A stretch of 64,000 nucleotides of DNA from Glaciimonas sp. PAMC28666 (GTDB taxonomy: Bacteria > Pseudomonadota > Gammaproteobacteria > Burkholderiales > Burkholderiaceae_D). The translations under genes and the position numbers were made by a program. The stretch covers positions 4,526,001 to 4,590,000 of the forward strand of contig NZ_CP070304.1 of NCBI RefSeq assembly GCF_016917355.1, written 5' to 3'. Positions 1 through 64,000 of the stretch are shown here, in pieces. Below the pieces are notes generated by a model that saw only the letters and a program-made list of their open reading frames with translations, was not told where the DNA came from and did not search any database. Numbering within the stretch: position 1 is the first letter of the stretch; every line of letters begins with the position of its first letter.

Positions 1-15
1 CAGATAGTAGAGATT

Positions 16-1326
16 ATGAAATCCATCAAAGTAGGTTTACTCGGCATCGGCACAGTCGGTTCCGGCACGTTCAACGTTTTGAAACGCAATCAGCAGGAAA
101 TCGCGGCACGTGCTGGTCGTGCTATTGAAATTACGATGGTGGCTGATCTCAATACAGAGCGCGCAAGAGAGTTGACCAATGGCGAAGTGGAAGTCGTCAG
201 CGACGCCAACCTGGTGATCAATAATCCCGAAATCGATATCGTTATTGAACTGATCGGTGGATACGGCATTGCGAAAGACCTCGTCCTGAAGGCGATCGCC
301 AATGGCAAACATGTGATTACGGCAAACAAAGCGTTAATCGCCACGCATGGCAACGAAATCTTTAAAGCAGCGCAGGAAAAAGGCGTCATCGTTGCCTTTG
401 AGGCGGCGGTTGCTGGCGGTATTCCTATTATCAAGGCGCTACGTGAAGGTCTGACGGCCAATCGCATTGAATGGATCGCTGGGATCATCAACGGCACCAC
501 CAATTTTATCTTGTCGGAAATGCGCGACAAGGGGCTGGATTTCGAAGTCGTTTTAAAAGAAGCGCAACGCCTCGGCTATGCGGAAGCGGACCCAACTTTT
601 GATATCGAAGGCGTCGATGCCGCCCACAAGCTGACGATCATGGCCGCAATTGCGTTCGGTATTCCGGTGCAATTTAACAAGGCGCATGTTGAAGGGATCA
701 CGAAATTGCAGGCGACGGATATTCGCTACGCCGAGCAACTCGGTTACCGCATCAAGCTACTCGGGATCACCAAGCGTACTTCAGCCGGTATCGAACTGCG
801 TGTACATCCTACTTTAGTTCCAGCTAGCCGCTTGATTGCAAACGTTGAAGGCGCTATGAACGCGGTTCTGGTGCGTGGCGACGCGGTCGGCGAAACACTA
901 TATTACGGTAAGGGAGCTGGTGCTGAGCCGACTGCCTCCGCAGTGATCGCAGATTTGGTTGATATCACACGACTGGCAACGGCTGACCCTGAACATCGGG
1001 TTCCGCATCTGGCCTTTCAACCGGATGCAATGACTGATATCGCCATTTTACCAATGGCTGAAATCACCACCAGTTACTACCTGCGGATGCGTGTAACAGA
1101 TCAGACTGGCGTGCTCGCCGATGTCACGCGCATTTTGGCCGATTCGCTGATTTCTATCAGTGCGATGCTACAGAAAGAACCAGCTGAAGGCGAAACCCGT
1201 ACGGATATCATCATGCTGACCCATCAAACCCAAGAGAAAAATGTAGAAGCTGCGATTGCAAAAATCGAAGCGCTGGAAACAGTGGTTGGCACAGTCACCA
1301 AAATTCGTCTCGAAGAATTGACTTAA
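16..1326 (+). CDS. hom: Homoserine dehydrogenase
   Basis: Catalyses NAD(P)H-dependent reduction of aspartate semialdehyde to homoserine, the branch point to threonine and methionine. The 436-aa product has the normal length. An N-terminal Rossmann fold opens with the glycine motif GLLGIGTVGSG. The catalytic core follows at about 135-315 (AGIINGTTNFIL, GYAEADPTFDIEG), and a C-terminal ACT domain at about 354-430 suggests threonine feedback control. The ATG at 16 sits just before the glycine-rich strand, as usual. A thrC gene often follows hom in Burkholderiales, but none is seen here. Upstream context is cut by the window edge. Confidence 0.97.
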   Translation: MKSIKVGLLGIGTVGSGTFNVLKRNQQEIAARAGRAIEITMVADLNTERARELTNGEVEVVSDANLVINNPEIDIVIELIGGYGIAKDLVLKAIANGKHVITANKALIATHGNEIFKAAQEKGVIVAFEAAVAGGIPIIKALREGLTANRIEWIAGIINGTTNFILSEMRDKGLDFEVVLKEAQRLGYAEADPTFDIEGVDAAHKLTIMAAIAFGIPVQFNKAHVEGITKLQATDIRYAEQLGYRIKLLGITKRTSAGIELRVHPTLVPASRLIANVEGAMNAVLVRGDAVGETLYYGKGAGAEPTASAVIADLVDITRLATADPEHRVPHLAFQPDAMTDIAILPMAEITTSYYLRMRVTDQTGVLADVTRILADSLISISAMLQKEPAEGETRTDIIMLTHQTQEKNVEAAIAKIEALETVVGTVTKIRLEELT

Positions 1327-1336
1327 GCCGACTTCA

Positions 1337-1358
1337 CACCTGGCTGTGAGGCCAGGTG
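1337..1358 (+). terminator. Hairpin after hom, possible weak terminator
   Basis: An 8-bp perfect stem (CACCTGGC / GCCAGGTG) with a 6-nt loop lies 11 bases past the hom stop. It is not followed by a clean T-run, so it is a weak terminator at best; it could also be an RNA-stabilising hairpin. Confidence 0.35.
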
Positions 1359-1442
1359 AACGTGGTTTTGCACTTTGGAGCGCCGGTGAGTGCGGTGCAT
1401 CACTCATTGATCAGCCATTGATCACCCATCGGAGCCTGCGAT

Positions 1443-1838
1443 ATGCATAGATTGTTAATAGTTTTAGGGTGCCTGATGACTTTCCCTGCTTACGCTCAGG
1501 CTGAAGATCCTTGTGTCACCCAGCGTAATATGCTCGAGATGAACGATTGCGGTCAGCAACAGCTTGATAAAGCTGATCGTTCTCTTAATCAGGCTTATCA
1601 AACGCTGATAAAAAAATTCTCTGAAAAAGATACGCCTGATTCGCGAAATTCGGTCATCAAGCAGTATCTGGTCACAGCACAACGCGCTTGGATAAGCTTC
1701 CGAGAAAATGATTGTAAAGCCATTTATACCTACAATGAGGGCGGTACGATTCGAAATATTGCCTATCTTGGTTGTATGACGGAGCATACCGAGCAGCGGA
1801 CCAAAGAGTTAAAAAAGGAATTTGTTCCAGGTGGTTAA
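1443..1838 (+). CDS. Secreted LprI/DUF1311-family protein
   Basis: A 131-aa protein with a signal peptide: a short hydrophobic stretch ending in AYAQA, so cleavage is expected near residue 20. The mature part has the family pattern: paired cysteines (PCVTQRNMLEMNDC), a helical region with KADRSLNQAYQ, then WISFRENDC and YLGCMTEHTEQRTKEL. The family includes LprI-type lysozyme inhibitors, but many members have no known activity, so inhibition is only a possibility. It is a single gene between hom and a strong terminator, and convergent with yicC. Confidence 0.85.
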   Translation: MHRLLIVLGCLMTFPAYAQAEDPCVTQRNMLEMNDCGQQQLDKADRSLNQAYQTLIKKFSEKDTPDSRNSVIKQYLVTAQRAWISFRENDCKAIYTYNEGGTIRNIAYLGCMTEHTEQRTKELKKEFVPGG

Positions 1839-1923
1839 TCCGCCAGAGTCGGATCACTTCACGAGTCAATGTGATTAGAATTCTCTCTGATCGATGGCAG
1901 CAGCGGCGGAAATAAAAATAAAG

Positions 1924-1955
1924 AAAGCGACGGGCTTGAGCGGGTCGCTTTTTTT
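1924..1955 (+). terminator. Intrinsic terminator
   Basis: The stem AAAGCGAC / GTCGCTTT runs straight into a T-tract. It lies between the LprI-like gene and the convergent yicC gene and ends the plus-strand transcript. Confidence 0.85.
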
Positions 1956-2014
1956 CACTTTCAGTAGCGCATCGCCAAGCTAACGCTAATGCCGATGTTC
2001 TTGGTAATCAGTGT

Positions 2015-2935
2015 TTATTCCAGGTTTTGCACTTGCTCGCGCATTTGATCTATCAATAACTTAAGCGCCATGGATGCATCGGCCAACTCCTTGATTGCAG
2101 CCTTTGAGCCGACCGTGTTCGCTTCGCGATTCAGTTCTTGCATCATGAAGTCGAGGCGTTTGCCAACCTGGCCACCTTTTTTCAAGATGTGGCGGGTTTC
2201 TGTTAAATGGGCCCCGAGTCGAGACAGTTCTTCCGCAATATCTATCCGGATGCCATACAGCGTGACTTCCTGGCGAATTCGGTCCATTGCTTCGTCCCGC
2301 GATAATGCAGAAGTGGGGACGCTGGCACTGGGATCCGGTTGCGCGAGCCCCAGCGCCTCTTGCATCCTCGCGATCGCTTTTTGCTGGAATTGCGCAATAA
2401 CTTGCGGCACCAATGGCGTGATTTGCTGGACGATGACTTCCATTGCATCAATACGCGCAATAATCGTCGCAGTCAGGGCCGCGCCCTCGCGCGCGCGCGA
2501 CTCCACGAAAGCCGTAAGCGTGGCGGCCATGGTGGTTTGCACGTCGTTCTGCAGCGTATCTTGACTGACCACGGTTTCTTCTATAACGCCAGGCCAGCGC
2601 AACAACTCACCCACGGTAAGCGGACTTGCTTCGCCAAATTGTTTCTGTACGGCATTTTGTAGTTCAGCTAAGGATGCTAACACGGTCGTATTCAAGGACT
2701 GACTGCTGTCATTGCCCGCTTTACGACCAAAACTCAGGCGGCACTCGACTTTGCCGCGGCTGATACCCGCCATGATGGCTTCGCGTAATGCCGGTTCCAA
2801 GGCTCTCAGATCGTCATTAATACGAAACTGCAAATCTAAAAATCGTGAATTGACGCTTTTCAGTTCAATTGTGATCGTGCCGGCAGCACTTTGAAATGTA
2901 TTGACGGCGTAGCCGGTCATGCTGCAAATAGCCAA
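2015..2935 (-). CDS. yicC: YicC-family endoribonuclease-like protein
   Basis: The 306-aa product begins with the family signature MTGYA and ELKSVNSRFLDLQFRI, and ends with the conserved DUF1732-type region (GKRLDFMMQELNREANTVGSKA). E. coli YicC is an RNA-binding endoribonuclease linked to small-RNA turnover and stationary-phase survival; that role is known for the family and not shown here. Length is normal. It is divergent from the kinase gene at 3047, so the roughly 110-bp gap should hold both promoters. In many beta-proteobacteria this gene also lies next to a kinase-rph-rdgB block. Confidence 0.95.
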   Translation of the reverse strand: MAICSMTGYAVNTFQSAAGTITIELKSVNSRFLDLQFRINDDLRALEPALREAIMAGISRGKVECRLSFGRKAGNDSSQSLNTTVLASLAELQNAVQKQFGEASPLTVGELLRWPGVIEETVVSQDTLQNDVQTTMAATLTAFVESRAREGAALTATIIARIDAMEVIVQQITPLVPQVIAQFQQKAIARMQEALGLAQPDPSASVPTSALSRDEAMDRIRQEVTLYGIRIDIAEELSRLGAHLTETRHILKKGGQVGKRLDFMMQELNREANTVGSKAAIKELADASMALKLLIDQMREQVQNLE

Positions 2936-3046
2936 AATAAAGTCCTTTTTGATTCTTGTTTACAATTTTGTGAATTATCAAGACAATCGCAGTCATGCAG
3001 CAGATTTTGGGATCAAACTACCAACAATTGATAGGACTATGATCGT

Positions 3047-4060
3047 ATGGCAGCACAAAACAATGCTCCACTGCCTGATGGGCTTAAGCTCGCTGGATAC
3101 CGCATTGTAAAGAAGATTGCCTCGGGCGGGTTCAGTATTGTCTATCTGGCTTACGATGACGACGGTACTGCCGTCGCCATAAAGGAGTATTTACCGAGTT
3201 CGCTGGCGCTGCGTCAGTGGGGCGAGTTGTCGCCCGCCATACCTGCTGAAAATCTGCCGATTTTTCGCATCGGCCTTAAATGTTTTTTTGAAGAAGGGCG
3301 AGCGTTAGCCCAAATCTCCCATCCAAACGTGGTCAGTGTGCTAAATTTCTTCCGCGCTAATGACACGGTGTATATGGTCATGGCGTATGAGTCCGGACGT
3401 TCTTTGCAAGAACATATTTTGCGACGTCGGAATCAAGGCGAAACCCCGCTGGTCTCCGAAAAATTTCTCCGAAAGATGTTTCACCAGGTCATGAATGGAT
3501 TGCGGGAAGTTCATACCCACAAGCTGTTGCATCTGGATATTAAACCCGCGAATATTTATTTACGTGCCGACGGAACCCCGATTTTGCTGGATTTTGGTGC
3601 CTCCCGTCAAACACTACGCACCGATGCTCCAAAGTTGTATCCCATGTATACGCCGGGTTTTGCCCCCGCGGAGCTGTACGAGAAAAATGCAGAGTTAGGA
3701 CCGTGGACTGATATTTATAGTATCGGTGCTTCCATGTTTGCGTGCATGACCGGGACGCCTCCGCAACCCGTCGATCAGCGCAAGCTCGATGATAAAATGG
3801 AAGAGCATTTTCGGAAGTTAGAGGGAGTTTATAGTTCCAGATTAATTCAGGTGGTGCGCTGGAGTCTGACGGTCGATCCATTGCAGCGACCGCAAAGCGT
3901 GTTTTCATTGCAGCGTGCATTGATGACACCGGACCCGAAAGAAGAAGTTTCGTTTATGGTAAAAGTGTCGCGCAAATTGCGGAACCTGTTTTATTCACGT
4001 ATACAGTTTCGCCGTGCGTTGCCGGTAGCTGTGGATACCATTCAGGAAAACACGCGGTAA
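3047..4060 (+). CDS. Serine/threonine protein kinase (PknB/Hanks type)
   Basis: A 337-aa cytosolic Hanks-type kinase. The glycine loop is IASGGFSIV (about residues 24-32) and the ATP-anchoring lysine is K46 in VAIKEYL. The catalytic loop is HLDIKPAN with D164, and the magnesium motif is DFG at D182. The HLD in place of HRD makes it a non-RD kinase, which usually does not need activation-loop phosphorylation. APAELYEKNAELGPWTDIYSIG is the subdomain VIII-IX region. No transmembrane or sensor domain is seen. Related loci often pair it with a PP2C phosphatase gene; none is visible here. Substrates are unknown. Confidence 0.95.
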   Translation: MAAQNNAPLPDGLKLAGYRIVKKIASGGFSIVYLAYDDDGTAVAIKEYLPSSLALRQWGELSPAIPAENLPIFRIGLKCFFEEGRALAQISHPNVVSVLNFFRANDTVYMVMAYESGRSLQEHILRRRNQGETPLVSEKFLRKMFHQVMNGLREVHTHKLLHLDIKPANIYLRADGTPILLDFGASRQTLRTDAPKLYPMYTPGFAPAELYEKNAELGPWTDIYSIGASMFACMTGTPPQPVDQRKLDDKMEEHFRKLEGVYSSRLIQVVRWSLTVDPLQRPQSVFSLQRALMTPDPKEEVSFMVKVSRKLRNLFYSRIQFRRALPVAVDTIQENTR

Positions 4061-4367
4061 CGGATTTTAGATGAGTCTCGTTCCCGACGAAACTGCCCAA
4101 GCGGCGTATACTTATGGCGCAATCAAAGTCACAGGTAAAAACGGCGATAATATGCCGATCTCAACGGTGGTTTGTGGATGCACGTGAAACTGATTGCAAT
4201 TCGACACCAGTCATTGTGGGACTATTGCAATTTCAAGTGCCGGGTGATCACATTTCAGTCCTCACGAAAGATCCGAACTGGCCCGCCGTCCCATACACAA
4301 ATCAGCGTCTGTGACTTTTTTTCAGCGTCATTTGAACCATTAGAACCGCCGATTATTAAGGAATAAA
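4061..4367. other. 307-bp gap between kinase and rph
   Basis: No convincing gene. Two short overlapping plus-strand reading frames (66 and 64 codons, starts at 4114 and 4172) and a 37-codon one at 4072 lack recognisable motifs. The last 15 bases hold the rph ribosome-binding site (AAGGA). A PP2C phosphatase that often accompanies the kinase could have been lost here, but no remnant is recognisable. Confidence 0.5.
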
Positions 4368-5114
4368 ATGTTACCTGCTTCAACTGCCTTCACCCGTCCT
4401 AGCGGCCGTTCGTCCGACTCGTTGCGTGCAGTACGACTGACGCGTAATTACACCAAACATGCTGAAGGCTCAGTACTGATTGAATTTGGGGATACCAAAG
4501 TGATTTGCACCGCGAGCCTTTCGGATAAGGTTCCCGGTTTCTTAAAGGGTAAAGGGCAAGGATGGCTCACTGCCGAATACGGCATGTTGCCGCGCTCAAC
4601 CAATACGCGCATGGATCGCGAAGCGGCGCGTGGCAAACAATCGGGTCGCACGCAGGAAATCCAGCGATTGATCGGTCGCTCGTTGCGTGCGGCTTTTGAT
4701 CTTGAAGCCTTTGGTGAGCGAACGCTGCATCTCGATTGTGACGTGATTCAAGCCGACGGCGGCACCCGCACGGCGGCGATCACCGGGGCCATGGTTGCAG
4801 CTTATGACGCATTTAGCACGCTAGTCGATAACAAATTGATCGCTACGATTCCATTAAAGCATTTTGTCGCTGCGATTTCAGTGGGTGTGGTGCAGGGTTC
4901 GCCGGTGCTTGATCTGGATTACCTTGAAGATTCAGGCTGCGATACAGACATGAACGTCGTGATGACCGACGCAGGTCATTTTATTGAAGTGCAAGGCACT
5001 GCAGAAGGCGTTGCATTTGATCGTCCCACATTGAATAGTTTGTTGGATCTGGCGCAAACCGGCATAGGCCAATTGATCGCGATGCAACGGGAAGTATTGG
5101 GATTGTCAGCTTAA
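4368..5114 (+). CDS. rph: Ribonuclease PH
   Basis: Phosphorolytic 3'-5' exoribonuclease that trims tRNA 3' ends. It is full length at 248 aa. The core is intact: [51 protein letters not shown], and the phosphate/metal site [19 protein letters not shown] ribosome-binding site AAGGA lies 8 bases before the ATG. It forms a plus-strand series with rdgB and hemW, an order common in Burkholderiales. Confidence 0.98.
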
Positions 5115-5249
5115 CTGTTAACGGGTAACTATTAGTTATTAATTATTGGCTGACATCCTGTTCCACCGATTACGCCGAGCTTCCAGCGGTGCGCCAGTCT
5201 TTCTTCTTTTTTTCTTTCGTTCTGTTTAAAGTTATCCATTCATCTATCT

Positions 5250-5834
5250 ATGCTACGTACCTTAGTTTTAGCCTCGAATAACGCTGGCAAATTAAAAGAG
5301 TTCGGTCAATTGCTCTCCCGCGTCGGCTTCGACGTTCATCCACAGGGCGAATTTAATGTTCCCGAAGCGGACGAGCCATACTTTGCTTTTGTCGAAAATG
5401 CTTTGACTAAAGCGCGTCATGCCGCCCGACTGACCGGGAAGCCAGCGTTAGCTGACGATTCTGGCGTTTGCGTCAATGCGTTGCAAGGTTCGCCCGGTGT
5501 CCTGTCAGCGCGCTATGCTGGCGAACCAAAGTCTGATGCCGAGAACAATCGCAAACTGATCGCAGACTTGGCTAAGCACAACGATAAATCGGCTTATTAT
5601 TATTGCGTGCTGGTATTTGTTCGTCACGCCGACGATCCACAGCCGGTCATCGCCGACGGTAGCTGGCATGGTGAAATCATAGCGGAACCGCGCGGCGAGG
5701 GCGGCTTTGGATATGACGCCCATTTTCTCTTGCCTGACTTAGGTAAGACAGCCGCCGAGCTGACTTCGCTCGAAAAAAATACTCTCTCGCATCGCGGTCA
5801 GGCGTTGCGCACACTGGTTGAAAAGTTGCGATGA
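5250..5834 (+). CDS. rdgB: XTP/dITP pyrophosphatase (RdgB/HAM1)
   Basis: A 194-aa Ham1/RdgB protein that hydrolyses non-canonical purine NTPs (dITP, XTP) to monophosphates and so keeps them out of DNA. Seen motifs: SNNAGKLKEF at the N-terminus, FVENALTKARHAA, the metal/catalytic ADDSGVCVNAL, GVLSARYAG, and GGFGYDAHFLLPD followed by SHRGQAL. The stop overlaps the hemW start (ATGA), so the two are probably translationally coupled. Confidence 0.97.
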   Translation: MLRTLVLASNNAGKLKEFGQLLSRVGFDVHPQGEFNVPEADEPYFAFVENALTKARHAARLTGKPALADDSGVCVNALQGSPGVLSARYAGEPKSDAENNRKLIADLAKHNDKSAYYYCVLVFVRHADDPQPVIADGSWHGEIIAEPRGEGGFGYDAHFLLPDLGKTAAELTSLEKNTLSHRGQALRTLVEKLR

Positions 5835-7102
5835 TTCCTATCAAATTTATTGGCACTGGGACAAGCAAAACCAAAGTAGCTTCGGCTGAAAGATCGGTCG
5901 AAACTTTGGATGGCGCTGCACAAGCAGCGCTGGCGTATTTAAAGCCAGGGACTTTGCATTTGAGTGCGTTGCCGCCCCTGTCGCTATATGTACATTTTCC
6001 GTGGTGCGTCAAAAAATGTCCTTATTGCGATTTCAATTCGCACGAAGCGAAGGGTGGATTTCCCGAGGAAGAATACTTGAACGCGCTGCGCACAGATCTC
6101 GAAAACGCACTGCCGCTCATATGGGGACGCAAGGTTTATTCCATATTCATCGGCGGCGGCACGCCCAGCCTCATGTCCGCAGCCGGGCTGGATCGATTAA
6201 TGTCGGATATTCGTGCCTTACTTCCGCTGGATGGCGCGGCAGAAATCACTATGGAGGCCAATCCCGGCACCTTCGAAGTAGAGAAATTCAAATCCTACCG
6301 CGCCAGTGGAATCAATCGTCTATCAATAGGCATTCAAAGTTTTAACGGCCGTCATCTGCAAGCGTTAGGACGCATTCATGATGATGGTGAGGCACGTCGC
6401 GCTGTCGAAATTGCGCAAAGTACGTTCGACAACTTCAACCTGGATTTGATGTACGCATTACCCGGACAAACCCAGCAAGAAGCTCTCCAGGACGTCACCA
6501 CGGCCATCGGCTTTGCACCCCCGCATCTGTCGATGTATCACCTGACGCTTGAACCCAATACCTATTTCGCCAAGTATCCGCCGCAGGTGCCTGATGATGA
6601 TGCAAGCGCCGAAATGCAAGATATGATCACTAAGTTAACCTCAGAGGCGGGTTATGGCCATTACGAAGTGTCGGCTTACGCCCAACCGGGTCGGCAGGCG
6701 CGTCATAACTTGAACTATTGGCAATTTGGCGACTACCTCGGCATAGGTGCCGGTGCGCACTCCAAAATATCATTCCCGCATCGCGTCATCCGGCAAATGC
6801 GTTACAAGCAGCCAAAAGCATATCTGGAACAAACAAGACTCGGCAACGTGGTGCAGGAAGAGGTTGAGATTGAAAGAGGCGAGTTAGGATTTGAATTCAT
6901 GCTCAACGCTTTGCGCCTGAATGGCGGCTTCGAGGTCAACCTCTTCGCTGAGCGAACCGGCATGTCCCTAAACACAATTGAAAAATCGTTAAACGATGCG
7001 GAGGCCAAAGGCTTGCTATATCGTGATCATCAGTTGATTAAACCGACTCCCCTGGGTGAGCGCTTTCTGAATGACCTGCAACAGATGTTTCTAGTGGATT
7101 AA
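5831..7102 (+). CDS. hemW: Radical SAM heme chaperone HemW
   Basis: Radical SAM protein of the HemN/HemW family; HemW is a heme chaperone for respiratory enzymes and not the coproporphyrinogen oxidase itself. The 4Fe-4S motif CxxxCxxC is present (C59, C63, C66 in WCVKKCPYCDF). The SAM-binding IFIGGGTPSLM and GINRLSIGIQSF are present, and a winged-helix-like C-terminus follows. The N-terminal extension of about 45 residues before the barrel is longer than in many homologues; the ATG overlapping the rdgB stop fits the spacing, but a later start is possible. Last gene before tRNA-Ser. Confidence 0.95.
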   Translation: MIPIKFIGTGTSKTKVASAERSVETLDGAAQAALAYLKPGTLHLSALPPLSLYVHFPWCVKKCPYCDFNSHEAKGGFPEEEYLNALRTDLENALPLIWGRKVYSIFIGGGTPSLMSAAGLDRLMSDIRALLPLDGAAEITMEANPGTFEVEKFKSYRASGINRLSIGIQSFNGRHLQALGRIHDDGEARRAVEIAQSTFDNFNLDLMYALPGQTQQEALQDVTTAIGFAPPHLSMYHLTLEPNTYFAKYPPQVPDDDASAEMQDMITKLTSEAGYGHYEVSAYAQPGRQARHNLNYWQFGDYLGIGAGAHSKISFPHRVIRQMRYKQPKAYLEQTRLGNVVQEEVEIERGELGFEFMLNALRLNGGFEVNLFAERTGMSLNTIEKSLNDAEAKGLLYRDHQLIKPTPLGERFLNDLQQMFLVD

Positions 7103-7212
7103 TCAAAAATGTCCAGGCAATCGCATTGAAAACAAAAAAAATCAAATATTGTCTAAAATTTAGCATCCATTCCTCGTCATTTCGGCCTGACTTAGGTATA
7201 ATTCGGCTCTCT

Positions 7213-7302
7213 GGAAGTGTGGCCGAGTGGTTGAAGGCACTAGTCTTGAAAACTAGCGACGGTTTATCCCGTTCGTGAGTTCGAATCTCACCGCTTCCGC
7301 CA
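7213..7302 (+). tRNA. tRNA-Ser (UGA anticodon)
   Basis: A 90-nt class II tRNA. Acceptor GGAAGTG pairs with CGCTTCC and ends in genome-encoded CCA. The anticodon stem CTAGT/ACTAG encloses loop CTTGAAA, giving anticodon TGA. A long variable arm and the T-loop GTTCGAATC are present. A TATAAT box lies about 11 bases upstream (7197-7202). The 3' part from 7245 onward is repeated at 47252, so phage integration left this copy complete. Confidence 0.97.
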
Positions 7303-7346
7303 GTTTTAAACATAAAGCCCTGATTATTCAGGGCTTTTTTGTTTTG
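7245..7346 (+). repeat. attL: 102-bp direct repeat
   Basis: Identical to 47252-47353. It starts in the anticodon loop of tRNA-Ser and continues through the 3' half and the terminator. Diverged similarity continues about 50 bp beyond on both sides. It is the left attachment site; crossover should lie in this block, probably in the tRNA part. Confidence 0.95.
7316..7340 (+). terminator. tRNA-Ser terminator (left copy)
   Basis: The stem AGCCCTGA / TCAGGGCT with a 4-nt loop is followed by a T-tract. The same terminator is present at 47323-47347 because it lies inside the 102-bp attachment repeat. Confidence 0.9.
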
Positions 7347-7580
7347 GGGGTTTGATTTCTTAATTGTATGTTTGGCATCTTTTAAGACAAACGTCCGCAA
7401 CTAATACAATGCGTCCGCAACCCCTGCTATTTTTTGACTAAAAATGATGCTTTAAAGTCAAAAAACAGTCGCCATTTCACCGGGAAAAACCATCAATTTC
7501 CACTGGAAGAATGGCTACAACTAAACGTAGTGACAACTTTCTCGTCACAATCACCATTAATGTTGTTACACCATATACGT

Positions 7581-7841
7581 ATGGAGATTACATTTAACCA
7601 AACCAAAGACAGCAACAATGAAGTTAAGCACGGTATTTCTTTGGCGGCGTTGCTCGAATGGGATACGTTGTATGTGACCGCCGACAAGCGACACACATGC
7701 AGCGAGGAGCGGATGATTGGTTATACTTACATTGATTTGCGTCTGTACTTGGTTGTGTTTGGGGATCGCAACGATGTGCGCCGCATCATCAGCCAGCGCA
7801 AGGCGAACGAACGAGAGGTGAAACGCTATGCCACAACTTAA
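7581..7841 (+). CDS. brnT: BrnT-family toxin
   Basis: An 86-aa BrnT/RelE-fold ribonuclease toxin. It shows the family order: an N-terminal FNQTKDSNNEVKHGISL (compare D-x-x-K-x-x-x-N-x-x-KHG), then YTYIDLRLYLVVFGDR and RRIISQRKANEREVKRY near the end. I chose the ATG at 7581 because family members start immediately before this motif; the same frame is open to 7434, but the extra residues look unlike BrnT. The BrnA start overlaps its end by 14 bases, the standard brnTA arrangement. It is cargo between attL and the integrase. Confidence 0.85.
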   Translation: MEITFNQTKDSNNEVKHGISLAALLEWDTLYVTADKRHTCSEERMIGYTYIDLRLYLVVFGDRNDVRRIISQRKANEREVKRYATT

Positions 7842-8108
7842 ATTGGGCACAATCATGCCTACCCCAGAAGAGAATGCCGCGATTAATGCGGGAATCGCTG
7901 CCGATCCGGACGCCTATGATTTGTCTCAGACAGAGTTTAAAAAATTGCGCCCTATGCGCGGACGTTCTGCTGTAGACGGTACCAAAGTGCAGCTACAGTC
8001 CGGTTCGACGCCGAGGTGATTCAGGCATTCAAGCAGGGTGGCGACGGATTGCAGACCAGGATGAACGACGCGTTGCGGGATTGGCTGACAACGCATCGGG
8101 TTTTGTGA
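7828..8108 (+). pseudogene. brnA: BrnA antitoxin, frameshifted
   Basis: The N-terminal part (PTPEENAAINAGIAADPDAYDL) is typical BrnA and stays in frame until about 7998, where the frame ends 21 bases later at 8019. The DNA-binding ribbon-helix-helix part continues in the next frame (RFDAEVIQAFKQGGDG, then TRMNDALRDWL) to the TGA at 8106-8108. Adding one base near 7998-8000 restores a 93-aa BrnA. As written, the antitoxin lacks the region that binds DNA, yet the toxin gene is intact. Sequencing error is an alternative. A diverged copy of the C-terminal segment lies outside attR at about 47590. Confidence 0.8.
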
Positions 8109-8297
8109 TCCAGGTTAGGAAATTTAAGTCACGAGTAAATAGCCTTCGTATGACCGTACTCGACCCAAAGCGGTCGGTCGGGTTTTCGGTATAGAGAAAT
8201 TCAACGTTAAACATCAACCGCACATTCCGCACGCATGAGCTGGTGGAGGACACATCAATGTATGGATTACAACTGATCCACATGAGGAGCATTAAAC

Positions 8298-8471
8298 ATG
8301 AAATTTCAACAAATTAATGCGCTCAACGAATTATTGGGCGAGAGTGGCTCCGTGCAACGGCTTTTCAACAAGCTCTGCAATATCCGAAATACTTCCCATA
8401 CTGATAATTACCGGATCGATGTGTGGCGTAGAGTTAGAAGGGCGCCAAGCGAAGCGCCATTCCCGCTGTGA
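8298..8471 (+). CDS. Short hypothetical ORF, antisense to next gene
   Basis: A 57-codon frame preceded by a good ribosome-binding site (GAGGAG, then ATG). From 8331 on it lies antisense to the 3' end of the 208-aa minus-strand gene, so only the first dozen codons (MKFQQINALNELL) are free sequence. It may be the cut-off start of a lost gene at a recombination joint. Confidence 0.25.
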   Translation: MKFQQINALNELLGESGSVQRLFNKLCNIRNTSHTDNYRIDVWRRVRRAPSEAPFPL

Positions 8472-8957
8472 AATGAAGCATTTTGGTTTCGAGAAGATCG
8501 CCCCAAGGCTACTTCTTTCGCCATAAATAATAGGACCATCTATTCTCGCCCCTTGTGGGAGCGCTGACGCCATCGCTACGTGAAACCGTTCACAAAACTC
8601 CTCAACATTATGAATAACTAGGCAAGAGTCTGTGCCGCGAAAATCGTCGAACAAAAGCTCATCCCAAGAATCTGAAAAGCATATCGTTAAATAATTGGTG
8701 CCGACGTGTGACCGATAGATAACGTCTCCGATCGGCTTGATCTGCTGCCCGGTGGTCACTAGTGCGATAGTCACAGCACTTGTGGGGGATGCATATGAAC
8801 GGCAAAGCTCATCGTCGTGTCGCGCAGGATCTACTTCCTGATTCTTGTAATCAGATGCGGGGCGAAGACGAAACTCTCCTAGATTCAAGGACCTCTCTAA
8901 CCATTTTTTCTCAGAATATCTGTATAGCTTTAACGGACGAGTAACGTCAATTGGCAT
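8331..8957 (-). CDS. Hypothetical protein, faint DUF2971-like pattern
   Basis: A 208-aa soluble protein without signal peptide or membrane segment. LYRYSEKKWLERSL at the start, YLTICFSDSWDELLFDDF in the middle and KPKCFISQREWRFAW near the end recall the layout of DUF2971-type proteins found in phage and defence islands. The resemblance is only by eye. It sits between brnTA and the integrase, a usual place for lysogenic cargo. Function unknown. Confidence 0.6.
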   Translation of the reverse strand: MPIDVTRPLKLYRYSEKKWLERSLNLGEFRLRPASDYKNQEVDPARHDDELCRSYASPTSAVTIALVTTGQQIKPIGDVIYRSHVGTNYLTICFSDSWDELLFDDFRGTDSCLVIHNVEEFCERFHVAMASALPQGARIDGPIIYGERSSLGAIFSKPKCFISQREWRFAWRPSNSTPHIDPVIISMGSISDIAELVEKPLHGATLAQ

Positions 8958-9108
8958 GATGCACCTAAGATTTAAAGAAAAAGAGACAATTTGTCGCCTA
9001 CGTAGACGCAGGTTCTAACTGTACGTATAAGATTTTAAAAAAACAGAGTATCAATAAAATTGGTAAAAATAACAATCTTTATAAATAGACTAGCAGCTCA
9101 AAATTTTA

Positions 9109-10176
9109 CTAACGAGTCGGCTTAACATTCTCCCCCACACGTCGATAAACCTTTTTAGTGATTTCCTGCTCCGTATGCCCAAGTAACCGACTAGCCGCGC
9201 CAATATCCGCTATTTCCGACGCCGCTTTTGGCCGGATATCACGAAACTGAAATTGTTTAATCCGGATGGCCAGCTCTTCGTAGTCGCCATTTTTTTCATC
9301 TATGACCTGCTTTATTGCTGCGATCCGCGCATTATCGAATCTTGTACGTAGCGTTCCCTTGTTAAGCGGTTGTCCGGCCCTGTTAGCTACCAAGTACACA
9401 CTTTTGACTTTCCCTTTACGCGCAAGAATTTTGTCGATCGTCGTGCCAAGTTCTGAGCGGACATCCTGGTCGTCCAGGACAATGCGGAGGATTTTTTTTG
9501 TTTTGCCTTGCTTGACTTCCAACGCGCCGTTTTTGACATGAGCATGCATCATTTTTAACGTGTCAGCGTTGCGCTGGCCTGTCAGATACGCGATATCCAT
9601 CGCATCGCGTAATTCTTCGCACGCGGCGTTATAGACCGCGTCCCATACGGGTGCATCTGCGTAGAAGTCGCGGGGATGTTCCTTATTCTTCCGAACGCCT
9701 CGGCATGGATTCTCTTTTTCGGTAAAGCCCCATTCGCGTGCCATATTGTAGATATTGGACAAAAGCGAAAGCTCCCGGTTAGCCCGAACTTTGGCGGTGC
9801 GGGCGTCCCGGTATTGGGCGATATGGTGCGGAGTGATGGAACTGATCGGAGCGTCGTTAAACGTTATCCTCAATTGCTTAAGCGACCAGCCATTTTCCTT
9901 CTGTGTGCCCACAGCTTTTTGGGAGATGATGTCGCGCTCGTATCGATTGAAAATATACCTGCACAAGCTGGTATCTATTGGAATGGGTGCGCAATCTAGT
10001 TCCGCCCATTTTCGCTTAGCCTCGGTAAGGTCGGACCCGAGAAGAATTTCTTTGCGTTTGCCATTTTCATCGCGGCCATTGTAATAATATCTGATCCACT
10101 TCAAACCACTTTTTCGGATACGGGTACGCCGAAGCATATTCGGTGGCAAATCCCGCGATGTTGATTTAGGTCGCAT
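9109..10176 (-). CDS. int: Phage integrase (tyrosine recombinase)
   Basis: A 355-aa site-specific recombinase. It has an N-terminal arm-binding segment, a SAM-like core-binding domain (about 70-155) and a catalytic domain with R202 (TGQRNADTL), R315 in RDIRPKAAS, H334 in LLGHT and the nucleophile Y344 (KKVYRR). The usual H of the HxxR box is replaced by R312. It presumably joins attP to the tRNA-Ser attB. It is the last gene of a leftward operon starting at 11407, whose promoter carries the repressor operators, so integration and excision appear to be under repressor control. Confidence 0.95.
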   Translation of the reverse strand: MRPKSTSRDLPPNMLRRTRIRKSGLKWIRYYYNGRDENGKRKEILLGSDLTEAKRKWAELDCAPIPIDTSLCRYIFNRYERDIISQKAVGTQKENGWSLKQLRITFNDAPISSITPHHIAQYRDARTAKVRANRELSLLSNIYNMAREWGFTEKENPCRGVRKNKEHPRDFYADAPVWDAVYNAACEELRDAMDIAYLTGQRNADTLKMMHAHVKNGALEVKQGKTKKILRIVLDDQDVRSELGTTIDKILARKGKVKSVYLVANRAGQPLNKGTLRTRFDNARIAAIKQVIDEKNGDYEELAIRIKQFQFRDIRPKAASEIADIGAASRLLGHTEQEITKKVYRRVGENVKPTR

Positions 10177-10185
10177 ATGTCAGCG

Positions 10186-10437
10186 TCACCGTATTTTCGA
10201 TAAGTCTGGTACCCATCCGGTAGCCGATCCGAGAGTTGCCGGATTGATGCCGCTCAACTTCAAGCGCGCATACAAGCGTCCTACGATGGGATTGCCAGCT
10301 TTGTTTGCATGACTGGTCCAACCATTTTTGGAGAGCCAGTCGATTTGATCGCGTCGCGCCTTGCAACCGGTGATTGTCGCGATCTCATCCGGCTCTAAGG
10401 TTTCTGTGGTGATGGGCATTTCAAAGAATGCCGTCAT
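10186..10437 (-). CDS. DUF4224 protein, probable excisionase-class partner
   Basis: An 83-aa protein with the DUF4224 pattern: a start with EPDEIATITGCK, then QIDWLSKNGW, and GNPIVGRLYARLKLSG. Such proteins typically sit immediately upstream of tyrosine integrases; a recombination-directionality role is plausible but unproven. It lies 9 bp from int and is transcribed with it. The second element in this window has the same pair (62223-62498 next to an integrase). Confidence 0.8.
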   Translation of the reverse strand: MTAFFEMPITTETLEPDEIATITGCKARRDQIDWLSKNGWTSHANKAGNPIVGRLYARLKLSGINPATLGSATGWVPDLSKIR

Positions 10438-10470
10438 GAATTCGCATTTTCTTTGCGCATGTTGATGCTC

Positions 10471-10683
10471 CTAAGGATTGTGATAAACCTTGACGGGGAA
10501 ATCTGCGGCATAAAGTTCTTGCGCAGTAGTACAAACATGGCCGCTGGCGCTCACACAAGTAACACGGTCCCGGTTGACCTTATGTTTGGAGAATTTATCC
10601 CGGACGGTCTCAAGCCAATTATCGACACTAGAAAATTCGAATAGTTTTTCACCGACGGTCATTGTCACGTTTGTCAGCAGCAT
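10471..10683 (-). CDS. Small hypothetical phage protein
   Basis: 70 aa, no recognised domain. It begins MLLTNVTMTVGEKLFEFSSVDNW, and a pair of cysteines (residues 43 and 51) flank SASGHV. It overlaps the upstream gene by 10 bp in the leftward int operon, which supports it being translated. Confidence 0.6.
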   Translation of the reverse strand: MLLTNVTMTVGEKLFEFSSVDNWLETVRDKFSKHKVNRDRVTCVSASGHVCTTAQELYAADFPVKVYHNP

Positions 10684-10904
10684 GGTGAGTGTGCTCGGAT
10701 ATCGTTAACCAAATGTGCCTGGGGAGAAATCTCTGCGAAGGACTGTTCCGATTTGCAGCATCGCGCAGATTGCACATTCACTTCGACGGCGATTTCTTCC
10801 GATGTCGGTGCCGTGTTGTCGCCACTGTTGGTGGTCATGGCGCCTGCAACGCTAATGAAAAGGATTGCAGCGAAAGCTCCGAGGATGTTTTGCAGAATGG
10901 TCAT
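10674..10904 (-). CDS. Small hypothetical phage protein with one hydrophobic helix
   Basis: 76 aa. Residues about 5-23 (NILGAFAAILFISVAGAM) form a hydrophobic helix or uncleaved signal anchor; the remainder is polar and contains two adjacent cysteines. Its start overlaps the stop of the upstream gene by 4 bp and its end overlaps the next gene by 10 bp, so it is part of the leftward operon. Function unknown. Confidence 0.6.
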   Translation of the reverse strand: MTILQNILGAFAAILFISVAGAMTTNSGDNTAPTSEEIAVEVNVQSARCCKSEQSFAEISPQAHLVNDIRAHSPCC

Positions 10905-11407
10905 GACGTACCTGCTTGCAGCAGGGCGGCATCGATGCGGTCCATGCAGGGAGCGTCTCCGTGTTCTACCGATTTGAGGTAGCGTTGCGCTATCATCAAA
11001 GCGGCGACTAAACTGTCGTGTGCATTGCAGGCCCGAATGATAAATCCAAGATTGGCCTTTTGTCGTGGAGTTTCACAAGCATAAACACTTGCGATAGAAA
11101 GGTCGTTCCTGGATGACCCCACGGGCCGAATATATCCCAGCCCCGCTGCAGTCTCTGGATCAGGATGATCATGGAATGCGACCCAGGGCGTCGGTGTATG
11201 TGGCATCTCTCTATCCTGAAGATATTGAATATCGCGATCTAGCTTGGTAATCCACCAATCGCGAGTAGGAACGTGGCCTGATTCGAGTACGTCTTCGAGG
11301 GTTTGTTGGATGCCCTTGCTGGATAAAAAGGTAAGGGCGGCTTCAAGGCGCGTTGCCGTTATTGCGCTGTTAGCGCAAACCATCTGTTCTTCTATTTGTT
11401 TTTTCAT
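10901..11407 (-). CDS. Hypothetical phage protein (early leftward operon)
   Basis: 168 aa, first gene of the leftward int operon. The C-terminal half (GFIIRACNAHDSLVAALMIAQRYL) matches a pattern common in small phage proteins of the type 'NAxFIVRACNSHDxLVxAL'; no function is known. It lies about 45 bp downstream of a promoter overlapped by two operator palindromes, so it should be repressed in the lysogen. Confidence 0.7.
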   Translation of the reverse strand: MKKQIEEQMVCANSAITATRLEAALTFLSSKGIQQTLEDVLESGHVPTRDWWITKLDRDIQYLQDREMPHTPTPWVAFHDHPDPETAAGLGYIRPVGSSRNDLSIASVYACETPRQKANLGFIIRACNAHDSLVAALMIAQRYLKSVEHGDAPCMDRIDAALLQAGTS

Positions 11408-11449
11408 TTATCGCTCCGAATTACCGTAAATTGAGTCCGGCAAAGAGTT

Positions 11450-11490
11450 ATTCTACTTTAAGTAGAATTCAAGTCAACTACTTAAAGTAG
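11450..11490 (-). promoter_or_regulatory. Promoter of int operon with two repressor operators
   Basis: On the minus strand, TTGACT (11477-11472) and TAGAAT (11455-11450) are separated by 16 bp. Two copies of the palindrome CTACTTTAAGTAG (11453-11465, and 11478-11490 in reverse orientation) cover the -10/spacer and the area just upstream of the -35. Copies of the same palindrome lie at 12753 and 12776 beside the repressor and cro-like genes, so one repressor probably controls both promoters. Confidence 0.8.
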
Positions 11491-12125
11491 ATTTGATAAA
11501 CGCGGCGCGACTAGGTTTCCGGTTCAACCTCGAACGCGTCTAACCTACCCCTATGAAAGTCAAAATCCTTTTTAGGGGCAAATTTGGGATTTTCTTTAAA
11601 AAATTGGAATCCGGAACTCTCGGGATAGGGGAGGGTGATACCAGTGAGTTTCCAGGCGAAATGAATAGCGGAGTTGCTAAGCGAACCAAATCAGGGAGAA
11701 CATTTCCACCTGCCGAACAATCATGTCGGTCCGTGTTTGGACTTGATAGACGACGCGATTAATTGAGACAACGGATTTGGATTTTTACTTTGATAAACGA
11801 ATTCGAGATGACGGCTTAATATTGCAAGCAACGCAAATCTTGGCATCCATCGCCCCGGCACGTCCTTGGTTTTCTTAAGTCTAGGGTTTCAAGTCGTCAC
11901 AACTTCCTCCGTGTTCATGGGCTATTTTATGTAACGCAATAAATTAAAAACCTCTAGCAACAACGGAGACAGGAGAGCAAGTGTGCTTACTTTACAGAAT
12001 TTTCTCGGTCTATTTTCCAATATACTATTTTTACGAATAGTAGCTTTTAGGCCGCACATCCATTTTTGTCATGGAGATGTTGAAAAATAGTTTGATCGTA
12101 GGCTAGTCACTAGAAAAAGGAGTTT
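11491..12125. other. 635-bp region between int operon and immunity genes
   Basis: No convincing gene. A 69-codon plus-strand frame at 11553-11762 has a weak start context and no motif. An inverted repeat ACTATT-6 nt-AATAGT lies at 12024-12041, upstream of the small gene at 12126, and could be a regulatory site. Confidence 0.45.
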
Positions 12126-12314
12126 ATGCATACCGAGCAAGAGACCGAACTTTTGAATGCGTTTAAAGTGATTCCTGCTGTCGATAAAAAGATGATATTA
12201 GATTTGACGAAGAGCCTAGGTCCTGAGCATGTAAATGCGCGACCAGCCTTACGATTAATCCAAGGTGGACCGCTGACCGCGGTTTACAACAACCTTCTCA
12301 GCGGCAACCGCTGA
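12126..12314 (+). CDS. Small hypothetical protein convergent with repressor
   Basis: 62 aa, with a strong ribosome-binding site (AAAAGGAG) 5 bases before the ATG. No domain is recognised; it is mainly helical and soluble (EQETELLNAFKVIPAVDKKM). Its last 60 bases overlap the 3' end of the repressor gene on the other strand, so the two transcripts can pair. A role in the lysogeny switch is possible but not shown. Confidence 0.6.
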   Translation: MHTEQETELLNAFKVIPAVDKKMILDLTKSLGPEHVNARPALRLIQGGPLTAVYNNLLSGNR

Positions 12315-12740
12315 TTTCAAAATAAAAGATCTTCCTTTATCCGTAGATTGCGCAAATAAATCGATCAGTTTCGTTAGATCGTCTGCATCGATCATCATTG
12401 GATCATCGTTTTTTTGATCAATTTGCAGATGGTCTAACTCGCTTGCTGGGCGCGACTTTTTTCCGACTCGGCCTTCCGAGCCAAATTGAAGATATGCAGG
12501 CGACAGCTTGAGGAGTTCCGCCAACATTAAAATTTTATCTTGGCGCGGCATGGCTTGACCAAGCGTATAACGACGAGCCATTTCGTAGCTAATCGATAAA
12601 TAAATCCTAATATCGGTAACGGTAATGGCGTTATCTTTCATAGCCGCCTGTATGCGACTAGCTAGTTCCGGATATTTGTCCGGCATCCCATTCAATTCTT
12701 TGCGATCCGTCATAGGGTAGAAGGATAGATAAAACTTCAA
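12255..12740 (-). CDS. Phage repressor (CI-like, HTH only)
   Basis: 161 aa. An N-terminal helix-turn-helix domain (VTDIRIYLSISYEMARRYTLGQAMPR) is followed by a linker and a short helical C-terminus (DLTKLIDLFAQSTDKGRSF). It lacks the S24 LexA-like peptidase domain, so RecA-stimulated self-cleavage is not expected. Starts at codon 10 (MTDRK) or 19 are also possible. It is divergent from the cro-like gene across a pair of operator palindromes, the standard immunity layout. Confidence 0.85.
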   Translation of the reverse strand: MKFYLSFYPMTDRKELNGMPDKYPELASRIQAAMKDNAITVTDIRIYLSISYEMARRYTLGQAMPRQDKILMLAELLKLSPAYLQFGSEGRVGKKSRPASELDHLQIDQKNDDPMMIDADDLTKLIDLFAQSTDKGRSFILKSAVAAEKVVVNRGQRSTLD

Positions 12741-12752
12741 GTCGTGTCATTT

Positions 12753-12794
12753 CTATTTTAAGTAGTTGTTTGACGCTACTTTAAGTAGTATTAT
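12753..12794 (+). promoter_or_regulatory. Immunity operators and cro-side promoter
   Basis: Two palindromes: CTATTTTAAGTAG (12753-12765) and CTACTTTAAGTAG (12776-12788). A plus-strand promoter fits TTGTTT (12766-12771), a 17-bp spacer and TATTAT (12789-12794). The second palindrome exactly fills the 3' part of the spacer and the first abuts the -35. Binding would block rightward transcription. Confidence 0.8.
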
Positions 12795-12824
12795 CCATTC
12801 AAGCAATCTTTAAGGTTCTCATAA

Positions 12825-13076
12825 ATGTTATCGACGTTCATCCCCAACCCGATTGCCGACGCGATCGACTATCTTGGCGGTGACACGGCTGTTGCTAAAC
12901 GGGCCGGATTAAAGACGTCTTGGGCGGTCGCAAAATGGCGAAAAAAACTTCCTGCTGAGCGCACCATTTGGCTAGCCAAAGAAACCGGCTTTATTTATTC
13001 ACCTCACGTCCTGAATCCAACAATGTATCCCAATCCTAAGGATGGACTTCCTAGGAGGGAGGGTCGTAATGCATGA
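12825..13076 (+). CDS. Cro-like DNA-binding protein
   Basis: 83 aa. A Cro/YdaS-type helix-turn-helix (DAIDYLGGDTAVAKRAGLKTSW, then VAKWRKK) is followed by a short C-terminal arm with YSPHVLNPTMYPN. It is the first rightward gene after the operator region, opposite the repressor, as expected for Cro. It should oppose the repressor at the CTACTTTAAGTAG sites. Confidence 0.85.
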   Translation: MLSTFIPNPIADAIDYLGGDTAVAKRAGLKTSWAVAKWRKKLPAERTIWLAKETGFIYSPHVLNPTMYPNPKDGLPRREGRNA

Positions 13077-13103
13077 CATAAACAACAAATCACGAAGGAC
13101 ACG

Positions 13104-13427
13104 ATGAAAAGAAATCTTCTATTCCAATGCGCAGAAGCGCGTTTTGAGATCTTTGGTGGCAATGAGTTCTTAGTCGGACTCAAAAGACCGACGCCACAAG
13201 ATGCACAAAAATCTTTCTTTGCATCGCTCTCAGCATTCGGAAATCACATGGGCTATATAGAGTTTTCGATGGCACTCACGGTGCGTGGGACAGCGTTTTA
13301 TAGAGCAACTCAATTGCATTCGGTAAGCGATATAGATTCCGATGCATCCAACATTTACCAGCTTCTTACTAATCTTCCCCGACCAGCGACTTCCGAAGAT
13401 TTTGCGTCGAGGTATCTTCAATTGTGA
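13104..13427 (+). CDS. Hypothetical early phage protein
   Basis: 107 aa with a ribosome-binding site AAGGA 6 bases before the ATG. No recognised domain; a soluble mixed alpha/beta composition. It directly follows the cro-like gene in the early rightward transcript. Function unknown. Confidence 0.6.
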   Translation: MKRNLLFQCAEARFEIFGGNEFLVGLKRPTPQDAQKSFFASLSAFGNHMGYIEFSMALTVRGTAFYRATQLHSVSDIDSDASNIYQLLTNLPRPATSEDFASRYLQL

Positions 13428-13492
13428 AGGTGTGTTCCGTTTATTCAAGTCGCCGACTCCTTGTTCCTCAGTCAATCTTAAAAGGTAAACCT

Positions 13493-13852
13493 ATGCGTAT
13501 TTCTAAGTTTCACCAGCTTTGCAGGCGATTCGTTTTATGGTCTCTCGGACCCGATATTCTGGCGGCAGTTAGTAAAGAACCGCCCCCGGTAAAAGTCATT
13601 GTGGACTGCCACAAGGAGCACGTTTTATTCGAGTTGCGTGTTCGTCGGGCGATATCCAACTATTCACCTAGCGCGATGTTCGCGTGTAATGATCTCGAAT
13701 CGCGGCTACACTTTTGGCGAAAGATTTCTGGAATACTTCGGATTGTTGAAGAGCCACAAAACTCTCCGTTAGCGCAAAAGCCGCACTCTCAAATTCCCTA
13801 TTCACACCGCGTAAAACATCCGAACAATCGCCGATTGTCAAAGCGACGATAA
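13493..13852 (+). CDS. Hypothetical early phage protein, chimeric 3' end
   Basis: 119 aa from the ATG at 13493, which has AAAGG upstream; a GTG at 13424 overlapping the previous stop would add 23 residues. The start MRISKFHQLCRRFVLWSLGPDI loosely resembles the MKxLxTRF starts of the small genes at 14090, 14371 and 14927. From about 13668 the frame is antisense to a better-looking minus-strand gene, and the C-terminus there is Pro/His/Arg-rich, so only the first 60 or so residues look like real protein. Confidence 0.45.
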   Translation: MRISKFHQLCRRFVLWSLGPDILAAVSKEPPPVKVIVDCHKEHVLFELRVRRAISNYSPSAMFACNDLESRLHFWRKISGILRIVEEPQNSPLAQKPHSQIPYSHRVKHPNNRRLSKRR

Positions 13853-13940
13853 AGGCCTCTGTGGCGAGTATTCGACCAAAAAGTTCATCGTTTGCAATTT
13901 CGATGGCTTGTATTCGTCTTAAAAGATTATCGTTATTCAT
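13668..13940 (-). CDS. Hypothetical small phage protein
   Basis: 90 aa from the ATG at 13940, preceded by AAAGGA. The sequence is helical and coherent (LLRRIQAIEIANDELFGRIL, then ESFVALQQSEVFQKSFAKSV). It overlaps the 3' part of the plus-strand frame that starts at 13493. On protein character and ribosome-binding site I favour this strand for the overlap. Confidence 0.6.
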   Translation of the reverse strand: MNNDNLLRRIQAIEIANDELFGRILATEAFIVALTIGDCSDVLRGVNREFESAAFALTESFVALQQSEVFQKSFAKSVAAIRDHYTRTSR

Positions 13941-14089
13941 GTGGTTTCCTTTATCAAAGTGATGGAGACAATCTGGACAAGAACTCCGCTTAAATATAGA
14001 TAGGCGTGTGACGCGGAGTAGCACGCATTAGAGATTTCGATGACACTCAACCGTGCATGACGGCGTAACAAACGCTAAAGGAATAATCA

Positions 14090-14281
14090 ATGAAAAATTT
14101 ATACACCCGTTTCCTACTTCTGCTGATTCGTCCGGCCATTCGTTCTGAGATTGCGTTTTGCGCTTTTATTGATGCGTGTAATAAGCAGAAACGTTGGGTG
14201 AAAGATGCGCCGAAGCGGCACCTATATTACGAGGCCTGTACCCGCCTCGGCTTGACGACACTTCGCGATGTTCAGCGATAG
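14090..14281 (+). CDS. Small protein with MKxLYTRF-type N-terminus (copy 1)
   Basis: 63 aa; AAGGA lies 9 bases before the ATG. Residues 1-24 (MKNLYTRFLLLLIRPAIRSE) are amphipathic and closely match the start of the frame at 14927 and, less well, that at 14371, so these are paralogues. The C-terminal half is basic. No known domain. Confidence 0.6.
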   Translation: MKNLYTRFLLLLIRPAIRSEIAFCAFIDACNKQKRWVKDAPKRHLYYEACTRLGLTTLRDVQR

Positions 14282-14370
14282 CTACAAACCAGAGTCAGAT
14301 AATTGTCCGTTTCCCATATGCCGGTTAAAGAAATTTCGACTGGTCCTACCGTTAATCAACAGGAGAAATA

Positions 14371-14694
14371 TTGAAAAGTTTACTCACGCGTTTGGTAAAG
14401 GCGACACTAGATCCAGTTGCGATGAATCTTCGTGCTGCGCTTAAATATTGTGTCGGACCGCCCGACACCATTTTGATCGATAAGGATCTGCTAGCGGTCT
14501 TGACCCCAGGTGACCTAGGCCTCATTCACTTTGATCGGGTGCTACATCCGATGGAGCGTGAAGAGTTGCGCGCGTATCTAAAATCCGTGGACGGATACCG
14601 GCCTGGATGTTTAGTGGTGTTAGAAAACTGCTCTGCAATTACGGTTATTAGATCACCGCATAATGGTAACGAGCACGCCAATAACAGCGCATAA
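14371..14694 (+). CDS. Small protein with MKxLLTR-type N-terminus (copy 2)
   Basis: 107 aa with a TTG start; AGGAG lies 6 bases upstream, which decides the start. The N-terminus MKSLLTRLVKATLDP is related to those at 14090 and 14927. The remainder (DKDLLAVLTPGDLGLIHFDR) is unlike the other copies and has no known domain. Its last 42 bases overlap the degraded minus-strand membrane-protein gene. Confidence 0.6.
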   Translation: MKSLLTRLVKATLDPVAMNLRAALKYCVGPPDTILIDKDLLAVLTPGDLGLIHFDRVLHPMEREELRAYLKSVDGYRPGCLVVLENCSAITVIRSPHNGNEHANNSA

Positions 14695-14853
14695 CGCCAA
14701 TATAAATTCCACGGGTTTCTCTCGGATTAGCTTTGTAATCCGCTTAGCATATTCTTGTAGCGTGGGGCCAAGATATAACAGCGGATATAGCTCATCTCCA
14801 GGTCGCCTATATGTGTCCCAATATCGCTTTTTAAGTTTTTTCCACTATTTCAT
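14653..14853 (-). pseudogene. Small membrane protein with amber codon at position 3
   Basis: On the minus strand an ATG (14853-14851) with GGAG upstream reads M-K-stop, then continues open for 63 codons: WKKLKKRYWDTYRRPGDELY, PLLYLGPTLQEYAKRITKLI, and a C-terminal membrane helix (VEFILALCAVIGVLVTIM). The TAG at codon 3 is one change from CAG. It is too short and interrupted to show up as an ordinary ORF. It may be a nonsense mutation, amber suppression, or use of a non-standard start. Confidence 0.55.
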
Positions 14854-14926
14854 ATCGACTCCGATGACTGATATCGCGTGGAATAAAACGCTTTTGAAAT
14901 TCCACTTTAATTTGTAGGCAGAATCA

Positions 14927-15436
14927 ATGAAAAGCTTATATACCCGTTTTGTGCTGTCTTTGATTAACCCCGCTATTCGTGCCGAACTGGCTGAAAGAGA
15001 AGCGACTACTCGACAATCAAAGACCGGAACGCTCCCGCTCTCCGTTGTAGAGCTTTTTTTGGCAACAAACGCAGTCGAGATAAACACTCCCGTAAAGGGA
15101 ATCTCTTTGCAGCACCGACTTGATCCCTTTATCGAAACAAGATTGACACAAGTAGTGCATGGGCTCCGCTCCAATTGGATGGGACACATCGCTACTTACT
15201 GGGGAGATATTCATCCCATACGTGAAGATGCCTGTGGTGATTTCGACAAGCGAGTATCTGCCGCGCTGCGCGATAGTTTCTTCCATTTCTCTCAGCTTCT
15301 TTGCGGTTTCGAACTCCTTTTGTTGAAGAGCAAGAAGGTGGGTGTTGTGGATGAACAATGCATCCTGGGCCTTGAGCAATTGTTCGTTAAGACCGGCAAT
15401 AACGGGTGCCATTTCGGCGAAGTCCCTCACGTTTAA
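14927..15436 (+). CDS. MKxLYTRF-type start, rest antisense to zinc-ribbon gene
   Basis: The first 30 codons (MKSLYTRFVLSLINPAIRAE) closely match the start at 14090. From 15017 on the 169-codon frame is wholly antisense to the minus-strand zinc-ribbon gene and has no protein-like pattern. It is probably a small gene whose 3' part was replaced when the minus-strand gene arrived. Confidence 0.3.
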   Translation: MKSLYTRFVLSLINPAIRAELAEREATTRQSKTGTLPLSVVELFLATNAVEINTPVKGISLQHRLDPFIETRLTQVVHGLRSNWMGHIATYWGDIHPIREDACGDFDKRVSAALRDSFFHFSQLLCGFELLLLKSKKVGVVDEQCILGLEQLFVKTGNNGCHFGEVPHV

Positions 15437-15505
15437 TGCTGCTTTTCCGAATTCTTTGGCTGCGGACATAGCGGAAGCGGCCACGCCTATAAGGGTGAAA
15501 TCCAT
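15017..15505 (-). CDS. Phage protein with C-terminal zinc ribbon
   Basis: 162 aa. The layout is a hydrophobic/Ala-rich N-terminal helix (MDFTLIGVAASAMSAAKEFG), a helical coiled-coil-like middle (QQKEFETAKKLREMEETIAQ) and a C-terminal zinc ribbon with two CxxC pairs (LCQSCFDKG, then LDCVCCQKKLY). Small phage-encoded proteins with this order are common as prophage cargo; function is unknown. It is oriented against the early genes, consistent with a moron expressed in the lysogen. Confidence 0.75.
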   Translation of the reverse strand: MDFTLIGVAASAMSAAKEFGKAALNVRDFAEMAPVIAGLNEQLLKAQDALFIHNTHLLALQQKEFETAKKLREMEETIAQRGRYSLVEITTGIFTYGMNISPVSSDVSHPIGAEPMHYLCQSCFDKGIKSVLQRDSLYGSVYLDCVCCQKKLYNGERERSGL

Positions 15506-15655
15506 AAATGATACTTTCGTCGAAATGGTTCGTCGGCCTTCGCTTACGAATGGATCAATAACCGCAACATCCTAGGATTGCCTAGATACGGTTCGGCTGA
15601 GGGCAGTGTATTAGCCGCCCCCACATTTTTAAACCACCCCAAAAAGGAACAAGTA

Positions 15656-16120
15656 GTGGACCTCAGAAAAGCATATTTATCGATGATCAAATCTTTTAAT
15701 GGTGGGTGGGACGCCATTGCACCGGCGCTGGGCATGACGCGCAGCTCATTAGAAAACCGGATCTATGAACGCAAGGGCCAGTCGATATTGGTGGAAACGG
15801 CGATTCAGATGCAGGCGTTTTCTGGTACGAAGTTTTTTGCCGAAGCCATCGCGACCACCAGCGGCGGGGTGTTCGTTAAGTTGTTTGAAGGCGAGGATGT
15901 TGATGATGAATTGCTGCATCTTAAATTCCAGAAGCTATACGCTGGCCTTGGTCGCCTGTCGCAGTCTTACACCGATGCAACGGCTGATGGCGAGATCGAC
16001 AAACGCGAGCGCAAGGAGTTGAACGCGATTGCCGAAGAAATCCACAAGACCATTCAGGAAATGATGAGCCTGATGTTTAAGGTTTACTGCCGCGCTGAGA
16101 ATTCAAGCGATGACAAGTAA
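15656..16120 (+). CDS. YmfL-family phage regulatory protein
   Basis: 154 aa from GTG at 15656, preceded by AAAAAGGAAC; the frame is open to 15578, but the family starts at V/M-DLRKAYLSMIKSF. The N-terminal part is HTH-like (GGWDAIAPALGMTRSSLENRIYE) and resembles the YmfL/CII-type regulators found downstream of cro in lambdoid prophages. The middle and end are helical (EEIHKTIQEMMSLMFKVYC). It likely controls the early or establishment promoters; the target is unknown. Confidence 0.8.
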   Translation: MDLRKAYLSMIKSFNGGWDAIAPALGMTRSSLENRIYERKGQSILVETAIQMQAFSGTKFFAEAIATTSGGVFVKLFEGEDVDDELLHLKFQKLYAGLGRLSQSYTDATADGEIDKRERKELNAIAEEIHKTIQEMMSLMFKVYCRAENSSDDK

Positions 16121-16192
16121 CGGCAAGCTAAGCGAACCAAGATGTAGGCCCCATCGGGGTTTGTCGGCCACATCGCAACCGCCGTTAGCTGC

Positions 16193-16624
16193 ATGAAGCG
16201 CAGCACCATCAAACCCCGTTCCACACCCATGAGGCGCGCACCCATGACGCGCGGCCTTACTGGTCTTCTGTCCTTAACATCCTTCCAGCGTTCCAAGAAG
16301 CCGCCCAAGCGGATCAAGTCCCGCCAGAAGGTGGTGCCGACTATTGAGAAAGCGCACTACAGGCGCGTGGCAGGTTTGCCGTGCGCGTGTTGTGGAATCG
16401 AAGGATTCTCCCAGGCGGCGCACAGCAATCGCCATCAGGACGGTAAGGGGGCAGGGCTGAAGGCACATTATCTGGCGACTTTTCCGCTGTGCTGTGATCG
16501 TCCTGGCGTGGTGGGTTGCCATACCAAACATGATCAGTGCATAGGCGGCGACAGGGCAGAGATGGACCGACGCTCGATAATTTATTTCGCGCATACAAAG
16601 CAACAATTGGAGGTGACGCAATGA
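16193..16624 (+). CDS. Ref/HNH-like zinc-finger protein
   Basis: 143 aa. The basic N-terminus has repeated S/T-P-R-R motifs. A cysteine/histidine cluster follows: PCACCGIEGFSQAAHSNRH, then FPLCCDRPGVVGCHTKHDQC. This matches the Ref/DUF968-type group of phage recombination-associated HNH-like nucleases. Its stop overlaps the next gene's start (ATGA), so it is coupled to the replication protein. A recombination role is inferred from family. Confidence 0.75.
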   Translation: MKRSTIKPRSTPMRRAPMTRGLTGLLSLTSFQRSKKPPKRIKSRQKVVPTIEKAHYRRVAGLPCACCGIEGFSQAAHSNRHQDGKGAGLKAHYLATFPLCCDRPGVVGCHTKHDQCIGGDRAEMDRRSIIYFAHTKQQLEVTQ

Positions 16625-17187
16625 GCGTAGAAGCAATTACGTGGGCACTAAATCTCAAGGTAGAGCGGTCAACAGCGAAGTTTGTGCTGGTGGCGATGGC
16701 GAATTGCGCTAACAACGACATGGTGTGTTGGCCTTCCGTGCAATATCTTTCGGCTGCGACGTGCCAGGACCGCAAGACTGTTCAGGAGAACATTCGGCGC
16801 TTGAAGCAGGCGGGATTTATCGCTGCAACTGACGTCCGAAAAGGCCGAACTGGGCAGGTTATCGTCTATCAATTAAAGAATCCCGAAAACGGGCCTGTTA
16901 AAGAGGCCCAAAAACGGGACGTTAACGACCCTAACAGGCCCGGAAATGGGCCTGTTGATGAGCCATATAGTGGAAACGATCCCGAAAACGGGCCTGTTAA
17001 AGAAGCCCAAAAACGGGAGGGTATCGGGCTAAACACTCCCGAAAACGGGCCTCTTCAAGCGTTAAATGCTGAAAATGAAAGAGGCCCGTTTTTCCCATCT
17101 AACAGGCCCGTTTTTTCCCTTCAAAGAGGCCCGTTTTTCCCCAGAAACAGGCCCAAAAACGGGCCACGGAACCGTAAGGAACCGTAA
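16621..17187 (+). CDS. Replication protein, N-terminal part (HTH domain + repeat linker)
   Basis: 188 aa; GGAGGTGA precedes the ATG. Residues 1-85 form a winged-helix HTH_36-type domain (LNLKVERSTAKFVLVAMANC, VQYLSAATCQDRKTVQENIRRLKQAG). From about residue 89 the protein is a repeated Pro/Asn/Gly linker (PENGPVKEAQKR) encoded by the DNA repeat array at 16886-17164. It stops at 17185 in a 10-bp tandem repeat. Removing one repeat unit would fuse it to the next gene as a 372-aa lambda-O-like protein, so it is probably the split N-terminal half. Confidence 0.75.
   Translation: MSVEAITWALNLKVERSTAKFVLVAMANCANNDMVCWPSVQYLSAATCQDRKTVQENIRRLKQAGFIAATDVRKGRTGQVIVYQLKNPENGPVKEAQKRDVNDPNRPGNGPVDEPYSGNDPENGPVKEAQKREGIGLNTPENGPLQALNAENERGPFFPSNRPVFSLQRGPFFPRNRPKNGPRNRKEP
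16886..17164. repeat. Iteron-like repeat array, candidate replication origin
   Basis: Ten or so copies of a unit related to TAACAGGCCCGTTTT in both orientations. Full-length copies lie at 16886-16900, 16985-16999 and 17100-17114. An inverted pair lies at 16932-16957. Shorter or variant copies lie near 16911, 17010, 17042, 17081, 17126 and 17145-17164. They lie inside the replication-protein gene, as lambda ori lies inside gene O. Origin function is inferred. Confidence 0.65.
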
Positions 17188-17749
17188 GGAACCCAAAGAG
17201 AACCCAAAAGGGGCGCAAGCGCCTTCCGATCCAAACCCGGTTTGGAAACCCATCAATGCCCTGATCGCGGCCGGTGTGGATAACAAAACGGCGGGCGATT
17301 GGCTGAAGCTGCGCAAGGCAAAGAACGCGCCGGTGACCGAAACCGTCCTCGACATGGCGACGGCCGAGGCGGTGAAGGCAGGCATTCCGTTGATGGATGC
17401 CTTGAAAATTTGCTGTGTCCGCGGTTGGGCTGGCTTCAAAGCCGAATGGATTGTGAAGGACGACCACGGCAAAGCACAGGGCGCGTGGTACGCCACGGAG
17501 TCATCGGTGGCGGCCAAGGGAGCGGAACTGGGGATGCAGCCACACGCAGGCGAATCGCTCTACACGTTCAAAGGACGGATTCAAGCCGCGCTGGACAACG
17601 GCGGCAAGCCCCCAGTCTCAGTTTCCGGTCAAAGACTGATGCCAGCGATCAGGAGCAAACCCGAATCTGAAAACATCGGCCCATCCCCACAAAATCGCGC
17701 CGCCGTGCTGGAAGCCGCCCGCGCTCTGAGGCCGCGGTCATCGCTATGA
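17066..17749 (+). CDS. Replication protein, C-terminal part (shifted frame)
   Basis: 227 codons from the ATG at 17066; residues before about 50 read the repeat array in another frame and may not be native. The rest is the conserved C-terminal region of phage replication proteins of this type: PVWKPINALIAAGVDNKTAG, DWLKLRKAKNAPVTETVLDM, then CCVRGWAGFKAEWI. The frame joins the upstream gene if one GGAACCGTAA unit (17168-17177) is removed. Either a split gene or a two-protein arrangement. Confidence 0.75.
   Translation: MLKMKEARFSHLTGPFFPFKEARFSPETGPKTGHGTVRNRKEPKENPKGAQAPSDPNPVWKPINALIAAGVDNKTAGDWLKLRKAKNAPVTETVLDMATAEAVKAGIPLMDALKICCVRGWAGFKAEWIVKDDHGKAQGAWYATESSVAAKGAELGMQPHAGESLYTFKGRIQAALDNGGKPPVSVSGQRLMPAIRSKPESENIGPSPQNRAAVLEAARALRPRSSL
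17168..17187 (+). repeat. 10-bp tandem duplication splitting the replication gene
   Basis: Two perfect copies of GGAACCGTAA followed by a partial third (GGAACCC). Because 10 is not a multiple of 3, the extra copy shifts frame, and the second copy supplies the TAA stop. Both frames around it encode R-N-R-K-E-P, the mark of a recent slip. Confidence 0.85.
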
Positions 17750-17846
17750 AATCTGCGACCTGCTCGCAGCGTGGCCGGGGCGATTAAACGGGTTTGAACA
17801 GGCGATTCGATCAGATGCATAAGAATTTACTTAAAGGGTTTGAAGC

Positions 17847-18197
17847 ATGGCAACAGCAATCCGCAGACCAAAATATCGCAATACCACGGTGTGCCACAAC
17901 GGAGAACGCTTTGACAGCATTGCCGAGTTCAACCGGTACCGACAATTGCAGATTCTTGAGCGGGCAGGGCAGATATCCAACCTCACGCGCCAGATAGATT
18001 TTGTCCTCGCTCCCAGGGTAATTATCCAGGGTAAAACCAAAGCCGCGATGAAGTACAAGGCAGACTTTTCCTACACGAATGTTATGACCGGTTGCTACGT
18101 GGTGGAGGACGTCAAAGGCGTACTTACACCGGTCTACAAGGTCAAGCGCCACCTCATGAAGTGGGTGCATGAGATCGATATCGTGGAGACCAAATGA
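17847..18197 (+). CDS. DUF1064 family, nuclease-like phage protein
   Basis: 116 aa. The family pattern is clear: KYRNTTVCHNGERFDSIAEF at the start, RYRQLQILERAGQISNLTRQ, then KYKADFSYTNVMTGCYVVED followed by VKG. Glu in the first helix plus ADF and EDVKG gives a PD-(D/E)XK-type active-site layout, so a Holliday-junction-like nuclease has been suggested for the family; activity is unproven. It follows the replication genes. Confidence 0.8.
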   Translation: MATAIRRPKYRNTTVCHNGERFDSIAEFNRYRQLQILERAGQISNLTRQIDFVLAPRVIIQGKTKAAMKYKADFSYTNVMTGCYVVEDVKGVLTPVYKVKRHLMKWVHEIDIVETK

Positions 18198-18216
18198 CCA
18201 TCGAACAAGGGACCAA

Positions 18217-18579
18217 ATGAGCGCACTACGAAAAATCGAAGTAGTCGGCTACGTGCCAGACCCTTTAACCGAGGTGCTGGACATTTACGTGCGTTGGACC
18301 AGACGCGACGACGCCGGAAACGCCCACCGCGACCGCGAGCAGGACGATGAGTGGCATAACGCATCTTATGCACAAGCCGATATCAATACCGCGGAGGCTG
18401 TGCATTTGATGTTGTGGGAAATGAAGGAGATGCATCGTTGGGCCATTAACAAGCGTTGTGGTATTTCGCGGGTTTGGCGGTTTCCTAATGCGGTGTTTGT
18501 TGATGTGCTGGCTGTGGCGGAGGTGGGGATTGTTGAACGGATGAAACGGAATGCTGCTACTAGGGATTATTTTCGTTGA
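18217..18579 (+). CDS. Hypothetical phage protein, end of early region
   Basis: 120 aa from the ATG at 18217. It is rich in charged residues (RWTRRDDAGNAHRDREQDDE) followed by a helical half (EAVHLMLWEMKEMHRWAINK, RVWRFPNAVFVD). Its position, last before the cargo island and late genes, is where lambdoid phages carry antitermination genes; no Q-like domain is recognised, so that is only positional. Confidence 0.6.
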   Translation: MSALRKIEVVGYVPDPLTEVLDIYVRWTRRDDAGNAHRDREQDDEWHNASYAQADINTAEAVHLMLWEMKEMHRWAINKRCGISRVWRFPNAVFVDVLAVAEVGIVERMKRNAATRDYFR

Positions 18580-19068
18580 TGGGTATAAGGAAATGGCCGG
18601 TTTTCGGGTTTGGCTCCGGCTCAAACCCGCGTGCGATCTAAACGCCTGTCTTAGTATCACGGAATAAATTTATCAATTTCGAAATACCTACAGTAAACGC
18701 AAGAGCCCCCTCTTTTTGCATTTGACCGCATTCATTTAACTTTTGATTGATTCGTCAGACACGAGAATAGTGCGAACAAGTAAAATTAGTTGCATTATTA
18801 TAATGTCAGAGCTAGAGTCTCACGCGCCTTTGATTTTCTTCGATCACGGATTTTAATCGGTTGCCCGGCTTGCTCTCTTGGTTTTAGAATATTACTTGGG
18901 TTGGCCGTTATTCGCAGCATGCACTCTTCAAATGCGTTTTTACTTGTAGCATGCATGTTGATGGCAATGCATCAAAATCGAGCGAGAGCTACCATTCGAT
19001 TAACATGGACGCGTCGTAACGGCGAGTCATTTAGCCCGCACGTTATGCATCAATAGACTAAGGCATCA
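18580..19068. other. 489-bp AT-rich gap before cargo island
   Basis: No convincing gene. An 88-codon frame (18790-19056) starts without a good ribosome-binding site and has no domain. Composition turns visibly more AT-rich at about 18650, marking the left edge of inserted cargo. Confidence 0.5.
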
Positions 19069-19932
19069 ATGCGTATTCGCTACGAAGAAAAAGTTTTTGA
19101 AGGTTACTTTAACATCGAGTTAGCCAATCTTTCTAAGGTTTACTATCCGTTAGGGCAGTTTCAAGAAGGGAGCATTGGCACTGATGCTGTTGCGCTAACC
19201 CGTAACCGACACTTTTGGCGTCGGTTAGGACATCCATATTTTTTTCGTATGAAATATTCTGGTTTGGACTTTCGCGAGATAGCCGCAGAAATGGAAGACT
19301 TTCTTGGCAAAGAAGTTGCAAACATCCCAGATATTAAAACAAATCTCTTGTTTCAGTACAAGAGGTCAGAATACATTGTCTCTGCCCGAGCTGCAGAGTG
19401 GACTCACTGGAAATCACCTTACTTCCGCTATGATATCTATCCCGAGCAACAGTCCCTTCTTGAGCACCTACACAGCAAATTTCAGCAATCAGCATTGATC
19501 CTCTATGCGGCTCCGGCATTGCAGGACGTAAATGAACTCGTTGACTATCACTGCAACCGTAAAATAATCTCCCATACTAATTTTCGACCAGCAGCTGATC
19601 TGTCAGGGCACGCAAGAAATACTTTCAAAGTTGCGGGCACGCATTCTGTGGCATGTAGTGAACCAGTGCGCCATGAATATTTTGACTTACTTGCAGAATT
19701 ACGGGAGCGAAAGGCTGGCGAGCAACCGGCTTTCGAATCAATAGTGGCTCTGGCTAAAGGCTTTAGTGAGGTAATACGTCAAACTTCGCTTGCAAAGCCA
19801 TTTGCTACATTGGTCGAGCAATATGGATTATCCGAAAATGAACAATCAATGCCTTTGTTGAGCGCTCATATCACCATGGCAGTAGTTAAGGATCTAACTG
19901 GAATTCAGTGGCTAATCTCAACGTCCAGCTAA
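19069..19932 (+). CDS. Predicted PD-(D/E)XK nuclease-like protein
   Basis: 287 aa, soluble. The first 100 residues fit a restriction-nuclease-like fold: an N-terminal helix with E11 (KVFEGYFNIEL), YYPLGQFQEGSIGTDA with D39, and LLFQYKRSEYI giving Q96-Y-K98. This E...D...QxK order is one variant of the PD-(D/E)XK active site. The remainder (FRYDIYPEQQSLLEHLHSKF and on) is unfamiliar. AAGG lies upstream of the ATG. It stands 284 bp upstream of a CHAT-protease gene in the same low-GC island of the prophage. A defence role is inferred from fold and place. Confidence 0.6.
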   Translation: MRIRYEEKVFEGYFNIELANLSKVYYPLGQFQEGSIGTDAVALTRNRHFWRRLGHPYFFRMKYSGLDFREIAAEMEDFLGKEVANIPDIKTNLLFQYKRSEYIVSARAAEWTHWKSPYFRYDIYPEQQSLLEHLHSKFQQSALILYAAPALQDVNELVDYHCNRKIISHTNFRPAADLSGHARNTFKVAGTHSVACSEPVRHEYFDLLAELRERKAGEQPAFESIVALAKGFSEVIRQTSLAKPFATLVEQYGLSENEQSMPLLSAHITMAVVKDLTGIQWLISTSS

Positions 19933-20216
19933 GAATGGAATTCACATGTAATTCTCATTCCACTCATGGACCATGGTGGCTGTCCAAATGAAATAATAAA
20001 TTCGCAACTCATTTACACATTACCGCGCATATCAGGGGTGCCAATGGAATGGCAAAGAACTTAGTGAGAATTTGACGCTGGCACATGATGGGTTTGATTA
20101 GTAGGCCTCTTACGTTTCATCCTTGAAGGAAGACTTACTAAATAAAATAAAATTATTGCAAAACGCTTCAAGCGATTACCCCAACCACTCATATCGCCAA
20201 CTACGAGAAATTTTCT
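19933..20216. other. 284-bp gap between nuclease-like and CHAT genes
   Basis: No gene seen. An imperfect hairpin (GGAAT ... ATTCC) near 19937-19962 could end the first transcript. The size of the gap leaves open whether the two cargo genes share a transcript. Confidence 0.45.
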
Positions 20217-22352
20217 ATGCGCTTGAAATACGTACTTGTCGTTCCGGAGGGAGTTTCTGAGCAGCTGGATGTAACCCCTTTCCAAGGGTGGAACCGGGGG
20301 GTTGCGAATCCGGTATTTTTGAGTTTGCTGCGCATTCTTTGTTGCTTGCCACTCGCATTGGACGAGGTACTCATGACTCACGATGAATTGCGAGAGTCTA
20401 GGCGGGTTAATGACTTCAAGTATGTAATTGCCATTGGGAGAGACTCACTTAAAAAAATCCAATTTGTGAGCATAGACGAGGTAACTGTTTTTCTCTGTCT
20501 TCCCACGCACATTAAAACCGTAAGGGAAACACAGAACATTAAGACTGGCATTGCACTAATACTATCGCCAACCGTGCAAGTAGGCGTTATTGACGTTAGG
20601 GAGATCCATGAGCCATTTTGTCATGGGATTGATAATGAGTTATGGTCCGTGATTTCTTGTCGGTCAGGAAAAAATAGCCTGCAGAGGAAGAAATACTCGA
20701 AATCGGTGGAACTGCCGCTGCTGCACGGTGTGGTCATGCCAAATATAATGTTGCTAGAGAATCTCGGTTATGTCGTCATCGGAGAAAAAGGCGCTATCTT
20801 GCATGATCACGAAAAGGCAATTGACGCTGTAGTTGCGACAGCAGAAATAGTCATGGATATATTATGCGTAGAGGAGTCTTCTCATAAGCAGGAGATTGTA
20901 ATTTACGCACCGTCTGTAAAAGTATTTTTCTATGACTTCAAAAGTAATGTTTGGAATCAGATCCTTAGACCTATAAAGGAAAGTTGGAAGAAAAAAGCAA
21001 TCGAACACCTACTTTTCAAATCAAAGTCTTATTCATCTTCGACAATTCGCTTTAACGGAGATCCTTTGGTCAATCCATATAAGGACCCTGTAATGGGTTC
21101 ACTCTTAGCGATCAGACAGAGCGAGATCTATGCGACTTCGATGGCTACGGCAGTACTTTCGTGTGTACAAAATATTGCAAGTGTAAGACTGCCGAATTCT
21201 ATTAATTTGCACTCATCACAATTGAGACAAATAGAAAATTTGTCAAAACGGTCCGACTCTAAAGCTGAAATGTTACTCCAGAAGGCCTTTCACAAGTATG
21301 TGAGTGACTTAAAAGATGATGTTGGAGACCAAATATCTGCATTGATATGCACAAGAACTCGGGCCTGCAAAATCTGTAGCGACGTCCCGTTGGAGTGGAT
21401 GTATTTGGGCAACCTTCCGTTGATGATAAGCCATGAAGTTTCGAAGCTTCCGATGACACCTGGGAATGTTCTTCTTCGGTCTGCTACGTGCGGATTGCCA
21501 ATAACCTTGCATGCGGATGACTTGAAGAAAATTCTGATCGTCAGATCATTTATAGATGGAGATCCTATAAAGCCAATGTTGGAATTTTCCATTAATTCAT
21601 TTGCAATTGATGAGCATTTGGAAACGAAGATAGTAGATGTTCAAAGCGAAAAAGAAGCGATCCAAGCCTTGAATGATTTTAATGGATTTGTCGTTATATT
21701 CGACTGCCACGGAGATCACGGCGGATCGAATTCAACTGGTTGGCTTCAGTTCGGAATAGATCGCACAAATACTTGGGAACTAGCTTATAAGGCCAGAATA
21801 CCGCCAATCGTCATGTTGAGCGCGTGTTCTACGGCACCTGTAGGTGGCTCACATGCTTCCGTCGCAAACGGACTGCTTAGATCTGGTGCATTCAGTGTCA
21901 TTGGTACGTTTCTTCCAGTAAACGGGGCGGAATCCTCGATATTCATCGCGAGAATTCTATATCGAATTAGCGCCTATCTGCCTGCGCTGAAATCAATAGG
22001 GATTGACCTCATAACTTGGCGGACCTTCATTGCTGGTTTCATGCAAATGTCTTACGTTACCGACGTATTACGTCACTTCGTTAAATTGGGTATCATCGAT
22101 ATAGCATTTTCACAATCGGTCAATCTTGAAGCAAACTATATGATAAATCTTCAACAGGACGATTGGTATGATTCTGTCATTCAAAAGATTTCTGAAAAGA
22201 CAGGAATTGCGGCAGATGAATTAATTAAGAAGATAGTTGATGGCAATCCATTGCTTGAAACGATGCGTTATTGCCATGTTGGTCTCCCCGAACATATTAG
22301 AATATTGCTGGGCGATCCAATTGAAGGATTGAAGACTAATGCCACGCACTAG
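20217..22352 (+). CDS. CHAT-domain protease protein
   Basis: 711 aa, no signal peptide or membrane helix. The C-terminal third is a caspase-like CHAT domain: catalytic histidine H498 in VIFDCHGDHGG and cysteine C537 in VMLSACSTAPVGG. The family's SVANGLLRSGAFSVIGTFLPVN motif follows. The roughly 450-residue N-terminal part has no recognised domain and may be the sensor; four cysteines at about 382-393 (CTRTRACKICSD) could bind zinc. CHAT proteases are known effectors in several anti-phage systems (for example Borvo and type III-E CRISPR-linked TPR-CHAT). Low GC content, cargo in the prophage. Substrate unknown. Confidence 0.85.
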   Translation: MRLKYVLVVPEGVSEQLDVTPFQGWNRGVANPVFLSLLRILCCLPLALDEVLMTHDELRESRRVNDFKYVIAIGRDSLKKIQFVSIDEVTVFLCLPTHIKTVRETQNIKTGIALILSPTVQVGVIDVREIHEPFCHGIDNELWSVISCRSGKNSLQRKKYSKSVELPLLHGVVMPNIMLLENLGYVVIGEKGAILHDHEKAIDAVVATAEIVMDILCVEESSHKQEIVIYAPSVKVFFYDFKSNVWNQILRPIKESWKKKAIEHLLFKSKSYSSSTIRFNGDPLVNPYKDPVMGSLLAIRQSEIYATSMATAVLSCVQNIASVRLPNSINLHSSQLRQIENLSKRSDSKAEMLLQKAFHKYVSDLKDDVGDQISALICTRTRACKICSDVPLEWMYLGNLPLMISHEVSKLPMTPGNVLLRSATCGLPITLHADDLKKILIVRSFIDGDPIKPMLEFSINSFAIDEHLETKIVDVQSEKEAIQALNDFNGFVVIFDCHGDHGGSNSTGWLQFGIDRTNTWELAYKARIPPIVMLSACSTAPVGGSHASVANGLLRSGAFSVIGTFLPVNGAESSIFIARILYRISAYLPALKSIGIDLITWRTFIAGFMQMSYVTDVLRHFVKLGIIDIAFSQSVNLEANYMINLQQDDWYDSVIQKISEKTGIAADELIKKIVDGNPLLETMRYCHVGLPEHIRILLGDPIEGLKTNATH

Positions 22353-22549
22353 ATTGAAGGTTTTTAAAGCGCTTTTATTTTTTATTGATAAGGGCGACTC
22401 ACCGCTGTAGGTGCATTGTAGAAGTTCAAGAATAGGCTTGATCGTCTGATTTGAGGTGAAATCTCAACGCCCCCGTTCGGACGCATCCTATCAAATCACA
22501 TCACGACTTTTATACTAATTTTTAGTTTGTTCCCTGGGGTTTGATTCCA

Positions 22550-22726
22550 TCAACCAAATTTTGCAAGAACAATAGGAAATTGCTCAGCCTCATAGGTCTC
22601 CACAAGCGTCGCTAAAATCACTAAGCGGCGACCTTCCGGCGTACCCCGTTCGGCCGCCATCAGCGACTGAATTTCCTTTAACGCCATCTGGTAGTCGACT
22701 GAAGTTTTGATTGAATTAAGGTCCAT
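22550..22726 (-). CDS. Truncated HigA-type antitoxin (N-terminal part only)
   Basis: 58 aa from the ATG at 22726 (GGAG upstream). The sequence DLNSIKTSVDYQMALKEIQS, then GTPEGRRLVILATLVETYEA is the N-terminal half of the COG5499/HigA-like antitoxins, which normally continue into a helix-turn-helix. Here the frame stops after FPIVLAKFG. No toxin gene is adjacent. It may be a remnant or an orphan. Confidence 0.55.
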   Translation of the reverse strand: MDLNSIKTSVDYQMALKEIQSLMAAERGTPEGRRLVILATLVETYEAEQFPIVLAKFG

Positions 22727-22862
22727 TGCTAGCTCCATTTTGGATAAATTATCTTGATCTGGACGTAAACCCAGTGTATGTTCTGTTTAGGGGCGTTTTC
22801 TGACGTCCAAAAGAAAAGAAATATTGTCCTCGCATTGTTAATACAAGAGTTGATTCGTTACA

Positions 22863-22957
22863 CGTCGAAGCCACTTTTCAGATAGAACTGAGTTTCGGGA
22901 ATCACCTCCTGTATTAGCAATTTAAGCCTCGAACCTTCATCGGTCCGAGGCTTTTTG
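22863..22957 (+). ncRNA. Possible small RNA 1 with anti-SD-like motif and terminator
   Basis: CACCTCCT at 22903-22910, in a context close to the 16S rRNA 3' end, lies 14 bases before an intrinsic terminator (AAGCCTCG / CGAGGCTT then T-tract, 22924-22957). No clear promoter is seen, so the 5' end is a guess. It shares its plan with the unit at 23020-23086. Confidence 0.3.
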
Positions 22958-23019
22958 CATTTCGCCTTACCGTATTTTTACCGTATTGCACCGCACCATT
23001 TTTATGGTAAAGTTTAGCT

Positions 23020-23086
23020 GTCTCCTCCAACACCTCCTAAGGTTTGGATTCAGCCCGCAACCGAAAGGTCATGCGGGCTTTTTTTT
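23020..23086 (+). ncRNA. Possible small RNA 2 with anti-SD-like motif and terminator
   Basis: A promoter fits TTGCAC (22986-22991), 16 bp, TAAAGT (23008-23013). The predicted RNA of about 67 nt carries CTCCTCC and CACCTCCT (23031-23038), complementary to Shine-Dalgarno sequences. It ends in a strong terminator (AGCCCGCA / TGCGGGCT plus seven or more T, 23052-23086). It has no ORF. Function is inferred only from sequence. Confidence 0.4.
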
Positions 23087-23315
23087 ATAGATCGAGCAGT
23101 TCGGCATCTATACCGAGTGCGGCGGCGATCTTCTCACGGCTGGGTTTGTCTAGCGTGCAGCTTGCCTCTTCTTGCGCGTAGGACGACTGTGAAACACCCA
23201 GACGTTCTGCTAGTTGGATTTGAGTCAGTCCGAGATGTTCGCGCCATGCACGTGTAGGCCTCCAGTCGTTATCGACCATCAGAGTAACAACTTCGTGTGG
23301 GATGTAAGTTTCCAT
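23085..23315 (-). CDS. XRE-family helix-turn-helix regulator
   Basis: 76 aa. The HTH is clear: WREHLGLTQIQLAERLGVSQ, then SSYAQEEAS. The N-terminal segment (IPHEVVTLMVDNDWRPTRAW) is typical of antitoxins/regulators paired with RelE-type toxins, but no toxin gene is next to it. It is convergent with the small-RNA terminator and divergent from the HNH gene. Confidence 0.8.
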   Translation of the reverse strand: METYIPHEVVTLMVDNDWRPTRAWREHLGLTQIQLAERLGVSQSSYAQEEASCTLDKPSREKIAAALGIDAELLDL

Positions 23316-23404
23316 ATCGTTTATTGGTGGATGTAATTGGTTTAACGCCAGACCGATTTTGTAGCAAGGATGGCCGTATCAGGTCTTGCGATTAGGAGAA
23401 TGAG

Positions 23405-23737
23405 ATGATCATAGAACGGATTAGAGGCAGAAGGCTACAAGCCATGCGCCTGCGAATCTGGTCCTGCTCCCCATTCTGCGCCATGTGCAAAGCATTGACC
23501 GCCTATCCATCCGGGTTTGAGCTTGATCACGTCACAGCACTGGCTAACGGCGGTACCAACGATGACAGCAATCAGCAAATCCTCTGTCACGCTTGCCATG
23601 AACTAAAGACTCTTACGGATCTCGGGCAAAAGCAACGCATGACGATAGGTGATGACGGTTGGCCGAGTGCATCGCCGATGCTCTCAACGGTGCCGCGATG
23701 GAGGAGGGCAGAGGCGGGTTTCAGACGCCGTAAGTAG
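23405..23737 (+). CDS. HNH endonuclease
   Basis: 110 aa. The metal-binding HNH layout is clear: CAMCKALTAYPSGFELDHVT, ALANGGTNDDSNQQILCHAC, then HELKT. HNH proteins adjacent to the terminase genes of HK97-like phages help large terminase cleave DNA during packaging, which the position (143 bp before small terminase) supports. Confidence 0.9.
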   Translation: MIIERIRGRRLQAMRLRIWSCSPFCAMCKALTAYPSGFELDHVTALANGGTNDDSNQQILCHACHELKTLTDLGQKQRMTIGDDGWPSASPMLSTVPRWRRAEAGFRRRK

Positions 23738-23879
23738 TGATGTGCGTCGCATGAATCCTTCATTGCAGTTGACTACCCCCAGGGGTGGGTAAAAACTCGC
23801 CAGACCTTCCCGCGGAAACCGATCGTATATCTCCGTGTGTACACCCGCGTATTGAAACTTTTTTTCTGGGACGGTAATT

Positions 23880-24350
23880 ATGGTCGGGAGACGCCCTAAA
23901 CCCACGGCCTTAAAACTGGTCACAGGCAATGCCGGAAAGCGTGCGCTGAACAAAACTGAGCCCAAGCCGCGGCGGGAAATCCCTTCCTGTCCAGCGCATC
24001 TGGACGACGCGGGCAAAGTTGCATGGGGCCGGTTATCCGTGCTGTTAGATCGGATGGGTGTGTTGACCGAAGCCGATAGTTTTGCGCTCGAGCGGCTGTG
24101 CGATTGCTACGCCGACATTTTGGCGTGCCGCATTTTAATCGTGCGCGATGGTCGCACGTACGAAACCGTCGATCAGTCCGGCAACACGCTCATCAAAAAT
24201 AATCCTGCCGTCAATCAGTTACGCGCCGCAGATTCCCAATTCAAAAGTTACCTGGTCGAGTTCGGCCTGACGCCTGCCGCCAGATCGAAAGTACACGCCA
24301 TACCCGATGACGACGATAAAAAAGACCCGCTCAAAGAGTTCTTCGGGTAA
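23880..24350 (+). CDS. Terminase small subunit, P27 family
   Basis: 156 aa. The family start GRRPKPTALKLVTGNAGKR is clear, followed by AHLDDAGKVAWGRLSVLLDR and, near the end, PAVNQLRAADSQFKSYLVEF and GLTPAARSKV. It binds phage DNA at the packaging start site and recruits the large subunit. Its end overlaps the next gene by 44 bp. Confidence 0.93.
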   Translation: MVGRRPKPTALKLVTGNAGKRALNKTEPKPRREIPSCPAHLDDAGKVAWGRLSVLLDRMGVLTEADSFALERLCDCYADILACRILIVRDGRTYETVDQSGNTLIKNNPAVNQLRAADSQFKSYLVEFGLTPAARSKVHAIPDDDDKKDPLKEFFG

Positions 24351-26052
24351 AGGGACAATTGACACCGTAACGGAATACGCAAAATCCGTCGTTGCTGGAA
24401 AAAGAATTGCAGGACCGCACGTTTGTGCCCAATGCGCCCGCCATCTCAGCGATATCAAGACCGGCAAAAAGCGTGGCCTGTTTTGGAATGTTGATGAGTC
24501 CAGCAAGGCGCAGCGCTTTTATAGCAATGTATTAAAACTCAATGGTGGCGACTTCGAAGGTGTCCCTTTTGTATTGCTTCCGTGGCAGCAATTCGTCGTC
24601 GGATCTTTGTTCGGCTGGCAAGGCGCGGACGGTTATCGCCGGTTCCGCGTGGCCTATGTCGAGACCGCCAAAGGCTCCGGTAAATCGCCATTAGCCGCTG
24701 GAATCGGCATGAAGGGATTGGTCGCTGACGGCGAAGCCCGCGCCGAGATCTACTCCGCGGCCACTAAAAAAGATCAGGCCATGATCTTGTTCCGCGATGC
24801 GGTTGCGATGGTTGATCAGTCGCCGGAATTATCCAAGCGATTACAAAAGTCCGGTACCGGCGAACGTTGCTGGAATCTTGCTTACATGGCGCAAGGCGCA
24901 TTCTTTCGCCCAATCAGCAGCGACGATGGTCAGTCTGGCCCGCGACCACACATCGCGTTGATCGATGAGTTGCACGAACACAAAACCAATAAGGTCGTTG
25001 AGATGCTGCGCGCCGGTACCAAAAGCCGCAGGCAAGCCATGATCTTCATGATCACTAATGCAGGCAGTGGGCGCAATGGGCCGTGTTGGTCTTATCACGA
25101 ATATGGCGCGCGGGTCGCCGCTGGCGATATGTTGGATGACGGATTCTTTCCCTACATCTGCAGCCTGGACGAAGACGACGATCCCTTCGTCGACGAATCC
25201 TGCTGGCCTAAGGCAAATCCCAGCCTGCAAGACGCCGACCTTCCTGGATATAAATACATCCGCGAACAGGTTACCGAAGCCAAGGGCATGCCATCCAAAG
25301 AAGCGCTGGTTCGTCGACTGAACTTCTGCCAATGGACCGATGCGGAGTCACCATGGATCAGCCATGAAGTATGGAAAGGCGCACGGCAAGACTTTGATAT
25401 TGAAGAGTTACGTAGTCGCCGCGTAGTCGCGGGGCTTGACTTGTCCAGCACAACCGATTTAACCGGTTTGGTTTTTCTGGTTGAGCCGGTCACATCGCGG
25501 GAGCCTTGGAAGATCATTCCCTTCGCCTGGTTACCGGACGCCGACTTACAGCGAAAATCAGATACCGACCGTGTGCCATACGTATTGTGGAAGGCTGAAG
25601 GATTGCTGGAAACCACCCCCGGTCGTGCGATTAGCAAGCGCGTGATACTGCAAAAGCTCTCCGCAATGTGTGACTTTTTCGAAATCGTTGCCGTTGCCTA
25701 CGACCGCTGGCGCATGGCAGACCTGATATCCATGGCCGAAGATGATGGCATCAGCCTGCCAGAAATGACGCCCTTTGGCCAAGGTTACAAAGACATGTCA
25801 CCGGCCCTGGAGAACTTCGAACGCATGCTATTGAACGGTGAGATCGTCCACAACGGTCACAAAATCTTAACCATGTGCGCCGGGAACGCTGTCACCGTTG
25901 CGGACGGTGCAGGCAATCGAAAGCTGGACAAGGAGTGCGCAACGGGCCGCATCGATTTGATGTTGGCCGCTGTCATGGCAGCCGGACTCATTAACAGCAT
26001 GACAGACGGCGACAGCCTGGACGAATTCCTTAGAAATCCCATCATTGTGTAA
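24307..26052 (+). CDS. Terminase large subunit
   Basis: 581 aa; packaging ATPase and nuclease. Walker A ETAKGSGKSPL (K126), Walker B ALIDELHE (D220, E221), and a C-terminal RNase-H-like nuclease opening with VAGLDLSSTTDLTGLV (D378). LLPWQQFVVGSLFGW is the family's adenine-binding region. The start overlaps the small subunit by 44 bp; a slightly later start is possible. It pumps DNA through the portal encoded next. Confidence 0.95.
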   Translation: MTTIKKTRSKSSSGKGTIDTVTEYAKSVVAGKRIAGPHVCAQCARHLSDIKTGKKRGLFWNVDESSKAQRFYSNVLKLNGGDFEGVPFVLLPWQQFVVGSLFGWQGADGYRRFRVAYVETAKGSGKSPLAAGIGMKGLVADGEARAEIYSAATKKDQAMILFRDAVAMVDQSPELSKRLQKSGTGERCWNLAYMAQGAFFRPISSDDGQSGPRPHIALIDELHEHKTNKVVEMLRAGTKSRRQAMIFMITNAGSGRNGPCWSYHEYGARVAAGDMLDDGFFPYICSLDEDDDPFVDESCWPKANPSLQDADLPGYKYIREQVTEAKGMPSKEALVRRLNFCQWTDAESPWISHEVWKGARQDFDIEELRSRRVVAGLDLSSTTDLTGLVFLVEPVTSREPWKIIPFAWLPDADLQRKSDTDRVPYVLWKAEGLLETTPGRAISKRVILQKLSAMCDFFEIVAVAYDRWRMADLISMAEDDGISLPEMTPFGQGYKDMSPALENFERMLLNGEIVHNGHKILTMCAGNAVTVADGAGNRKLDKECATGRIDLMLAAVMAAGLINSMTDGDSLDEFLRNPIIV

Positions 26053-26059
26053 AGACTCT

Positions 26060-27352
26060 ATGACCGAAATTAAAACCACACCGCCAGGACGCGTGAAGTC
26101 GGCCTTACTCAATTGGCTGGGCGTCCCGATTGCGCTCACCAATGGCGCATTTTGGGCAGAGTGGATAAGTGCCAATAACATCTCCGGCAAAAAAGTCACA
26201 GTAAATTCCGCGCTGCAGCTTTCGGCAGCATGGGCCTGCGTGCGGTTGATTTCAGAAACTTTATCAACGCTACCGATGAATCTTTACCGTGACACCAGCA
26301 GCAATAAAGTCATCGCCAAAGACCACCAGCTTTACAGCCTGTTGCACACCCAGCCAAACGCCGACATGACCGCTGTCGTGTTCTGGCAAGCGTATGTTGC
26401 ATCGATGCTGTTGTGGGGCGCGGCTTACGTAGAATTACGCATCTCAGGCGGCGTCATCACATCGCTGGAACTCCTACTACCAAACCGCGTCACCTTCCGG
26501 CGACTGGAGGCTGGCGCAGTCCAATGGAAATACGACGACCCCATTACCAGAAGGCAGCGCACGATTCCAGAATCTTACATGTGGCACACGCCGGCCTTTA
26601 CGATAGACGGCCTTAATGGGTTGTCCCCCATCACCATGGGCGCTAATGTCTTTGGCGGTGCGATGGCCGCGGATGAAGCCAGCGCCAACACTTTCAAGAA
26701 TGGCATGAAATCATCCGGTCTGGTCACCATGGATGCGCCACTAAAACCGGATCAACGCGAAGACATCCGCAATCACATCAAGTCCGTATCTGATTCTGGT
26801 GGCGTCATGGTGCTGGAAAAAGGTGCAGGGTTTGAACAGTTACATATGAATCCGCAGGACGCCGAATTACTTTCCACGCGCGCGTTCAACGTCGAAGAAA
26901 TATGCCGCTGGTTTCGCGTTCCGCCGTTCATGGTCGGGCATAGCGATAAATCCACCACCTGGGGCACCGGTATCGAATCGCAAATGATCGGCTTCGTCAC
27001 CTTTGTCTTACGTCCCTGGTGCGTCCGGATTGAACAATCGATCCGCAAAAGTCTGCTCACCCCCATCGAGCGGATGGAATACAGTGCCGAGTTTGCTTTG
27101 GAAGGCCTGCTGCGCGGCGACTCCGCAGCGAGGGCAGCGTTCTACAGCTCCATGACCCAAAACGGCGTCATGAGCCGCGATGAATGTAGAAAACTAGAAA
27201 ATCTACCACCGATGGGAGGCAATGCCGCCGTACTCACCGTGCAATCGAACCTGCTACCAATCGATAAATTAGGCGTCGGTATCGACACCGGAACCACCGC
27301 TAAAAACGCGCTGAATGACTGGCTCGATAATGCAGCAAAAGGAGACCAATGA
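26060..27352 (+). CDS. HK97-family portal protein
   Basis: 430 aa from the ATG at 26060 (an in-frame GTG/ATG upstream at 26045 overlaps the terminase stop). Portal signatures: SALQLSAAWACVRLISETLS, LPMNLYRDT, and the region AFNVEEICRWFRVPPFMVGH. It forms the dodecameric DNA channel at the head vertex. The next gene overlaps its stop (ATGA). Confidence 0.95.
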   Translation: MTEIKTTPPGRVKSALLNWLGVPIALTNGAFWAEWISANNISGKKVTVNSALQLSAAWACVRLISETLSTLPMNLYRDTSSNKVIAKDHQLYSLLHTQPNADMTAVVFWQAYVASMLLWGAAYVELRISGGVITSLELLLPNRVTFRRLEAGAVQWKYDDPITRRQRTIPESYMWHTPAFTIDGLNGLSPITMGANVFGGAMAADEASANTFKNGMKSSGLVTMDAPLKPDQREDIRNHIKSVSDSGGVMVLEKGAGFEQLHMNPQDAELLSTRAFNVEEICRWFRVPPFMVGHSDKSTTWGTGIESQMIGFVTFVLRPWCVRIEQSIRKSLLTPIERMEYSAEFALEGLLRGDSAARAAFYSSMTQNGVMSRDECRKLENLPPMGGNAAVLTVQSNLLPIDKLGVGIDTGTTAKNALNDWLDNAAKGDQ

Positions 27353-28047
27353 AAACCCATGGCACAAACCGAACGGTCAAGCACAAGCAGTTCGCCTTCA
27401 AGGCATCGGCCGTGAACGACGACGGCACATTTGAAGGTTATGGTGCTGTCTTTGGCAATATCGATAGCTATCGCGAAATCGTGGCACCGGGTGCGTTTGC
27501 GGATAGCCTCAAGGCGATTCAGGCATCGGGCGACCCGCTCCCGGCACTCTGGCAGCACAACTCAAAAGAACCAATCGGCGGATACGACCAGCTGGTCGAG
27601 GATGCACACGGCCTGAAAGTAAGCGGCTTCCTGCTCAAGGATCACGTCACCCGCGCCGCAGAAGCCTACGCGCTCATGAAGCGCCGTGTCATCAAAGGCA
27701 TGTCCATCGGCTACTACGTCCTCGAGGACAGCTGGAACGAAAAAGACCGCGTCCGGACGCTCACCAAATTAGACCTGCAAGAAATCAGCATCGTCACCTT
27801 TCCGGCCAATGCCCAAGCGCAAATCGAAAGCGTCAAATCCGCGCTCGCCAACGGCAGCTTACCCAGCCTGTCCGAATTTGAAGACATCCTGCGCGAGGCA
27901 GGGTTTTCTAAAAGTCAGTCCACGGTCATTGCAAGCCGTGGCTTGAAAGAATTGCTTTCCCGGAGTGAGTCCGGTGGCGACCAACGTAGCAAACACCGCA
28001 GCACGCAGCAAGATTCGCTTTCCGTTTTACGGAATTTCCAACTTTAA
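27349..28047 (+). CDS. HK97-family prohead protease
   Basis: 232 aa. U35-type serine protease pattern: FEGYGAVFGNIDSYREIVAPGAFADSL, the catalytic-His region LPALWQHNSKEPIGG, and MKRRVIKGMSIGYYVLEDSW followed by LQEISIVTFPANAQA. It matures the capsid by cleaving the delta domain of the next gene's product. It overlaps the portal gene by 4 bp. Confidence 0.94.
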   Translation: MKTHGTNRTVKHKQFAFKASAVNDDGTFEGYGAVFGNIDSYREIVAPGAFADSLKAIQASGDPLPALWQHNSKEPIGGYDQLVEDAHGLKVSGFLLKDHVTRAAEAYALMKRRVIKGMSIGYYVLEDSWNEKDRVRTLTKLDLQEISIVTFPANAQAQIESVKSALANGSLPSLSEFEDILREAGFSKSQSTVIASRGLKELLSRSESGGDQRSKHRSTQQDSLSVLRNFQL

Positions 28048-28056
28048 GGAAGCATC

Positions 28057-29349
28057 ATGAAAACCACTTATTCGGCATTCGTCCGATCCATCGTCTCTCT
28101 GTTTGAGCCGTTGTATGCCATGTTATTCATTTACATGCAGCGTACCGGCTTGCTATTAGCCATCGGTCCTGACGATGACAATGCCGCCATCACCACTGAG
28201 CTTCAAAAAATTAGCGACCAGGTCAAGGAACAAGGAGAAAAGGCCTTTGCCGAAGCCCGTAAATCAGGCGATATGTCTCTGGAAACCAAAACCAAAGTCG
28301 ACGAACTATTGGTCAAACAAGGGGAACTGCAAGCCCGCTTGCAAGAAGCTGAACAGAAATTAGACCGTCGCAGCGCGGGTGACCAGGAGCAATCGTCCCA
28401 GTCCATTGGTCAGCAAGTCTCAGACTCGCAAGAGTTCAAAGACTACGTGTCCGCAGGCAACTATCGCAAAGGCTTCAATTTTCCGATCAAGGCGGTCGTC
28501 AGCATTACGTCCGATCCATCCAGCGCGGGCAGCACCATCGCCCCGGACCGCCGCGCTGGCATCATCGCCGCCCCTGATCGTCGCCTGACAGTGCGCGACT
28601 TGCTCACGCCCGGCACCACCAATTCCAACCTGATCCAATACGTGCGCGAGACCGGGTTCCAGAACATGGCCGCGACAGTCGTCGAAGGCACGGCAAAGCC
28701 AAAGTCCGACATTGCCTTTGATTTAGTCGCCCAAGCCGTCGTCAAGATCGCCCATTACGTCAAAGCATCGACTGAGATCCTGTCCGACTCGCCCATGCTG
28801 CAAAGTTACATCGACGGCCGGTTGCGCTATGGATTGGCGCTCAAAGAAGAAGGTCAATTGCTGCACGGGTCGGGCATCGGCAATAACCTCAACGGCATTT
28901 ACACGCAAGCGGTCGGGTACGCGGCACCCATCGCGGTCGCCAATGCCACCCGCATCGACGTGCTGCGCCTGGCATTGCTGCAGTCGGAGTTGGCCGAGTA
29001 TCCGTCGACCGGCATCGTTATGCATCCGTCCGATTGGGCTGCGATTGAACTGCAAAAGGACACCACCGGCGCGTACATCTTTGCCAATCCGCAGAACATG
29101 GCACAACCCGCATTGTGGGGCCGTCCAGTCGTAGGCACGCAAGCGATGGCCGTCAATTCTTTTCTGGTCGGCGCGTTTAAGTTGGGCGCGCAAATCTTTG
29201 ATCGGATGCAAGCCAGCGTTGCGGTCGCTACGGAAAATGAAGATGACTTCATTAAAAATATGGTCGCCATCCTTATCGAGGAGCGGCTAGGTTTGGCCGT
29301 TTATCGTCCTGAGGCATTTATCAAAGGTGAGATGACCGTAGCGCCGTAG
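28057..29349 (+). CDS. HK97-family major capsid protein
   Basis: 430 aa. An N-terminal helical scaffold-like delta domain (about 35-120, KISDQVKEQGEKAFAEARKS) is followed by the HK97 fold, beginning near AGSTIAPDRRAGIIAAPDRR. Family landmarks: ETGFQNMAATVVEGTAKPKS, LQSYIDGRLRYGLALKEEGQ and, near the end, ENEDDFIKNMVAILIEERLG. It is preceded by a gene for the matching protease. It builds the icosahedral head. Confidence 0.95.
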   Translation: MKTTYSAFVRSIVSLFEPLYAMLFIYMQRTGLLLAIGPDDDNAAITTELQKISDQVKEQGEKAFAEARKSGDMSLETKTKVDELLVKQGELQARLQEAEQKLDRRSAGDQEQSSQSIGQQVSDSQEFKDYVSAGNYRKGFNFPIKAVVSITSDPSSAGSTIAPDRRAGIIAAPDRRLTVRDLLTPGTTNSNLIQYVRETGFQNMAATVVEGTAKPKSDIAFDLVAQAVVKIAHYVKASTEILSDSPMLQSYIDGRLRYGLALKEEGQLLHGSGIGNNLNGIYTQAVGYAAPIAVANATRIDVLRLALLQSELAEYPSTGIVMHPSDWAAIELQKDTTGAYIFANPQNMAQPALWGRPVVGTQAMAVNSFLVGAFKLGAQIFDRMQASVAVATENEDDFIKNMVAILIEERLGLAVYRPEAFIKGEMTVAP

Positions 29350-29353
29350 TACA

Positions 29354-29391
29354 GCGCACCTTACTGTGCGCCTCAGCGCTAGTTGAGGCGC
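29354..29391 (+). other. Overlapping hairpins after capsid gene
   Basis: Two stems that share bases: GCGCA (29354-29358) with TGCGC (29367-29371), and GCGCCTCA (29368-29375) with TGAGGCGC (29384-29391). Only one can form at a time. No T-run follows. It may dampen read-through or protect the abundant capsid mRNA. Confidence 0.45.
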
Positions 29392-29415
29392 AGAACCCAC
29401 CCACGGAGAGCGACG

Positions 29416-29622
29416 ATGGACGTAACAATTATGGTGAAAGACCGGCTTACGCACGGCTTCTACGAACTACAACGCGGCGATATCATCACGGTCGATGAGA
29501 GTCTTGCCAATGCGCTATTGCGGCGTGGACTGGTGGACCGTGCGGAGAAACTGGAAGACAAGAGCAACGACAAACCAGAAACCAAGGCTGTCGCTATAAA
29601 AACCAAGTTCAAGGGTAAATAA
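29416..29622 (+). CDS. Small head-region protein
   Basis: 68 aa from the ATG at 29416, with GAGAG upstream; the frame opens earlier but without a better start. A beta-rich first part (MDVTIMVKDRLTHGFYEL, GDIITVDESLANALLRRGL) is followed by a charged, lysine-rich tail. Short proteins of this kind lie between capsid and connector genes; role unknown. Confidence 0.65.
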   Translation: MDVTIMVKDRLTHGFYELQRGDIITVDESLANALLRRGLVDRAEKLEDKSNDKPETKAVAIKTKFKGK

Positions 29623-29958
29623 ATGCTTATTACCGATGCACAAGCGCGCCTGCATTTAAAGTTAGATGACCCGGATGAGGACATTTCGCTTGCCGTGCAG
29701 GCGGCCGAACTCTCCGCGCAGGCATTTATGAATCGCAATGTCTACGCGGATCAGTCCGCCTTAGATGCCGCCGTGCTGGCCGGTATCGCTGGACCGTCCC
29801 CAATGGTCATCAACGCCCTGATTCAGGCAGGCATGCTCCTGATCTTAGGGCATTTATATGCCAACCGCGAGGATGTCGTTGTCGGTGCCAGCGTGTCAGA
29901 GGTGCCGCATGGTTCCCACGCATTGTTAATGCCTTACCGCGCACAACTGGGGGTTTGA
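29623..29958 (+). CDS. Head-tail connector protein (gp6/DNA-packaging type)
   Basis: 111 aa. The pattern ITDAQARLHLKLDDPDEDIS at the start, then VINALIQAGMLLILGHLYANRE, and the end GSHALLMPYR are typical of gp6-like adaptor proteins that form a ring below the portal. The stop overlaps the next start by one base. Confidence 0.88.
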   Translation: MLITDAQARLHLKLDDPDEDISLAVQAAELSAQAFMNRNVYADQSALDAAVLAGIAGPSPMVINALIQAGMLLILGHLYANREDVVVGASVSEVPHGSHALLMPYRAQLGV

Positions 29959-30278
29959 TGCTTGCAGGAAGACTTACCAGGCGGATTACGCTCCAGTCCC
30001 CACCAACCGGCCAGGACGAATCCGGCAATCCACTCACAGGCTGGACCGATATCGCCACAGTATGGGCATCGATAGTCGATCTCTCCGGACGCGAATATAT
30101 TGCCGCCGCTGCGGTACAAAACGCCGTACAAACTAAAATTACGATCCGGTACCGGCAAGGAATCGTTGCTTCCATGCGCGTGGTCCACGGTGAGAATATC
30201 TATAACGTTGAGGCCATCCTCGGGCAGGGTCGCAAAGCCCTTTTATTAATGTGTTCTCGCGGGGTATCCGATGGTTAA
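29958..30278 (+). CDS. Head closure protein (SPP1 gp16-like)
   Basis: 106 aa. GRLTRRITLQSPPTGQDESG, DIATVWASIVDLSGREY, and KITIRYRQGI with MRVVHGENIYNVEAI are the hallmarks of the head-tail joining/closure family. ATG at 29958 overlaps the stop of the adaptor gene. It binds the adaptor ring and keeps DNA in the head. Confidence 0.9.
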   Translation: MLAGRLTRRITLQSPPTGQDESGNPLTGWTDIATVWASIVDLSGREYIAAAAVQNAVQTKITIRYRQGIVASMRVVHGENIYNVEAILGQGRKALLLMCSRGVSDG

Positions 30279-30768
30279 CATTGAAACAAAGCTGACCGGC
30301 AACATGCTGCAAGGTCTCGATAAACTGATCGCTGCAGCGGGCGAATCGACGTTGCGGGCCACAGGATTTGCCGGTGCGCAAGTGTTTTTGGAAGAAGCCA
30401 AGATCCGCGTCCCGGTAAAGTCCGGCACCATCAAAGCCAACCTGATCATCAAGCGCGCCGAAGAGAAATCCAGCGGAGCGGACAAGCAAACTTATCTGGT
30501 CACTGTACGGTCAGGCAAAAAAGGCAACGACGGCGATGCTTTCTACTGGCGCTGGGTAGAAAACGGGCATCTGATCGTCGGCAAGAAGGCAAAGAAAGCC
30601 GCATGGAAGGCACACCGGCAAGCCGCAAAATTGGAGTATGGCAACTCAAAAATAGGCGCAAAACCGTTCATCCGGCCAGCCTATGAAAGCGTCAAGGATC
30701 GCGCCATTGACGTCATGGTCATCAAAATGGGCCAAAAAATCCAGTCATTCTTAAGGGAGTCGCCATGA
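30271..30768 (+). CDS. HK97 gp10-family tail-completion component
   Basis: 165 aa. The N-terminal LTGNMLQGLDKLIAAAGEST, and the motif EEAKIRVPVKSGTIKANLII are typical of the gp10/neck family; ARPFIRPAYES-like KPFIRPAYESVKDRAIDVM lies near the end. It takes part in joining tail and head. Overlaps the genes on both sides. Confidence 0.9.
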   Translation: MVNIETKLTGNMLQGLDKLIAAAGESTLRATGFAGAQVFLEEAKIRVPVKSGTIKANLIIKRAEEKSSGADKQTYLVTVRSGKKGNDGDAFYWRWVENGHLIVGKKAKKAAWKAHRQAAKLEYGNSKIGAKPFIRPAYESVKDRAIDVMVIKMGQKIQSFLRESP

Positions 30769-31127
30769 CGGCGGCGGTCACGGTAGAAACCGTTATTTTC
30801 AGCACGCTGCGTCATCTGGTGGCGGACCAGGTCTTTCAGAACGTCAGCAAGACGCCACCGCCGACGCCATATATCACCTACCAGCTCGTCGGTGGCGCTG
30901 CAGTCAATTTACTCGACAAGGCGCTACCGTCCAAACGGAATAGCCGCTGGCAGATTGACGTCTGGTCAGCGCTGCCGTCTGAAGTCGCCAGCCTGTCGCG
31001 TCAGATTGAAGATCAATTGCGGATGGCAGCGGCATTGCAAACCACGGTCCTCGGTGCCGCCACCGGATCTTACGAGAGTGATACCAAGCTGCATGGACGA
31101 CGGCAGGATTTTAGTTTCTGGTTTTAG
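30765..31127 (+). CDS. Tail terminator/completion protein (DUF3168)
   Basis: 120 aa. TVIFSTLRHLVADQVFQNV, then TPYITYQLVGG, NSRWQIDVWSALPSEV and the end GRRQDFSFWF are typical of DUF3168 proteins, which cap the tail tube. It overlaps the upstream gene by 4 bp. A GC-rich hairpin region with T-runs (about 31148-31195) follows before the tube gene. Confidence 0.88.
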   Translation: MTAAVTVETVIFSTLRHLVADQVFQNVSKTPPPTPYITYQLVGGAAVNLLDKALPSKRNSRWQIDVWSALPSEVASLSRQIEDQLRMAAALQTTVLGAATGSYESDTKLHGRRQDFSFWF

Positions 31128-31208
31128 CAACGTTTTAACTCACCACACGCCCTCGGGCTTTTTCGATCCAGCCGCCTTGCGCGGTATTTTTTCGTCTAAA
31201 GGTTATTC

Positions 31209-31847
31209 ATGACTATTTCACTCCCCAACGGCGCGACCATCGCCATCGCGTCCGGTTACGCACCCGCCGTGCCGATCACCTCAATCACCAATGCCAAGCC
31301 CGGCGTCGCGTCTGCCAAAAATACGCTGGTAGCGGGCGATTATGTCGAGATTGCCTGTGGCTGGTCGCGTGTCAACGATAAGGTGGTGCGCGTTGGTGCA
31401 CCTTCCGCTACGGCGTTTAACCTGGATGGCATTGACTCCACTTCTGCGGTCATGTATCCATTTTCCAGCAGTGCCGGCGCATTTCGTAAAATTTTAGGCT
31501 GGACCCAGCTGTCCCAGATTCTGTCCAGCGCGAGCAGTGGTGGTGAGCAGCAATTCAAGGAATACCAGTTTCTGGAAGACAATGCACAGAAGCGTATTCC
31601 GACCTCCAAAACGGCTGCAGGTCTTACCTTCAGCGTTGCCGATGATCCATTACAGGCGGGATACATATTGGCTGCGGCCGCAGCTGACGACCGCTTGCCA
31701 CGCGCCGTGCGGATTTCTCTGCCATCCGGATCGGTACTCATTTATAACGCCTTTATTTCGCTCAATACCACGCCATCTCTGACCGTCAACGAAATCATGG
31801 CCTGTGAGATTACGCTTTCTCTTTTAGCCGAACCGCTAAGGTATTAA
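31209..31847 (+). CDS. Major tail tube protein
   Basis: 212 aa, beta-rich. ATIAIASGYAPAVPITSITN at the start and SLPSGSVLIYNAFISLNTTP near the end fit siphovirus tail-tube proteins; the position between the terminator and tail-assembly chaperones confirms the role. It polymerises around the tape measure. Confidence 0.88.
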   Translation: MTISLPNGATIAIASGYAPAVPITSITNAKPGVASAKNTLVAGDYVEIACGWSRVNDKVVRVGAPSATAFNLDGIDSTSAVMYPFSSSAGAFRKILGWTQLSQILSSASSGGEQQFKEYQFLEDNAQKRIPTSKTAAGLTFSVADDPLQAGYILAAAAADDRLPRAVRISLPSGSVLIYNAFISLNTTPSLTVNEIMACEITLSLLAEPLRY

Positions 31848-31849
31848 TC

Positions 31850-32161
31850 ATGGCGAAACTTTCCCTCATTGCCGATCCTACTTTTACTGTCAAAGTCCGT
31901 ATTCCTGTCGCCGGTGGCGAGCCTTCCGATGTTGAAATGACCTTCAAGCACCGGACTAAATCAGCGCTGGAGCTTTTCATCAAATCTCGCGCCGGTAGGT
32001 CCGATGTGGAATCATTCCTGGAGATGGTGTCCGGATGGGAGTTCGAAGAAGAACTCAACCCGGCCTCGGTGGAACTGCTTTTACAGAATTACATGGGCAC
32101 CGCGCTGGCAACTTATCGCACATATGTCGATGAACTGGTCCAGGCCAAACTAAAAAACTAA
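31850..32161 (+). CDS. Tail assembly chaperone (G-type)
   Basis: 103 aa. The N-terminal part (MAKLSLIADPTFTVKVRIPV, EMTFKHRTKSALELFIKSRA) is typical of the short chaperone that coats the tape measure protein. It ends at a slippery A-AAA-AAC followed immediately by its TAA, so some ribosomes should shift to -1 and make the longer GT form. Confidence 0.88.
   Translation: MAKLSLIADPTFTVKVRIPVAGGEPSDVEMTFKHRTKSALELFIKSRAGRSDVESFLEMVSGWEFEEELNPASVELLLQNYMGTALATYRTYVDELVQAKLKN
32152..32158 (+). promoter_or_regulatory. -1 ribosomal frameshift slippery site
   Basis: The heptamer A-AAA-AAC is in the correct phase: zero-frame codons CTA-AAA-AAC-TAA. After slipping back one base, reading goes on as CTA-AAG-GCC and stays open to 32472. 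The zero-frame stop comes directly after the heptamer, as in many tail-chaperone G/GT pairs. Confidence 0.88.
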
Positions 32162-32472
32162 AGGCCGTCTCCGTCGCGCTTTACGCCAAAGCGCCCAGCG
32201 CGCAGGAGGCGGCAACGTTTGGTCTGACGCTGGAAGAGGTCAGCGGTCCGCCGATTGAAATCTGGCCCGATAACGTCGTCATTACCAACGTGTTCATCGC
32301 CATGTCCAGCCAGTGGCGCATCGGGCTATCCGGCCCCTCGGGTCTGGATTACAACGCGTTGCCGGTGGTGATGCGGATGTCCGGGGTGCGCAAAGCGGAC
32401 CATGCTGACGTTTTTACCGGCGTCCAAAGGATGGAAGATGCGGCGCTGGCATACATCAGAGCTGCAAAGTAG
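32158..32472 (+). CDS. Tail assembly chaperone frameshift extension (T part of GT)
   Basis: 105 codons including the stop with no good independent start, in -1 frame relative to the G-type gene. The translation is coherent (VALYAKAPSAQEAATFGLTL, IEIWPDNVVITNVFIAMSSQ, RMSGVRKADHADVFTGVQRM) and recalls DUF1799-type extensions. Made only by frameshifting at 32152-32158. The T part recruits tail-tube subunits. Confidence 0.85.
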   Translation, partial: LKAVSVALYAKAPSAQEAATFGLTLEEVSGPPIEIWPDNVVITNVFIAMSSQWRIGLSGPSGLDYNALPVVMRMSGVRKADHADVFTGVQRMEDAALAYIRAAK

Positions 32473-32515
32473 AGATTTCAGCGCACTTCGGTGGGCATTA
32501 TTATAGGGAAACCAT

Positions 32516-35191
32516 ATGTCAGATTCGGTCATTGGGCGGGGCGTCATTGAAGTGGTGGCCGATGCCACCAAACTCAAGGCCGGGATAGACGACGCCAAAC
32601 GGTCGATTCATAGCCTCGGAGAAACGAATAAGGCCACCAGCGCCAAAGCATCGGCGTCCATTGATCGTTACGTCCAAAAGCTCGGTCACCAAAACGCCAT
32701 GCTCAACATGTCGGCGCGAGAAATGGCGCTGTATAAATTATCGGTACGCGGGGCTTCGGACGCCCAGTTATCAGCGGCAGACTCGGCGTTAAAATTGAAC
32801 GAAGCCCATCAACGGAGCGAGAACGTCAGCAAAAACCTCAAGGTAGGCTTTATCGCCGTTGCGGCGGCCGCAGTCGCCACCACGACCGCTATCGTCGCGC
32901 TCACCGGCCGGATCATTGAACAAATCACCAGCTATCAGGGCTTGGGTGAAAAGATGGGCGACACCGCCGTCAATATCGCCTCGTTAAAATTAGCCTCTGA
33001 ATTGTCCGGCGTGGCCTTAAATACGGTCGCGACCGCCTCGGTCAAGCTGACGGATGCGCTGTCAAAAACTAATGACAGCACCAAAGGCGCAGGGTCTGCG
33101 ATTACCGCACTGGGGCTGAATTATCAACAATTCAAGGCGCTCTCGCCGGTAGAGCAGTTGGATGCGGTCGCCAACGCGATGGCCGGGTTTGCCGATGGCT
33201 CAGAAAAGACCGCCGTGGCCGTGGCGCTGTTTGGCCGCGCTGGTGCCGATCTGATACCGTTTCTCAACGATCTGGCCGATAAGGGCCAGCGATACACCAC
33301 GCTCACGGCAGCGCAAATTGCTGCCGCCGATGATCTGGCAAAAGCCAATGTCATCTTAAAGAGTAGCTTCAACGATATGGCGGTCGCCATGATTGCCGAC
33401 TCGATTCCTGCGCTGACATCGTTGCAGTCCGTGTTTCTGGATCTGACCAAAGATCAGATGTTTATGTCCATCGCTTCGGACATCTTGAATAAGGCCCTGG
33501 AAACAGGGATAGGAATATTTAAGCATCTGACCATTGCCGCCACGGAAGTAGGCTTTGTATTTCTCGGTGTAGGTCGGGAAATCGCCGCGGTATCGGCGCA
33601 ACTGGTCACGCTGGCACACGGCGACCTGTCTGGCTTCAGGGCCATTAGCAATGCAGTCAAAGCGGATGGCGAACGCGCACGTAGGGAACTCGACCGCTTC
33701 CAGGCTAAGGTGCTGTCCATAGGTCAGACTGCACCGGCTGGCTCTACAAGAGAAACACAAGCCCCTACGGACGACCGTCAGAAAATAAACATTTCCGGCT
33801 TAGCTGGCGAGGATGCCGCCAGGAAAAAGGCTGGCAACAATAACGCCGCCAGCCAGGCAGCCAAAGTGCAACTGGCGTTTGACCTTGCGCAGATCGACAA
33901 GCAATCGAACGCCATCGTCAACACCTACGCCAATGCCGAGAAAATCATGCAAGCGCACCGCGCCGCAGGGTTGATCGATGAGCGCGACTATTACGCTTCT
34001 AAATTGGCCTTCCTGCATCTCAACACGGAAGCGCAACAGAGTGCGCTGGAAAAAGAAATTGCCCGCATGCAGGCAGAAAATCTGCACGGCAAGGACCGAC
34101 TGGACAATGACCGCAAGATCAGCGATGCGCAGACTAAGTTAGCCAAAGTACGTGAAGATGCGATTGTCAGCGTGCAGATTCTTTCCATTCAGGAAGTCTC
34201 AGCCCTCAATAATGTCGCCCAGTCCTACCGCGACGCCGAGGACGCCGCGCAAGACTACCTCGACACGATCCGCACATCCCAGACCCGGGAAATTGCCGGG
34301 ATGGGGTTGGGATCGATAGAGCGCGAACGCACCACAGGTCGGGCACACATCGAAGACAAGTATTCCGCACAACGCCAGGACGTGGACAACAGCCGCCGCG
34401 ATGCCGAAATGAGCGGCACCTTCGGTCCGGACGCACAGAAAAAATACACTGAAGAACTGGCCCGCATCCAGCGGTTTCAGGCCACCGCGCTGACAGAATA
34501 CGACGCCTATTTTGCCCAACGGCTGCAACAGGAAGGCGACTGGTCAGTCGGGGCCAGCGCCGCGTTACAAAATTATGTCGATGCATCGCGCAACATGGCC
34601 GCGCAAACCGAAGACCTGTTTGCTAACGCGTTCCAGGGCATGGAGGACGCCCTGACCACGTTTATCACCACTGGCAAGTTATCGTTTAAAGGACTGGCGT
34701 CCAGCATCATTGCTGATCTGGCGCGGATAGAAAGTAAGAAGATTCTTACTAGCCTGATCGGTGGCAGCAGTTCCGGTAACGGCTGGGTCAGCGCTGCGAT
34801 GGGCTTAATCGGCGCGGCCTCTGGATCGTCACAAGGCGGCAGCGCCATGGCTGCAATGGACGGTGCCAATGGCTTTAATCTCAACGATGGGTTTGCCAGT
34901 GCCGTGCGCGGACAGCGCGCAATCGGTGGCCCGGTATCCTCGGGGGGTATCTATGAGGTCAATGAAAAAGGACCGGAGCTACTGCATGTCGCGGGCCGAC
35001 AATATCTGATGATGGGCGGGGAGAGTGGCAGCGTCTCGCCGAATGCAGAGGCCAGTACGAGCTCCGGTGCGCCCACTCCGACCATTATCGTCAACATCCT
35101 GGGCGGTGCAGCGCCGGACGTACGCCGTGCAGCGGGTCAGGGCGCACGGGAGGGGTTGGCAGCGTTCCAGCATGCGCAGAGGTATGTGTAA
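32516..35191 (+). CDS. Tail tape measure protein
   Basis: 891 aa, long and helix-rich, placed right after the frameshifted chaperone. Parts: an N-terminal coiled-coil region, hydrophobic segments (VGFIAVAAAAVATTTAIVAL), a middle with many heptad-like helices, and a lambda-type C-terminal domain (LTTFITTGKLSFKGLASSII, ADLARIESKKIL). It ends with GGPVSSGGIYEVNEKGPELL. Its length sets tail length. Confidence 0.93.
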   Translation: MSDSVIGRGVIEVVADATKLKAGIDDAKRSIHSLGETNKATSAKASASIDRYVQKLGHQNAMLNMSAREMALYKLSVRGASDAQLSAADSALKLNEAHQRSENVSKNLKVGFIAVAAAAVATTTAIVALTGRIIEQITSYQGLGEKMGDTAVNIASLKLASELSGVALNTVATASVKLTDALSKTNDSTKGAGSAITALGLNYQQFKALSPVEQLDAVANAMAGFADGSEKTAVAVALFGRAGADLIPFLNDLADKGQRYTTLTAAQIAAADDLAKANVILKSSFNDMAVAMIADSIPALTSLQSVFLDLTKDQMFMSIASDILNKALETGIGIFKHLTIAATEVGFVFLGVGREIAAVSAQLVTLAHGDLSGFRAISNAVKADGERARRELDRFQAKVLSIGQTAPAGSTRETQAPTDDRQKINISGLAGEDAARKKAGNNNAASQAAKVQLAFDLAQIDKQSNAIVNTYANAEKIMQAHRAAGLIDERDYYASKLAFLHLNTEAQQSALEKEIARMQAENLHGKDRLDNDRKISDAQTKLAKVREDAIVSVQILSIQEVSALNNVAQSYRDAEDAAQDYLDTIRTSQTREIAGMGLGSIERERTTGRAHIEDKYSAQRQDVDNSRRDAEMSGTFGPDAQKKYTEELARIQRFQATALTEYDAYFAQRLQQEGDWSVGASAALQNYVDASRNMAAQTEDLFANAFQGMEDALTTFITTGKLSFKGLASSIIADLARIESKKILTSLIGGSSSGNGWVSAAMGLIGAASGSSQGGSAMAAMDGANGFNLNDGFASAVRGQRAIGGPVSSGGIYEVNEKGPELLHVAGRQYLMMGGESGSVSPNAEASTSSGAPTPTIIVNILGGAAPDVRRAAGQGAREGLAAFQHAQRYV

Positions 35192-36061
35192 ATGACTAAT
35201 CCATTCCTGGAAGAGCAGCTTCCGATCGGCATCAAAATGGGTGCAACTTACGGCGATGATTACAACGTCGAGATCACCCAAACCAGCAGCGGGCAAGAGT
35301 ATCGCCGTCTGGTCCATCCGTATGCCGTCAGACATTACAGCATCAGCTACGTGGGTAAGACATCCGAATTGTGGTCCAGAATTGTCGCCCTTTATCACCG
35401 CGCCTTCGGCATGTACGCCGGGTTTCGGGTGCGCGCCATGGATGATTTTTCCACCAATGGCGACACCGGCATACCGACGCCAGTCGATCAGCCAATGTTG
35501 CGTATTTCAGAAGGCGTATATCAGTTACAAAAGCAATACGGTATCGGTGCCGCACCGTTATCGATTGGCTATCCGGTGCGCACCATCTATAAACCGGTGG
35601 CCGGTACCACGGTGATCGGCATTAACGCCGTGGGGTCGACTCGCGGATGGTCGGTGGATACGACGACCGGTCTGGTGCGCTTCGCTGCCAACAAAAGCTG
35701 CAGGATCACCGGCATCTCTCGCGCAGCAGCCGCCATCGTCACATTTGAGGAACACAACTTTCAGGTAGGTGAATCCATCGTCTTTGGTTACGTGAGCGGT
35801 ATGCGGGAGCTTAATGGCTTGCGTGTCTTGATTATTGGTGTATGGCAGCAGACGCTAACGATAGAAATGGACACCACCATGTTTTATGCCGACGGTGGGA
35901 GCGGTCTCGCCGATAGTGGCCCGCAAGTCGGTGAGCGGATCACGGCAGGCTGTCAGTTCGATATTCCGTTTCGTTTCAATTCACGCATTGATTTGTCGCA
36001 TGTGGCGATTGATGTCCGTGACACATCCAACATCGATATTGTGGAGTTAATTGCTTTATGA
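35192..36061 (+). CDS. Distal tail protein, DUF2460 (GTA-like)
   Basis: 289 aa. The start (PFLEEQLPIGIKMGATYGDD) and the later IGYPVRTIYKPVAGTTVIGI region and PFRFNSRIDLSHVAIDV fit DUF2460, found in phage and gene-transfer-agent tails as a distal tail protein. First of four genes (DUF2460, DUF2163, NlpC/P60, tail hub) in the order known from GTA tail tips. Confidence 0.88.
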   Translation: MTNPFLEEQLPIGIKMGATYGDDYNVEITQTSSGQEYRRLVHPYAVRHYSISYVGKTSELWSRIVALYHRAFGMYAGFRVRAMDDFSTNGDTGIPTPVDQPMLRISEGVYQLQKQYGIGAAPLSIGYPVRTIYKPVAGTTVIGINAVGSTRGWSVDTTTGLVRFAANKSCRITGISRAAAAIVTFEEHNFQVGESIVFGYVSGMRELNGLRVLIIGVWQQTLTIEMDTTMFYADGGSGLADSGPQVGERITAGCQFDIPFRFNSRIDLSHVAIDVRDTSNIDIVELIAL

Positions 36062-36894
36062 AACCTCAGGTAGCCCATTACACCACCCGCGTCTTATGCC
36101 TGCGCATCGTCCCTGTGGTCGGCGCAAGCATCTGCCTGACGCACTATCCACGTGACCTCACTATGTCCAACGGAACAGTGTATCTGACCAACTCCGGTTA
36201 TGAATTTACCGGCTATACAGCGGCCTCCGGAACGTCGCCGGCAATGATCGATGTCCAGGGCATTGCGGGTGTTGCCGGTATCAGCAAGGCGGCGATTACC
36301 TCCGGCGTGTTTGATGGTGCGCGCTGTTATTTGTTCGCTACCAACTGGGACCAGCCAGTGGAGGACTATGAGCCGATTGTCGCCTCGTTATTTGGCAAGA
36401 CCACGCTCACCGACGACACTTACCGAATAGAAGAAATGGCGCTAATCGATGCACTCAATCAATCGGTGGGGCAATCTTATACGGTCACGTGCCAGAAGCA
36501 ATTTGGCGGTCAAGAGCCAGCTGGTTGCAAGATCGATCTTGTTCCGTTGACCGTCACCGGTCGCATCACGGCCGTCGTCAGTAATACCCAGTTTACCGAC
36601 GTTGCGCGTCAGGAAGCAGCCGATTATTTTGGCGCTGGCACCATCCAATTTACCAGCGGCCGCAATGCCGGACTCAAGCCTCAGGAAATCAAGGCCTTCA
36701 CTGCGGGCGGCGATATCGTCACCTATGAGGCGTTTTATTACACGCCCGTTCTCGGCGACACGTACAACATGATTCCGGGCTGTCGCAAGCGCGCCGTCGA
36801 TTGTTCCGACAAGTGGCACAACATCGTCAATCACGGTGGTTTTGCACATATTCCGACCGGTTCCCAGTACGCGCAGATCGGGCGGGGCGGTTGA
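36058..36894 (+). CDS. Tail protein, DUF2163 / phage BR0599 family
   Basis: 278 aa. Typical blocks: LRIVPVVGASICLTHYPRDL, GVFDGARCYLFATNWDQPVE, KQFGGQEPAGCKIDL and the C-terminal PGCRKRAVDCSDKWHNIVNH, followed by GGFAHIP. It is a tail-tip hub component next to the peptidase gene. ATGA overlap with the upstream gene. Confidence 0.9.
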   Translation: MKPQVAHYTTRVLCLRIVPVVGASICLTHYPRDLTMSNGTVYLTNSGYEFTGYTAASGTSPAMIDVQGIAGVAGISKAAITSGVFDGARCYLFATNWDQPVEDYEPIVASLFGKTTLTDDTYRIEEMALIDALNQSVGQSYTVTCQKQFGGQEPAGCKIDLVPLTVTGRITAVVSNTQFTDVARQEAADYFGAGTIQFTSGRNAGLKPQEIKAFTAGGDIVTYEAFYYTPVLGDTYNMIPGCRKRAVDCSDKWHNIVNHGGFAHIPTGSQYAQIGRGG

Positions 36895-37295
36895 GCGCGG
36901 CCATTCTCGCAGCCGCCCGCGCTGCACTCGATACACCCTTTGTCCATCAGGGTCGTATTGCAGGGTTAGCGCTCGACTGTGCGGGTCTGATCGTCCACGT
37001 CGCACGGTCGATTGGCGTTTCTTATATGGACGTGCCAGCTTATGGCCGTTCTCCTCATCAGGGCTTATTGAAGGCCACGCTGGACGACAACGACTGCATC
37101 GCCCGCGTATCGGATCGCCAGTCCGGTGACATTCTTCTGATGCGTTTTTCCAGTGAACCGCAGCATCTTGCGATCTGTGCGGGTGACACGATGATCCATA
37201 GTTATCTGCACGTTGGCAAGGTCTGCGAGCATCGCCTGTCGCCGATGTGGGCCGCCAGAATCGTTTGTGTATACCGTTTTAAGGACTGCGCATGA
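36891..37295 (+). CDS. Tail-associated NlpC/P60-type peptidase
   Basis: 134 aa from a TTG at 36891 that overlaps the previous stop (TTGA), which decides the start. The catalytic cysteine lies in GLALDCAGLIVHVA, and QHLAICAGDTMIHSY holds the catalytic His region. It probably cuts peptidoglycan cross-links during DNA entry. Confidence 0.85.
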   Translation: MSAAILAAARAALDTPFVHQGRIAGLALDCAGLIVHVARSIGVSYMDVPAYGRSPHQGLLKATLDDNDCIARVSDRQSGDILLMRFSSEPQHLAICAGDTMIHSYLHVGKVCEHRLSPMWAARIVCVYRFKDCA

Positions 37296-40200
37296 GTAGC
37301 GCCGGACAAATTATCGGTGGCGTAGTAGGGGCGGTAGCAGGCTTCTATCTCGGTGGTCCGCAAGGCGCGCTAGTCGGCGCGCAGCTCGGCATGGGGGTGG
37401 GTGGCATGGTTGACCCGCCCAAGGGGCCGCATATTGTTGGCCCGCGCCTGACCGATCTGACGACCCAGACAAGCACCTACGGCGCAGTCATCCCCCGCGT
37501 GTATGGCACCGTCCCGATAGTGGGCAACGTCTTCTGGCTAGAAAATAATCAACTCAAAGAAACTGAACATACGCAACGACAAGGTAAGGGCGGCGGCGGC
37601 GCAGAGTCCACCACTTTTACTTATAGCGCCACTTTTGCAGTGGGACTATGTAAAGGGCCAATACAGGGTGTGCGGCGGATCTGGATTGGCCCCAACCTGG
37701 TCTATGACGCCACGGGGAACGACGTAGCCAGTGTCATTGCAAGTGACAATGTCAGAACCTTATTTTCCATTTACCACGGCACCGATGATCAAGATCCTGA
37801 CCCTCGCATGCAAGCAACATTGGGCGTGGCAAACACACCCGCCTATCGCGGATTGGCGTATATCGTTTTTAATGACTTACCGATGGCGGATTACCAGAAT
37901 TCATTGGTGGGTGCCCAGGTAAAGGCCGAAGTATTCACGCATGGCAAGCTGGAATTTGTGATGTCGAATATATCTGGATCATTTCCCCGGGGGAAAGATG
38001 ACAATATCACCGGCCCATACAAAGATGAAAGCGGCTTGCGAGTGTGGCAAATGTCGGATTTCGTGGCGGGAGGCACCCCTCGCGTGGTCAGCAGGTACCT
38101 GGTGCCATTTCAAGGCGATCCAATACTATTAAGTTCCGCACCTGTTCTGTTGCCGAGGGGTAGTTCCGTTGCCAGGATGAAGGCAGATATTGACGTTATG
38201 GGTATCTTGGATAGCGCCGGGAAGGGTAGCCTGGGAATCCTGGACGCCAACTACAACCTCAGAACCTATTACTCAGCAGTCACTAGTGGGTTTGCGGAGA
38301 ATGCTGTTGTTCATCAAGGCTATGTCTATTTTGCGTGCGGTTGGCCCTCCAAAATATCGCTGACCCGATCAGACCTGCGTTCCGGCGTTTCAGTCGATAT
38401 TCCTCTAACGATTGCCGCTGTTGATCGCAACGGGTGTAGGGTCTTGGGCATCGTCGGTAACCAGTTGATCATGGGGGTGATGGCGGCCCACGATCAAAGA
38501 GATTACATTTTGATATACGATAAAGACACGCTAGCCTTCATTCAAGTGGTCGAATTTAAAAAACTCTACCCTAGGGTTAACGCCCCGTCAGATCTATCGT
38601 TTACCGGTGGTCACCTGTACTACAAAACTTTTAAACAGGATCTCTTTCGAACAGACCGCCTTGGCGGGGAGCCTGTGCTAGTGATGAAAGGAGAAATATT
38701 TGGAGGGGGAACGTCTACCTTTCCACGGTATTTGCATAGCTATGGGGACGCTTTAATTGGTGTCTTATACATCGGCTCGGGTGGTCGCCGCGATGTCACC
38801 ACATGGGTCGCTCAGCAAAACGTCAGCACGGTACCGCTCTCGTCCATTATCCGGGCCGAAGCAAGCAATAACCGCTGGTTGACCGCGGAGGATCTGGACG
38901 TCACTGACTTGACCAATGCGGTCCGTGGTTACACCATTAGCGCCATCGGTGCCATCCGCGGCGGGTTCGATCCATTGATCGGCGCGTGGCCGTTCGATAT
39001 CATCCAGTCGGGCTACAAAATTGTCTGCAAACGCCGTGGTGGCACATCCGTGGTGACGATTCCAATCGCCAAACTGGACGCACGTGGCATCGGTGGCCAG
39101 CCTGGTGTGCAAGTGACCACCATACGCGAAATGGATGCCGTGTTACCGAGTAAGGTCGCCTTAAAATATTTCGATAGCGCACGGGAATACGATTTAGGCG
39201 AACAATACGCGGAGCGCCTGAACACCCAATCGGTTCACATCAAGTCGATGGATTTGCCGGTTGTATTGACCGCTGATGAAGCCGCACAAAAGGCAGAAAT
39301 CCTGCTGTACCTGTATTGGCTCGAACGGTACGACGTCACCTTCAGTTTGCCACCGGAATACAATTATCTGGAACCAGCCGATATCATTACCATCGTCGCT
39401 GAAGAAGCTACCTATGCTTTACGGTTAACGCAGATTAATTACACCTCTGATAGTCGACTGGAATGCGTCGCCAAGTATCACAGCGCATCCGTCTACACGT
39501 CAGCGGCGGTCGGTGGGGAAGGGACGTCCACCGGGCAAACATTGACGCTTCCTGGACCATCACAATACGCATTGATGGATATACCGCTATTGAAAGACGT
39601 TTTCGACAAGGCCGGATTTCCAGTGGCGATGGCGGGTTACCTAAACGGATGGCCGGGTGGCGTTCTCACACGCTCGGACGATGGCGGGCAAGTCTGGGAA
39701 CAGATTCAAGGTTTCTCCAAACCGGGGGCGACGATGGGCTATGCAGCCGGTCAGCTGACCGACCATAACGGACTGCAGATCGATAAGGCCAGCACGCTGT
39801 CTGTGAAGGTCAACCAAGCGCTATCCAGCGTTACCGAAGGCCAGATGCTCAATGGCGCGAACCATTTTGCGTATGGCAGCGACGGCCGCTGGGAAATCAT
39901 CGCCGCCCAACATTGCGCGCTGCAGGCCAATGGCACCTATGTCCTCACAGATCTGTTGCGCGGGCGTTTCGGCAGCGAGTGGGCAACCGGGCTGCACGCG
40001 GTCAATGATCAGCTTGTCCTGCTAGACGCCGTTAGCCTGCAGTTTGTTGCCAGCAATCTTAACGTCATCGGCGTCGAACGTACCTATCGCGGTATTACCA
40101 GCGGCAAGACGATGGATTCAGACAACAATCGCTCGATGACTTACCGGGGCGTGAATCTGCGTTGTCTGGCACCGGTCTACCTGAATGGCCATCGTCACCC

Positions 40201-40501
40201 GACCAACCGGGACTGGACGTTGAACTGGATACGGCGCACACGCAAAGGCGGTGAATTGCGTGATTACATTGATGCCGCACTCAGTGAAGCGTCTGAATCC
40301 TACGTGATGGATATTTTTGCCGACGACAAGTACCGTGAAATTAAGCGGACGCTGACCACCGCCGCCCCGACGCTGAACTACACCAGCGCCGATCAAACAG
40401 CCGACTTCGGACACGATCAAGCCGTGCTTTACATCAAGCTCTATCAACTTTCGGCCGACACCGGTCGGGGCACACCCCTAATTACCAGCATCGCGCATTA
40501 A
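37292..40501 (+). CDS. Tail tip/host-recognition hub protein (GTA/J-like)
   Basis: 1069 aa. A Gly/Ala-rich start (GQIIGGVVGAVAGFYLGGPQ), then TQTSTYGAVIPRVYGTVPIVGNVFW, the family signature. A middle region with repeated beta strands (residues about 230-540) looks propeller-like and differs in codon use from its neighbours. The C-terminal third (SALREYDLGEQYAERL-like AREYDLGEQYAERLNTQSVH, LRGRFGSEWATGLHAVNDQL) is conserved in tail hub proteins. It is likely the baseplate core that contacts the host. Confidence 0.88.
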   Translation: MSSAGQIIGGVVGAVAGFYLGGPQGALVGAQLGMGVGGMVDPPKGPHIVGPRLTDLTTQTSTYGAVIPRVYGTVPIVGNVFWLENNQLKETEHTQRQGKGGGGAESTTFTYSATFAVGLCKGPIQGVRRIWIGPNLVYDATGNDVASVIASDNVRTLFSIYHGTDDQDPDPRMQATLGVANTPAYRGLAYIVFNDLPMADYQNSLVGAQVKAEVFTHGKLEFVMSNISGSFPRGKDDNITGPYKDESGLRVWQMSDFVAGGTPRVVSRYLVPFQGDPILLSSAPVLLPRGSSVARMKADIDVMGILDSAGKGSLGILDANYNLRTYYSAVTSGFAENAVVHQGYVYFACGWPSKISLTRSDLRSGVSVDIPLTIAAVDRNGCRVLGIVGNQLIMGVMAAHDQRDYILIYDKDTLAFIQVVEFKKLYPRVNAPSDLSFTGGHLYYKTFKQDLFRTDRLGGEPVLVMKGEIFGGGTSTFPRYLHSYGDALIGVLYIGSGGRRDVTTWVAQQNVSTVPLSSIIRAEASNNRWLTAEDLDVTDLTNAVRGYTISAIGAIRGGFDPLIGAWPFDIIQSGYKIVCKRRGGTSVVTIPIAKLDARGIGGQPGVQVTTIREMDAVLPSKVALKYFDSAREYDLGEQYAERLNTQSVHIKSMDLPVVLTADEAAQKAEILLYLYWLERYDVTFSLPPEYNYLEPADIITIVAEEATYALRLTQINYTSDSRLECVAKYHSASVYTSAAVGGEGTSTGQTLTLPGPSQYALMDIPLLKDVFDKAGFPVAMAGYLNGWPGGVLTRSDDGGQVWEQIQGFSKPGATMGYAAGQLTDHNGLQIDKASTLSVKVNQALSSVTEGQMLNGANHFAYGSDGRWEIIAAQHCALQANGTYVLTDLLRGRFGSEWATGLHAVNDQLVLLDAVSLQFVASNLNVIGVERTYRGITSGKTMDSDNNRSMTYRGVNLRCLAPVYLNGHRHPTNRDWTLNWIRRTRKGGELRDYIDAALSEASESYVMDIFADDKYREIKRTLTTAAPTLNYTSADQTADFGHDQAVLYIKLYQLSADTGRGTPLITSIAH

Positions 40502-40522
40502 TCAAATCAACAGGAGCACCCC

Positions 40523-41287
40523 ATGTCAGACAGCACCAGCAATCTGGATCTGGTGATTCAGTCACAGGCGTCCAAAGAAATCACCATCAACGCCGCGCTC
40601 GACGCCGCCAGTCCGGCGACGTTATACGGCCGACGTCAATCCACCACCAGTGGGCTAAGGTTCGGCTTCTATGGCGGTCGCTATCACAGCACTCTCATCG
40701 GTAACGATACGTTATTGCTCATCGCGAACAAGATCAATTACGTGGTGGCACGCAAAACCACCGGCGCCGTCAGTCAGGCAATCATCAAGGCCAACTGGAA
40801 TGACCAAGCGGCCTACGTCCGCTTATACGCTGTCACCACGAATGCCACGACCATTGCCTCCTTTGAGGATCATCGACAGGCCATTCATTCTTTACAGGGC
40901 GGGCTTGCGGGACAGGTCCTGTGCGGAACAGGGGACGACGCCGCGCCAGCATGGGCTTATCGGCGCTTGCCGCAAACGTCTGCGAGCGCCGATTACACAC
41001 TCGTGGCCACCGACGCCAGTAATCATCTCCTGCACCCGTCAGGCGACCTGAAAGCGCGTACCTTCACGCTACCGGCCAACGCATCAGTTGCTTTTGCGAT
41101 AGGCACGGAGATCACCTTTATCAACCAGGACGGTGCAGGTGAATTAACCATCGCCATCACCAGCGACGTCATGCGTTTAGCCGGTTCCGGTGACACCGGC
41201 AATCGCACGTTAGCGGCCAACGGCATCGCCAAAGCGCTCAAAATCACCGCCAGTGAATGGCTGATCAGCGGTACCGGTTTGTCATAA
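40523..41287 (+). CDS. Tail fibre/tip accessory protein (DUF2793-like)
   Basis: 254 aa. The start LDLVIQSQASKEITINAALD matches DUF2793-type tail proteins; the C-terminal half is beta-rich with ITFINQDGAGELTIAITSDV. It follows the hub gene with AGGAG upstream and ends at a strong terminator. Probably a receptor-binding or fibre part. Confidence 0.75.
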   Translation: MSDSTSNLDLVIQSQASKEITINAALDAASPATLYGRRQSTTSGLRFGFYGGRYHSTLIGNDTLLLIANKINYVVARKTTGAVSQAIIKANWNDQAAYVRLYAVTTNATTIASFEDHRQAIHSLQGGLAGQVLCGTGDDAAPAWAYRRLPQTSASADYTLVATDASNHLLHPSGDLKARTFTLPANASVAFAIGTEITFINQDGAGELTIAITSDVMRLAGSGDTGNRTLAANGIAKALKITASEWLISGTGLS

Positions 41288-41316
41288 CGCGGTTAAACCC
41301 GGACCATTCCCTCACG

Positions 41317-41337
41317 CCGCCTTAGGGCGGTTTTTTT
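41317..41337 (+). terminator. Intrinsic terminator after tail genes
   Basis: Stem CCGCC / GGCGG with loop TTAG followed by seven T. Separates tail genes from the lysis cassette. Confidence 0.88.
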
Positions 41338-41395
41338 ATTGTCAGGACGAATATGTCAGAACCAATCATGTTAAGTGCTGCAAGGAGACCCAGTA

Positions 41396-41581
41396 ATGGA
41401 TGAATCCACGACCGTGGTCGCGCCGTTTGCCAAAGCAGTCTCCGCCTGGACTGCCATCGGCATCACCAGCTGGTCCGACGTCGCCAGCGCCGCGGCCTTT
41501 CTCTACACGTTGATTCTGATATTTGACTGGTGCTGGAAGAAGTTCTTACGCGACTGGCTCAAATCGAAAGGCAAAAAATGA
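41396..41581 (+). CDS. Holin
   Basis: 61 aa from the ATG at 41396 (AAGGAGA upstream). One clear membrane helix (SAAAFLYTLILIFDWCW) is followed by a strongly basic C-terminus (KKFLRDWLKSKGKK). Placed directly before the lysozyme, whose start overlaps its stop. It should time membrane permeabilisation at lysis; with a SAR endolysin it may act as a pinholin. Confidence 0.85.
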   Translation: MDESTTVVAPFAKAVSAWTAIGITSWSDVASAAAFLYTLILIFDWCWKKFLRDWLKSKGKK

Positions 41582-42075
41582 ACCTTCACAACAAACCGCG
41601 TCTGGTCATTGCCACGCTATCGCTCTCCGCCGCCGCATTCGTCGGCATACTCACCCGCGAAGGCTACAGCGATCAGGCGATGATTCCGGTACCGGGCGAT
41701 GTGCCCACGGTAGGTTTCGGCACCACGCACGGGGTCACATTGGGCGACAGCACCACGCCGGTCAAAGCCGTTCAACGGGCACTGGCCGACGCGTCACAGT
41801 TTGAAGGGGCGATCAAACAGTGCGTCAAGGTGCCGCTACTGCAAGCCGAATACGACGCCTACACCGACATCGCCTACAACATCGGCCCGACCGCGTTTTG
41901 TAAAAGCACGATGGTCAGGCGACTCAACGTCCACGATTACAGCGGCGCGTGTGAGGCCATTCTGCTATTTAAAATGTTCAAGGGATTCGACTGTTCAACA
42001 CCCGGTAACACGCGTTGCGCGGGATTGTGGAAAGACCGCTTACGGGTGCATGGGCAATGCATGCGCGCGCAATGA
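41578..42075 (+). CDS. Phage lysozyme (GH24), probable SAR endolysin
   Basis: 165 aa. Hydrophobic N-terminal segment (LVIATLSLSAAAFVGIL) is weakly hydrophobic and Ala/Ser-rich, as in signal-anchor-release endolysins. The catalytic glutamate follows in LTREGYSD, with PTVGFGTTHG and DAYTDIAYNIGPTAFCKST typical of the RrrD/lysozyme family. It degrades peptidoglycan. Confidence 0.93.
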   Translation: MNLHNKPRLVIATLSLSAAAFVGILTREGYSDQAMIPVPGDVPTVGFGTTHGVTLGDSTTPVKAVQRALADASQFEGAIKQCVKVPLLQAEYDAYTDIAYNIGPTAFCKSTMVRRLNVHDYSGACEAILLFKMFKGFDCSTPGNTRCAGLWKDRLRVHGQCMRAQ

Positions 42076-42593
42076 GCCTGACCGCACTGGTGACGATGCT
42101 CCGGATCTTACCCGCCTGGTGTTATTGGTTATTCACAGTGGCCGCGCTGTGCCTCGCCGCCAACCTGCACGGACGGCGCACTGTCCACGCCCAATGGGAT
42201 GCCGACAAAGACCGGAAGAAACAAGCCATCCAAACAATCGCGGCCAAGCAGGACATCGTCACCACCCAAACCATTACCCAATATATCAACCGCGACCGCA
42301 TCGTCCACGTTCAGGGCGCGACCCTCATTCAACAGGTACCGATCTATGTCACTAAGCAAAACGATCTTGGCTGCACTATTAACAATGGCTTTGTCCGCCT
42401 GTGGAACGCCGCAAATAGTGGCGTGCAACTTCCCGGCACCGCCGCCAGAGTTGATGATCAGGCCAGCGGGATTGGCCTCTCAGACGTTGCGACCCGGCAT
42501 AGTGTTGAAGCCACCTATACCCGCAGACTTGAAGTCCAATTGAGCGGCCTTCAAAAATGGATTGATCGGCAGCGAACTATCAGCATCGAATAA
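42072..42593 (+). CDS. i-spanin (Rz-like)
   Basis: 173 aa from the ATG at 42072, overlapping the lysozyme stop. An N-terminal membrane helix (ILPAWCYWLFTVAALCLAAN) is followed by a periplasmic helical domain (WDADKDRKKQAIQTIAAKQD). It carries an embedded lipoprotein gene in another frame (42346-42543), the Rz/Rz1 arrangement. It fuses inner and outer membranes at the last step of lysis. Confidence 0.88.
   Translation: MSLTALVTMLRILPAWCYWLFTVAALCLAANLHGRRTVHAQWDADKDRKKQAIQTIAAKQDIVTTQTITQYINRDRIVHVQGATLIQQVPIYVTKQNDLGCTINNGFVRLWNAANSGVQLPGTAARVDDQASGIGLSDVATRHSVEATYTRRLEVQLSGLQKWIDRQRTISIE
42346..42543 (+). CDS. o-spanin lipoprotein (Rz1-like), nested in Rz
   Basis: 65 aa from the internal ATG at 42346, wholly inside the Rz gene in another frame. 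Signal peptide MSLSKTILAALLTMALSAC with lipobox LSAC (C19), then a short proline-rich mature part (NFPAPPPELM, LKPPIPADLKSN). This is the classical nested outer-membrane spanin. Confidence 0.88.
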   Translation: MSLSKTILAALLTMALSACGTPQIVACNFPAPPPELMIRPAGLASQTLRPGIVLKPPIPADLKSN

Positions 42594-42779
42594 TCCGAGA
42601 TCTGCACCCGCTGGCCAGATGCAATCCGAAAGCACTATCAGTAATCAATAAACACAGAGCGCCAGATCAGTTGCGCAAACAACTGATCTGGCCTCAATCC
42701 ACTGTACAGGCCAGTGAACCAAGCCAAGGCTCTGCGACCTCGCGAGGCGGGCGCATCTCAGCACAACCAAAGGTTCCCA

Positions 42780-43566
42780 ATGGCAACTTCAATCATCCTA
42801 TGGCTCGGCACCAAACCCCGTCTTGCCGATATTCTTATTCCACGCTTTCCCGCGCATACCTGTTACGTCGAGGTGTTTGCAGGCGGAGCGGCCCTCTATT
42901 TCCTACGACCGCAAGCAGAGTCGAGGTCAGCAACGACGTCAACGGCGAACTGATCAATCTATACCGCGTCGTTAAAAATCATCTGGAAGAGTTCGTTCGT
43001 CAGTTCAAATATGCACTATCAAGCCGAGACGTTTTTAAATGGTTACAGGCCACGCCGCCCGAAACCCTAACTGACATCCAGCGCGCAGCCCGCTTCTTTT
43101 ACCTGCAGCAGCGTTGCTTCGGCGGCAAGGTCGACGGCCAGTCCTGGGGAACCGCGACCACCGCGCCACCACTCAATCTGTTACGCATCGAAGAAAACCT
43201 CTCTGCGGCGCATTTACGGCTTTCCAGCACGTATATAGAAAATATCGATTGGGCCACCTGCATCACCAAGTACTACCGGCCACATACGTTTTTCTACAGG
43301 GACCCGCCGTATTGGCAGACTGCTGGCTATGGTGTGGCGTTTGGTATCGAGCAATACGTGCGTACGGCCGAATTGATGCGGTCATTGAAGGGCAAGGCAA
43401 TTTTAAGTATCAATGACCATCCGGATATTCGGGAGATATTTACTGAATTTCAGATGGAAGAGGTGGGTATTGATTACACGGTTGGGGAGGAGGGAAGGCT
43501 GCGGCTAGGACGGAGTTGATTATTTATAGTTGGGATCGGGAAGCGGAACCGATGGGGCTTTTTTAG
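42780..43566 (+). pseudogene. DNA adenine methylase (Dam), two frameshifts
   Basis: The start MATSIILWLGTKPRLADILI and YVEVFAGGAALYFL (SAM-binding FxGG) is followed by a shift near 42911 into SRVEVSNDVNGELINLYRVV. The catalytic motif is FFYRDPPYW, where Dam proteins have DPPY. A second shift near 43499 leads to ARTELIIYSWDRE and the stop at 43566. Adding one base at each point gives a 262-aa D12-class methylase. It probably is inactive as written; both could also be sequencing errors (the second is at a short G-run). Confidence 0.82.
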
Positions 43567-43618
43567 GCTAATAATTGCACTAAGATTAATTATTGGCGAA
43601 TCAGTAGAAAGTAGAAAT

Positions 43619-43648
43619 TTTATATACTGTATATATAAACAGTATAAT
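43619..43648 (+). promoter_or_regulatory. LexA (SOS) box overlapping a promoter
   Basis: CTGT-N8-ACAG at 43627-43642 (CTGTATATATAAACAG), one base from the E. coli SOS consensus, and extended to TACTGT...ACAGTA (43625-43644). A TATAAT box follows at 43643-43648, and a weak -35 (TTTATA) lies at 43619-43624, so the box fills the spacer. LexA would block this promoter until DNA damage. It lies 51 bp upstream of the NA37-like gene. Confidence 0.8.
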
Positions 43649-43699
43649 TAATGTTGAAACGCTTGCCCCATTCAGCTCGAATAGTTTCGAAGGTACCGA

Positions 43700-44824
43700 A
43701 TGCCGGATGTGAAAAATTTGCAAATAAAGCAATTTTTATCCTACAGCATGCACCAAGTTAGGTACACTCCGATAGTTACTATTCGGAAACCATTAAAAGA
43801 GGTTAGATGTATGGAGGTTCTGCAAGCGGTTGCACATTTTTTGAATAAGTCTCGTGAAGAAAAGGATCGAAAGACTCCTTCAACGCTCCGTTTGAGGGAA
43901 ACACTGCTACCTATCAACGATAAGGTGACAACGCTAATTACAACCTTACGTCAGTTATACAACGAAAAGTCAGGGCATGGTTATGGCGTCTTTCATGAAA
44001 ATTTAGATGTTTATCCTTTTAGTGGCCAGCTTAGCGGACATGGGACTGCTGACTGGAATTTCTTACACTTCACAAAAAGAGCTATGGGGTTCTTACAGTC
44101 AAAAATTGAGGATGTGACGTTCGCAACGGGCGGGTATATTTTATTTGCCGATTACGTTGAAAATGGTGAAATATTTTTGCTTATTGCCTCGTTGAAAAAT
44201 AGGCCAGGTTTCGTTTTTGATGATGCTCTCGAACTTGCCGATCAAGAGCATATCGATCTGGATCATCTCCATGAAATGGCGCGGGTGAATTTGACAACCT
44301 GGCGCAGTGGCGGTGAGCGCTACATTTCCTTTGCCAAACGGCGCTCTTCTGGCGACGAATTTTCGCAGTATTTTAGAAAATTTATTGGTTGTGATGAGTT
44401 CACCGAATCACGAGCTTTGACGAGAAGTTTGCTCGAGGCCTTGAATGCCTACAGTTTAGCGAAAGACGATAATGCAGAAATGCGCGTTAAACGGCGCCAA
44501 ACAGTATTTGATTATTGTGAGGAAAAACGAGACGCCGGAGATCGAGTAAGTCTCATAGCGCTTTCGGCGCGTCTAAGTGATGACGAGCCGGAGGCATTTT
44601 TGAATTTTTTAAATGCTAATAGTCAACTTGGCGTTGCAGATGACTTTGATCCAGACAGAAGAGTTTACGCTAGTCTGAAGCGGTTTAGAGGAGGCGATAA
44701 GAAATTGACACTTTCTTTTGATGCAGAACTACTGGATAACAGAATAATTTATGACTCGGAGCAAGGCACGTTATTAATTAGAAATCTTCCAATCGATTTG
44801 AAAAAACAATTAGACGATAGATAA
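43700..44824 (+). CDS. NA37/NdpA-like nucleoid-associated protein (cargo)
   Basis: 374 aa, low GC, soluble. Its overall layout fits the 37-kD nucleoid-associated family (YejK/NdpA): an N-terminal LQIKQFLSYSMHQV segment, then GYILFADYVENGEIFLLIAS and LKNRPGFVFDDALEL. EHIDLDHLHEMARVNLTTWR and ERYISFAKRRSSGDEFSQYF (motif FxxFIGC next) complete it. It is shorter in places than YejK and not adjacent to core genes; placed behind a LexA box and 3 bp before a membrane-protein gene. In such a pair it could be the sensor, perhaps of phage DNA. Role inferred. Confidence 0.75.
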   Translation: MPDVKNLQIKQFLSYSMHQVRYTPIVTIRKPLKEVRCMEVLQAVAHFLNKSREEKDRKTPSTLRLRETLLPINDKVTTLITTLRQLYNEKSGHGYGVFHENLDVYPFSGQLSGHGTADWNFLHFTKRAMGFLQSKIEDVTFATGGYILFADYVENGEIFLLIASLKNRPGFVFDDALELADQEHIDLDHLHEMARVNLTTWRSGGERYISFAKRRSSGDEFSQYFRKFIGCDEFTESRALTRSLLEALNAYSLAKDDNAEMRVKRRQTVFDYCEEKRDAGDRVSLIALSARLSDDEPEAFLNFLNANSQLGVADDFDPDRRVYASLKRFRGGDKKLTLSFDAELLDNRIIYDSEQGTLLIRNLPIDLKKQLDDR

Positions 44825-44827
44825 ACC

Positions 44828-46005
44828 GTGCTAAATCAAAAAGAAAAGCTCGCTATTTGCCGAAAAATTTTTTTCGAACTTGATGCATCAAAGTTCGATA
44901 AGGGTAGTCTGAGTGGCAAGCTAAGCGCTTCAAAAGCAAATTGCGAGTTAGTAGCCACGCTGCTGGACAATGATATGTTGTTTCCTACACGTGACTTTTT
45001 AACAGAAAATCCTGAGATTAAATTTACTATTGAACTCACGTTACCGAGAACGAAAGAGGCATTTTCGCGAAATCTATAGACGATCTTCTTCAAAGTCAAG
45101 CTAGCGCTCGTTATGTGGCCCCTCATAATTTATATATCGCTCAAACAGATGAAATGATCTCCGTGTCCGAGGCCCCTATATCCGAATCAGCTAAAAATTA
45201 CTTTGCAACTCTTAAAGCGGTAGCGTTATTAAAGCATGTTTCAGATTTCGAGGATATGTCAACTGGATCCTTAAAACTTGTCTTTTTGCAACGTGAAAAA
45301 TTTGAGATTCCAATCTATTTCGATGCGTTAAATTTAAACTGTTTAACTGAAGTTGATGGATGGCTTTCAATGCTTTCCGATGATGCTCATAAAGAACAAA
45401 GGAAAGTAATTTTTCGCACTGTGGTTCTGGACGCACTGAAACAGATTGATATTAGACTACGATTTATTAAATTCTTGGAATTATTTAGTGAGTTATATCA
45501 ACGTTTTCAAGACAATTATCAACTTTACGTATCAGAGTTTTCATTCGAAAAAATACTCGGGGATGTCACTGAAAAAAAATTAGATTACATTTTAAAATTT
45601 AACAAAGCATTTTCTGATATTCAAAATCAGCTTTTAGCAATTCCCGTTGCTGTTGTTCTTGTTGGTGGGCAGTTGGAACATCACGATCACCTTATGGTTA
45701 AAAACGTAGTTATTTTCTTGGGAATTTTTGTATTTTCTTTACTAATGTCGATGCTTATTCGGAATCAAGTTGATGTTCTCAATTCTATTGCCCACGAGAT
45801 TTCTCTCCAGCGCGAGGAGTTGGCACAAAATCATTCGGCCATAGCGGCTAAATTCGCAGAAACTTATAAAGAATTAAAAATAAGAGAGGACCGACAACGA
45901 ACGTTAATAAGAATTGTAGATGGATTGGTCGCGTTGGCATTAGGGGGAACCACATGGCTCTTTCTCTGGTATTCTGGGACGCTCAGTCTCCTAGGAATCG
46001 TCTGA
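44828..46005 (+). pseudogene. Membrane protein, one frameshift (cargo effector candidate)
   Basis: A GTG start at 44828, 3 bp after the NA37-like stop, opens an 83-codon frame that ends at 45079. The next frame carries the rest (AKSIDDLLQSQASARYVAPH and on) to 46005; adding one T to the TTTT at 45062-45065 joins them into a 392-aa protein. The C-terminal part has membrane helices (LLAIPVAVVLVGG, VVIFLGIFVFSLLMSMLI, and IVDGLVALALGGTTWLFLWY) separated by a coiled-coil-like segment. As written, an alternative is two separate proteins (83 and 296 aa). It may be a membrane effector. Confidence 0.7.
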
Positions 46006-46091
46006 TCCTATATTTCTTACATACTTATGTTTGGTTAAGGTTTGATCGGTTCAACTTTGCGCATGAGTTGTCCAGGATGAGGGATGGATTT

Positions 46092-46325
46092 CTAACTCAA
46101 GTTCTTGAAAATATCTTGTCCGCGAGGCTTTAGCATTTCTTGAGCAATTTTTTCGCCAAATATTTTCGGCAAAACTTCGCTGGCTGGACGTGCTTGCGCG
46201 AAATCCTCCTCTGTCCATTCATGACCATCCAGATCAGCAAGAATATCAGCATTAATAGCTGCATCCTCCTCTAGGGTAGGAAGAATTATCTCGCGGCCAG
46301 AACGTGTCCTAAGTGTGTTTGACAA
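46092..46325 (-). CDS. BrnA-like antitoxin-type protein
   Basis: 77 aa. The central part (LPTLEEDAAINADILADLDG) matches the BrnA N-terminal motif also seen at 7855 (PTPEENAAINAGIAADPDAY); the C-terminus (KPRGQDIFKNLS) lacks the ribbon-helix-helix of BrnA. It follows mqsA by 22 bp, probably in the same transcript. Whether it is an antitoxin for a distant BrnT is unknown. Confidence 0.6.
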   Translation of the reverse strand: MSNTLRTRSGREIILPTLEEDAAINADILADLDGHEWTEEDFAQARPASEVLPKIFGEKIAQEMLKPRGQDIFKNLS

Positions 46326-46347
46326 TTCGTTTTACCTCCCTAAATTT

Positions 46348-46755
46348 TTATGTCGCTCTAACCTCGGCCAGCAGGTCAGGGTGACGATCAAGTACTCTGA
46401 GCAATTTCACCAGCGCCAAAGGCGGCTTGGTTTTGCCGTTTTCATAGCGAGAGAACGCATTGACACCACCGCCGAAAATTTCTGCAGCTTCGCGTTGATC
46501 CAAGTGAAGTTTTTTGCGAACATCCGCGATAAAGCCAGGGTCAACAATAGAGGCATTGATTTGCTTGTTAAATGCCAGCATCAGTTGCATGGTGCGCCGG
46601 GATTCATCCATACCTAAAACGGACTCATCGCAGGCAGGGCAAAAATCACCGGTCACCAAGGGCAGAATAGTGGTTTCTCCCTTGTAAGTGTATGGCAGAT
46701 CGCGGGTATCATGAAACAAACCCGCTGCTGCGCAAGATGGACATTTCATATTCAT
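46348..46755 (-). CDS. mqsA: MqsA antitoxin
   Basis: 135 aa. An N-terminal zinc-binding domain with two CxxC pairs (MKCPSCAAAG and FCPACDES) and a C-terminal XRE helix-turn-helix (LDQREAAEIFGGGVNAFSRY, ENGKTKPP) are the MqsA layout. It neutralises MqsR and represses its own operon. Start overlaps the mqsR stop by 4 bp. Confidence 0.93.
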   Translation of the reverse strand: MNMKCPSCAAAGLFHDTRDLPYTYKGETTILPLVTGDFCPACDESVLGMDESRRTMQLMLAFNKQINASIVDPGFIADVRKKLHLDQREAAEIFGGGVNAFSRYENGKTKPPLALVKLLRVLDRHPDLLAEVRAT

Positions 46756-47048
46756 AGCTCCTTGAAGGACACGATGAGTACGTCATCAATGACCGTTAAT
46801 TTTAAATAAACTTCGCCCGCGCGCGTGGTCGGTCGGTATACATCTTGCCAAATGCGATGGTCAGCGTGTGTAGTCATACTTTTATAAAAATCAGCAGTTG
46901 TCAGTTTAAATATAACGGCAATCATGTCGTCAAAATCAAACCCCAATCCAGTAGCACCTTCCCGAGCCATTTTTGTTGTGCGTACCTGTCCTGCTTCGAT
47001 CATGCGTTTTATGACTGATAACTTGCAGTGAGCGGTCCTTTTTTCCAT
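46752..47048 (-). CDS. mqsR: MqsR toxin (mRNA interferase)
   Basis: 98 aa. RelE-like endoribonuclease toxin that cuts mRNA at GCU sites in the family. Seen: MEKRTAHCKLSVIKRMIEAG, GFDFDDMIAVIFKLTTADFY, KSMTTHADHRIWQDVYRP and GEVYLKLTVIDDVLIVSFKE. It is first in the mqsR-mqsA order, with an MqsA-type palindrome 11 bp upstream. Confidence 0.93.
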   Translation of the reverse strand: MEKRTAHCKLSVIKRMIEAGQVRTTKMAREGATGLGFDFDDMIAVIFKLTTADFYKSMTTHADHRIWQDVYRPTTRAGEVYLKLTVIDDVLIVSFKEL

Positions 47049-47059
47049 TTCTAAATATT

Positions 47060-47072
47060 AACCTGTATGGTT
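47060..47072 (-). promoter_or_regulatory. Putative MqsA operator
   Basis: AACCTGTATGGTT: inverted AACC/GGTT with the same total length as the E. coli MqsA palindrome AACCTTTTAGGTT. It lies 11 bp before the mqsR start, so MqsA likely autorepresses here. Confidence 0.65.
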
Positions 47073-47251
47073 GTATTTGGCAAGTTGGTTAATGCTTGAG
47101 GGATGATACAAAAGCTGTAGAAAGCCGTGAAAAACCGTTCCGCAACTAAATCAGGCCCCACGCCAGCATTAGCTCTTCAGCCTGTTGAAATAGGGTGGTT
47201 GCGGAACGAAAAGTGAGGTAACTCTTTGATTTTATTGAATTAGACAGTAGA

Positions 47252-47353
47252 CTTGAAAACTAGCGACGGTTTATCCCGTTCGTGAGTTCGAATCTCACCG
47301 CTTCCGCCAGTTTTAAACATAAAGCCCTGATTATTCAGGGCTTTTTTGTTTTG
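47252..47353 (+). repeat. attR: 102-bp direct repeat
   Basis: Exact copy of 7245-7346: the tRNA-Ser 3' part from the anticodon loop, CCA, and the terminator (47323-47347). The 5' half of the tRNA is absent here, so this marks the right prophage border. Confidence 0.95.
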
Positions 47354-47745
47354 CGGGTTTGATTTCTTAATTGTGTATTTGGTACTTTTAAGACAATCGT
47401 TGCGGGAGGAGTGAATTTCCCCATCGTTGTACGTGGCTGCTTTCGAGATTTGAAAGGAGTCAATCATGGCCGAATTTGTTTTTCTACATGATGGGTTCTG
47501 ACATCATTGACGAAAGGTATAAAACAGATTAACGCCGCAAAACAAATTCACTGAAAGCCTTGTCTCTCGTTGTTGACCCAAAGGGGACAACGATGCGCTG
47601 CGGGATTGGCTGACCGCGCATCGAGTGGTGTGAATAAGGTTAGAAATATTTAAGTTGATAGGAAGTAGTCATTTGAAATGATCGCACTCCGCGCGCTTCA
47701 GACAACAATGCGCCCCAAAGCGGCCGGCAGGCCGAGACCCGCATT
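47354..47745. other. Right flank with brnA-remnant
   Basis: Diverged similarity to the left side continues to about 47400. At 47588-47632 a segment reads like the BrnA C-terminus (compare DALRDWL), close to 8063-8108 in the prophage. At about 47712 the block CCAAAGCGG also matches near 8174. No intact gene. The chromosome next to tRNA-Ser may once have held a related element. Confidence 0.55.
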
Positions 47746-48489
47746 TTAGGTGAGATTCAATCCACCATCCGAGAGCAGAATTTCACCGGTAATATAGTCT
47801 GAGGCGACCAGCAACGCGACGACCTGAGCAATATCTTCAGGACTAGCGGCACGGCGCATTGGTGCTCGTTCCTTCCAAAGCTGCTGCGCCTGCGTCCAGC
47901 TCGACGTAAGAGGCGTATCTACCAGGCCGGGGGCGACAGCATTCACCCGGATATCCGGCGCGAGCGAAACAGCGAGCAATCGGGTTACATGGTTTAACGC
48001 GGCCTTCGTTGCTGCGTAAGGAATGGAAGCCCCCTTTGGTCGTACGCCCGCGTGTGAACTTACGTTCACGATGCAGCCAGGACGTCCGCGTGCAGCAGCA
48101 TCACGGAGCGCAGATTCCGCTTCGGCCGCTAGACGAAAAGGTGCGACAACATTGATCTCATATAGCTCATGCCAGATGGCTGGTGTGGCGGCAGCAAGAT
48201 CAGCGTGTGGAATTATGCGGCTGATTCCGGCGTTGTTGACTAAAACGTCAAGTCGGCCCCATACAGCAACAGCTTCGCGGACGAGTCTCACCCTGTCCGC
48301 GTCGTCGGCCAGATCAGCTTGAACGTAAACTGCCGAGCCGAGTTCAATGGCTAACGCATGTCCCGCTTCAGCCGAACTGCGCGAATGTAAGACGATTGAG
48401 AATCCTTCCTTGGAGAGTCTGCGGGCGATTGCAGCGCCGATACCGGAGGTCGAGCCAGTGATAAGAGCAACAGGAGGCGGAGTTTTCAT
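47746..48489 (-). CDS. SDR-family oxidoreductase
   Basis: 247 aa classical short-chain dehydrogenase/reductase. NAD(P)-binding TGSTSGIGAAIA near residue 12, NNAG at about 86, the catalytic serine in IVNVSSHAG, and YAATKAALN (Y-x-x-x-K). The C-terminal YITGEILLSDGGLNL is typical. Substrate unknown; resembles 3-oxoacyl-ACP reductase/FabG-type enzymes. Stands alone beside the prophage border. Confidence 0.92.
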   Translation of the reverse strand: MKTPPPVALITGSTSGIGAAIARRLSKEGFSIVLHSRSSAEAGHALAIELGSAVYVQADLADDADRVRLVREAVAVWGRLDVLVNNAGISRIIPHADLAAATPAIWHELYEINVVAPFRLAAEAESALRDAAARGRPGCIVNVSSHAGVRPKGASIPYAATKAALNHVTRLLAVSLAPDIRVNAVAPGLVDTPLTSSWTQAQQLWKERAPMRRAASPEDIAQVVALLVASDYITGEILLSDGGLNLT

Positions 48490-49163
48490 AGGGGGTTAGT
48501 AACAAAGTAATGGTTTGCCGCAATTGAGCGGAGGTTCTCATGAGGGGTTTTGACCAAATGACCGCTTCCGGTTGAGCGCGCTCAACCGAGTATTTAGCGA
48601 AACCATGCAAAAAATTGTTTTGGTCAATCATAAAGTCGATAATTGTGGCCATGAACGATACCCTAAAACCCAACCCAATTCCCTGATCGGCTCTGAGTCG
48701 ATCCTAGTAGCTTTTCTACAATGCTGCCTTATTTGAACATGATGTTGGTATTAAACTCAACGATAAAGAGTACTTCGATGTCGAGGATATTGCATCAGCG
48801 AGGGATGGATTAAGTCCCGGCCGGAAGCGCCAGATCGGAAGGACAATCCTCTAATGACTAAAGTAAAAGGCACACTCGGACCTTTCTATCCGTAGGTGCT
48901 GTTCTTGGTTGGGGTTACCGGGGATTTTTTTATAATAACGATATCTGCCTAATTGCCGCCATGCTGGCCGTACGATTAATGCCGGACACCGGCCCCTTTG
49001 TCCGTTTGAAGCCTCACGCTATTTGAAATGAAAAGGCGCTGAAGCGCGCAAGTGGGGCGATCGTTTCAAGGTTAAATTCTGCCGCATTTTTTTACCCCCA
49101 ATTCACAGTCATCCTGAATGCTTCAACAGAAATTGCGTTATGGGCAAGGGATTCACAAAAGAG
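48490..49163. other. Non-coding or decayed region, ~670 bp
   Basis: No convincing gene on either strand. Short frames around 48750-48855 (one giving EYFDVEDIASARDGLSPGRK) look like scraps of a lost gene, but I cannot name it. The last 70 bases lead into the GntR promoter. Confidence 0.45.
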
Positions 49164-49199
49164 TTGACAGGCGAATAGTCGATATGTATTCTGTATACA
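49164..49199 (+). promoter_or_regulatory. Promoter and GntR-type operator
   Basis: TTGACA (49164-49169), 17 bp, TATTCT (49187-49192). A palindrome TGTATACA (49192-49199) inside TATGTATTCTGTATACATA overlaps the -10. This suits autoregulation by the FCD-GntR protein encoded 31 bp downstream. Confidence 0.7.
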
Positions 49200-49230
49200 T
49201 ATACTTAACGCGCTGTTTTTAAAGGGCCCC

Positions 49231-49929
49231 ATGCAAAAACTTGAGACACCCACCCAGCTGATGGAGACGGTCTACAACGCCATCCTTGATGCCATTTGCG
49301 ACGTTAGGTTAGTACCAAACGAGCGTATCACTCAAGAGGGATTAGCAGAGGCGTTGGGGGTTTCGCGTCAGCCTATTCTGCAGGCGTTCCACGCGCTCAA
49401 GCGCGAAGGCTTCATTACTGATGCGGGGCGCAAGGGAGTGATGGTCACGCCACTTGACCCGCAGCAGTTGATCGATCTTTACCAGATTCGGGCGGCGCTG
49501 GACGGCTTGGCTGCGCGCGAGGCTGCTGAGCGCATGAAGGCACAACATAATCCGGAGCAGCAGCGCACCGGAGAGGCCTTGATCACTGCCGGACGGCAGG
49601 CGATAGCGAGTGGTCTGCCTGCCAATCTGATAATCGCCGACATTAATTTTCATCAATTTATCTACCAGGCTTCGGGGAACCGCATGATCGCCGCAACCGC
49701 CTTAATTCACTGGAATCATATTCGGCGTGCGATGGGGGCCATTTTGCTCAGCGATATCCGTCCCTCAGATCGGGTATGGGATGAGCACCAAGCGATTCTG
49801 GATGCCGTAATCATGGGAAATTCAACGCAGGCCGAGTCGCTCGCAAGGCGCCATGCAGAAAGCGCTGCGGAGCATTTGGCCAGTGTATTAATGAGCGACG
49901 AGTACGCAACAAAACGCAAGCAAGCCTAA
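49231..49929 (+). CDS. GntR-family regulator with FCD domain
   Basis: 232 aa. N-terminal winged helix (EGLAEALGVSRQPILQAFHALKREGF) and a C-terminal FCD ligand-binding domain (DLYQIRAALDGLAAREAAER and HQAILDAVIMGNSTQAESLA, RRHAESA). FCD regulators of the FadR group respond to small organic acids. It precedes dioxygenase and SDR genes on the same strand, so it probably controls them. Confidence 0.92.
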   Translation: MQKLETPTQLMETVYNAILDAICDVRLVPNERITQEGLAEALGVSRQPILQAFHALKREGFITDAGRKGVMVTPLDPQQLIDLYQIRAALDGLAAREAAERMKAQHNPEQQRTGEALITAGRQAIASGLPANLIIADINFHQFIYQASGNRMIAATALIHWNHIRRAMGAILLSDIRPSDRVWDEHQAILDAVIMGNSTQAESLARRHAESAAEHLASVLMSDEYATKRKQA

Positions 49930-49957
49930 CAGCATCTAAATAATACGGGACACAGTA

Positions 49958-50755
49958 ATGAAACTTTCTCCTCGGCAATTGCATGATTTCGACGAACTCG
50001 GCTATATATTTCTGCCTGATTGTTTTCCCCAAGAAGCGGTGGAATTGTTGCAGCGCGAGGCAGTTACTATCTTCAACGAACATCGGGAAGAAATCTGGCG
50101 CGAAAAAAGCGGCGCACCGCGTACAGCTTTCGCCTGTCATACATACAACGAAGCGTGCGCACTGGTGGCATCGGATTCTCGCCTGGTTGAGCCGCTACAG
50201 CAGTTGTTTGGCGAGCAAGTTTACATCCACCAATTTAAGATCAATGCGAAAGCCGCATTCACCGGTGATGTGTGGCAGTGGCATCAGGACTTTCCCACTT
50301 GGCATGCCGACGATGGCATGCCTGAAGCGCGCGCGATGAACATTGCGATATTCCTTGATGAAGTGATGCCGATAAATGGTCCGTTAATGCTGGTGCCACG
50401 CAGTCATAAATCGGGTGCGCTCAAATCGGACCATGATAAGGGTACAACTTCCTATCCATTATGGACTTTGGACAACGAGACGGTCACTAAGCTAGTGGAA
50501 GAAAACGGTATCGTGGCCCCAACCGGCAAGCCAGGAGGTGTGTTGATGTTCCATGCCAATATGGTGCACGGATCGGCCGGTAATATCACGCCTTACCCAC
50601 GAAAAATCGTTTATCTGACGCTTTCGGCAGTGTCCAACGCCATCCAGAATCCAACGCGCCCCAACTTTATTGCACATCGCGAGTTCACACCGGTCGTATC
50701 GGCAAATGTTGATGCATTGGTAGATTATGCACGCGCCCAAAACGCTTTGGCATAA
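49958..50755 (+). CDS. Phytanoyl-CoA dioxygenase (PhyH) family protein
   Basis: 265 aa Fe(II)/2-oxoglutarate dioxygenase. Iron ligands H109 and D111 (WQWHQDFPTW) and H204 (ANMVHGSAGN) are all present, as is RSHKSG. PhyH-family enzymes hydroxylate varied small molecules; the substrate cannot be told. It lies 28 bp after gntR and 82 bp before an SDR gene, a plausible operon in which a hydroxylated product is oxidised. Confidence 0.88.
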   Translation: MKLSPRQLHDFDELGYIFLPDCFPQEAVELLQREAVTIFNEHREEIWREKSGAPRTAFACHTYNEACALVASDSRLVEPLQQLFGEQVYIHQFKINAKAAFTGDVWQWHQDFPTWHADDGMPEARAMNIAIFLDEVMPINGPLMLVPRSHKSGALKSDHDKGTTSYPLWTLDNETVTKLVEENGIVAPTGKPGGVLMFHANMVHGSAGNITPYPRKIVYLTLSAVSNAIQNPTRPNFIAHREFTPVVSANVDALVDYARAQNALA

Positions 50756-50837
50756 CTGCTGAAGGACATCAACTGATGTCCGGCGGTTCAATGCCGAATT
50801 CATTTAATAACCCTAGAAAAAATAGAGACAAAAGAAT

Positions 50838-51635
50838 ATGAACCCACAGATGACAGACAAAGTAGTTCTCGTCACCGGCGCAGGCTCGGTAGGCGAGGGC
50901 TGGGGCAACGGCAAGGCCGCCGCCGTCTTGTACGCACGCGAAGGTGCAAAAATCCTGGCGGTCGACCGCAATCCTGAGGCCGCAGAGGAAACCCGCCGCA
51001 TCATTGAAAGCGAGGGGGGCGTTTGCTTCACCGTCGCAGCCGACGTGGCTAAAACTACTGATGTGGCCCAAATGGTGCAGGCATGCATGGATCATTTCGG
51101 TCGTATCGACGTTCTGCACAACAATGTCGGTATCGCCGAAATCGGCGGCCCGGTTGAGGCTAGTGAAGAAAGCTGGAACCGCGTCATTGCTGTCAATCAG
51201 ACCAGTGTGTTTTTAACTTGTAAACACGTGCTGCCGCATATGGAAAAACAAAGAAGCGGTGCGATCGTCAACATCGCCTCAGTTGCCGCTATCCGCTGGA
51301 TCGGTTTTCCGTACGCAGCGTATTCGGCTAGCAAGGCCGCGATCATCGCCCTGACGAAGAACGTCGCTATGCAATATGCACCTTACGGCATTCGGGCAAA
51401 TTGCATATTGCCCGGTCTGATGGATACACCGATGATTCGCGAACCCTTGAAGGCGGCCTATGGCGGCGATATCGAGGCTATGCGCGAGCAGCGTCATCAG
51501 CAATCTCCGATGGCGCGCATGGGCGACGCCTGGGATGTTGCGCATGCGGCCCTGTTCCTGGCCTCCGACAATGCGCGCTATATCACCGGGGTTGATCTGG
51601 TGGTTGACGGCGGACTAACGCTCAAGTGCGTGTGA
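50838..51635 (+). CDS. SDR-family dehydrogenase
   Basis: 265 aa. Cofactor site VLVTGAGSVGEGWGNGKAAA, a longer-than-usual glycine loop. HNNVGI (variant NNAG), IVNIASVAAIRW with the catalytic Ser, and YAAYSASKAAIIAL (Y-x-x-x-K). C-terminal YITGVDLVVDGGLTL. Probably oxidises an alcohol formed by the adjacent dioxygenase; substrate unknown. Confidence 0.9.
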   Translation: MNPQMTDKVVLVTGAGSVGEGWGNGKAAAVLYAREGAKILAVDRNPEAAEETRRIIESEGGVCFTVAADVAKTTDVAQMVQACMDHFGRIDVLHNNVGIAEIGGPVEASEESWNRVIAVNQTSVFLTCKHVLPHMEKQRSGAIVNIASVAAIRWIGFPYAAYSASKAAIIALTKNVAMQYAPYGIRANCILPGLMDTPMIREPLKAAYGGDIEAMREQRHQQSPMARMGDAWDVAHAALFLASDNARYITGVDLVVDGGLTLKCV

Positions 51636-51759
51636 CAGAGTCCACATGCTGGCATGCCGACTAACATCGGTGCGCCGTCGCCCAAATAGCGAACTCGGTT
51701 ACTCGGAAGTGGATCTATTCGAGGGCCGCAGTTTCGAAGTATGCCGCGCCGGCCAACAC

Positions 51760-52581
51760 TTACATTGATGTACGGCCTCTGGCTTCGATATTATCCGGGC
51801 GCACAGTCTCCAATCGTTTCAGGTGCGCTTCGAGAAGCCTTGCTTCGGCGATGACATAAGGCGCCAACTCTTGTTGGCGTGCTTTCTGCAAGTGGGCCTC
51901 TACCGCTGCGATGCTGAATGCACCGACGACGTCGCCCTTAGGTGAGTACACAGCTGCACCCAGACCCCAGGAGCCTGAGGCAATCAGCCCCTCGTTGATC
52001 GAGTAACCACGCTCCCGTGTTATGTCCACTAATTCACGTAGCATTGCAGCCGAACATTGCGGATGCTTGATTGCCAGCACGTCGGCATTTACCGCCAGAC
52101 AGCGCTCGATTTCCACGTCGTTAAGCGCAGCCAGTATGGCCAGGCTACCAGCGCCGACGCCCAAAGGATGCCGGGTGCCAGGTTGAAGCACGTGGGTTTT
52201 TAGCGGGTAATCGCCATCTTCACGCAAAACGCAGGCGGCAAATACATCACTACGAATTGAAAAGAAGGCCGAGTCGCCGGAAAGTTGCGCCAGCCGTGCA
52301 ACGCCATCGGAAGCGATCCTGCCATAGCCAAAACGTTCATTTGCGACACCGCCGAGAGCGTAGCATTCGTGTCCAACAAAATAGCGAAGGGAATCTGGCT
52401 CCTGTTCGACCATGCCCTCCGCAATCAGCGCCAGCAGGAGTCGATGCGCGGTCGGCTTATTCAGCTTGGTCTCGCGCACCAGTTGGGCAAGGGTAATTCC
52501 AATTACACGCGTACGTGCTACAGCGCGGAGTACATGCAACGCCCGGGTCACCGCTTGTGCGCCTTGAACGGGAATAATCAT
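51760..52581 (-). CDS. IclR-family regulator
   Basis: 273 aa. N-terminal winged helix (LHVLRAVARTRVIGITLAQL, VRETKLNKPTAHRLLLALIA) and a C-terminal GAF-like effector domain (HPLGVGAGSLAILAALNDVE, RERGYSINEGLIASGSWGLG). Convergent with the gntR-phyH-sdr series, which it may also control. Confidence 0.92.
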   Translation of the reverse strand: MIIPVQGAQAVTRALHVLRAVARTRVIGITLAQLVRETKLNKPTAHRLLLALIAEGMVEQEPDSLRYFVGHECYALGGVANERFGYGRIASDGVARLAQLSGDSAFFSIRSDVFAACVLREDGDYPLKTHVLQPGTRHPLGVGAGSLAILAALNDVEIERCLAVNADVLAIKHPQCSAAMLRELVDITRERGYSINEGLIASGSWGLGAAVYSPKGDVVGAFSIAAVEAHLQKARQQELAPYVIAEARLLEAHLKRLETVRPDNIEARGRTSM

Positions 52582-53039
52582 TGGCCTGCCTTTAGGTCCA
52601 TTATATGGAACGAAATTTTAATATGAATTTGAAATGCATGCTTGTATAGATATTATTGTTGCCGTAGCATCCAGCTTAGCGAGAAATAAGAACGGACTAA
52701 TAGTCCACATTATGGATTAAATTGCAGAAATGGCGCGACAGAAGCCCCGGAAGGCCCGCGAAATGATGCGCCAATCACGGAATTCATGGCTTGATCCGAT
52801 ACCTTCACATGACGAAGCCCATAGGCTGGATATAGAATTCGATTGATTGTTTATCGTCTGTTTGTCGGACTCTTTTTCGGCCGGTTCTTGGCCTATCTCG
52901 TTCAATCCGTTAAAGGATGCTGGCCCATTTTGTTTTTTTCGGCAAGACCTAGCGACGCTGATTGAAAGACCCGAGTGCAACTAACAACTAATAATAAAGG
53001 TTCGAAAGCAAAGCTATTAAAAATGGCGAGGACAAGAAC
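52582..53039. other. 458-bp gap upstream of sigma-54 activator
   Basis: No convincing gene. Should contain the iclR promoter (right part) and the activator's promoter. A missing sensor domain of the activator is not recognisable here. Confidence 0.45.
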
Positions 53040-55236
<2,197 letters not shown>

Positions 55237-55300
55237 TAAGTATTTTGGTCCCTTGTAAGGTCAGGCATCACTGCAGGAATCGCTTGCAAGCGATCCCCGC

Positions 55301-55348
55301 GTGAAACCGAAAAGCTGTGCACACGCACAGCTTTTTTTTCGGTTTCAC
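55301..55348 (+). terminator. ilvC terminator, copy 1
   Basis: A long two-part hairpin: outer arms GTGAAACCGAAAA / TTTTCGGTTTCAC, inner arms AGCTGTGC / GCACAGCT, with a T-tract inside the 3' arm. Strong, and also symmetric enough to stop transcription from the other side. Confidence 0.9.
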
Positions 55349-55460
55349 GTGCACGTGGATCAAAAAGAACGCCATGGTTGACCAAACTAAGAACTAAGAA
55401 TTTATTTAGTAATGGAAAAGTAAGGCATCATTGCAGGAATCGCTTGCAAGCGATCCCCGC

Positions 55461-55508
55461 GTGAAACCGAAAAGCTGTGCACATGCACAGCTTTTTTTTC
55501 GGTTTCAC
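55461..55508 (+). terminator. ilvC terminator, copy 2
   Basis: Same hairpin as at 55301, exactly 160 bp downstream, differing by one base in the loop (ACAT in place of ACAC). Confidence 0.9.
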
Positions 55509-55587
55509 GTGCACATGGATCAAAAAGAACGCCATGGCCGGAACTACTCAAAGAACTGGAATATTGACAATTAGGACTCCCAAACAA

Positions 55588-56463
55588 TTACCGAAATTGT
55601 TTCCATGGCACCAGTAACCGTTCCAGCCGACGCATGAACAAATCGAACAGATAAGCGATGAGGCCGATCACCACTATGCCCATGACGACGATGTCGGTAC
55701 GCAGGAAGTTTGATGCGTTGAGAACCAACTGGGCGATTCCGGCCGTCGCCGCCACCATTTCTGCGGCCACCAGCGTCGTCCAGCCGAAACCGATTGCAAT
55801 CCGCAACCCGACGAGTATTTCGGGCAATGCCGCCGGCAGCATCACATGCCAGATCAATTGCCAACGGTTAGCACCGATTGACAGCGCTGCATGGATTTGT
55901 TCAGTCGGCACGGTGGTTACACCGGCACGCGTGGCTAGGGCAATTGGTGCAAAACAGGCGAGATAAATCAATAGGATCTTCGCTGTTTCATCAATGCCGA
56001 ACCAGATCACGATGAGCGGCAAGTACGCCAGAGGAGGGAGGGGCCTATAGAATTCCAACACTGGATCGAAGACACCTCGTGCAACGCGGCTCACACCCAT
56101 CGCCAAACCGACCGGAACGGCGGTTGCCGCAGCCAGCAAAAATGCGCCGAAGACGCGCAACAAACTCCACTCTACATGTTGCAGCAAGGGCAAACCGCCC
56201 TGAACGTTTCCACGCCATGCTTGTAACGCTGCTTTCCATACCGCTACAGGAGAGGGCAGGAACAATGGGGCAATCCAGTTTTTCGCGGTAACAAAACCCC
56301 ACGCCAATAGCAAAACAGCGATGGTCGTTAGTGTAATACCCAAGGTCTTACCGCTGCCGGGGCGAGGATAGACGATGGCAGGTGGTAACGTCGCGCCGTT
56401 TGGAATCGAGGCCGTGCCGGACACGCGGGCCTCTGAAGATGCCAATGCTAGAAAAGGTTTCAT
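55588..56463 (-). CDS. tauC: Taurine-type ABC transporter permease
   Basis: 291 aa from the ATG at 56463, which overlaps the tauB stop (ATGA). Multiple membrane helices ([35 protein letters not shown]). The permease loop is [20 protein letters not shown] followed by [12 protein letters not shown]. Matches TauC/SsuC-group permeases for alkanesulfonates; assignment to taurine comes from the linked binding protein. Confidence 0.88.
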
Positions 56464-57314
56464 GTGGAAGCGTGTCGGTGTACCAACGATAAGAGCCGTT
56501 CCCGCCACGCTATGAATTGCGGCGAAGATTTGATGGCGCGCGCGTCACCAGATTTCAGGTAGTTTTGCGAAAAGGGTAGTTCAAATATCTGTTCGATACG
56601 ACCAGGTCGCGGCGACATCACGATCACGCGCGAGCCGAGGAACAGCGCTTCTTCCACGCTGTGAGTGATAAAAAAGATCGTCTTGCCGGTGCGCTGCCAG
56701 ACGCGCAGTAGCAGTTCCTGGATCGACTCGCGGGTGAAGGCGTCAAGCGCACCCATCGGTTCATCCATCAGCAATACGCGCGACGCGTTGGCGAGCGCAC
56801 GCGCAATCCCGACGCGCTGCTGCATACCGCCCGAAAGCTGATGGATCGGAGCATGCGCCACATCTTCCAACCCAACCAGACGCAGCGTCTCCAGTGCGAT
56901 CTCCTTGCGCTTTGCCAGACCGACATGTCGGAAACGCAAACCAAGCGCGACATTGTCGAGCACGCTTAACCATGGCATCAATGCATGTTTCTGGAACACG
57001 ACACCCAGTTCAGATCCAGGACCGTCGATAACACGCCCGTCAAGCAAGACCTCTCCTTGCGAAGGTTTGATGAATCCGGCAAGGCAATTCAAGAGAGTCG
57101 TTTTGCCACATCCGGAAGGTCCAAGCGCCACGACAAATTCGCCTGGCGTAATCGATAAATTGACATCTGCAAGCGCCAGAGAATCATGTGCACTAGCCTG
57201 ACGCTTGGCTGCGAAATGAACCGACAGGCCACGAACATCCAATCTTGCGCCAGCGCCAGGATCTATGAAGGGGGATGTGCTGATACTTTTTAATATGCTG
57301 CTTTGCGTACCCAT
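56460..57314 (-). CDS. tauB: Taurine-type ABC transporter ATP-binding protein
   Basis: 284 aa. Walker [16 protein letters not shown] signature [17 protein letters not shown], Walker [13 protein letters not shown], and the switch histidine in [15 protein letters not shown]. Start overlaps the tauA 3' end by 25 bp; a later start is possible. Energises sulfonate import. Confidence 0.92.
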
Positions 57315-58285
57315 GTCGCGTTTACTCCCACGGAATAATCCGGCAATACCGCTTGGATCGACCCCTGATTCTTCAGAAATTCCGCAGTTGCGCTCAAGGA
57401 TTTAGCTGCGCCTCCGCCTAGCCATTGTGCAGAACCTTGCTGTTCGAGAGTAGGGAATTCATACAAGGCAAGGCTTGCAGGTACATCGGCAGCTTCGGCA
57501 CCGGATATCTTTGCGATAGCTTTGACCTGAGCAGAGTCCGCTACCCACGCCACTTTGTTACGACGATAGTCATCGTCTGTTTGCGCTAATATTTTTACCA
57601 GCGCAGTCAGGAACGCATCATTCTGACGTGCGAAGGATTTATTAACGACGACACCGTCAAAGGTTGCCTTGCCAGTCTGACGCGCGATCTCGCCGGATGT
57701 CGTCAAAACGTGGCCGCTTTTCTTTACCTTGGCCAACACAGGGTCCCAGATAAAAGTCGCATCGATATCGCCGCGCTCCCATGCTGCAGCAATTTCAGGC
57801 GGACGCATGTTCAGAATTTTGACGCTACGCGGATCAATTTTTGCCTGTTCCAGTGCCAGAAGAGTGTGGAAATGCGAGGTCGAGACAAAAGGCACCGCGA
57901 TACGTTTCCCCTTGAGGTCTGCGAGGGTTTTAACACCGCTCCCGTCACGCACCACCAGCGCTTCTGCATTGTTGATATTATCTAAAATCCAGAACAACTC
58001 AATGTCCAGTCCTTGCGAAAGTCCTGAAGCAATCGGCGCCGAACCAGCCTCGCCGATCTGTACCGAACCGGAAGCCAGCGCACGGATGACATCTGCGCCG
58101 CTGGCGAGTTTCCGAAAAGAGATTTTATAACCAGTCTTATTCTCAAGGGCTTGCGCGTCCTGAGCATAGCGCCATGGCACCACCATGTCCTGATACGCAA
58201 TGACGACTTCCTTGTTTTGCGCAAGAGCATTGCCGACACTACCGAAAGAAAGGACGAGCGCGAGTGCCTTCAAAAATGTTGTCAT
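57290..58285 (-). CDS. tauA: Taurine-type ABC transporter substrate-binding protein
   Basis: 331 aa from the ATG at 58285. Signal peptide ([19 protein letters not shown]) then the TauA fold: [57 protein letters not shown], and [16 protein letters not shown]. It captures taurine or a similar sulfonate in the periplasm. tauD is not seen nearby. Confidence 0.9.
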
Positions 58286-58982
58286 GTTCACCGGACGAAA
58301 AATTAACGAACATGTAGTGTAGATTTTTCGTTTCGGTGCTACTACGAATATTTCTGAATAAGCATAGCTGTTTCCCCCTAATACCTGGCTTTCAGGATCC
58401 TGTGCGCCAGCATTCATTTCCGGCTAGCCTAAGCTCACCGTCAACGCATCAATGGCATTACGTAAAAGGTTAGTTCGGATGCCGACTTCTCAAATGGGGC
58501 GATGACAAAGTAGCGGTAATTCGCCCGGATTGCAATACGCCGCGCTGCAACGCCCGAAACCCGCTAATACCGATCTCAAGGGTCGTGCGCATTTCGGCCA
58601 ACGCATACGTCTTGACTTGCGCTTCAACCGAAGTGTACTCCACAGAAGATCGCTCTCAACGTATGCCACAGCCTTTTTTATGAACTTACTCTTTCGCTTC
58701 AGACGAGTGACTTCGGCGCGCAGTCAAGACGACTTCATGGCTCCGGGCATGACCTTACAGCCAGCACCTTTTTAAGCCTACCCGTCGGAAAAGCTTTGAT
58801 CCGGTTACGCGATGTCTGGTCAATCAAGTCTAGCTCTTTGACGACCTAAGCAACTCTTAAGTAAAACACCTAACTAAGTTGAGCGACTTCCAAAATGTGG
58901 ATCTTACGTCAGTAGAATGCATCTGCAACATTGTTACGGCTGGCAATCACTGCGGCTAATCTTTAACGATTATTGAGAAAAG
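58286..58982. other. ~700-bp region without a clear gene
   Basis: Contains the tauABC promoter and upstream part of the next gene. Around 58478-58535 a frame reads LLKWGDDKVAVIRPDC, faintly like the start of a MazE/AbrB-type antitoxin, but it is broken at once. An 81-codon frame at 58530 has no domain. Probably decayed DNA. Confidence 0.45.
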
Positions 58983-60668
58983 ATGACGCCTGTCCGCATT
59001 AACCCAGCAAACTACTCTGCCATTAATCTACTGAAAAATGTGTTCACGCGTAACCTTCTGTCGCACTTCAGCGTCATATTTTTGGGGTTGTTGCTGTACG
59101 ACCTGGGTGGAGTGGACATGCATTCGCTGTTGAAGAAAAGTGCGCTAGTGTTCCTACTGTGTATCGGGCCGCTTAATTTGCTATTTTGTTTTCCGCTGAC
59201 ACGTCGTGCTGCTTACTATTGCAGTAGTGGCGTGGCGATGATTTTTTTTCTAGATGCGGCCGTCAACTATTTTTTACAATTGCATTACGGAGTATCGCCA
59301 AACACGACGATTGTCTGGCAATCGCTGTTTAATACAAACGTGAACGAGACAGTAGAGTTTTTGATAAATAATCTGCGCGATATCACTGAGGCATTGTTAA
59401 TTTTTTTAGTGATTACCATTGGCTCACTATTTGTTTTAGGTGTCTTATCCCGAAGCATTTTAAATGATTCAACATTTTTTTCACGACGTCCGGAAAAAAT
59501 GGTTGCCATCTTCGCGACGCTTATCATTATTGCGTTGCATTTTAATCCAACTTTGCGGGATGCCAATCCGGTAGCTTACTGGCCTATCCGTTATCTCGAA
59601 TATCGAAGCGACATTGCATACTTTAAACAAATGCAAACCTTAATGAAAACGAATGTCACCAATAGTAATCCCTTGACGTTGCAAGGTAAGGCAGGTTCAC
59701 AGCGGACAGTCGTATTAGTTATTGGTGAATCATCGAATCGGGACAACTGGTCTTTGTATGGCTACGGGAGGAAGACCACACCGGAACTTGATGCGATGCG
59801 AAACGAGATTATCGTGTTTCGCGATGTGATTTCCGCTGCTGCATTCACGCAGGATGCATTAAAAATGTTACTCACCCCGGCCACTCTTGCGTACCCAGAG
59901 CGTTGGCAGACAGATCCCAATGTGGTGATGTTGGCAAAGTCGGCTGGGTATAAAGTGTTTTGGTTATCGAACCAGACGCACACGAACAGAGGGGATACAT
60001 TTGTCAGTGTCATCACAGAAAATACAGATGTGAAGACTTTTACCAATTCCGGGTACCGGGGAGCATCGCCACAGGATGACGTTCTATTGCCGTATGTTAA
60101 AGCGGCATTAAATGACCGTGCCCCGCTCAAATTTATCGTCGTGCATCTATGGGGGCAGCATCAAATGTACTCAAGCCGTTACCCAGCGAATGCTGCGGTG
60201 TTTGGTTCAAACGACGATGCGGTTACACAAAGCATGCGTAGCAGCGGTCGCTCTCGATCCATCATTAAGAAACGCAATGAATATGATAATGCAATCCATT
60301 ATGGCGACAAGGTATTGGCCAACTTAATAGGATTGACCGCAGAACTAAGTAAAAATGTCCCGACTGCGTTGATGTATGTTTCAGATCATGGTCAAGAGGT
60401 TGGTCATAACCGTGATTTTGCTGGCCACTCAATCAAAGAAGAATCCGGTTATACAGTGCCAGCGTTATTGTGGGTTAACCCCCATAGCCCTTTGGAAGTA
60501 AATAAAGCCGAACTTGAAACACGTCCTTACCAAACCGATAAGATGGATACGACCTTGCTACGATTATTAAAAATATCGAGTGAGAGTGGAAAAGATCAGC
60601 CGCAATACGACTTATTAGGAAAGGATTTTGCACCATTTCCACGTGAAATTAATGGTCATTCGTACTAA
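58983..60668 (+). CDS. Phosphoethanolamine transferase (CptA/EptC-like)
   Basis: 561 aa inner-membrane enzyme: four to five N-terminal membrane helices (to about residue 180), then a periplasmic sulfatase-fold domain. Metal and nucleophile residues of the family are present: E249 in VIGESSNRDNWSLYGY, T289 in AAFTQDALKMLL, and D468-H469 in MYVSDHGQEVGH. It moves phosphoethanolamine from lipid to LPS core or lipid A; some family members raise polymyxin resistance. The exact acceptor cannot be told. Confidence 0.88.
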   Translation: MTPVRINPANYSAINLLKNVFTRNLLSHFSVIFLGLLLYDLGGVDMHSLLKKSALVFLLCIGPLNLLFCFPLTRRAAYYCSSGVAMIFFLDAAVNYFLQLHYGVSPNTTIVWQSLFNTNVNETVEFLINNLRDITEALLIFLVITIGSLFVLGVLSRSILNDSTFFSRRPEKMVAIFATLIIIALHFNPTLRDANPVAYWPIRYLEYRSDIAYFKQMQTLMKTNVTNSNPLTLQGKAGSQRTVVLVIGESSNRDNWSLYGYGRKTTPELDAMRNEIIVFRDVISAAAFTQDALKMLLTPATLAYPERWQTDPNVVMLAKSAGYKVFWLSNQTHTNRGDTFVSVITENTDVKTFTNSGYRGASPQDDVLLPYVKAALNDRAPLKFIVVHLWGQHQMYSSRYPANAAVFGSNDDAVTQSMRSSGRSRSIIKKRNEYDNAIHYGDKVLANLIGLTAELSKNVPTALMYVSDHGQEVGHNRDFAGHSIKEESGYTVPALLWVNPHSPLEVNKAELETRPYQTDKMDTTLLRLLKISSESGKDQPQYDLLGKDFAPFPREINGHSY

Positions 60669-60921
60669 CTGTTGAAATCCGGCGGTCCGGCTTCATGATG
60701 GAGAGCGAGCACCGATGTGCGCGCGGGCAAGTTTTCGGTGGATGCGATGGAGGCCCCATTACCTACACAATATAAAACTGAGATAAAAGAATTGCGGGAT
60801 GTGATTAAGAAATTTTATTCTCAAAAGCATGGACTGGTATATCAACCGAGATCTTATGAAAGAAATTCAATGCACTAATACACGATCGCCATTTTGTACC
60901 CTATGGCCCCAGAAAATCAAA
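60669..60921. other. ~250-bp gap, one short frame
   Basis: A 43-codon plus-strand frame starting at about 60747 (MEAPLPTQYKTEIKELRDVI) may be a gene fragment; nothing recognised. It leads to the tRNA-Pro terminator on the other strand. Confidence 0.35.
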
Positions 60922-60943
60922 AGGCCAATCCGAAGATTGGCCT
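60922..60943 (-). terminator. Terminator beyond tRNA-Pro 3' end (minus strand)
   Basis: Stem AGGCCAATC / GATTGGCCT with a 4-nt loop, followed on the minus strand by TTTTGATTTT. It lies 16 bp past the tRNA CCA. Confidence 0.8.
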
Positions 60944-60959
60944 AACCCTTTGATTCTAT

Positions 60960-61004
60960 TGGTCGGGACGGAGTGATTCGAACACTCGACCCCTTGGACC
61001 CCAT
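60960..61004 (-). repeat. 3' part of tRNA-Pro(GGG): attachment site of second element
   Basis: On the minus strand the sequence reads from the anticodon loop (ATGGGGT) through CCAAG, variable loop, T-arm (GTTCGAATC) and acceptor to CCA. The 5' half of the tRNA does not pair here, so only the 3' part is present. The full tRNA should lie at the other end of the element, outside the window. Confidence 0.75.
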
Positions 61005-61131
61005 ACATCGGGCTGTATTCGTCAAAGTGGCTCCTAGATTGGCTCCAGACCTAATTTGTATAATATACAGTAAAAATAGTTCGTCCCATCAAGCCCCACA
61101 AAAATTCTCGAAAACGCCCGAAATTATACTG

Positions 61132-62226
61132 TTACCAAGGCAATTGGCTTTGCAGATGCGAGGTTCCTGGCACCGACTCCTTGATGTAAATTTCGCTTGT
61201 TTTGCTCGACGTATGAGCAAGCCGCATTTGAATATCGGCCATTTTTTCCCCTGCCTTTGCCGCATCGGTCGCACCCAAAGCGCGTAAGTCCTTGAAAACA
61301 ATATTGTCGGTAATATTCGTGCGTTCTAATGCGCGGTCCCACATCGATGACAATCCCTGTCCCGTATAAGGTAGTTTTTTTCTAGTCGGGAATAGATACG
61401 GGTTCACTAACTCCTTCTCCTTTTTAATAGCCTGCGCCCGATTTATCACCTCGCGAATCTGCGGCGTAATAAAAATATCCACCTTCTTACCGCTTGATTT
61501 TAATGTTTTGCTCGGCTCGAAACGGATGTAATCACCATCAATCTGCGATTCTTTTAATGTGCGTATGTCGATAGCACGTTGCCAACAAAGATATGACATG
61601 TCTACCAGGCAGCAAAAGACCCGACCGCTGGAGGTAGGGCGTCCATCTGCGCCCACCAGGCTAGCTGCCCGTATTTCTGTAATTTGTGCATGGGTGGGAA
61701 GTATCGTCCGCCGTTTGGCTGCGTAATCAGATAAATCTAACTGAGCGATTGGATTATCCTCGCGCAATCCAAGTTCTGAAATGGCAAACTTGAAGAGCTT
61801 GTACATCAATCCTGCATATTTACGAGCAGTATTGTGCTTGTCTCTAAATGAGGCCCGAATAAAATCCGCACATGATTTGGTCGTCACCTGAACCACATCA
61901 AAGTCCTCAAAAACGTGAGCGATGACAGACAAATATTGCCTATATTGGCTCTGCACTTCCTTAGAATATCGCGCCAATTTACTTGCCCGAAACTCCGAAA
62001 CCAGATACGGCATGCCATTTTGTAGGACCGATTTATCGTCAAGCAGCACCGATAACGCCGCAAACATCACGGATTCTCCCTCAGCCTTGTAGGCCAGATG
62101 AATCCATTGCTTCAAAATGCCATCACGTGGATCTCGTATGGGAACCGGAGAGAGAAATCGATACGCCCCGTTTTTTAAATAAACGCGGCGCGGTAAACCC
62201 TTATTGGTCGTTCGTTTGCGACTCAT
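61132..62226 (-). CDS. int: Tyrosine recombinase/integrase of second element
   Basis: 364 aa. Catalytic residues: R in LCWQRAIDIRTL, K/R in IVFKDLRALGATDA (K in place of the usual H), H in LAHTS and Y in TSEIYIKES near the end. An N-terminal SAM-like domain precedes. The 3' end lies 128 bp from the tRNA-Pro fragment, which is the expected target. Its start overlaps the DUF4224 stop by 4 bp. Confidence 0.92.
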   Translation of the reverse strand: MSRKRTTNKGLPRRVYLKNGAYRFLSPVPIRDPRDGILKQWIHLAYKAEGESVMFAALSVLLDDKSVLQNGMPYLVSEFRASKLARYSKEVQSQYRQYLSVIAHVFEDFDVVQVTTKSCADFIRASFRDKHNTARKYAGLMYKLFKFAISELGLREDNPIAQLDLSDYAAKRRTILPTHAQITEIRAASLVGADGRPTSSGRVFCCLVDMSYLCWQRAIDIRTLKESQIDGDYIRFEPSKTLKSSGKKVDIFITPQIREVINRAQAIKKEKELVNPYLFPTRKKLPYTGQGLSSMWDRALERTNITDNIVFKDLRALGATDAAKAGEKMADIQMRLAHTSSKTSEIYIKESVPGTSHLQSQLPW

Positions 62227-62498
62227 TTTCTTGTTAGCTTCAGTTTAGGGACGCTAACAGAAGCCTGGAGGGCAACACTGCGGGTGCAATGCATACGCAT
62301 CACAAGCACCGAATTGTCCGGGCGCTGTCGTGCAGGGACGCCAAGCTCCCGCAACACAGCAAGCTGTTTCGACGGATTAATATATCCCGTTATCGCATGA
62401 ATTTCCGCTAGCGACAGCGTGATAGGAACGATGCCAATTTCCAACCTCTCTGCGGCCTTTTGCATCGCCACCAACACGGCCTCCTCAATACGCTCCAT
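62223..62498 (-). CDS. DUF4224 protein of second element
   Basis: 91 aa. LSLAEIHAITGYINPSKQLA, VLRELGVPARQRPDNSVLVM matches the DUF4224 pattern (compare 10186-10437). It overlaps the integrase start by 4 bp, supporting a linked role, perhaps as recombination directionality factor. Confidence 0.75.
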   Translation of the reverse strand: MERIEEAVLVAMQKAAERLEIGIVPITLSLAEIHAITGYINPSKQLAVLRELGVPARQRPDNSVLVMRMHCTRSVALQASVSVPKLKLTRK

Positions 62499-62566
62499 AA
62501 CAATCCCTCATTTCAGTCAAGTAACGCGAAAGATACTGCTCAGCCGTTATGTAAATTAGCATCCTG

Positions 62567-62791
62567 CTACCTCCACCCAATCCTATGCGCCTTCAGCACC
62601 GCATTAATCCACGCTTCATCCAACCGCTCAAATGCATCCAAAGGATGATGAAATTGCGACGGCAGCAGATCCAAGCGATCATTCAGCAAAGCCGCCGCCA
62701 CACCCTCGCCAGTACTCATCATCTCAATGTTATCGGGGTCAATGGCCAGTTCCTGCGCCAGCAATACAACTCGGTTTACTAATTGCGACAT
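62567..62791 (-). CDS. Small hypothetical protein
   Basis: 74 aa from the ATG at 62791 (a second ATG one codon earlier). Helical, soluble: VVLLAQELAIDPDNIEMMST, then FHHPLDAFERLDEAWINAVL. It lies 15 bp after the primase/helicase gene and reads in the same direction. Function unknown. Confidence 0.6.
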   Translation of the reverse strand: MSQLVNRVVLLAQELAIDPDNIEMMSTGEGVAAALLNDRLDLLPSQFHHPLDAFERLDEAWINAVLKAHRIGWR

Positions 62792-62806
62792 CATGCTCTC
62801 CTGCGT

Positions 62807-64000
62807 TTAAACGGTCGGTTTGTCATTCTGAAACACCCAGCACTTAATTGCCGTGCTAGCGATACCTTGCTCTCGTCCACGGATCTGGCTGTTCACCACA
62901 CGCACATCCATAAACTTTCTACGGCGACTAGTCCGCAAAACCTTCTTAAGATCCCCAATCACCGGAATTTGCTGGCGACGCTCCGCCGCAATCTGTACAA
63001 AATGATTCAGATTCACCGCGATCAGCTGTGGATCGCGAGAATGATTAAGGCCATGCAATACGTTACTATCCAAATAATCAAACGCCTCCCAAAAGTCCTG
63101 CACCAGCGAATGATCGTCATTGATAACCAATTGGCGCTCACCCGCCATCACGATGATTTGCTCACGCATTGCTAATAACTGTTCTGTGCTCAATTTAATC
63201 ACCAGCGCGAGGGCGTCCGTCAGCGCCAACATCTGCGCATGCGTCTCCACCAAACGCGGCATCTTGATCTCCGGCCGTAACCGCAATTCTTTCAAATACA
63301 CCGCCGTTCGCTCAGCTACCGTCTCCATAATCTTCTTCTCCCGCTTCGTCGCCGCCAGGATAAAGCCCGACACATTCGCACCTGGCATAAACTTCAAAGC
63401 ATCCGCAGCCTCGCCAGACTGCGGCGTCTGCGTCGTCAGATCAAAATACAGATGCACAATCCGCGACAAAATCGCCTCCGACGCATTCACCGGATTGTTC
63501 TGCGAAATCACAATCGCACCACGGAAGGGCGGCTCATACGTCTCGTTGCCGCCCGTATTCATCCCCCGCGCCCGCGTCGACCGACCGTTATAGGCCGTCT
63601 TCAACTCATCCCAATCAAACGACTTCACATGACTCTTCTCGCCATCCATACGCTCGCGGTCAGACTCAATGAGCACCACGGGCAAGCCCGACACCTGCGA
63701 AAAGTTACGCGCTCGTGCCGCCAGGCTCGACTTGCTCGGATCAAAACCCTCATAACCATTACGCCCAAACAATTTCCACAAAAACTCAATCAACGTCGAC
63801 TTACCAGCACCCGCTTTACCCACCACCTCCAGGAACGGATAAGAACTCTGCGCCGCCCGAATCTGCTCGGCAAACAACGCCCCAAACCAAAACGTTAAAG
63901 CCACCATCCCCTTCGGCCCAAATGCCTCCCACAACAAATTCACCCACTCAGTCGAATAGCCCTCAGGATCGCGATTAATGGCCAGCGTCACGGACCGGTT
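62807..64000 (-). CDS. Phage/plasmid primase-helicase, C-terminal part (cut by window)
   Basis: Nearly 400 residues visible, open to the window edge; the N-terminal (likely toprim/primase) part lies outside. ATPase core: Walker A VVGKAGAGKSTLIEFLWKLF, LPVVLIESDRERMDGEKSH, GAIVISQNNPVNASEAILSR and a following Arg. This resembles the superfamily III-like helicase domain of large phage primases, used to start element replication. Confidence 0.85.
   Translation of the reverse strand, partial: NRSVTLAINRDPEGYSTEWVNLLWEAFGPKGMVALTFWFGALFAEQIRAAQSSYPFLEVVGKAGAGKSTLIEFLWKLFGRNGYEGFDPSKSSLAARARNFSQVSGLPVVLIESDRERMDGEKSHVKSFDWDELKTAYNGRSTRARGMNTGGNETYEPPFRGAIVISQNNPVNASEAILSRIVHLYFDLTTQTPQSGEAADALKFMPGANVSGFILAATKREKKIMETVAERTAVYLKELRLRPEIKMPRLVETHAQMLALTDALALVIKLSTEQLLAMREQIIVMAGERQLVINDDHSLVQDFWEAFDYLDSNVLHGLNHSRDPQLIAVNLNHFVQIAAERRQQIPVIGDLKKVLRTSRRRKFMDVRVVNSQIRGREQGIASTAIKCWVFQNDKPTV

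Follow-up and report, generated by a model that had tools for sequence, protein, structure and literature searches.

A putative in-gene replication origin within the HTH_36 initiator gene of a Glaciimonas prophage

Results

The initiator gene and its prophage setting

The window studied here is a stretch of 64,000 nucleotides from Glaciimonas sp. PAMC28666 (contig NZ_CP070304.1, positions 4,526,001 to 4,590,000), and coordinates below are those of this window. The features to which the analysis refers are as follows.

9109-10176: integrase
12255-12740, minus strand: repressor-like gene (Pfam/PHROG)
12825-13076: Cro/YdaS-like gene (below the Pfam cutoff; transcriptional repressor by PHROG)
15578-16120: CII-like gene, upstream of the initiator
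16193-16624: HNH/DUF968-like gene (DUF968 below cutoff), upstream of the initiator
16621-17187, plus strand: ORF with an N-terminal HTH_36 winged-helix domain and a repeat-encoded linker (Pfam, PHROG, AlphaFold2)
16771-16773, plus strand: codon of Arg51, the first residue of the recognition helix, which tracks half-site base 5 (covariation, model)
16875-17170, no strand assigned: element 1, ten dyad iterons with the consensus AACAGnnCC-GAAAAC-GGnnCTGTT
16882-16893, 16907-16918, 16939-16950, 16981-16992, 17006-17017 and 17038-17049, plus strand: six A-type cores (AAAA)
17085-17096, 17107-17119 and 17130-17141, minus strand: three T-type cores (TTTT; inverted), spaced 22-23 bp
17152-17163, plus strand: terminal A-type core, adjoining element 2
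17066-17749, plus strand: ORF with the C-terminal part of the initiator in a different frame (phrog_678, replication initiation O-like, E 3.3e-15; intact relatives align across both ORFs)
17168-17204, plus strand: element 2, GGAACC-type direct repeats on an A-skewed strand, directly right of the last dyad
17230-17246, no strand assigned: short inverted repeat with 8-bp arms and a 1-base loop, a weak candidate for a counterpart of the lambda ori palindrome
17847-18197: DUF1064 gene, downstream of the initiator
23880-24350: terminase small subunit

From this gene content, the initiator locus is assigned to the early region of a prophage. The product of 16621-17187 matched the Pfam family HTH_36 (E 6.6e-13; 48.7 bits with a gathering score of 25) as well as phrog_1032, 'replication initiation protein' (E 3.2e-26), and on these matches it is classed as an HTH_36 phage initiator (phrog_1032 and neighbours), in agreement with the first-pass annotation, which had placed the array in a replication-protein gene. 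The AlphaFold2 model of residues 1-89 (mean pLDDT 94.3) consists of helices followed by a two-strand hairpin, the wing. Comparison of the fold returned many kinds of winged-helix protein, with a best E of 9.8e-4 as the sole match at or below 0.001, and alignment of the HTH domain against the PDB gave no sequence relative at E 0.01. Two weak matches of the C-terminus to designed proteins in the PDB (E 0.028 and 0.081) were discarded. No plasmid Rep family scored above the Pfam cutoff for the window protein, the RP-C N-terminal domain falling below it, and NCBIfam gave no match for the five proteins submitted.

Among the 20 early-region ORFs given to PHROGs, no P-, DnaC- or DnaB-like gene (helicase or loader) was recognised. 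Between the early genes and the terminase lies a gene for a 711-aa protein (20217-22352), which showed a weak CHAT-domain match below the Pfam cutoff (E 0.0008) and a strong match to phrog_34827, a family of unknown function (E 1e-102). A tandem repeat of period 160 (2.1 copies, 90% match) was also seen at 55193-55537.

Ten dyad iterons lie within the initiator coding sequence

Ten repeat cores (CCCGAAAACGGG and variants) were located at 16882-17163 within the coding sequence of the initiator. With both half-sites included, the array covers about 16875-17170, a little wider than the 16886-17164 given by the first-pass annotation, whose description of some ten copies in mixed orientation across about 280 bp was otherwise borne out: seven cores are A-type and three T-type, in the order six A-type, three T-type and one A-type. 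The repeats had also been said to force a Pro-Glu-Asn-Gly-Pro linker. This peptide is present in three copies only, while the other copies read as Pro-Gly-Asn-Gly-Pro, Ala-Gln-Lys-Arg, Gly-Pro-Phe-Phe-Pro, Arg-Pro-Val-Phe or Arg-Pro-Lys-Asn-Gly. Since the copies are found in every codon phase and in both orientations, selection acts on the DNA and not on a Pro-Glu-Asn-Gly-Pro linker.

Dyads were scored by a symmetrised, near-palindromic 26-bp matrix at a threshold of 7.5 bits, which replaced a first seed pattern that was too strict. Its training began from a window unit and used 27 loci preselected as array-bearing, the window among them, so shuffles rather than the raw score serve as the test. 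From base 200 of the window gene to its stop codon, 7 dyads were detected, compared with a mean of 0.13 and a maximum of 2 in 200 dinucleotide shuffles, and with a mean of 3.83 and a maximum of 6 in 200 synonymous recodings that left the protein unchanged. The array in the window exceeds chance. Its three T-type units fall below the matrix threshold, and the matrix scored 22 places in the rest of the window (63,560 bases). Of the 16 copies of the decamer GGCCCGTTTT in the 5.23 Mb genome, 7 fall within these 280 bp. Genome-wide it is not enriched, as a backward-read control pattern occurs 26 times, and therefore only its clustering is special.

The array is conserved as DNA across HTH_36 relatives

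Relatives were collected by an HTH domain search that was blind to the repeats, which yielded 8 loci in genomes and 37 in viral contigs. After removal of a truncated locus (L007) and of 10 loci more than 90% similar to others, 35 non-redundant loci were kept, including the window. At least three dyads were found in 27 of the 35, a count made with the matrix trained on the same 27, so that it is the shuffles and not the count itself that confirm it. The eight loci judged array-less, namely L002, with 58% identity and a single dyad, and seven others of 33-42% identity, stood outside both the matrix training and the shuffle tests. In all 27 array-bearing loci the observed dyads outnumbered those of every dinucleotide shuffle, and at most 8 of 200 synonymous recodings matched the observed count (0 of 200 in 19 of the 27). 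The 164 dyads were distributed over the three codon phases as 68/49/47, and the centre-to-centre distance was 17, 22 or 25 bp in 87 of 135 cases. The array is thus conserved as DNA along with the initiator, and the comparison with related phages proposed by the first-pass annotation, which would have counted against its reading had the repeats been absent beside the same initiator, came out in its favour.

The density and mixed orientation of the repeats had also been called unusual, a view that finds no support in the enlarged set of 42 non-redundant arrays, where T-type cores were present in 20 and none was seen in 22. In 19 of the 20 mixed arrays, one T-type block followed A-type cores and preceded A-type or mixed cores, indicating that mixed orientation is a family trait. 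The layout was found in phages of Burkholderia, Edwardsiella, Acinetobacter, Vibrio, E. coli and other hosts, and in the records examined such genes are variously labelled primosomal, hypothetical, helix-turn-helix or replication protein. The HTH_36 domain and its array are joined to varied C-termini, including those of lambda O type (Edno5), of DnaT (phiV10) and unassigned ones. Two distant HTH initiators (L076 and L058) carry wholly different repeats, GGGTCA-type and AGTAGTAAAATTACTAC-type, at this position, with a GGAACC-like track after them.

Residue 51 of the initiator is associated with base 5 of the half-site

In the structural model, residue 51 opens the helix 51-64, which is the recognition helix (pLDDT 94.3). 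Across the first set, Arg follows Asp/Asn at the start of this helix in all loci but three array-bearing ones, which have Glu, Ile and Val there and carry C rather than G at half-site base 5. The Arg/G rule was written down before the held-out loci were fetched; the fixed pattern for counting half-sites was composed after the held-out sequences had been seen. Counts of loci, in the order Arg with G, Arg without G, non-Arg with G and non-Arg without G, were as follows.

Discovery set: 20, 1, 0, 3
Held-out set: 8, 1, 1, 8
Combined: 28, 2, 1, 11

The rule therefore fitted 16 of the 18 held-out loci (Fisher P 0.0034, without correction for the tree). A stricter form, in which non-Arg goes with C, fitted only 3 of the 9 held-out non-Arg loci, whose majority base was C in three, A in three, T in two and G in one; with the bases so mixed, only the weaker rule stands, that Arg goes with G and other residues do not. 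The rule is broken by 3 of the 42 loci (L010, L206 and L220), among which L010, with four C and four G, was scored as not G.

The two traits each change 7 times on the tree, for which the program warned that the long branches of L075 and L147 join. Five independent contrasts on supported branches gave a mean of 3.4 in agreement, 0 opposed and 1.6 neutral, which is not significant, and with only five such contrasts significance is out of reach. Taken together, these comparisons support a covariation that would link the N-terminal domain to the repeats, one that is not significant once relatedness is allowed for.

The sample consisted of 83 loci, from which 23 with fewer than three half-sites and 18 redundant ones were set aside to leave 42. 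Among those set aside, three loci with Arg have a single half-site, which reads C in L013 and L036 and G in L025; L204 (Arg) has one G and one A, and L203 (Ile) has none by the pattern and CCCCC by eye. Outside the count were also L207, L209, L210 and L212. A further group outside it comprises L047, L048, L059-L072, L074 and L077-L079, and almost all of this group repeat included contigs, with L059, L060 and L072 being short or distant matches. The held-out rows are partly dependent, as L073 shares 80% identity with L001, and the members of two pairs (L050/L053 and L217/L218) are closely related. L030 and EBPR podovirus 1 (L214) have identical sequence and were counted once.

A second element of GGAACC repeats adjoins the array

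Directly to the right of the last dyad, GAACC starts at 17169, 17179, 17189 and 17200, that is, in steps of 10, 10 and 11 bp and in codon phases 2, 0, 1 and 0. In the first set (27 arrays), 51 of the 61 GAAC/GAAT spacings measured 9-12 bp, and one array (L036) had no GAAC/GAAT element beside it. When the pattern was widened to GAAC, GAAT, TAACC/T and CAACC, chains of at least three units at 9-12 bp were seen in at least 26 of the 42 arrays, a lower bound because the automatic anchor missed element 2 in, for example, L004, L026 and L091. The longest chain averaged 0.83 in shuffled sequence, and P was 0.05 or less in 29 of the 42 arrays (100 shuffles each).

The strand is strongly A-skewed across 17151-17225, with an AT skew of 0.82 at 17151-17200. 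The adjacent A+T-rich region that would be expected of a lambda-type origin is absent to the right of the array, where 50-base windows from 17151 to 17300 have a G+C content of 54-60%. A general lambda-type palindrome after element 2 was considered and rejected: the longest stem averaged 5.6 against 4.9 in shuffles over the 42 loci and was significant in only 7 of them.

A scan of viral contigs with CGGAACC-N2-5-GGAACC-N2-5-GGAACC returned at least 120 stretches. An HTH relative lay beside the pattern in only 3 among the 120 matches listed (L091, L147 and L177, the last on the L010 contig), and the pattern was dropped as a signature of the initiator, since with so few relatives beside it element 2 alone is not diagnostic. 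Seven of the loci (L085, L088, L112, L129, L138, L154 and L155) share a common block of tandem GGAACCACT-like repeats followed by a ATATATATATA stretch, and no HTH relative was found beside this block in those viral contigs.

What element 2 does can be read in two ways. It may be a site for a host protein, or a mere unwinding track, instead of an initiator site; the strong A skew of the strand and the recurrence of the GGAACC letters after arrays with quite different dyads (L058) point in this direction. On the other hand, GGAAC is a half-site variant inside the dyads of several relatives, e.g. L003, L004 and L018, and the spacing of nearly one helical turn suggests binding to double-stranded DNA. 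We consider the host-site or unwinding reading, which is compatible with an origin at this locus, to fall just short of an even call.

The split reading frame and other readings of the array

In the window the initiator is split between frames, which, like element 2, the first-pass annotation did not mention. Its N- and C-terminal ORFs overlap at 17066-17187, and an intact relative, L012, aligned to the window with residues 1-159 in frame 1 and residues 134-248 in frame 2. The frame change sits inside the array at a homopolymer run of a length seen in no other of the 52 T-type units counted (83 partly redundant loci). An uninterrupted ORF, either reaching 220 residues or more or still open where the stretch read stops, was present in 40 of the 42 non-redundant arrays, the two exceptions being the window and L001 (L024 is identical here), which is split in the same +1 direction. 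The split could reflect decay, sequencing error or recoding, and the window's own split initiator may be inactive. It is possible, if rather doubtful, that the array is a former origin, now a relic in a decayed prophage with a frame-broken initiator, a reading that would still agree with an origin of this type. The broken frame and the unique run speak for it, whereas the window dyads are intact, the C-terminal ORF has possible start codons of its own, a second locus shares the direction of the split, and sequencing error is another possible cause.

Another reading takes the repeats as an autoregulatory or terminator element, in which an RNA hairpin made by neighbouring A- and T-type units would, with its U-run, lower the expression of downstream genes. 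Units 6 and 7 can pair over 13-14 bases (17042-17055 with 17079-17092), giving a GC-rich stem with a T-run at its 3' arm, and the RNA of the array folds better than 100 shuffles (z -7.6). However, such a fold follows automatically from inverted repeats, and a hairpin of this kind was found, under lenient rules, in just 15 of the 42 non-redundant arrays, 22 of which have no T-type core. A standard terminator scan of 15500-18300 (loops of 3-8 only) gave no plus-strand site and one minus-strand site inside the array (17165-17150), with 2 sites in total against a shuffled mean of 4.2. The hairpin reading also leaves the association between residue 51 and base 5 unexplained, and we judge it very improbable. 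A promoter scan was uninformative (1 site, 1.6 expected).

Finally, the DNA pattern can hardly be a by-product of the expansion of a flexible Pro/Asn/Gly-rich linker, even though Pro-Glu-Asn-Gly-Pro recurs, two conserved parts of the protein flank the repeat region and synonymous recodings retain part of the signal, because the dyads occupy all codon phases and both orientations, recoding the same protein yields fewer sites than observed, and the repeats of element 2 likewise stand in different codon phases.

Discussion

The array is very probably an in-gene, lambda-type replication origin of a temperate phage (here a prophage), placed inside the gene of its own initiator. The analysis shows the array itself, its conservation at the DNA level, the family of the initiator, the residue-base association and the second element; binding, dimers, bending, opening and helicase recruitment at the array are what we infer. 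In the proposed mechanism, the winged-helix N-terminal domain would bind the ten dyads, which lie where its own gene encodes the linker, probably with two initiator subunits per dyad, and Arg51 at the start of the recognition helix would read the G of AACAGnnCC. The dyads at the right end are about two helical turns apart (22-23 bp), so that several dimers could be stacked along the same face of the DNA and bend it. The GGAACC track, at one-turn spacing, would then either accommodate additional initiator subunits or itself form the region of opening, and the C-terminal part of the initiator would recruit the helicase.

A more specific scheme of a two-part origin can be formulated, in which residue 51 determines the identity of the dyads that the dimers load on (Arg reading G), the same protein spreads as ordered monomers along the helically phased GGAACC half-sites and opens the DNA, direction is given by the A-T-A orientation of the dyads, and the cassette of dyads plus HTH domain is swapped among unrelated helicase-recruiting C-termini (lambda O, DnaT types and others). 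Taken as a whole, this scheme is rather unlikely.

If the origin reading is right, a common motif would allow the likely origin of such prophages to be located from sequence alone. Should the residue-base relation be real, the compatibility of initiator and origin would become testable by single changes in laboratory phages, and element 2 raises the question of how a stretch that is not A+T-rich replaces the unwinding region of lambda. In the literature covered, no description was found of the dyad repeat, the GGAACC element or the residue-base relation, which is weak evidence of novelty, as most subscription papers lay outside that coverage.

In-gene iterons are classical in lambda, and the layout is traced here through another initiator domain, HTH_36. 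The lambda record has four iterons annotated inside CDS 38686-39585, and the parallel with gene O drawn by the first-pass annotation is sound as regards layout: in both cases dyad-symmetric repeats with a central A-tract lie in the middle of an initiator gene that follows a CII gene. Binding of O dimers to the lambda iterons has been described, with opening of the DNA next to them (PMC5043065). The two systems differ in several respects. The N-terminus of lambda O belongs to Phage_rep_O (PF04492), whereas that of the window initiator belongs to HTH_36 (PF13730), and judged by this domain the window gene is lambda-like in layout and not a member of the lambda O family. Lambda ori has four units, while the window array has ten, including an inverted T-type block; the iterons of lambda do not match the dyad matrix of the window family; and where lambda has an A+T-rich region beside its iterons, the window has GGAACC direct repeats at 54-60% G+C.

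Other systems show parts of the same arrangement. In-gene iterons have been described in Stx phages (PMC7466680), whereas PMC9144972 had no bearing on these questions. In P22 and L each phage has its own repeats inside gene 18 (PMC8022706), so that each initiator's repeats lie in its own coding sequence as in the window; the repeats as reported there differ in sequence from those of the window. The helically phased direct repeats of iteron plasmid origins (PMC5043065) resemble element 2, but the main array of the window is made of inverted dyads and no plasmid Rep family exceeded the Pfam cutoff. In Edwardsiella phage Edno5, the 'replication initiation O-like' gene combines HTH_36 and a dyad array of the same type with the C-terminus of lambda O (61% identity over 144 residues) and is followed by a P gene. 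Viewed side by side by eye, Edno5 also has a sequence like the lambda palindrome after its array, and base 5 of its half-sites is mostly A despite Arg at residue 51. The best reading of these comparisons is that the kind of origin is known, and that the locus described here would represent a two-part layout of it in an initiator family other than that of lambda O.
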